The notes under the pieces were generated by a model, which saw only the letters and a list, made by a program, of their open reading frames with translations, searched no databases and was not told the origin of the DNA. Positions 1 to 24,105 of a DNA stretch of 24,105 nucleotides are shown one piece after another. The DNA is taken from the IMG/VR virus record IMGVR_UViG_3300022074_000370, positions 1-24,105 of that record, one strand, 5' to 3'. The DNA comes from a virus. Numbering within the stretch: position 1 is the first letter of the stretch; each line of letters starts with the position of its first letter. A program made the position numbers and the translations under genes.

Positions 1-7
1 CTGACTT

Positions 8-742
8 ATGACTTTATTAATTGATGCCGATTGGCTAGTCTATTCTTCTTGTTGTGCTTGTGAAGTAGATACAAGATGGAATGATTGGCAACATACTCTT
101 CACTCTGATGAAAGAGATATTATGAATTTGATTGAAAGCAGGTTAGATGTATATAAACAAATAGCAGAAGACAAGCATGATGTAGTTATGTGCTTTACTT
201 CTTACCCTACATTTCGACATGAGATATTTCCTGAGTACAAACTAAACAGGATAGGTAAACGAAAACCACTAGCACTTAAAAGTATTATCAAAAAAATAAA
301 GAATGAATATGAATCTGCTGCCTATCCAAACTTAGAAGGAGATGATGTGCTTGGGTTGCTGGCTACCAATGGTCAGTACAAAAATCCAATCATAGTCTCT
401 GTTGATAAAGACATGAAGACTATACCTTGTAAGTTAATACAAGAAGATGAGATCTTACATATTACAGAGAAGAAAGCAGACAGGCATTGGTTTGAGATGT
501 CACTAGCAGGTGACTCTGGTGATGGTATCGCAGGTCTTAAAGGTATGGGTATGGTTACTGCTTCCAAGACACTAGCCAATACACCAGATACTAGAGATGC
601 ACTATGGTCTAAGGTACAGGAGACATATACAAAGAAAGGTTATAGTATTGCTGATGCTATTCTCAATGCAAGACTCACAAGAATACTACGAGAGGGAGAT
701 TATAACTACAGCACAGGTGAAGTAAAACTTTGGCAGCCATAA
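8..742 (+). CDS. T7 gp6-like 5'-3' exonuclease
   Basis: Predicted 5'-3' double-strand DNA exonuclease of the T7 gp6/FEN (PIN-fold) family, which degrades host DNA for nucleotides and removes RNA primers during phage replication. Metal-binding acidic residues are visible: D6 and D8 in LLIDADWLVY, E110-D113 in LEGDDVLG, D133 and D135 in SVDKDMKTIP. The helix-turn-helix region GDSGDGIAGLKGMG (168-181) follows. The C-terminus (GEVKLWQP) matches the T7 gp6 ending EIYLWRP as I remember it. At 244 aa it is shorter than T7 gp6 (about 300 aa), mostly at the N-terminus. The start is fixed by an in-frame TGA at positions 2-4. It is the last gene before a terminator, so it closes the replication module. 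Family assignment is firm; the role is inferred from T7. Confidence 0.93.
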   Translation: MTLLIDADWLVYSSCCACEVDTRWNDWQHTLHSDERDIMNLIESRLDVYKQIAEDKHDVVMCFTSYPTFRHEIFPEYKLNRIGKRKPLALKSIIKKIKNEYESAAYPNLEGDDVLGLLATNGQYKNPIIVSVDKDMKTIPCKLIQEDEILHITEKKADRHWFEMSLAGDSGDGIAGLKGMGMVTASKTLANTPDTRDALWSKVQETYTKKGYSIADAILNARLTRILREGDYNYSTGEVKLWQP

Positions 743-747
743 AAAAA

Positions 748-781
748 ACTCTAGATGGAACCACTCACCTAGAGTCTTTTT
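748..781 (+). terminator. Intrinsic terminator after the exonuclease gene
   Basis: A 7-bp perfect stem ACTCTAG (748-754) / CTAGAGT (769-775) can extend inward past one A-C mismatch by T-A, G-C and G-U pairs. It is followed by CTTTTTC (776-782). An A-run before the stem could pair with the T-run, so it may work in both directions. It starts five bases after the exonuclease stop codon and separates the DNA-metabolism genes from the structural genes. Confidence 0.8.
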
Positions 782-811
782 CATTTTTCTGTGCAACAAG
801 GTAACCACTCC

Positions 812-837
812 TTGCTATCATTAGGATAACATATAAT
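812..837 (+). promoter_or_regulatory. Candidate host-type promoter for the late genes
   Basis: A perfect TATAAT lies at 832-837 in the only gene-free gap between the terminator and the first small late gene. TTGCTA at 812-817 could be a -35 element, but the spacing is 14 nt, shorter than the usual 16-18. TAATAT at 834-839 gives 16 nt but a poorer -10. A phage RNA polymerase promoter in the same AT-rich stretch is equally possible. A short inverted repeat (CAAGG 797-801 / CCTTG 810-814) lies just upstream and could be an operator. Position is the best support. Confidence 0.38.
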
Positions 838-860
838 ATAGATATAACACTTTAATCTCT

Positions 861-1055
861 GTGAATTTACCAGTAATTACTGACGAACTTATACAAGCTT
901 TAGATCAAGTGTTTCCTAACAGACACCCAGACCTATCGCTATCAGATCGAGAAGTATGGTATCGTGCAGGGCAGAGGTATGTTGTTGATTATCTAATTGA
1001 ACAGCAACTAAGACAGAAAGAAACTATGTTAACTAATAGAGTCTTGGAGGATTAA
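861..1055 (+). CDS. Small conserved phage protein, function unknown
   Basis: A 64-aa acidic/helical protein from a GTG start, with the first third reading NLPVITDELIQALDQVFP. From memory, similar short proteins sit just upstream of the portal region in marine T7-like cyanophages; none has a known function to my knowledge. There is no Shine-Dalgarno sequence before the GTG (upstream reads TTTAATCTCT). The start therefore rests on the conserved-looking N-terminus and on the lack of another in-frame start before codon 56. It is the first gene after the terminator and candidate promoter and ends three bases before the next start. Confidence 0.72.
   Translation: MNLPVITDELIQALDQVFPNRHPDLSLSDREVWYRAGQRYVVDYLIEQQLRQKETMLTNRVLED
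1046..1050 (+). promoter_or_regulatory. Ribosome binding site deciding the 1058 start
   Basis: GGAGG lies 7 nt before the ATG at 1058. This favours that start over the in-frame ATG at 1082, so the protein begins Met-Cys-Leu. Confidence 0.8.
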
Positions 1056-1057
1056 CT

Positions 1058-1426
1058 ATGTGCCTTGGTGGTGGTGGTCGAATGACTCAACAACCTAAGA
1101 AAGAATATCAAAACAGACCTGTTACTGTAAGTGGTACACAGACAGGAGTTGATGACCCTAAAGATACAGCTAAAGCTACAGAATCTTTGATGATAAAAAG
1201 ACAGAAGGAAGAAGGAACTTATGTAGATCCTAACCTTACAACTGCAAAAACTTTAACTAGAAGTGGAGGTGGTCTTGGAGCAAAAGAAAAAAGTGAACGT
1301 GCTGCTAGACTAAAGAGAGGTTATTCTAAAGGTAATCCAACTAAAGCACAAAGCTTAGCAAAAGCTAGAATGGGTAATAAATCTATTACTGGCAAACAAA
1401 AACCAAAGAATAGGAGGACAGCTTAA
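1058..1426 (+). CDS. Basic Met-Cys head-region protein
   Basis: A 122-aa, strongly basic, low-complexity protein rich in Lys, Arg, Thr and Gly. It starts MCLGGGG and ends with a Lys/Arg cluster (KQKPKNRRTA). The N-terminal Met-Cys followed by small residues is also seen in the next gene and in the gp14-like gene at 9494; T7 gp6.7 and gp14 also begin Met-Cys as I remember them. Its place between the exonuclease and the portal corresponds to T7 genes 6.3-7.7, which include small head proteins ejected with DNA. I infer a minor virion component but recognise no domain. The start is fixed by a GGAGG site 7 nt upstream. The gene is followed 2 nt later by the next start. Confidence 0.75.
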   Translation: MCLGGGGRMTQQPKKEYQNRPVTVSGTQTGVDDPKDTAKATESLMIKRQKEEGTYVDPNLTTAKTLTRSGGGLGAKEKSERAARLKRGYSKGNPTKAQSLAKARMGNKSITGKQKPKNRRTA

Positions 1427-1428
1427 TC

Positions 1429-1686
1429 ATGTGTTTCAGATCACCTTCACCCCCACCATTACCTGATCCAGAACCAGTTGATTCTCCTATCGAGAAGACG
1501 GCAACTAAGGTTGCTATCGGTGACGATAGAACTATGGGTACTAAGACTAAAAAGAAAAAGACAGGTTCAAAAGTTACAGGTGGTAAGATTGCTAGAGCTA
1601 TAGCACCAAAGAGGTTAGGTACTAGGTCTTTACAAATACCTTTGCTTGCTAATACTGCTAGTTCTGGTAATCTAAATTACTCTTAA
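1429..1686 (+). CDS. gp6.7/gp7.3-like small virion protein
   Basis: An 85-aa protein in three parts: a Met-Cys-Phe start with a Pro-rich segment (residues 5-18), a Lys-rich middle (KTKKKKTGSK), and a C-terminus RSLQIPLLANTASSGNLNY. The last part resembles the 'SL-x-I/V ... G-x-N-I' tail common to small podovirus head proteins, including T7 gp7.3; the MCF start recalls T7 gp6.7. Those T7 proteins lie just before the portal gene and leave the head during infection, so an ejected or connector-associated role is a reasonable inference. An AGGAGG (1412-1417) inside the end of the previous gene is 11 nt from the ATG. Confidence 0.72.
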   Translation: MCFRSPSPPPLPDPEPVDSPIEKTATKVAIGDDRTMGTKTKKKKTGSKVTGGKIARAIAPKRLGTRSLQIPLLANTASSGNLNYS

Positions 1687-1687
1687 A

Positions 1688-3280
1688 ATGGAATACTCAA
1701 CACAAGGAACTACAGCAGCAAGTAGATATGAAACCCTTGTAACTAATAGATCAACCTACGATAGAGAAGCTAAAGACTCTTCAAAGCTTACGATACCTAG
1801 CCTGATACCAGAACAGACAACTGGTACTAGAGCTAAGATTAAGACACCTTTCCAAGCAACAGGTAGTCGTGGTGTTAATTCTTTATCAAATAAATTATTA
1901 ATGACTTTGCTGCCACCAAGCACAGCATTTTTTAAATTAGAAATTGATAGTCTTGAAATAAAAAAACAAGGACAAGAAGAACTACAAAGTGAATTAGATA
2001 AAGGACTACGCACTATAGAAAATGCTTTGATGAATCAGATAGAAATATCTAATGACAGAGTTGCTATGTTTGAAGCACTCAAACATTTAGTTGTATCAGG
2101 TAATGTTCTTCTTTACTTAACAGATAAAGGACTAAAGGTATATCCACTATCTAAGTTTGTTTGTAAGCGTGATGAAGTAGGAAATGTATTAGAGATATTA
2201 ACTAAAGAGACAGTACATCCTCAAGCTTTACCTGCTGATTTCTTAGAGCAGATTAAAAAGAAAGAGAACTATGATGCTGTAACAATGAAAGAAGACCTTG
2301 ATATATATACATATATACAAAGGGTTAATGATGATGTCTTCTGGTATCAAGAATGTAAAGGAGAAAAGATACCTAATACAGATGGTAGATCAAAGCTTGA
2401 TGTATCTCCTTGGATTCCTCTAAGGTTTATAAGAGTAGATGGAGAAGATTACGGAAGAGGATATGTAGAAGAATATAGAGGAGACTTAATTAGTCTTGAG
2501 TCTTTGATGCAAGCGATCATTGAAGGTGCTGCTGCTTCTGCTAAAACATTATTCTTAGTAAATCCAAATGGTGTAACAAGAGCAGCAACTTTAGCTAAAG
2601 CACCTAATGGAGCCATTCGAGAAGGTCTTGCTTCTGATATTTCTGTCATGCAAGTAGGTAAGAGTGGAGATTTTTCTGTTGCGTTTAGTGCAATACAAAG
2701 AATAGAAGGTAGGCTTGAGTTTGCTTTTCTTATGGCTAGATCAGTACAACGAGATGCAGAAAGAGTAACAGCAGCAGAGGTTAGCTTAATGGCACAGGAG
2801 CTAGAGAATAGTCTGGGAGGTATCTATAGTATCTTAACTCAAGAGTTTCAACTACCATACCTTAGACGTAGGATGCACCTATTAGTAAGACAAGGTAAAG
2901 TACCAAAGCTGCCTGATGAGTTGGTAAAACCTAAGATAGTAACTGGACTTCAAGGACTTGGTAGAGGTAATGATAGAAACAAACTGATTGAGTTTATCGG
3001 AACTGTCGCTCAAGCTTTAGGACCAGATGTAATGAGACAGTACGTAAACGTGGATGAAGCGGTCAAACGTCTTGCTACCAGTATCGGTATAGATACTGCT
3101 AACCTAGTAAAAACACAAGAGGAGATCCAAGCCGAGCAACAAGCTGCACAACAACAGCAGCTTATTCAAAGTCTTGGACCTGCTGCTTTAGGTTCTAAAT
3201 TATTAGATCCTAAAAATTCTGCACAGGCACAACAATTACAACAACAAGGAGGACAACCTGATGCCAACCAAGAAGTCTAG
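1688..3280 (+). CDS. Portal protein (head-tail connector, gp8-like)
   Basis: A 530-aa T7-type portal, the dodecameric ring at one capsid vertex through which DNA is packaged and ejected and to which the tail binds. Family landmarks are visible. The N-terminus contains 'SRGVNSLSNKLLMTLLPP' (about residues 60-77). The central motif GEDYGRGYVEEYRGDL lies near 252-267. The segment RDAERVTAAEV (about 354-364) is typical of the family. The last 60 residues are rich in Gln and Ala (runs of 3-4 Gln), unlike the compact core. Length matches T7 gp8 (536 aa). No Shine-Dalgarno precedes the ATG, which lies 1 nt after the previous stop, so coupled translation is likely. The last 20 nt overlap the next small gene. 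Confidence 0.96.
   Translation: MEYSTQGTTAASRYETLVTNRSTYDREAKDSSKLTIPSLIPEQTTGTRAKIKTPFQATGSRGVNSLSNKLLMTLLPPSTAFFKLEIDSLEIKKQGQEELQSELDKGLRTIENALMNQIEISNDRVAMFEALKHLVVSGNVLLYLTDKGLKVYPLSKFVCKRDEVGNVLEILTKETVHPQALPADFLEQIKKKENYDAVTMKEDLDIYTYIQRVNDDVFWYQECKGEKIPNTDGRSKLDVSPWIPLRFIRVDGEDYGRGYVEEYRGDLISLESLMQAIIEGAAASAKTLFLVNPNGVTRAATLAKAPNGAIREGLASDISVMQVGKSGDFSVAFSAIQRIEGRLEFAFLMARSVQRDAERVTAAEVSLMAQELENSLGGIYSILTQEFQLPYLRRRMHLLVRQGKVPKLPDELVKPKIVTGLQGLGRGNDRNKLIEFIGTVAQALGPDVMRQYVNVDEAVKRLATSIGIDTANLVKTQEEIQAEQQAAQQQQLIQSLGPAALGSKLLDPKNSAQAQQLQQQGGQPDANQEV
3246..3253 (+). promoter_or_regulatory. Strong ribosome binding site inside the portal gene
   Basis: AAGGAGGA sits 7 nt before the ATG at 3261, within the Gln/Gly-rich end of the portal gene. 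It is one of the best Shine-Dalgarno matches in the window and is the main evidence that the 53-aa overlapping ORF is translated. Confidence 0.75.
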
Positions 3281-3422
3281 AAAAAGAGATGATGACGGAA
3301 AGTTTATCTCTGAATCTGAAAAAGCTATTGTCAGTCCAGTAGGAAAGAACGAAGAAAATCCTGTACCAAAGAACTCAGGTGACACTACTACTAGACATGG
3401 CAGTACAATTCACTATAGTTAA
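3261..3422 (+). CDS. Small basic protein overlapping the portal gene
   Basis: A 53-aa ORF that begins inside the portal gene (20-nt overlap, different frame) and fills the gap to the scaffold gene. It begins MPTKKSRKRDDDGKFISE: a basic patch, an acidic patch, then a polar, probably disordered tail ending HGSTIHYS. The excellent AAGGAGGA site and the exact fit to the gap support translation. I do not recognise a family. It is one of several tiny Lys/Arg-rich proteins placed beside head genes here, so a head-assembly or DNA-binding role is possible but unproven. Confidence 0.7.
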   Translation: MPTKKSRKRDDDGKFISESEKAIVSPVGKNEENPVPKNSGDTTTRHGSTIHYS

Positions 3423-3434
3423 AAGAAAACCACT

Positions 3435-4283
3435 ATGACTTCATCACAAGTACAAGTATCTGAAACCCCACCAGTTTCACAACAAGACCTCGAAGGTTTA
3501 AAGGATGAGAATGGTTTGTATGCTGGTAAGTTTAAAACTGTAGAAGATCTTGCTAATAGCTATAAAGAATTAGAAGGTAAGCTTGGTACAGTAACAGAAG
3601 AAACACCAGTAACAGAAGAAACACCAGAATCTACAGGAGTACCAGAAGGATATGAAGACTTCTATCAAGAAGATGGAACTGTTGATTACTCTTCTGTAAA
3701 TGAAAACTATGGTGAAACTTTAGGTGAAATATTTAAAGAAGCACAGATAGATCCTTACAAGATTAGTGCAGAGTTTCATAAGAATGAAGGTGAGATACCA
3801 GAAGAAATGTATCAATCTTTATTAGATGCAGGTTTATCTAAAAATGCAGTTGACTCTTACCTTACTGGTAGGGCAGCAGAGATGGGTTATGGTGAAGATG
3901 GAGAAGGTGCTGCTAATGAACTTGCAACAGAAGAAGTAAAAGGTATAAGAGAATCCATTGGTGGAGATGAAGCTTATGGCAAGATGGTTGGTTGGGCTTT
4001 AGAGAATTTATCTAAACCAGAAATAGAAGCTTTCAATGATGCAACAAATACAATGTCTGGTCCACAACTAGGTATGATGGTACAAGGATTATATACTAGA
4101 TACCAAAACGCTATGGGAGTTGAACCAAATCTTTATTCTGGTAAACCTGCTTCTGGTGGAGTTACACCTTACAGATCAACAGCAGAAGTTATAGCTGCTA
4201 TGGGTGATCCTCGTTGGGAAAAAGATGTAACTTATACAGAACAAGTTAAGGCACGTTTAGAAAACAGTAACGTATTTGGGTAA
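3435..4283 (+). CDS. Capsid assembly scaffolding protein (gp9-like)
   Basis: A 282-aa, very acidic protein between portal and major capsid, the position of T7 gene 9. The N-terminus contains the recurrent T7-like scaffold motif 'GLYAGKFKTVEDLANSYKELEGKL' in shortened view: GKFKTVEDLA then SYKELE (about residues 31-49). A Glu/Thr/Pro linker with a perfect duplication follows, then a helical, Glu-rich body. The C-terminus contains WEKDVTYTEQVKARLENSNVFG-type features (Trp, basic patch, short hydrophobic end), consistent with the capsid-binding end of scaffolds. It would act inside the procapsid as a temporary core and be absent from mature virions. The ATG has only a weak purine tract upstream (AAAAGAAAA). 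Confidence 0.92.
   Translation: MTSSQVQVSETPPVSQQDLEGLKDENGLYAGKFKTVEDLANSYKELEGKLGTVTEETPVTEETPESTGVPEGYEDFYQEDGTVDYSSVNENYGETLGEIFKEAQIDPYKISAEFHKNEGEIPEEMYQSLLDAGLSKNAVDSYLTGRAAEMGYGEDGEGAANELATEEVKGIRESIGGDEAYGKMVGWALENLSKPEIEAFNDATNTMSGPQLGMMVQGLYTRYQNAMGVEPNLYSGKPASGGVTPYRSTAEVIAAMGDPRWEKDVTYTEQVKARLENSNVFG
3591..3626 (+). repeat. Perfect 18-bp tandem duplication in the scaffold gene
   Basis: GTAACAGAAGAAACACCA occurs twice in direct succession (3591-3608 and 3609-3626). It encodes two copies of the hexapeptide VTEETP and keeps the frame. It lies in the flexible acidic linker after the N-terminal motif, where length change would be tolerated. Confidence 0.95.
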
Positions 4284-4285
4284 TC

Positions 4286-4444
4286 ATGAAAAAAGGTCTT
4301 TACTACAACATCAACCAAAGAAAAAAGAAAGGCATCAGTCGTTCTAAAAAGAAAAGTACGATTACTGATGAAGCTTATGCAAACATGAAAGCAGGTTTTC
4401 CTAAAAAGAAAAAGAAGAATAGAGATAGTTTAAAGATTGCATAA
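4286..4444 (+). CDS. Tiny Lys-rich protein, paralogue of the 5890 gene
   Basis: A 52-aa ORF starting 2 nt after the scaffold stop (TAATCATG). About a third of its residues are Lys or Arg, in clusters such as QRKKKG, SKKKS and PKKKKKN. The start GLYYNIN and end RDSLKIA match the pattern of the 28-aa ORF at 5890 (GKAYNIT ... RESLKI), so the two look like long and short versions of one family. Position between scaffold and capsid suggests a head-associated or nucleic-acid-binding role, inferred from charge alone. No clear Shine-Dalgarno sequence precedes it. Confidence 0.65.
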   Translation: MKKGLYYNINQRKKKGISRSKKKSTITDEAYANMKAGFPKKKKKNRDSLKIA

Positions 4445-4476
4445 TAATGCTATATTTTAAATAGCCTACATCTTTT

Positions 4477-4740
4477 ATGTCTAAGGGAGTATCTCTTACT
4501 AAGAAGGACAAAGACCCAACAGGGGGTCTGACTGCTTCTGGTCGTAAGAAATATAACCAAGCAACAGGTGGAAACTTGCAAGCACCTGTTACAAAAAAGA
4601 CAGGTCTTTCGCCTAGACAAAAATCAAGAAGGAAATCTTTTTGTGCAAGAATGTCAAAAGCAAAAGGACCATTAAAGAAAGATGGTAAGCTAACTCGCAA
4701 AGCACTTGCTTTAAGGAAGTGGAATTGTGGGTCAGTATAA
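4477..4740 (+). CDS. DUF6321-like basic phage protein
   Basis: An 87-aa basic protein with strongly patterned motifs: GGLTASGRKKYNQATGG (about residues 15-31), LQAPVT, KSFCARMSKAKGPLKKDGK (about 52-70) and RKALALRKWNC near the C-terminus. I recognise this pattern from small proteins of many marine T7- and T4-like phages, carried as DUF6321 in family databases as far as I recall; function unknown. Two conserved Cys (in SFCARM and KWNC) could pair or bind metal. It lies between scaffold and capsid, where a virion or assembly role would fit. The start lacks a Shine-Dalgarno sequence; the upstream TATATTTTAAATAGC stretch contains a weak 5-bp hairpin (4449-4465). Confidence 0.85.
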   Translation: MSKGVSLTKKDKDPTGGLTASGRKKYNQATGGNLQAPVTKKTGLSPRQKSRRKSFCARMSKAKGPLKKDGKLTRKALALRKWNCGSV

Positions 4741-4767
4741 ATTAACAAAGTAGAAATCTAAATATCT

Positions 4768-4794
4768 AAGTGCCTGATGCGTCAGATACCACTT
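4768..4794 (+). promoter_or_regulatory. Hairpin in the capsid gene leader
   Basis: Two nested inverted repeats: an outer AAGTG (4768-4772) / CACTT (4790-4794), and an inner CTGA (4774-4777) / TCAG (4782-4785) with a TGCG loop. No T-run follows, so it is not a terminator. It lies in the 117-nt gap before the major capsid gene, about 60 nt upstream of the start codon. It could be a 5' RNA stabiliser or processing site, or mark a phage promoter. The rest of the gap (4741-4857) shows only an AT-rich leader and the capsid ribosome binding site. Confidence 0.5.
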
Positions 4795-4844
4795 GTGAGA
4801 AAGGATTGAAGCAAAGTTAGTTTCTTAAATTGTAAACATTAATC

Positions 4845-4850
4845 AAGGAG
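4845..4850 (+). promoter_or_regulatory. Ribosome binding site of the capsid gene
   Basis: AAGGAG with a 7-nt spacer to the ATG at 4858. It is one of the few near-consensus sites in the window, in keeping with the high expression expected of the major capsid protein. Confidence 0.8.
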
Positions 4851-4857
4851 TTTTCGT

Positions 4858-5844
4858 ATGGCTAATGCCACTACCTCTCGCCTTGGTCTGGTTAACAATA
4901 GTGGAACAGGCTTTGATGCCCTGTTTTTAAAAATTTTTTCGGGGGAAGTGCTAACTGCGTTCACCAGAAATAACATTTTTAATGAACAGCTTCATTCAGT
5001 TCGTACTATTACAAGTGGAAAATCAGCACAGTTTCCTGTTTTAGGAACTGCGACTGCTGCGTACCATACAGTAGGCAACCCACTCGTAGGAGCAAACCAG
5101 ATCTTAGCGAATGAAAAGATTATCAACATAGATGATCTTTTAATTGCACAGAGTTTCATTGCTTCAATAGATGAACTCAAGAATCATTATGACGTAAGGG
5201 CAACTTACGCTGATGAACTTGGTAAAGCACTTGCTCGTACTTACGATCAAAACGTAGCCAAGCAAATAGCAAATGCTTCAAGAGCATCTACTACTCTTAC
5301 AGGTGGTAATGGTGGTCTTGTATTAACACTTGCTAATGGTAATACTGCTTCAGCAAACGTAACTGGTGATGAGATAGCAGCAGCTATCTATGATATTGCA
5401 CAGACATTTGACGAGAGAGACATCCCTCCAACAGATCGTTTCTGTGTACTACCACCTGCTGAGTACTACAAACTTGCTGAATCTGCTACTAGAACAGTTG
5501 ACGTTGACTTTAACCCACAAGGTAATGGTTCGTTTGCTTCTGGTAAGGTACAACAAGTAGCTGGCATCCCTGTAATGATGTCTAATAACGTACCTCAAGC
5601 AAACGTAGGATCTAACCCAAGTGGTGCTAATAACACTTACTCAGGTGATGATAGTAAAACTATTGGTCTTGTCTTCCATAAGTCTGCTGTTGGTACAGTT
5701 AAGCTAATGGATATGACAACTGAGATCTCTGGTTCTGACTACGGAATTATGTATCAAGGTACATTAATGGTTGCTAAATATGCTCTTGGTCATGGAATCC
5801 TAAGACCAGAATGTGCAGCTACTATTAAGCTATCTGCTTCTTAA
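4858..5844 (+). CDS. Major capsid protein (gp10-like)
   Basis: A 328-aa HK97-fold major capsid protein of the T7 gp10A type (345 aa in T7), which forms the icosahedral shell. The N-terminus 'FLKIFSGEVLTAF ... TRNNIF' and the segment SGKSAQFPVLGTATAAYHT (about residues 54-72) are hallmarks of T7-like marine podovirus capsids. So is the region around VCVLPPAEYYKL-type text (here FCVLPPAEYYKLAES, about 195-209). It has its own 117-nt leader, a near-consensus ribosome site and its own terminator, so its message can be made and stabilised separately from the downstream genes. No downstream -1 frame extension like T7 10B is possible, because the terminator starts 12 nt after the stop. Confidence 0.97.
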   Translation: MANATTSRLGLVNNSGTGFDALFLKIFSGEVLTAFTRNNIFNEQLHSVRTITSGKSAQFPVLGTATAAYHTVGNPLVGANQILANEKIINIDDLLIAQSFIASIDELKNHYDVRATYADELGKALARTYDQNVAKQIANASRASTTLTGGNGGLVLTLANGNTASANVTGDEIAAAIYDIAQTFDERDIPPTDRFCVLPPAEYYKLAESATRTVDVDFNPQGNGSFASGKVQQVAGIPVMMSNNVPQANVGSNPSGANNTYSGDDSKTIGLVFHKSAVGTVKLMDMTTEISGSDYGIMYQGTLMVAKYALGHGILRPECAATIKLSAS

Positions 5845-5855
5845 TTTCAATTTAT

Positions 5856-5886
5856 AGGGTATCTTATTATTAGATACCCTTTTTTT
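5856..5886 (+). terminator. Strong intrinsic terminator after the capsid gene
   Basis: A perfect 9-bp stem AGGGTATCT (5856-5864) / AGATACCCT (5872-5880), with loop TATTATT, is followed directly by six T (5881-5886). It sits 12 nt after the capsid stop, the same place as T-phi behind gene 10 in T7. Downstream tail genes must therefore rely on read-through. Confidence 0.93.
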
Positions 5887-5889
5887 ATT

Positions 5890-5976
5890 ATGCCCGAAGG
5901 AAAAGCTTACAACATTACCAAGAAGAAGAAAAAGAAAAAAGGTGGAAGAGAATCTTTAAAAATAAAAAAGTACTAA
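5890..5976 (+). CDS. 28-aa Lys-rich protein after the capsid terminator
   Basis: A very short ORF, MPEGKAYNIT followed by seven Lys, then GGRESLKIKKY. It fills the space between the capsid terminator and tail tube A. Its ends match the 52-aa protein at 4286 (YNI near the start, R-[DE]-SLKI near the end). That shared pattern is the best reason to accept it as a gene. The ATG lies only three bases past the terminator U-run and has no Shine-Dalgarno sequence; a GAAGGA is inside the ORF instead. Translation may depend on read-through transcripts. Function unknown; the polylysine suggests nucleic-acid contact. Confidence 0.55.
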   Translation: MPEGKAYNITKKKKKKKGGRESLKIKKY

Positions 5977-5979
5977 ACA

Positions 5980-6588
5980 ATGACTGTAGCTGCAACCACC
6001 GAACTTGAATCAATCAACATTATGTTGGCTGCAATAGGAGAAGCACCAGTAAACTCTTTAACTGGTACGTTACCTGTTGATGTAAAGATAGCTCAGACTA
6101 CTTTGACTGAAGTAAATAAAGAAGTGCAGTCTGAAGGCTGGTCTTTCAATACTGAGATTAATGTAACTCTTACTAGAGATGGATCAAACCATGTCAACAT
6201 AGCTACTAATGTATTGAGAGTTGATCCTAATATTCATCATCACCCTACGATTGATGCAATACAAAGAGGATTAAAATTATATGACAGATTAAATAACAAG
6301 TATGAATTTGATGATGACTTAGATTGTACTGTTGTTTACTACAGAACTTTTGATGAGATACCAGAACCAGCTAGAAGATATATGACAATCAAAGCTGCAA
6401 GAATATTTGTAGATAGACTTGTTGGTGATGATGGTTTGAGAACTTATACACAAGAAGATGAAATAAGAGCTAGGTCAATATTAATGGAAACAGATTTAGC
6501 TAACGGAGATCACAATTTATTAAGAGGTGATCCTTCATTAACTAATGTCTTTGATACTTACAACCCATCAAGTGCTTTAATTAGATAA
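5980..6588 (+). CDS. Tail tubular protein A (gp11-like)
   Basis: A 202-aa T7 gp11-type protein, the ring that joins the portal to the nozzle of the short tail. The N-terminus ELESINIMLAAIGEAPVNSL is the typical family start. Later landmarks are 'VQSEGWSFNTE' (about 48-58) and 'DLDCTVVYYRTFDEIPEPARRYM' in part (YYRTFDEIPEPARRY). Length fits T7 gp11 (196 aa). It lies 3 nt after the tiny Lys-rich gene and 2 nt before tail tube B, with no Shine-Dalgarno sequence, so translation is probably coupled. Confidence 0.95.
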   Translation: MTVAATTELESINIMLAAIGEAPVNSLTGTLPVDVKIAQTTLTEVNKEVQSEGWSFNTEINVTLTRDGSNHVNIATNVLRVDPNIHHHPTIDAIQRGLKLYDRLNNKYEFDDDLDCTVVYYRTFDEIPEPARRYMTIKAARIFVDRLVGDDGLRTYTQEDEIRARSILMETDLANGDHNLLRGDPSLTNVFDTYNPSSALIR

Positions 6589-6590
6589 TT

Positions 6591-9041
6591 ATGTCTGTTA
6601 TATCAAGAGCTATACCTACATTATTAAGAGGTATATCGCAATCTTCTGATTCATTGAAGCAACCAGATCATGCTGATATACAAGATAATGCTGACAGCAA
6701 CCCTGTTCTTGGTCTAACAAAGCGAAGTGGCTTTCAATATGTAACAGGTTTATCTTCTTCTACCCTTGGTAATGTTCATATCCAAACTATTAATAGAGAT
6801 GTAAACGAAAGATATGTAGCTGTATTTAGCAATGGAAATGTAAAAGTATATGAGTTAGATGGTACAGAGAAGACAGTAAACAAACCTGATGGTACTGCTT
6901 ACTTGAATACTTCTACACCTAGAAGTGTACTTAAGACAGTTACTATTGCTGACTATACATTTGTGGTTAACACCAGTATTACAGCAGCTATGGACACTAC
7001 TCTTAGTTCTGGTACTGGAACAAAAGCAATTATATTTATTAATCAAGCAACAGCAGATACAACCTACTCTGTAACGATAGATGGGGTAACTGTTACTGAT
7101 AACACTTCTGGAGATTCTACTCTCAGTACAGATACCATAGCTACTGATCTTAAGTCTGGTCTTGATTCTGGTCTATCTGGTTTTACGATTACTAGAAATG
7201 GTCCTGTTTTATATGTAAGAAAAAATGATAATTCTAATTTTTCTATAGATGGTAGTGATACTCAAGGTGATACTAAGATGACAATAATAAAAGATTCAGT
7301 ACAAAGATTTACTGATCTGCCTACTGTTTCTCCTAATGGATATGTTGTAGAAATAAAAGGAGATGACGATACAAACTTTGATAACTACTACGTTAAGTTT
7401 GTCACTAATAATGGTGGTGCATTTGAAGAAGGGCAATGGGAAGAGACAATACAAGCTGGCATCCCTTTTAAATTTGACTATGCCACTATGCCACACGTTT
7501 TAGTAAGACAGGCAGATGGTAATTTTAGATTTGCAAAAGTAGATGGTGATACTTACACCATATCTAGTGTTGACTATACGTTACCTAAATGGGGAGAAAG
7601 AACTGTAGGTGATGTTGTATCTGCACCTGATCCTTCTTTTATTGGTAATAAAATTAATAACGTATTCTTTTTTAGAAACAGACTTGGGTTTCTTGCAGGG
7701 GATAATGTAATTCTTTCTAGGGTATCTGAGTTTTTTAACTTCTTTCCTGAGACAGTTGTATCTGTATTAGATAATGAACCTATTGATGTAGCTGCTTCTC
7801 ATACAAAAGTTGCAATACTAAAGAGTGCAGTAACAATGGGAGAAAAATTAATACTTTTCTCAGAACAAACACAGTTTGTATTAGCAAGTTCAGCAGATAA
7901 CCTTACTCCTAAAACAGCTAACGTACTGGTAATAACAGAATTTGAAAGTAGTTCTGCTGCACAACCTGTACCTTCTGGTAGTTCTATTTATTTCTTAACT
8001 CAAAAAGGTTCTTTTGCAGGTATTAGAGAATATATAATTTCGGGAGAATCACAGATAAAAGATGCAGCAAACATAACAATTCATGTACCAAGACTGATAC
8101 CAACTAATGTTTTTAAAATGGCAGTATCAACCAATCAAGATATTCTTGTCTTGTTAGGTTCAGATAATCCAAACAAGTTATATGTTTACAGATGGTTATA
8201 TGGAGGGGATGGACAGAAAGCTTTAAGTGCTTGGTTTACTTTTACTATCAATAGCAACAGGTCTATATTAAATGTAGATTTTATTGGTACTGATTTGTTT
8301 GCAGTAGTAGAAGAAGCAAACAAAGTTACTTTAGAAAAGATACCTTTTGAAACTGAGTTTACAGAAGCCAATGCTACTTTTGAATATCACTTAGATCATA
8401 AAGTTTCTGAAGCTACTACTGGTGTATCAGTAGCTTATAGCTCTGGTACTGGTCTATCTACCTTTACTGTTCCTTATAGACTAAGAGCCAATATGAATAT
8501 AGTTGGTAGGTATCTTGCTAATGGAGAGACAAGTACTTTTGTAGATGCTCAAGGCAATACAAAAACTCTTACATCAGGTCAGGTTTTAAGCACCTCTAAT
8601 ACTACAGATGGATCTACTTCTACTATTACTGCCACAGGAGACTTTAGAAATAGTAAATTTATTATTGGCGAACCTTATGAAATGCACTACAGGTTTAGTA
8701 AACAGAGACTAACAGAACAAGGTGGTGGTACTCCTGAGTATGTAGGTGGTAGGTTACAGTTGCATTTCTTTTACATTAAATATGAAGATGCTGGATTTTT
8801 TAAAGTAGAAGTAACACCTGAGAATAGAGACACAAGTACTCATAAATTTACTGGTCGTTTACTTGGTTCTGCTTCTGCTGCTATCGGTCAAATAAATCTT
8901 GATACTGGTACGTTTAAAGTACCAATAATGAGTAAGTCTGATAGGGTAGATATAGACATAAAAAACGATACGTTCCTTCCTACACGACTAGCTAGTGCAG
9001 AGTATGAAGGTGTATTCCATATAAGGAGTAGAAGAATTTAG
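6591..9041 (+). CDS. Tail tubular protein B / nozzle (gp12-like)
   Basis: An 816-aa T7 gp12-type nozzle protein (794 aa in T7), which forms the distal tail tube to which fibres attach. Typical features are the N-terminal 'RAIPTLLRGISQ' with a following 'GLTKRSGF' motif, and a beta-rich insertion of Thr/Ser/Gly text around residues 140-225. The central propeller-like part carries 'NNVFFFRNRLGFLAGDNV' in part (FRNRLGFLAGDNVILSR, about 358-374) and 'KSAVTMGEKLILFSEQTQF' in part (EKLILFSEQTQFVL). The C-terminus is GVFHIRSRR. Its TAG overlaps the next GTG by 1 nt. Assignment is secure; host contact by the distal part is inferred from T7. Confidence 0.95.
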   Translation: MSVISRAIPTLLRGISQSSDSLKQPDHADIQDNADSNPVLGLTKRSGFQYVTGLSSSTLGNVHIQTINRDVNERYVAVFSNGNVKVYELDGTEKTVNKPDGTAYLNTSTPRSVLKTVTIADYTFVVNTSITAAMDTTLSSGTGTKAIIFINQATADTTYSVTIDGVTVTDNTSGDSTLSTDTIATDLKSGLDSGLSGFTITRNGPVLYVRKNDNSNFSIDGSDTQGDTKMTIIKDSVQRFTDLPTVSPNGYVVEIKGDDDTNFDNYYVKFVTNNGGAFEEGQWEETIQAGIPFKFDYATMPHVLVRQADGNFRFAKVDGDTYTISSVDYTLPKWGERTVGDVVSAPDPSFIGNKINNVFFFRNRLGFLAGDNVILSRVSEFFNFFPETVVSVLDNEPIDVAASHTKVAILKSAVTMGEKLILFSEQTQFVLASSADNLTPKTANVLVITEFESSSAAQPVPSGSSIYFLTQKGSFAGIREYIISGESQIKDAANITIHVPRLIPTNVFKMAVSTNQDILVLLGSDNPNKLYVYRWLYGGDGQKALSAWFTFTINSNRSILNVDFIGTDLFAVVEEANKVTLEKIPFETEFTEANATFEYHLDHKVSEATTGVSVAYSSGTGLSTFTVPYRLRANMNIVGRYLANGETSTFVDAQGNTKTLTSGQVLSTSNTTDGSTSTITATGDFRNSKFIIGEPYEMHYRFSKQRLTEQGGGTPEYVGGRLQLHFFYIKYEDAGFFKVEVTPENRDTSTHKFTGRLLGSASAAIGQINLDTGTFKVPIMSKSDRVDIDIKNDTFLPTRLASAEYEGVFHIRSRRI

Positions 9042-9493
9042 TGGGGTATTTAAGAAAAGCTAAACTAAAAGACTTTAAATTTGTAGTAAAAAACATGAGG
9101 GTTATGGATAAAATCGAAGCACATTATCAAACAGGCATGACACCAGAAGATGCTCTTAGTTTTACATTTTTAAGCAGTAAAACTAATATGGCTATTGCAG
9201 ATGATGATGACCAACCAATAGGTTTATGTGGAGTACAGACAGATGGTTGTATATGGATGGTTGCTACAGATGAACTGTTTAAAAATAAAAAGTACAGATT
9301 TCAATTAACAAAACAAGGTAGAGATTGGGTTGATAATTTACTGAGAACTTATAATATACTTTATAATTATGTATATGCAGAAAACACTTCTGCTATAAAG
9401 TGGTTAAGAACTCTAGGTTTTACTTTTGTAAAATTACATGAGAGTTATGGTCAACAAAAAAAACCTTTTTACGAATTTCTGAGGATTGCCTAG
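9041..9493 (+). CDS. gp13-like GNAT-fold virion protein
   Basis: A 150-aa protein with an acetyltransferase-like (GNAT) pattern that matches T7 gp13. The C-terminal part 'YNYVYAENTSAIKWLRTLGF' in short form, NTSAIKWLRTLGFTF (about residues 116-130), corresponds to NTSHIRFLKTIGAVF of T7 gp13 as I remember it. The middle 'PIGLCGVQTDGCIWMVATDE' in part (GCIWMVATDELF) matches the beta strands of that fold. T7 gp13 is needed for virion morphogenesis and no acetylation has been shown for it, so enzymatic activity should not be assumed. It starts with GTG overlapping the previous stop (TAGTG); AAGGAG at 9023-9028 lies 12 nt upstream. Confidence 0.85.
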   Translation: MGYLRKAKLKDFKFVVKNMRVMDKIEAHYQTGMTPEDALSFTFLSSKTNMAIADDDDQPIGLCGVQTDGCIWMVATDELFKNKKYRFQLTKQGRDWVDNLLRTYNILYNYVYAENTSAIKWLRTLGFTFVKLHESYGQQKKPFYEFLRIA

Positions 9494-10078
9494 ATGTGTG
9501 TTGGTGCTGCATTAGGACTAAGTACAAAAGCTGTTGGTGGTGCTTTACTTTCTCAAGCTGCTGCTTTTAATATAGGTTTAGGTCTTACTGCGGTTAATGC
9601 TTTTGCTGGTAGGGCTGCTGCAAAATCACAAGCACAACAAACATATCAACAAGGATTATTAGCTAATCAATCAATAGAAGATGATAAAAGACAAAAACAA
9701 TTAGCTTTAGCAGAAAAGAAATCTGAAGAAGAAAAAAGTGCAGCACAAGATATGTTTGCTAAAAACATAGATACATTAGTAGCGAATAGAGCTATAGTGG
9801 CATCAGAACAATCAGGTACAACAGTTAATTTATTATTAATGGACACAGACAGACAAGGTGCTAATTACAGAGAATCAGTAAATCAAAGTATCGCATCAAT
9901 GCAAAGGCAATATTTATTTAATATCCAACAAACAGAATCAGAATACTTAACAAGAAAGAATAAAATACAAAGTAATATCAATGAAGCCTATAACGCAATA
10001 CCAAGTTTAGGATCAACTCTTTTAAATATTGGTACAGGTGCTTTAAGTTCCTACACTAATGCTTTAGCTATTGGGTAA
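9494..10078 (+). CDS. Internal virion protein B (gp14-like)
   Basis: A 194-aa protein corresponding to T7 gp14 (196 aa), the ejected protein thought to form the outer-membrane channel of the trans-envelope conduit. It starts MCVGAALGLSTKAVGGALLS, like the MCWAAAIPIAISG start of T7 gp14, with a weakly hydrophobic N-terminus. A long Gln/Ala/Lys/Glu helical region follows (about residues 45-165), then a Gly/Ala/Ser end. The start is immediately after the previous stop, with GAGGA upstream in the end of gp13. Role is inferred from position, length, start and composition. Confidence 0.85.
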   Translation: MCVGAALGLSTKAVGGALLSQAAAFNIGLGLTAVNAFAGRAAAKSQAQQTYQQGLLANQSIEDDKRQKQLALAEKKSEEEKSAAQDMFAKNIDTLVANRAIVASEQSGTTVNLLLMDTDRQGANYRESVNQSIASMQRQYLFNIQQTESEYLTRKNKIQSNINEAYNAIPSLGSTLLNIGTGALSSYTNALAIG

Positions 10079-10081
10079 ATT

Positions 10082-12655
10082 ATGGTTTTAAAAAAACAAA
10101 CAACAGAATTTACAAGTACCGCAGGTAAATCTTTCAGAAATCCTGTTGAAACAGCAGTTGAACAAGTTAGTGTATTGCCAAAAACTCCTATCATGGAGTT
10201 ATATTCTGCCATATCAACAGTAAATCCTAATGTTCAAAAAATTCTAGGCAATGAAATTAATAGACAAAAACCATATTTAATTTTAGAAGGACAAAATGAA
10301 GTATTAAATTCTCCACCTGATGATTTAAAAGATATATATAAAAAAGTACAAGAAAGAGATGGCAGCAGAGCAAGAAAAGATTTAATTGGTAATAATATTT
10401 TTACTCAATATGGAGTAGAAAAACAAATAGCAATTAATCTTGGTAATATTGCAGATGCTAAAACACAAGATTTTTTTAAAACTAAGACAATACCTTTTGA
10501 ACAAAAAGATGGCAGTATTATTAATATGCCTTTATCTAGCTTTGATGTTAATTCTGATGAATACAAATCAGCAGTATCAGAATTTACACAAACTCAATTA
10601 TTAGATACAAAAGGAGTAAGACCAGATTTATTAAATCAATATTTCTTTCCAAAACAATCAGCAGCTTTAACTAAAGCGTATAGTGACCAAGTAAGCAACA
10701 AAGCAGATTCAACTTTAAATTTATTATCTTCATCTTTTAATGATTCAGTTTTAGGTACTTACTTTAGTATTGATGATTATGATAAAAATATTGAATTAAA
10801 TATTATAGATAATGATGGATTTATAGATGGCAACACATATGCTTTAAATGAATTACAAAGTAATATTAGAGATTTAGAAAAGAGAGGTTTGCAAGAAGCA
10901 GTATCACCTGCAAATATGCTAAAGATGATTGAATCATCAGGCTATAAAATTATTGAAGCTTACTTAGAAGAAGGCTTGACAATGGCAGAAGCTTTAGAAA
11001 GGTTTGATGATTTTACTGAATTTGTAGGAGATTTAAAAGTTGGTCCAAGAACAATAACTAAAAATAAAGATGTAATACAATCTGATCTAAGTAGTTTTTA
11101 TAAAGATGGTAAGTTGTTAGAAATTAGAAAAAATATATTAAAAAAAATTAATGATGTTAATAAAGAAGAAACAGATGCACTAGAGAATCAAGACAAAAAA
11201 GAAATAATGCAAACTATAGAAGGATTAGATATGCAAAGTTCTGATGTAGATGTTATTAAAAGTAATTATGAAACGCTACGAAATTTAAAAATAAAATTTG
11301 GTGACAGGATAGATTTTATAGATCAACAATTTTCTTTAATAAATTTCAATGTTGATGCTTGGTTTGATAACTTTGAATTGGATTGGTTAAAGGGTGAATA
11401 CACAGGAAGAAAAGAAGAAGCAATAACAGAGTTAGCTAATTTCTATAAAAATCTTGGTTCTGCTAGAACAACAGAAGATGGTGAAAGGTTTACAAACTTA
11501 CAAAACTTAATAAAAGGAACTACTGGCACAAGTTATATGGAGTCATATCCACAAATACAAGAGTCTCTAAACTTTGCAAACGACTATTTAAAAGAAGAAT
11601 CTTCTTCTGGTGCATATGTCATACCTCCTAATAATGTTGATAAGTTATATCAATTAGAAAAAGTTTTAGCTAAAGATATACGAAACATTATGAGAAATAA
11701 AGACTTAGATTCAATAGCAAAAGAAGAAGCGATTGATGCAAGGCTTTTAACATTTGAAGATGCTGTAAAAAAAATTAATCAAGGTTTTAATTTTTTTAAC
11801 AACAATAATAACAACAACAACAAGAAAGAAAATGATACAGATAAACAAATAAACCAAATGAATTTAAATAATAAAGTTAAAAAAGTTACTTCTAATTTTG
11901 ATCCCTTTGCAAATGAAATTAAACCTAATTTGGGTATAACTGATGGAAGTATGATTGCTTATAATTTTCCTACCAATAATCAATCACCAGAAGTCGAACC
12001 TTCGATTATAAATAATGTTGTTGAATTAGCTAAAGATTTTAGTGCCAATACTAAAGAATTTACATTTGATACAGTTGCTAAAATAGGAAAAGTAGAATCA
12101 TCTAAAAACTTTGTTGATTTCTTTCTTGATAATTATATTGCGAATAATGCAGAGCAAAATCAAGACCTCACAAATTTACTAACAGAAGATGACCAGAAGT
12201 TTTTAAAGCAAGAAACTAATGGAATATTAAATACTAATATTGCTAAAACATTACTTGGAGCAAAAGATTATCAAGGAGTACAAGATTATGTTAGACAACA
12301 ATTAATGATGGGATTTGGTTATAACAACAGATTAGGACTGCAAAATTCTATAGGGCATGGTAATTATCTTGACGTAGAGCATTATGTTAAAACAGGAGAA
12401 ATGAAATTTAATAACACATATTTATTTGAAACTGAAGATTCGCAAACAGGTGGAAGTGATTTATTAATTAGGATGCCATACTCTATGTACTCTACAATTA
12501 TGGGTTTACCTTTACCGAACCCAATAAAAAATAGATTTTTAGAGCTAGTAAATAATGCACCTAGAAGATATGTTGTAGATAAGATAGGTGAAGATAAACT
12601 TAAAAACATACTAGATAACCCATATCGCTATACCATTAACTTAGGTAAGGTTTAA
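10082..12655 (+). CDS. Internal virion protein C (gp15-like)
   Basis: An 857-aa, largely helical, Asn/Lys/Asp/Glu-rich protein between the gp14- and gp16-like genes. This is the place of T7 gp15 (747 aa), which forms the periplasmic tube of the ejection apparatus. I see no enzyme motif. A run of eight Asn (residues 573-580) splits the protein into a longer N-terminal part and a C-terminal part with a different, less repetitive composition ending in 'DNPYRYTINLGKV'. No Shine-Dalgarno precedes the ATG (upstream GGGTAAATT). Assignment rests mainly on synteny and size. Confidence 0.85.
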   Translation: MVLKKQTTEFTSTAGKSFRNPVETAVEQVSVLPKTPIMELYSAISTVNPNVQKILGNEINRQKPYLILEGQNEVLNSPPDDLKDIYKKVQERDGSRARKDLIGNNIFTQYGVEKQIAINLGNIADAKTQDFFKTKTIPFEQKDGSIINMPLSSFDVNSDEYKSAVSEFTQTQLLDTKGVRPDLLNQYFFPKQSAALTKAYSDQVSNKADSTLNLLSSSFNDSVLGTYFSIDDYDKNIELNIIDNDGFIDGNTYALNELQSNIRDLEKRGLQEAVSPANMLKMIESSGYKIIEAYLEEGLTMAEALERFDDFTEFVGDLKVGPRTITKNKDVIQSDLSSFYKDGKLLEIRKNILKKINDVNKEETDALENQDKKEIMQTIEGLDMQSSDVDVIKSNYETLRNLKIKFGDRIDFIDQQFSLINFNVDAWFDNFELDWLKGEYTGRKEEAITELANFYKNLGSARTTEDGERFTNLQNLIKGTTGTSYMESYPQIQESLNFANDYLKEESSSGAYVIPPNNVDKLYQLEKVLAKDIRNIMRNKDLDSIAKEEAIDARLLTFEDAVKKINQGFNFFNNNNNNNNKKENDTDKQINQMNLNNKVKKVTSNFDPFANEIKPNLGITDGSMIAYNFPTNNQSPEVEPSIINNVVELAKDFSANTKEFTFDTVAKIGKVESSKNFVDFFLDNYIANNAEQNQDLTNLLTEDDQKFLKQETNGILNTNIAKTLLGAKDYQGVQDYVRQQLMMGFGYNNRLGLQNSIGHGNYLDVEHYVKTGEMKFNNTYLFETEDSQTGGSDLLIRMPYSMYSTIMGLPLPNPIKNRFLELVNNAPRRYVVDKIGEDKLKNILDNPYRYTINLGKV
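11798..11821 (+). repeat. Asn-codon microsatellite in the gp15-like gene
   Basis: Eight consecutive AAC/AAT codons encode eight Asn, followed by Lys-Lys-Glu-Asn. They are preceded by seven T. The run is likely a flexible hinge and a slippage-prone site. Confidence 0.9.
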
Positions 12656-12657
12656 AC

Positions 12658-15600
12658 ATGACAGACTCAAACATTAACAACCTTCTTAATAATGAAGAAG
12701 AAGTTACCAATGAAAATCCACTAATAGATAATGCTACAACAGTAGATGATACTACAACAGTAGATAATACTCTGTTGGCTAATAATAATGTAGAGAATAA
12801 TTTTGAAGAGAATCTAGGAGATAAGCCAGTTAATGTTTTTTCTAAATCAAATCTTTTTAAAAACGATTTAAGCTTTATAGATTTTGATACTGAATACAAT
12901 TTAAACAATTCAATAAATAATTTTTATTTAAATGATACTGATACTTATGAATTTCAAAGTGATGAATTTAATTTTGGTAGATCATTATTTGAAAATTTAA
13001 CAGAAGATGCACCCGAAGGAGTTATACCAATATCTGATGGGATGCTTCAATATTTAAGATTTAATAACTTTTTTGATAAATTTAAAAATGATAATACTCC
13101 TATAAAATTACCTAAAGACAGAATTGAAATAAATAAATTATTTAAGAATGAAACAGGTTATTCGTTTCAAGAGATGTTAAATAATGACATACCTAAAGAT
13201 GTTATAGAAACACCAGAGTTTCAAGGAAGTTTAAATAATATAATTAAATTTTATGAAGACAAAGGTTTTACTGTACCCATAGTTGAAAGAACAAACCTAA
13301 CTCAATTTAATCAAACATTAAAAGGTTTTGGAATAGAACTAACAGGTGGTCTTAGTCTTGATTTTATAACTGCACCTTTACTAAAACTAGGACCATACGG
13401 AGCTTTAGCTTACGTTGGTATAAATTCTTTTGGTGGTGCATATTTAAATTATTTGTCTCAAGAAGGAAGAATGGGTCAAGCTGGCTTCCTTGGTCAAAAA
13501 GATAAATTAAAGTGGGGTGAATTATTTACTTCTACTGCTTTGCAAACAATACCTTATGGAGTAACGGATAAAGGAATAAGAGGTATTAGTAAATCATTTT
13601 TGTTTGGTGGTACTATTGGTGGTGGTGAAACAACAGTTAGAACTTTAATAGACGAAAATAGATTTCCAAATCTGCAAGAATATTTATTTTCAATCGGTCT
13701 TGGTGGTACGTTTGCTGCTAGTTTAAAAGGAGGTTTAGAATTATTTAATGGTCTTCTTGTTAAATTTAAAGGTAAGTCAGCGACAGAAGTTAGTAAACTT
13801 ATAAGTGATAATGAAATAGAAGGTTTAAATAAATTCTTTAGTGATACTCAAATTTTACAAAAACAATTAGAACAACAACCTCAAGGCAATATTAAAGGAG
13901 AAGATGGAGATGAAGTAGTTAATCTTATTACTTCAATGATAGATAATATTACTAAAAGAAGTACGTCTAAAGATGGCACACTTAAATTTAAAAACAAACA
14001 AGACGAAAAATTATTTAATGAATTAACTGAAAAGAGAAAATTGTTATTAGATCAAAAAGATATTATTAAAAATACAGAAAAAATAAATGAAACATCAAAA
14101 ACTAAAGATGTAGTAAGAACCTATGTAATGCCACAACAATTTAAAAATATGAAAGTTTCTTATGGTAGAGCTAAGATTCTTTTTAAATCAGATTTTGATA
14201 GGATTGCTTGGTCTTTAAGATTTGGCAAAAAGAAATATCCACAAAATGAAGGGTTAATGGTGAGGTCACTTATAGATCAAGGGTTTACAGAAAAAGAAGT
14301 AAGAGAGCATGGAGCAAAATTACATCAGAAAATAAAAAATATGGTTATTGAAAAGACAGGAACATCACAAGCTGGTAATAATACTATAGGTTTAGAGTTG
14401 ACTATACCTGCATCTAAAGGATTTATTACAGCTAAAACAAAAGTTAAACAAAAAACAAAGACAACAGTAACAACTGATGACTTTGCTTTAGGAATGAAGG
14501 TAAAAGCATCTGATAGAAATAACATTGGTACAGTTGTTGCAGTAAATAAAGATAGTATTACAGTTCAATTTGTTTCTAAACAAGGAACTGCATTAAGTAA
14601 AAAATTTAAACGAAATCAATTAACACCATTAAATAAAAAAAGAATAAAAACAGAAGAAATAGGAGAAACAATAAAAAGTACAGAGAATGGTGAAGAAGTA
14701 ACATCTAAACAAAATTTAGGTGATCGTAATAAAAATCCACAACAAGTAGAATTTATAAAGAATTTAAAACCTAAACAACAACAACAGATTGAACAGATAA
14801 TAGCAATTTTAAAAGATGTAGATATATTTACAGGAAGTAAAAGTCAAGTTCAAACTAAACTAGAAGGTCTAGGAATGTTTGATGAAGGTGTACTTACACT
14901 ATCTAATACAAAACAAATAAAAGAATATGCTGGCATTTATGCAAAATTATACGATCTTGTACCAAGTGATTCTTTAAATTATGCACTAAGTCAAGTTATT
15001 GTTTTAGCTTCTGACAACGTAGCTAATGTAAATCAAAAATTAATTTCAGCAATTAAAAATAAAAATCCAAGTGATATAAGAATATTTGTTGATAAATTAG
15101 CTGAAGCTTTTTTAGAAGTAGAAGAGTGGTTAACACTAGGTATTCCTCTAAGAACACAAGCAGCTAGAACTGTTACTTCATTCAAGATGAAACCAGAATC
15201 AGGAATTACTGGTAAGACAGTAGAAGAAGTAATTAATATGACTCCTAACCAAAAGAAAACTTGGGAGATGATACAACCTGATATAGAAGGAAGTATTGAA
15301 GAAAAGCTAAGACTTAACCAAGAATTTAAAAGCAATTTTCTAGCACAAGTAAAAATAGCAGAAGAGACAGGAGACTATAGCGAATTAATAAGACTAACAA
15401 ATCAAATATCACAGACTGAAGGAGTGGTAGAAAAAATTGTACCTTTGGTTCAAGCAAATAAATTTGATGTTAAGAAAGGAATTAGTAATTTAATGAGAAC
15501 TTATAACGAAATTGGTATTAATGCTTTGTTATCTGCACCTACAACACAAGAGATTAATTTGTTTTCTGGGATAGCTATGAGTTATTTAAAGTCAGCTAAC

Positions 15601-17832
15601 CTTTTAATTGGTTCAAGCAATCCAGCAGAATTAAAAGCAGCTATAAAACATCTCTTTGCCTTACATCAGAATTTTAATTTTGCTAGAAAAGCATGGAAAA
15701 GATCATGGGATATGGAAGATAACTTTATTAACCTTGGTAATGTCAAAGGTGAAGTAAGTCAAAGATATATGATTTCGTCAGATAGTAGTTTCTTTCCTTT
15801 AGTTGCTTACGACAAAGTTGGAAAATTTATAAGACTACCAAGTAGATTAATGATGAGTAATGATGCGTTAATACAAGCACCAAATTTAATTGCAGCAGCT
15901 ACTTACGAAGCATTTATGGAAGGATATTCAAAAGGATTAAAAGGAGATGAATTAGATAATTTTATTAAAGGTCATACAGACGGAATTATTACTTACATAT
16001 TAAACAACTCTAAAGGTGATTTATTAGTTAATGGTAAACCTAGTGATGTTGCAAATCGAATTTTATCAAGAGCAAGAGAATTTGCGAAGTCAATTACTTT
16101 TACTCAAGATATAAGAACAGAAGATGCTTTCGGTTGGAGTGCAAACAAAATTAATAATATTGCTGCTACAAATCCTTATATGAGATTTTTATTTAAATTT
16201 ACAAAAGCACCTACAAATATAATTAAAGAAGTTAATAGATATGTACCTTTAGTTAATACACCTGTTATTAAAACATACCCAGATGGTACAACTGAAAACT
16301 TAAATCTTGTAAATAGATTGTTATTAAATGAGATGAAAAATGATTTGCTTAGTACAGATCCAATAGTGCGTAAAAATGCTTTAGGTCAAATAAGAACATC
16401 AATGGCTTTCGGTACAATAATTGCTGGTATGGCTATAGGAGATGCTTTAACACCAGATAGTTCAATAGATCAAGACCCACCCAAAGTTATATTGTCAGGT
16501 GGTGGTCCTAATTGGAGGACAAAAGAAGGTGCTGCTATGTTTATAACTATGCTTAAAGATGGTTGGCTTCCTTACTCTAGAGGTGTTTTGCAATATACAG
16601 AAGATGGAGACATTGAATATAAAAATGGTCAACCTGTTTATAGATGGAGTTCTTACGAAGGATTACCAGAACCTATTGTTGGATTTATCAGGTTAATGGT
16701 TGATTTCTCTAAAAGTTCTCCGTTTGTAAGTGAAAAAGAATTTGGTGAATTTACTTGTAATTGGAATTGTGCAGTTGGTCGTAATATGTTTAATAGAAGT
16801 TTTACTTCACAAATAGATGAAGCAATGAAAATATTAAGTTCTATACCCGAAGTTGGTAAAAGTGATGATCCCGAAGATGATGTTAACTATAAAGGTAAAA
16901 AATTTACAGAATTTGTAGGAAATCAAATAGCTGGTTCAACAGTTCCTTATTCAAGTTTTTTAAATAAACTACATAGATTACCTGCTGATTTATTAGTGGC
17001 TTTAGGTTATACACAAGAACAAGCATTAGAATTAAAAAATTCAAAAGGAGATTATAGTGGGTTAAAATGGTTTATGAAACCTGATACAAAGACTAGAGCA
17101 GGTGATAAGGCTAATCAAAACAGAGATGTTAATGACGAAAACTTTAATCGAAATAATATGTGGATGAAAATTTTAGATAATATCTGGAATAAATCTAAAG
17201 AAAAAGCACCAATGATTTTAGGTGGTAACTTACCTAATCAAGTAGAACATATTACTAATGAACCAATACTTTATCCAGATAAAGGTATAGTTCCTGATTT
17301 GTTTTCTTTATCAAGACATAGCACAAGTAAAAATATAAAAATACATAGTGCTTATAAATTAATAGGTAAAATATTACCAGAGCCACCACAAATAATAAGA
17401 GGATCAAAATTTAAAGGTTTAAATAGTGACCAATTTGAACCAAAAAAATTAAACAAATATGAATATAATGTATTAAAAGTAATTGTAAATACTCAAAAAT
17501 TAAAGATGGGAGGAAAAGAATTAAATGTAAAAGAAGCTATAAATACATACTTAGATGGTCAATATTTACCGCAACATTACGCATATCACAAATCACAAAT
17601 AGAACAATTTGGTTTAGATTCTGAAGAAGGAAAAATAGCACAAGAAGAAATTTATCAACAACTACAAAAAATTAATAATAAATATATAACAAATGGCATT
17701 TTAATGTTTACAAAAGATTATATTGGCGAAAAAGATTTTAATGCTAGGGTAGAAGCAAAGAGTAGAATTAAAACTAATTACTTTAATAACATGATTAATT
17801 CAATGAATAACATGAATTTAGGTACTTTTTAA
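12658..17832 (+). CDS. Internal virion protein D (gp16-like), very large
   Basis: A 1,724-aa ejected core protein, much longer than T7 gp16 (1,318 aa), which crosses the cytoplasmic membrane at infection. Residues 1-100 are Asn/Asp/Glu-rich and probably disordered. A Gly-rich hydrophobic region (about 225-365) may contact membrane. A small beta-barrel-like segment, rather KOW/SH3-like, lies at 611-658. The C-terminal half has the most family-like text: FTQDIRTEDAFG (about 1147), NPYMRFLFKFTKAPTN (about 1172), a hydrophobic helix GTIIAGMAIGDALTP (about 1254-1268) and DGWLPYSRG (about 1301). These recall the membrane-linked segment of T7 gp16 relatives and of large polyvalent phage proteins (LPD38-like, tentative). 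I see no transglycosylase motif at the N-terminus, where T7 gp16 has one. The gene is AT-rich even for this genome and starts 2 nt after gp15. Confidence 0.87.
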   Translation: MTDSNINNLLNNEEEVTNENPLIDNATTVDDTTTVDNTLLANNNVENNFEENLGDKPVNVFSKSNLFKNDLSFIDFDTEYNLNNSINNFYLNDTDTYEFQSDEFNFGRSLFENLTEDAPEGVIPISDGMLQYLRFNNFFDKFKNDNTPIKLPKDRIEINKLFKNETGYSFQEMLNNDIPKDVIETPEFQGSLNNIIKFYEDKGFTVPIVERTNLTQFNQTLKGFGIELTGGLSLDFITAPLLKLGPYGALAYVGINSFGGAYLNYLSQEGRMGQAGFLGQKDKLKWGELFTSTALQTIPYGVTDKGIRGISKSFLFGGTIGGGETTVRTLIDENRFPNLQEYLFSIGLGGTFAASLKGGLELFNGLLVKFKGKSATEVSKLISDNEIEGLNKFFSDTQILQKQLEQQPQGNIKGEDGDEVVNLITSMIDNITKRSTSKDGTLKFKNKQDEKLFNELTEKRKLLLDQKDIIKNTEKINETSKTKDVVRTYVMPQQFKNMKVSYGRAKILFKSDFDRIAWSLRFGKKKYPQNEGLMVRSLIDQGFTEKEVREHGAKLHQKIKNMVIEKTGTSQAGNNTIGLELTIPASKGFITAKTKVKQKTKTTVTTDDFALGMKVKASDRNNIGTVVAVNKDSITVQFVSKQGTALSKKFKRNQLTPLNKKRIKTEEIGETIKSTENGEEVTSKQNLGDRNKNPQQVEFIKNLKPKQQQQIEQIIAILKDVDIFTGSKSQVQTKLEGLGMFDEGVLTLSNTKQIKEYAGIYAKLYDLVPSDSLNYALSQVIVLASDNVANVNQKLISAIKNKNPSDIRIFVDKLAEAFLEVEEWLTLGIPLRTQAARTVTSFKMKPESGITGKTVEEVINMTPNQKKTWEMIQPDIEGSIEEKLRLNQEFKSNFLAQVKIAEETGDYSELIRLTNQISQTEGVVEKIVPLVQANKFDVKKGISNLMRTYNEIGINALLSAPTTQEINLFSGIAMSYLKSANLLIGSSNPAELKAAIKHLFALHQNFNFARKAWKRSWDMEDNFINLGNVKGEVSQRYMISSDSSFFPLVAYDKVGKFIRLPSRLMMSNDALIQAPNLIAAATYEAFMEGYSKGLKGDELDNFIKGHTDGIITYILNNSKGDLLVNGKPSDVANRILSRAREFAKSITFTQDIRTEDAFGWSANKINNIAATNPYMRFLFKFTKAPTNIIKEVNRYVPLVNTPVIKTYPDGTTENLNLVNRLLLNEMKNDLLSTDPIVRKNALGQIRTSMAFGTIIAGMAIGDALTPDSSIDQDPPKVILSGGGPNWRTKEGAAMFITMLKDGWLPYSRGVLQYTEDGDIEYKNGQPVYRWSSYEGLPEPIVGFIRLMVDFSKSSPFVSEKEFGEFTCNWNCAVGRNMFNRSFTSQIDEAMKILSSIPEVGKSDDPEDDVNYKGKKFTEFVGNQIAGSTVPYSSFLNKLHRLPADLLVALGYTQEQALELKNSKGDYSGLKWFMKPDTKTRAGDKANQNRDVNDENFNRNNMWMKILDNIWNKSKEKAPMILGGNLPNQVEHITNEPILYPDKGIVPDLFSLSRHSTSKNIKIHSAYKLIGKILPEPPQIIRGSKFKGLNSDQFEPKKLNKYEYNVLKVIVNTQKLKMGGKELNVKEAINTYLDGQYLPQHYAYHKSQIEQFGLDSEEGKIAQEEIYQQLQKINNKYITNGILMFTKDYIGEKDFNARVEAKSRIKTNYFNNMINSMNNMNLGTF
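12734..12765 (+). repeat. 14-bp direct repeat, 18-nt period, at the gp16 N-terminus
   Basis: CTACAACAGTAGAT occurs at 12734-12747 and 12752-12765. It encodes two near-copies of a TTVD[DN]T hexapeptide in the disordered start of the protein. Confidence 0.9.
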
Positions 17833-17835
17833 ATT

Positions 17836-19068
17836 ATGGCTACTAACACTACTGCTACGTCACAAACTCATAACGGAAATGGCAGTACAACTAACTTTGC
17901 AATATCATTTTCTTTTTTAGATAATACTGAAGTTGATGTAACAGTAGGTGGTGTTCTTAAAACATTAGGTACTCACTATACTATTAGTGGTTCGACTGTT
18001 ACTTTTACTTCTGGTAACATACCTCCTTCTGGTACTGGTAATATAAAATTTCAAAGAGATACAAATATAAGTGCAAAGAAAGTAGATTTTGCTGATGGTA
18101 GTGTTTTAACAGAAACAGATCTTGATAATAATAGTGACCAGATATTATTTGCTCAACAAGAGATTACGGATAAATTAAGTGGTATTGAAGAAAATGCCAC
18201 CGCAGATCAAACAAATGCGGAAATTAAGACAGCATACGAAGCAAACTCAGATACAAACGCATTTACTGACGCAGAAAAAACAAAACTACAAGATTTAGAT
18301 TTAGCAAAGTTACAAGGTATAGAAACAGGAGCTACAGCAGATCAATCTAATGCTGAGATTAAAACTGCTTATGAAGCAAACTCTAACACTAATGCTTTTA
18401 CTGATGCAGAGAAAACAAAACTAGCAGGTATTTCTGCAAATGCAGGTGCAACAACATTTACAGGGCTTGGAGATACCCCTGCAAACTTTACAAGTGCAGC
18501 AGGTAAGACAGTTAAGGTAAACAGTAGTGCTGATGCTTTAGAATTTGTAGATCAAATATCAGATGTTGTAGGAGATACTACACCGCAGTTGGGAGGAGAC
18601 TTAGATGTACAGGCAAGAGAAATAAATACATCTACAGCTAATGCCAATATAAAACTAAATCCTAATGGTTCAGGTGCAGTAGAAGTAAAAGGAGATGGTA
18701 GTAGTAATGATGCTAAATTACAACTTAACTGTTCACAAAACTCTCATGGTGTAAAACTACAATCCCCTGCTCATAGTGCAGGTCAATCTTATACTATGAT
18801 TCTGCCTGACAATCAGATAGCAGCAGATAAATTTTTAAAAATAAAAAGTATTACTGGTAGTGGAGCAACAGCAGTAGGACAACTAGAATATGCAGATGGT
18901 GGGGGTGGAGCTACAGGTGGTGGCGGAGAGAAAATTTTTCACGAATCTGAAAATCAGATGGATAGCGATTACACGATAACTGCAAATCATAATGCAATCG
19001 TGCCGACACCTCTTACGATCAATGCTACACTTACTGTAGGTGCCACTTCAACTGTTACTTTCGTCTAA
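17836..19068 (+). CDS. Tail fibre protein (gp17-like N-terminal domain)
   Basis: A 410-aa fibre. Residues 1 to about 115 are a T7 gp17 N-terminal domain, which anchors fibres to the tail: features are 'SQTHNGNGSTTNFAISFSFLD' in part (NGSTTNFAISFSFLDNTEV) and 'ADGSVLTETDLDNN'. Two copies of a 36-residue element follow (116-151 and 161-196). Then comes a beta-rich stalk with 'LGGDLDVQAREI', a motif common in marine phage fibres. After a Gly-rich linker (about 356-366) the end is a small domain, 'YTITANHNAIVPTPLTINATL' in part (NHNAIVPTPLTINATLTVG), that caps many marine fibre proteins. At 410 aa it is shorter than T7 gp17 (553 aa). Receptor binding is probably shared with the following genes. 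Its TAA overlaps the next ATG (TAATG). Confidence 0.92.
   Translation: MATNTTATSQTHNGNGSTTNFAISFSFLDNTEVDVTVGGVLKTLGTHYTISGSTVTFTSGNIPPSGTGNIKFQRDTNISAKKVDFADGSVLTETDLDNNSDQILFAQQEITDKLSGIEENATADQTNAEIKTAYEANSDTNAFTDAEKTKLQDLDLAKLQGIETGATADQSNAEIKTAYEANSNTNAFTDAEKTKLAGISANAGATTFTGLGDTPANFTSAAGKTVKVNSSADALEFVDQISDVVGDTTPQLGGDLDVQAREINTSTANANIKLNPNGSGAVEVKGDGSSNDAKLQLNCSQNSHGVKLQSPAHSAGQSYTMILPDNQIAADKFLKIKSITGSGATAVGQLEYADGGGGATGGGGEKIFHESENQMDSDYTITANHNAIVPTPLTINATLTVGATSTVTFV
18181..18423 (+). repeat. Duplicated 36-codon element in the fibre gene
   Basis: Copies lie at 18181-18288 and 18316-18423 (135-nt period). The proteins differ at only a few positions (for example EN/TG, T/S, D/N), and both contain NAEIKTAYEANS and TNAFTDAEKTKL. 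The DNA differs at many third positions: copy 1 uses GCC, GCG, GAC and AAC where copy 2 uses GCT, GAT and AAT. The element is widespread in fibres of marine phages, as I recall. Confidence 0.93.
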
Positions 19069-19709
19069 TGGCAATAGCAATTAATGGTTCTACAAACGTA
19101 ATAACAGGAGTTGCAGTAGGTGGTCTGCCTGATGGAATAGTAGATACAGATATGTTGGCTGCAAATGCTGTTAATTCTGGAAAATTAGCAAGTGGAGCAG
19201 TTGGAAAATGGACTCACGTTAACAATGTATCTTTTGGCACAGGTGGTAGCTATACGTTCTCAGGAATACCAACTGATACTTCCGCAATAAGAATTGGTTT
19301 TATGGATTTGTCAAGTAATACAGGTTCATCTGGTAGTGAAAGTTATGCAGCATTTAGATTAGGCACGGCATCTGGTTTTCCAGATACTAACTATGACACT
19401 ATATCTTCTTATTTAGAAGATAGTTATCAACAAGTAGAAACTTGGTCAAGTAGAGCTATACTTTATCCAAGCAATTATGGTCGATCACAACACGTTTTTA
19501 ACGGGCAAATTGAGTGTTGGAAACTTGGTGGTACAACTCGTTGGTTTATAAAATCACAAGTGTCAAGAGGTGCTGCAGCAGGAAATCAAACACACTTTTT
19601 TATGCAAAGTAGTATAGATATAGGAGGTGCTATTACACAGGCTACAATATTTTTAAATACTGGCTCATTTGATGGCGGTTCTGGAGCAATAAGTTATTAT
19701 CAAGATTAA
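19068..19709 (+). CDS. Tail tip / receptor-binding protein
   Basis: A 213-aa protein. Its start, 'MAIAINGSTNVITGVAVGGLPDG' in part (AINGSTNVITGVAVGG), and the following IVDTDMLAANAVNSGKLA motif form a short adaptor common in marine phage tail proteins. Residues 45-213 are a beta-rich, aromatic-rich domain (YTFSGIP, several Tyr/Trp, NTGSFDGGSG near the end), probably a carbohydrate- or protein-binding head. It overlaps the gp17 stop by 1 nt, suggesting co-translation and joint assembly. The exact receptor is unknown. Confidence 0.78.
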   Translation: MAIAINGSTNVITGVAVGGLPDGIVDTDMLAANAVNSGKLASGAVGKWTHVNNVSFGTGGSYTFSGIPTDTSAIRIGFMDLSSNTGSSGSESYAAFRLGTASGFPDTNYDTISSYLEDSYQQVETWSSRAILYPSNYGRSQHVFNGQIECWKLGGTTRWFIKSQVSRGAAAGNQTHFFMQSSIDIGGAITQATIFLNTGSFDGGSGAISYYQD

Positions 19710-19710
19710 T

Positions 19711-19965
19711 ATGAAAAACACTACACTTAACATACAAACGGGAGAAATTACAGAAACAGACATTGCAGATGCCCCTGCTACTGATGTGGAAGCACTTGCT
19801 AATTTAAGGTCTACAAGAAATAATTTATTAGCTGAAACAGATTATCTTGCTCTTGCAGATCACACACTTACTGATGCAATGAAAACTTATAGACAGGCAC
19901 TTAGAGATTTACCTGCTAATACTGCTGACCCTCACAACGTAACTTATCCAACAAAACCTAGTTAA
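19711..19965 (+). CDS. Tail assembly chaperone-like small protein
   Basis: An 84-aa protein. Its core 'LRSTRNNLLAETDYLALADHTLTDAMKTYRQALRDLP' is seen in short form as RNNLLAETDYLALAD followed by YRQALRDLP (about residues 35-68). This is the pattern of phage tail assembly chaperones (Phage_tail_APC type), which sit beside fibre genes and help fold or trimerise fibre tips. The N-terminus (TTLNIQTGEITETD) is beta-like and the end is Pro-rich (HNVTYPTKPS). It lies 1 nt after the previous stop with no Shine-Dalgarno sequence. Partner is probably a neighbouring tip protein; this is inference. Confidence 0.75.
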   Translation: MKNTTLNIQTGEITETDIADAPATDVEALANLRSTRNNLLAETDYLALADHTLTDAMKTYRQALRDLPANTADPHNVTYPTKPS

Positions 19966-19967
19966 CC

Positions 19968-20570
19968 ATGACAGCAAAGATTAAACTAAACGCAGCATCA
20001 GGTGGTGGGTCTTTCAGCTTACAAGCACCCTCTTCTTCTGCTAATAACAGAGTTTTTACAATACCAGATGAAGCTGATGCAACTTTACTTACATCAAATA
20101 CATCAACAGGAAAAATTCTTCAAGTAGTTGAAGGAACATTAACTTCTGGTTTTACAACATCTTCGCAAACAATGGTTGATGTAGGTTTAAGTGCAACTAT
20201 TACTCCATCCTCATCTTCTAATAAGGTTTTAATTTTATTATCATTAGGTAGTTTTGTTAACCGAACTTCTCATAAAAGAGCTTTCGCGAACATATTAAGA
20301 GGTTCAACTGTTTTATTTGTAGGAGATGCAGCTACAGGAGAAGAAGTAACAATAGCTAGAACTTGGAGAACTGCACAAGATGAATATGTTATGGATCCAC
20401 TTTCACGCAGCTTTTTAGATAGTCCAAATACAACATCAGCTACAACTTACAAACTACAAGCATCAATAGCTAGTGATGGTGGATATGTATACATAAATAG
20501 ACCATATACACAAGATGCCAACGGTGGAAATACAGCTAGTTCACTTATACTTATGGAGGTAGCAGCATGA
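19968..20570 (+). CDS. Tail tip protein with a beta-rich C-terminal domain
   Basis: A 200-aa protein. The N-terminal module KLNAASGGGSFSLQAPSS plus FTIPDEADATLL (about residues 5-44) is a short attachment motif repeated in many marine phage tip proteins. The rest is a beta-sandwich-like domain with TPSSSSNKVLILLSLG (about 78-93) and an end 'NTASSLILMEVA', typical of receptor-binding domains at tail tips. It ends in an ATGA overlap with the next gene. Function is inferred from composition and position. Confidence 0.78.
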   Translation: MTAKIKLNAASGGGSFSLQAPSSSANNRVFTIPDEADATLLTSNTSTGKILQVVEGTLTSGFTTSSQTMVDVGLSATITPSSSSNKVLILLSLGSFVNRTSHKRAFANILRGSTVLFVGDAATGEEVTIARTWRTAQDEYVMDPLSRSFLDSPNTTSATTYKLQASIASDGGYVYINRPYTQDANGGNTASSLILMEVAA

Positions 20571-20890
20571 GTTTAGATCACGAAGCTATATATAAAGCAT
20601 ATCCTGATGCTATAACTATTGATGATGGTACAGGAGCATTTAAAGCAGATGGCTCACAGATAACTTTAGTACAATCTGATATTGATGCTGCAAGAGTTAC
20701 GCTAGATGCTGAAGCTGCTGCTGTTAAGTACAAAACCGATAGAACAACAAATGGTTCTACAACCTACGATAGTTATGGAAATCAATTAGATATGTTGTAT
20801 GCAGATATGCTCGCTGGTAAACTAGATACAACTGGAACGTGGGCTACCCACATTAAAGCGGTTAAAGACGCTAACCCAAAACCTAGTTAA
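20567..20890 (+). CDS. Small tail assembly-type protein
   Basis: A 107-aa protein with a helical body and the C-terminal pattern YDSYGNQLDMLYADM followed by WATHIKAVKDANPKPS. From memory, this 'YxSxGxQLDMLY ... HIxxVKxxNPKP' arrangement is common in small proteins next to fibre genes in marine phages (XkdW-like or chaperone-like). It starts in a 4-nt ATGA overlap with a good GGAGG upstream. It is placed between two tip proteins, like the 84-aa gene before it, suggesting each tip protein has its own small partner. Confidence 0.72.
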   Translation: MSLDHEAIYKAYPDAITIDDGTGAFKADGSQITLVQSDIDAARVTLDAEAAAVKYKTDRTTNGSTTYDSYGNQLDMLYADMLAGKLDTTGTWATHIKAVKDANPKPS

Positions 20891-20892
20891 TT

Positions 20893-22053
20893 ATGTCAGA
20901 GATCAAGGTAAATTCGATAAAAGGGGTAGGAGCTAGTGCTGCTGCTATTACTGTCAACAATACTGATGGAACGTGTACTGCCAATTTAAGTAATCGTCAG
21001 AATAAAAACTTGATAATTAATGGAGATTTTAAAATAGCTCAAAGATCCACATCATCATCAACTACTGGTTATGCAACTGTAGATAGATGGAAAACAGATA
21101 GATCAGGATTAGATGAATCTCCAACATTTTCACAGGCTGATGTTACTAGTGGTACTACTCCTTATACAAATGGGTTTAGAAAGGCATTTAAAATAACAAA
21201 TGGAAATCAAACAAGTGGTGCTGGTTCAGATGATTATCTTTACTTTTTTCAAAAAATAGAAGCACAAGATATCGCTCAAAGTGGTTGGAATTATACTTCA
21301 AGTTCTAGTTATGTAACACTTTCGTTTTGGGTTAAATCTAGTGTTGCTCAGAATTTCTATGGATATTTAAGAAGTATGGATGGAACTTCAAAAATTTATC
21401 CATTTGAAACAGGTGCTTTATCACAAGATACTTGGACAAAAGTAACCAAAACAATTTCTGGAGCGTCAGGAAATCAGATAGATAATGATAATGGTGAAGG
21501 CTTAAGAGTTGTTATTGCTCCATTTTGGGGTACTGATTTAACAGCTAGTTCAGTTAACTTAAATCAATGGGCTACTTTTGCTAGTAGTACAAGAGCGCCT
21601 GACTATACTTCAACATGGTACACAACAAATGATGCAACATTTGAAATTACCGGAGTGCAGCTTGAGGTTTCAGACCATGCCACAGATTTTGAGCATAGGT
21701 CATTCGGTCAGGAGCTTGAGCTTTGTAAACGATACTATCAACAATACCCAGAGATAGCATCAGATGGATATTCTGCTTATGGTCTTGGTGCAGCACAATC
21801 TACAACAGCAGCACATTTCACACCAACATTTCCTACAATGAGAGCAGCACCTACAATCGCCTTGAGTGGAAATAATAGATTTACTTCTGGTGGAACTGCA
21901 AGGTCTGTAACGAGTTTAACTTTATTTCATGCTTCTGCAAGTTCATTATTTACAGGGGTAAATGTTGCTAGTGGTCTTACAAATGGTCATGCTGGCAGTT
22001 TTGGAGCAGATAATGACACTACTGCTAAACTAACTTTTAGTGCGGAGTTGTAA
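20893..22053 (+). CDS. Large tail tip protein, possible carbohydrate binding
   Basis: A 386-aa protein. A short adaptor (MSEIKVNSIKGVG) leads into 'NLIINGDFKIAQRSTS' (about residues 39-54) and a jelly-roll-like region. That region contains VTLSFWVKSSVAQNF (about 143-157) and the closing motif 'FEITGVQLEVSDHATDFEHRSF' in part (GVQLEVSDHATDFEHR, about 251-266). This block is widespread in marine phage tail proteins and resembles carbohydrate-binding folds. The last 110 residues, after LCKRYYQQYPE, form a variable beta-rich tip. It is probably the main adhesin of the tip module. Start follows the previous stop by 2 nt. Confidence 0.82.
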   Translation: MSEIKVNSIKGVGASAAAITVNNTDGTCTANLSNRQNKNLIINGDFKIAQRSTSSSTTGYATVDRWKTDRSGLDESPTFSQADVTSGTTPYTNGFRKAFKITNGNQTSGAGSDDYLYFFQKIEAQDIAQSGWNYTSSSSYVTLSFWVKSSVAQNFYGYLRSMDGTSKIYPFETGALSQDTWTKVTKTISGASGNQIDNDNGEGLRVVIAPFWGTDLTASSVNLNQWATFASSTRAPDYTSTWYTTNDATFEITGVQLEVSDHATDFEHRSFGQELELCKRYYQQYPEIASDGYSAYGLGAAQSTTAAHFTPTFPTMRAAPTIALSGNNRFTSGGTARSVTSLTLFHASASSLFTGVNVASGLTNGHAGSFGADNDTTAKLTFSAEL

Positions 22054-22056
22054 CAC

Positions 22057-22227
22057 ATGAGTTTTACTTACAAATTACAAAAAGGACTTGATGATAAAGT
22101 TAATTCTGTTATAAAAATTTTTGCAGATAAAACACAATGTCATATTCCATTTGACGAAGCAAACACCGACTATCAAGAGTACCTTGAGTGGGTAATAGAG
22201 GGAAATACAGCCGAAGCTGCTGATTAG
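22057..22227 (+). CDS. 56-aa conserved-looking tail-end protein
   Basis: A 56-aa ORF with start MSFTYKLQKGLDDKVNSVIK and end YQEYLEWVIEGNTAEAAD. From memory, proteins with the ending 'Y-x-x-[YF]-L-x-W-x-x-E-G-N-x-[PA]-E-x-A-D' occur after fibre genes in many marine phages; function unknown. GGAG at 22044-22047 gives a 9-nt spacer to the ATG. Its TAG overlaps the GTG of the next gene by 1 nt. It may be a third small partner of the tip proteins. Confidence 0.78.
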   Translation: MSFTYKLQKGLDDKVNSVIKIFADKTQCHIPFDEANTDYQEYLEWVIEGNTAEAAD

Positions 22228-22712
22228 TGGACATACCAGAGATTAATCTGCCTGATACAGATTATATTCTCGTTCCACCTAGAACAATTTTTTATCCACC
22301 TGTGGCAGAGATTCCATATCTAAACCCTGTACTTCTTCCAAGTTTGGAACAGGTAGAGTCGGGTTTGGGAGATCAGGGATCTTCTGCTGAAGAAGAAAAA
22401 GCATCTTCAACGGAGGGAGCGTTAGAACTAACACCAGAGACAATACCGACAAACCTGCCAAACACCACAGAAACTTTATCAAATGAAGAAGGGGTAGCTA
22501 CGTTTAATATACCTTTTTTTGGTGAAATGCCTATACCAGCACCAGAAGTCATAGCTTCTAGTGTTATAGCTGCTGGTACTGCGTCAGTTGTATCTGTAGC
22601 TGGTGGTATTGCCATGCAATCAGTATTAGCTTTTATTAAGAAAACATCTAAAAAAATATTTACTAAGGTTTTGAAGAAAGAGGTAAAGGATCTACAAACA
22701 AAGAAGGATTAG
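22227..22712 (+). CDS. Pro-rich single-pass membrane protein, unknown function
   Basis: A 161-aa protein from a GTG start overlapping the previous TAG. Parts in order: a Pro-rich N-terminus (residues 1-39, ten Pro, several Tyr/Val/Ile-Pro pairs), an acidic Ser/Thr/Glu linker (about 40-90), a Phe/Pro knot (FNIPFFGEMPIPAP), a single hydrophobic helix (about 107-137), and a strongly basic tail with ten Lys in the last 24 residues. The positive tail suggests it stays in the cytoplasm with the acidic, Pro-rich part outside. I recall proteins of this design in marine cyanophages, without known function. Its end overlaps the minus-strand gene by 50 nt. It lies where T7 has its holin gene 17.5, so a membrane or lysis role is possible but unproven. 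Confidence 0.7.
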   Translation: MDIPEINLPDTDYILVPPRTIFYPPVAEIPYLNPVLLPSLEQVESGLGDQGSSAEEEKASSTEGALELTPETIPTNLPNTTETLSNEEGVATFNIPFFGEMPIPAPEVIASSVIAAGTASVVSVAGGIAMQSVLAFIKKTSKKIFTKVLKKEVKDLQTKKD

Positions 22713-23217
22713 CTTTTACATAACTTCGTATATTGATTACATCATTACAGATGTATGCGAACTTAGATTTAGGATTTATCATGTAGCCTGATGCGTGAAG
22801 CTGACTACACTTCAAGACACGAACTAGCTGTTTATCATGCACTTGCTTGTCTAGTTCTTCTATGGCTAGGTCTAGCTTTACTTTTGCTAGTTCAGAACAC
22901 GTTTCATTATTAGTTCCTAGCGGTATCATAAAACTCATTTGTACTCCCCAACCTTCATTGATGCTATATGTCTCTTCTCCCTGTGCATCATTACCTGTAT
23001 AAAAAGGAGTTACAGCCATAGTAGGTTGACTACATACTAGATTTCCAAACTGCAACTTACCTGTCATTCCATTATTAACATTCATATTCTGGTTGATAAT
23101 ACTTGAATTACCAACAGCATTAGGTTGAGCCTGTACGTTTGTATCGCCTTCGGCTTTTGCTTTACTGACTAAAGACAGACAAAGAAGTGATAACGCTAGT
23201 AGTCGTAATCGCATCAT
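22663..23217 (-). CDS. Secreted four-cysteine protein, unknown function
   Basis: A 184-aa protein with a clear signal peptide: MMRLR, a Leu-rich core, then KAKA before EGDTN (cleavage after about residue 22). The mature part starts with an Asn/Gln/Val stretch (SSIINQNMNVNN, about 38-49). It holds four Cys in the contexts LVCSQP, NETCSEL, VLKCSQL and YICNDV, likely two disulfides in the periplasm, and a helical region between them (CSELAKVKLDLAIEELDKQV). From memory, similar secreted proteins occur in marine cyanophages, unnamed. It is the last gene of the minus-strand operon; its start overlaps the previous gene by 56 nt and its end overlaps the + strand gene by 50 nt. Met1 and Met2 are both possible starts. 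Confidence 0.75.
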   Translation of the reverse strand: MMRLRLLALSLLCLSLVSKAKAEGDTNVQAQPNAVGNSSIINQNMNVNNGMTGKLQFGNLVCSQPTMAVTPFYTGNDAQGEETYSINEGWGVQMSFMIPLGTNNETCSELAKVKLDLAIEELDKQVHDKQLVRVLKCSQLHASGYMINPKSKFAYICNDVINIRSYVKANPSLFVDPLPLSSKP

Positions 23218-23527
23218 TCTGAGTTATTGTTTCTAGTTTAGTTCCTGATGCTCTGGTAGTTATAGCTAACGACCAATCAGAAGTTACAGTTTTAGGAGTA
23301 AAAACTGCATCTGCGTGTGCTATACCACCACTAGAAGCACTCGTAACTTCTATGTTTGATGCTTCCCAACTAGACAGGGCAGATCCAAATTTTTCAGTTA
23401 CTATGCTGCGAGTTATAGTCTGGGTTGTGTTCTCAGTTCTATTAGATGAACCTGTAGTCCACGTTGGTACTCCGTTTGCATAGCAAGGAGCAACTAAAAA
23501 TAAACCTAGTAATAAAAGTTTTTTCAT
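23162..23527 (-). CDS. Small secreted Thr/Ser-rich protein, unknown function
   Basis: A 121-aa protein with a signal peptide (MKKLLLLGLFLVAPCYA, predicted cut before NGVP). The Cys in VAPC is preceded by Pro, so it is not a normal lipobox. The mature part opens VPTWTTGSSNRTENTTQTI, followed by alternating beta-type text rich in Thr, Ser and Val, and ends SVITSLSVFSQ. I recall proteins with a similar start and the same SLSVFSQ-type end in marine cyanophages, with no known function. It overlaps the upstream 79-aa gene by 4 nt (ATGA) and the downstream gene by 56 nt, so the three form one operon. Confidence 0.74.
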   Translation of the reverse strand: MKKLLLLGLFLVAPCYANGVPTWTTGSSNRTENTTQTITRSIVTEKFGSALSSWEASNIEVTSASSGGIAHADAVFTPKTVTSDWSLAITTRASGTKLETITQNDAITTTSVITSLSVFSQ

Positions 23528-23763
23528 TTGATGCCTACTTTAGAGTTCTTATTATCTACTATAGTATCTTTTTTCTTCTTTATCTGAAACCCTAGTGACG
23601 CAGTACTAGCTGAAAAAATACTTGCAATAAATGTCGGGTCAAAATCTACAATCTTTTTACCATCTGGCGGTTCGTAGTATGAGAGAGATAATAGCGTTGC
23701 CGACCAAAGAAGTACACAAACTTTGACAATGGTTTCGACTCTACTAGGTTCTTGATCTTCCAT
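23524..23763 (-). CDS. Small two-helix membrane protein, holin-like candidate
   Basis: A 79-aa protein with two hydrophobic segments: about residues 10-28 (IVKVCVLLWSATLLSLSYY) and about 43-58 (PTFIASIFSASTASLG). A short polar loop with PPDGKK separates them, and the end is basic (QIKKKKDT). The size, two helices and charged tail are typical of class II-type holins, but nothing in the sequence proves pore formation; it could equally anchor the two secreted proteins. It is the first gene of the minus-strand operon. No Shine-Dalgarno precedes the ATG. A promoter for the operon should lie in 23764-23850 on the minus strand, but I cannot point to one with confidence. Confidence 0.7.
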   Translation of the reverse strand: MEDQEPSRVETIVKVCVLLWSATLLSLSYYEPPDGKKIVDFDPTFIASIFSASTASLGFQIKKKKDTIVDNKNSKVGIK

Positions 23764-23778
23764 GAAAAGTTAAGACTC

Positions 23779-23807
23779 TTGTCTAATACTAGCAAGTTAG
23801 CTATGTT
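23779..23807 (+). promoter_or_regulatory. Candidate sigma70-type promoter in the divergent gap
   Basis: TTGTCT (23779-23784, 4 of 6 consensus) and TATGTT (23802-23807, 4 of 6) are separated by an ideal 17 nt. They lie in the 65-nt gap between the divergent minus-strand operon and the + strand gene at 23829. Both boxes are imperfect and the region is AT-rich, so chance is possible. Confidence 0.35.
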
Positions 23808-23828
23808 TGGGAAGTAACACACAAAACT

Positions 23829-23993
23829 ATGCTAAAAATACTAAAACCAGTATTACTAAAATTCTTCACCACAACTGCTGTGAAGAGGTTAGTGGTGGAC
23901 TTGCTTCGGGCAATTTGTAAGCAGACCTCGAATACATTGGATGATCGTGCTGTGGATATGTTAGAGCAACAACTCTTCCCAAAGCTAAACTAA
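23829..23993 (+). CDS. 54-aa helical basic protein, unknown function
   Basis: A 54-aa ORF with start MLKILKPVLLKFFTTTAVKRL, an amphipathic, basic, possibly membrane-binding helix. The body continues VDLLRAICKQTSNTLDDRAVDMLEQQLFPKLN-type text; its key part is NTLDDRAVDML. From memory, proteins with a similar layout and the 'N-T-[LI]-D-D-x-A-V' motif occur in marine cyanophages, unnamed. It starts the + strand unit after the divergent gap and is separated by 1 nt from the next gene. There is no Shine-Dalgarno sequence closer than GGGAAG, about 15 nt upstream of the ATG. Confidence 0.68.
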   Translation: MLKILKPVLLKFFTTTAVKRLVVDLLRAICKQTSNTLDDRAVDMLEQQLFPKLN

Positions 23994-23994
23994 T

Positions 23995-24105
23995 ATGAAC
24001 CATAAAGAATTTTTTGATATTCTTATTGGTAATCCTCCTCCCGAAGTAGAGCTTGAAATAGAAATAAAATGCAGAGAGGTAAAAGAATTACCTGATTTTG
24101 TTATC
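23995..24105 (+). CDS. Partial ORF, cut by the window end
   Basis: The first 37 codons of a gene that runs off the window: MNHKEFFDILIGNPPPEVELE, then EIEIKCREVKELPDF. It is acidic with alternating charged and hydrophobic residues. I recall a similar start in small marine cyanophage proteins but no function. In T7 the next genes would be the small terminase and Rz; the visible part does not allow that call. The ATG lies 1 nt after the previous stop, so it is probably co-transcribed with the 54-aa gene. Confidence 0.6.
   Translation, partial: MNHKEFFDILIGNPPPEVELEIEIKCREVKELPDFVI

Follow-up and report, generated by a model that had tools for sequence, protein, structure and literature searches.

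In the window, by which we mean the whole stretch of 24,105 nt that was analysed, we found a small domain with a predicted SH3-like fold inside a giant gp16-like protein. Nucleic acids and other proteins are frequent ligands of this fold. The barrel is an optional insert in this protein. We tentatively read it as an accessory SH3-like barrel that is tethered by unstructured linkers, gained and lost as a unit, and possibly DNA-gripping during genome entry, a reading to which we give somewhat less than even confidence. A single open frame on the plus strand (12658-17832) spans the whole barrel segment and has a product of 1724 aa. The features of the window that bear on this protein are the following.

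1688-3280: portal/connector, T7-like structural block
6591-9041: nozzle gp12, T7-like structural block
9041-9493: phrog_308 internal virion protein in the gp13 place (PHROG match 6e-35)
9494-10078: gp14-like protein (matched by PHROG internal virion models; Pfam 22.4 bits, under the cut-off of 27)
Between the gp14-like gene and the 12658-17832 ORF: 857-aa ORF in the gp15 place, without family match
12658-17832, plus strand: gene of the gp16-like giant protein, probable ejection protein/internal virion protein D (1724 aa; profile match and gene order)
13324-13767, plus strand: hydrophobic, Gly-rich region, residues 223-370, putatively in the place of T7 gp16 TMH I (Kyte-Doolittle)
14119-14382, plus strand: small conserved domain upstream of the insert, residues 488-575 (pLDDT mostly 78-90)
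14413-14487, plus strand: upstream linker, residues 586-610, Lys/Thr-rich (pLDDT below 50 at 589-607; absent or strongly shortened in relatives without the insert)
14488-14631, plus strand: predicted SH3-like barrel, residues 611-658 (two AlphaFold2 models, Foldseek and VIA-align, weak SH3-type Pfam matches)
14632-14727, plus strand: downstream linker, residues 659-690, starting with NKKRIK (pLDDT below 50 at 660-700)
14725-17829, plus strand: conserved C-terminal part (C-part), residues 690-1724
3' of the gp16-like gene: tail-fibre gene with T7 N-domain

By profile comparison the window protein is a predicted homologue of gp16/internal virion protein D. When hhalign was run against a profile of T7 gp16 and eight marine internal virion D proteins, it gave a probability of 99.8 and an E value of 9.1e-30, with the alignment to the gp16 profile shown from window residue 809 to about 1415. 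The printed T7 row aligns poorly, so the link to gp16 is carried mainly by the marine proteins. The T7-like structural block of the window also had the gene order gp12-gp13-gp14-gp15-gp16-gp17; the product in the gp13 place showed weak acetyltransferase family matches besides phrog_308. An N-terminal lytic transglycosylase is a feature of T7 gp16, though not universal in the family, and no match to one was found in the window protein with the sequence models of Pfam and NCBIfam at E up to 1. Sequence searches of solved structures returned no relative of the whole gp16-like family and none of the barrel family. Residues about 126-200 were absent from about half of 50 long relatives and residues 426-475 from about three quarters. 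Three relatives (L044, L047, L060) kept the C-part of the family and differed in the region that elsewhere forms the conserved 488-575 domain, two of them (L044 and L047) with an unrelated-looking stretch in its place, so that the N-terminal part of the gp16-like ORF looks mosaic.

The first-pass annotation had proposed a small barrel at 14491-14631. This span encodes residues 612-658 and is right at its end; the barrel starts one codon earlier, with L611 at 14488. AlphaFold2 on residues 597-668 predicted five strands (614-617, 623-629, 634-639, 645-650 and 655-657) and a short helical turn at 652-654 just before the last strand, with a pLDDT of 82-88 in the core and 42-59 at the ends, a mean of 75 and a pTM of 0.60. 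The same five strands were recovered in a second job on residues 486-780 (45 sequences, four with the insert), where the barrel had a pLDDT of about 76-82, falling to 66 in the first ten-residue block touching it; outside the barrel and the upstream domain this model was poor and its overall mean pLDDT was only 61. The segment is predicted to be a small five-strand barrel with a helical turn, of the SH3-like fold class and neither disordered nor helical, in support of the barrel that had been proposed. Chance or disorder as the source of the strand pattern was rejected on the grounds of the two models and of conservation. It remains conceivable, at a very low probability, that there is no barrel and that a chance strand pattern was over-read: all five models of the 597-668 job drew on six sequences, of which five resemble each other closely, but the second model agrees, remote modules retain the pattern, and several SH3-type Pfam models match independently, if weakly. 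Across four modules, three of which are close relatives, 22 of 53 columns were invariant, and the loop D619 R620 N622 G624 was invariant across nine modules from four places; most invariant barrel residues look structural or fall in one loop. An entry of the viral structure library (D6PFL6, 173 aa) was 100% identical over 72 residues (window 14446-14661), so UniProt already contains the barrel sequence, unnamed in the library tables.

Fold searches returned SH3-like barrels as best matches with both tools. The top Foldseek matches in the PDB were NdhS (E 0.0098), MutS2, the Spt5 KOW domain, Ssl0352 and ribosomal KOW proteins, while the Tudor domain at the C-terminus of UvrD (7egt_B) ranked 27th (E 0.08, 33% identity over 51 columns). 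No Foldseek match reached 0.001, and myosin and GST-like chains were interspersed. VIA-align gave Z values of up to 8.0 (NdhS and PHF1 Tudor) and 7.7 for NusG (1m1g); according to the tool, a Z of at most 8.0 may reflect a mere common arrangement. From the search with the 486-780 model, in which GST-like chains with an rmsd above 20 came top, the barrel rows alone were used. The predicted structures support the SH3-like fold class, with no single family standing out among the matches listed.

The narrower proposal of a KOW or Tudor-type barrel therefore holds for the likeness of fold and not for family membership, since the segment stays below the cut-off of KOW and of every other Pfam family. 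Its best Pfam score was for the ProQ C-terminal domain ProQ_C (PF17516; 22.3 bits over 27 residues against a cut-off of 23.3), which we rejected because it is below the cut-off and was matched by the window only, in one of eight modules. KOW (PF00467 and the Spt5 models) was rejected as well, with KOW2_Spt5 at 12.6 bits in the window against a cut-off of 28.9; MSSS, DUF2171 and C5_CUB also matched the window barrel weakly. The module of L090 showed weak MSSS and KOW matches (KOW 13.6 bits, cut-off 22.3), and four site-B modules (see below) matched DUF4926 weakly. At E 0.001 the window record gave no match to the PcrA/UvrD Tudor model (PF21196); the same search was positive in 8 of 14 control genomes. 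In NCBIfam the sole weak match of the 70-aa segment was a GreA-fusion model (16.4 bits against 714), and in PHROGs the barrel segment had one weak match only (phrog_7871, E 0.034).

A scan with six peptide patterns yielded 70 metagenomic loci. To these, tblastn added a single cultured phage, P-SCSP2, whose match was near-full. After removal of identical proteins the 71 ORFs gave 64 distinct ones, which were aligned with the window protein in 65 rows (alignment A3 holds 32 of the 65, and A11 and A12 leave out L044, L047 and L060). At the position of the window's insert, site A, only 4 of the 60 rows spanning both flanks held the insert (window, L057, L031 and L002). Between the shared flanks the window protein had 131 aa and the other rows at most 55, mostly 49-55. 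The protein of L001 is the same as that of L002, and L073 and L075 carried the barrel in partial ORFs. Presence and absence in the alignment, together with the profile homology, support the earlier proposal of a segment inserted into a gp16-like protein. It had also been proposed to explain part of about 400 extra residues; the excess over T7 gp16 is indeed 406 (1724 minus 1318), but only 48 aa of it are barrel, and the insertion as a whole adds a net of about 79 aa.

The profile search suggested in the first-pass annotation found the same module in gp16-like proteins of other phages: a profile of four site-A modules matched L065, L068, L052, L058 and L050 at E 9e-20 to 5e-18. These barrels, 52-59% identical to the site-A barrel, lie at site B, the linker before the conserved 488-575 domain, i.e. 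on the opposite side of that domain from the window's insert. At site B, 5 of 58 covering rows carried the barrel, with L084 as a further carrier, and no row had two copies. Scans with wider alignments found the barrel also in the distant gp16-like proteins of group C (L086, L087, L090, L091 and L092), of which L087 has a T7-like gene order; a profile of group C and the cultured phage HTVC031P matched the gp16 family with a probability of 93.9 and E 1.6e-7. The HTVC031P protein is 50.6% identical to that of L086, and its linker, judged by eye, is continuous without a barrel. A further barrel was found in a 1187-aa protein on a 70.6-kb contig (L098), with a relative of 1170 aa (L116). Compared with the gp16 family this protein gave a probability of 1.0 and E 0.052 over 37 columns; homology is not established, and L098 and L116 were therefore kept unplaced. 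Neither PHROG nor Pfam models matched the protein, and a search of the phage collection gave no match either. Both loci belong to phage contigs of 70-77 kb, with 58.8% GC in the loci sampled.

Altogether 20 contigs carried the module (site A 6 plus the window, site B 6, site C 5, unplaced protein 2), and in all 20 the scan-confirmed modules were confined to giant proteins, 18 of them gp16-like. None of the 14 gp16-like proteins of cultured phages matched the module profile (best E 0.66); these are 14 of 23 distinct records matched, with T7 gp16 outside the scan. For stand-alone or cellular relatives, tblastn against the phage collection at E up to 10 with the modules of the window, L065, L116 and L090 found none (best E 0.8), and neither did the scan of genome contigs. 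The window module as sole scan query gave no matches, and that of L098 its own contig only. As these searches used short patterns or single-sequence queries, the absence of stand-alone relatives is weak evidence.

Phages of the window's group gain and lose the barrel as one unit. In one pair, L058 carries the barrel and L051 lacks it. Downstream of the module the two share 95.6% identity (4176 nt) and upstream 95.5% (763 nt), and between these flanks they have 224 and 8 nt, a net difference of 216 nt in frame. In a midpoint-rooted FastTree of the C-part, carriers at site B were interleaved with non-carriers, and site-A carriers formed one clade. The window and L065 share 52% identity in the module and 40% in the C-part, while the window and L057 share 50% and 73%. 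Such discordant identities place the module out of step with its host protein, and both exchange between lineages and uneven rates are compatible with them. Foreign base composition was considered and rejected (27.1% GC in the window module, 28.6% in its gene; 50.4 and 60.9% in L098).

Nei-Gojobori dN/dS was well below 1, at 0.14-0.28, for six close module pairs, which is a rough estimate from about 50 codons each; the pairs outside this range are window-L057 (0.40, dS 0.89) and L098-L116, for which dS was saturated. The C-part gave 0.22-0.29 (three pairs) and the linker after the module 0.44 (one pair). These values bear on the possibility that the phages merely tolerate the barrel as a passenger, which would be a small domain able to fold, recombining into linkers without a specific task. 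Its position in unstructured, variable linkers and its absence from close relatives would fit such a passenger, but the C-part-like dN/dS together with the invariant loop suggests a kept function, even if folding alone also lowers dN/dS, and the modules occur in giant proteins only. We consider a passenger quite improbable.

The gp16-like giant protein of marine T7-like phages probably enters the cell ahead of the DNA, ejection with the DNA being suggested by family and gene order. In the T7 model, as given in the accessible part of PMC8954989, TMH I (243-410) and TMH II (1119-1290) cross the inner membrane, and the intervening gp16-C (411-1118) is cytoplasmic, binds DNA without sequence preference and controls transcription-dependent entry. 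The window protein showed Kyte-Doolittle hydrophobic segments at 223-255, 342-360, 767-785, 966-986 and 1241-1267. The module of groups A, B and C is placed between the first hydrophobic region and the conserved C-part; in L116 the sole segment above the hydrophobicity threshold is 29-48. Because of the T7 model, the barrel would be placed in the cytoplasm. In the mechanism that we propose, the gp16-like protein would leave the virion ahead of the DNA, cross the tail and refold in the envelope; the barrel would then be on the cytoplasmic side, close to the DNA exit, as an extra binding module, where it may grip the incoming AT-rich DNA together with the stretch of basic residues found behind it in most carriers.

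The charge of the module is partly consistent with such a grip. The window barrel has a net charge of +7, the six other members of sites A and B that were measured have +3 or +4, and the genomes of groups A-C have 31-34% GC. The AT-hook motif is an RGRP core in a basic context. In each of the five other distinct site-A ORFs (L057, L031, L002, L073 and L075) the barrel is immediately followed by an AT-hook-like GRRGRPKK. An RGRP-type core was found in 6 of 575 distinct ORFs of at least 150 aa, five of them barrel proteins, in a count that treats near-identical ORFs as separate and with a pattern chosen after it had been sighted. An AT-hook in the window itself was rejected, as the RGRP core is absent and the tail is NKKRIK. 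The basic tail was not significant (P 0.09 for the window and about 0.28-0.30 for site-B tails; L068, L086, L090 and L116 are left out of this measurement). Positive charge is also not universal, with -5 for the barrel of L098 and K+R against D+E counts of 8 and 7 in the module of L086 and 7 and 9 in that of L116. The absence of the barrel from close relatives, the low scores of the structural matches and the mostly structural look of the invariant residues also count against the DNA grip. The first-pass annotation had suggested that the barrel may bind either nucleic acid or a host factor while DNA enters; on balance our analysis somewhat favours DNA over a host protein as the putative ligand.

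A host protein, e.g. RNA polymerase, onto which the barrel docks is possible but rather doubtful. The barrel shares its fold class with an RNA-polymerase-binding Tudor (7egt_B) and the NusG KOW (1m1g), and PMC5397179 names RNA polymerase or S10 as the binding partner of such domains. Mutants of T7 gp16-C make DNA entry independent of transcription, as the available text of PMC8954989 reports, which would suit a docking role, as would the invariant loop. In an exploratory comparison of fibre types in the site-B group, 5 of 5 carriers and 1 of 4 non-carriers were nearer to one type, which is to be read in the light of nine loci with a readable fibre, a loose assignment of L050 and kinship being ignored. 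Against docking, the window record lacks a match to the PcrA/UvrD Tudor model, the Foldseek E value for 7egt_B is just 0.08, and the fold serves many ligands. A more specific version, which we regard as unlikely, makes the barrel a mobile docking module that is swapped among linkers and couples entry to the host RNA polymerase or to a DNA-bound factor; if true, it would represent a host-specific grip where DNA enters the cell.

The barrel might instead act among phage or envelope parts, in core packing, in channel assembly or by altering the face seen by superinfection-exclusion proteins, which appears to us improbable to a similar degree. In P22, changes in gp16 and gp20, both among the most variable virion genes, escape the inner-membrane protein SieA (available part of PMC10883804), and in PhiM1 domain insertions alter the contacts that ejection proteins make with one another (PMC11440229). 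Quick gain and loss would also fit an arms race. With such linkers, however, a fixed position of the barrel within the core is less probable, and identity between the gp15-like neighbours of a carrier and of a non-carrier reaches 92% (L052-L067).

Few virion parts are as poorly understood as the ejection proteins. The presence or absence of the module among close relatives and its recurrence at several sites suggest that they swap non-enzymatic modules, beyond the swaps and insertions of peptidoglycan hydrolases in the cited papers. The L058/L051 pair, with about 95.5% identical flanks, offers a natural with/without comparison for the region before gp16-C in DNA entry. We found no report of an SH3, KOW or Tudor barrel in a gp16-like protein in the open-licence literature; the only paper there that contains both 'SH3-like' and 'ejection protein', PMC10172136, applies 'SH3-like' to portal wing loops. 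Two points are new: a gp16-like protein can have the barrel or lack it, and the barrel turns up at several sites in such proteins.

Among known systems, T7 gp16 and the pelagiphage internal virion D proteins resemble the window protein in the profile homology over about 809-1415, in the place before the tail fibre and in the hydrophobic regions that flank a large middle part; unlike the window, none of the 14 cultured gp16-like proteins from T7-like isolates reached the barrel profile. No FinO-type domain was among those listed for the window protein, which sets it apart from ProQ. The PcrA/UvrD Tudor and the NusG, Spt5 and MutS2 KOW domains share with the barrel an SH3-like fold of five strands and a size of about 50 aa, but they belong to different host proteins and show no family-level sequence match. 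The tetrameric ejection protein of PhiM1, as described in the accessible part of PMC11440229, likewise has a domain inserted in a gp16-like protein; that insert is endolysin-like and enzyme-like, whereas here a non-catalytic-looking small barrel is present or absent among close relatives. In K1E and K1-5, modules are exchanged between ejection proteins and a lysozyme domain is found in the gp15 homologue (accessible part of PMC8954989). There a peptidoglycan hydrolase has shifted between genes, whereas here a putative binding domain has moved among the linkers of one protein family.
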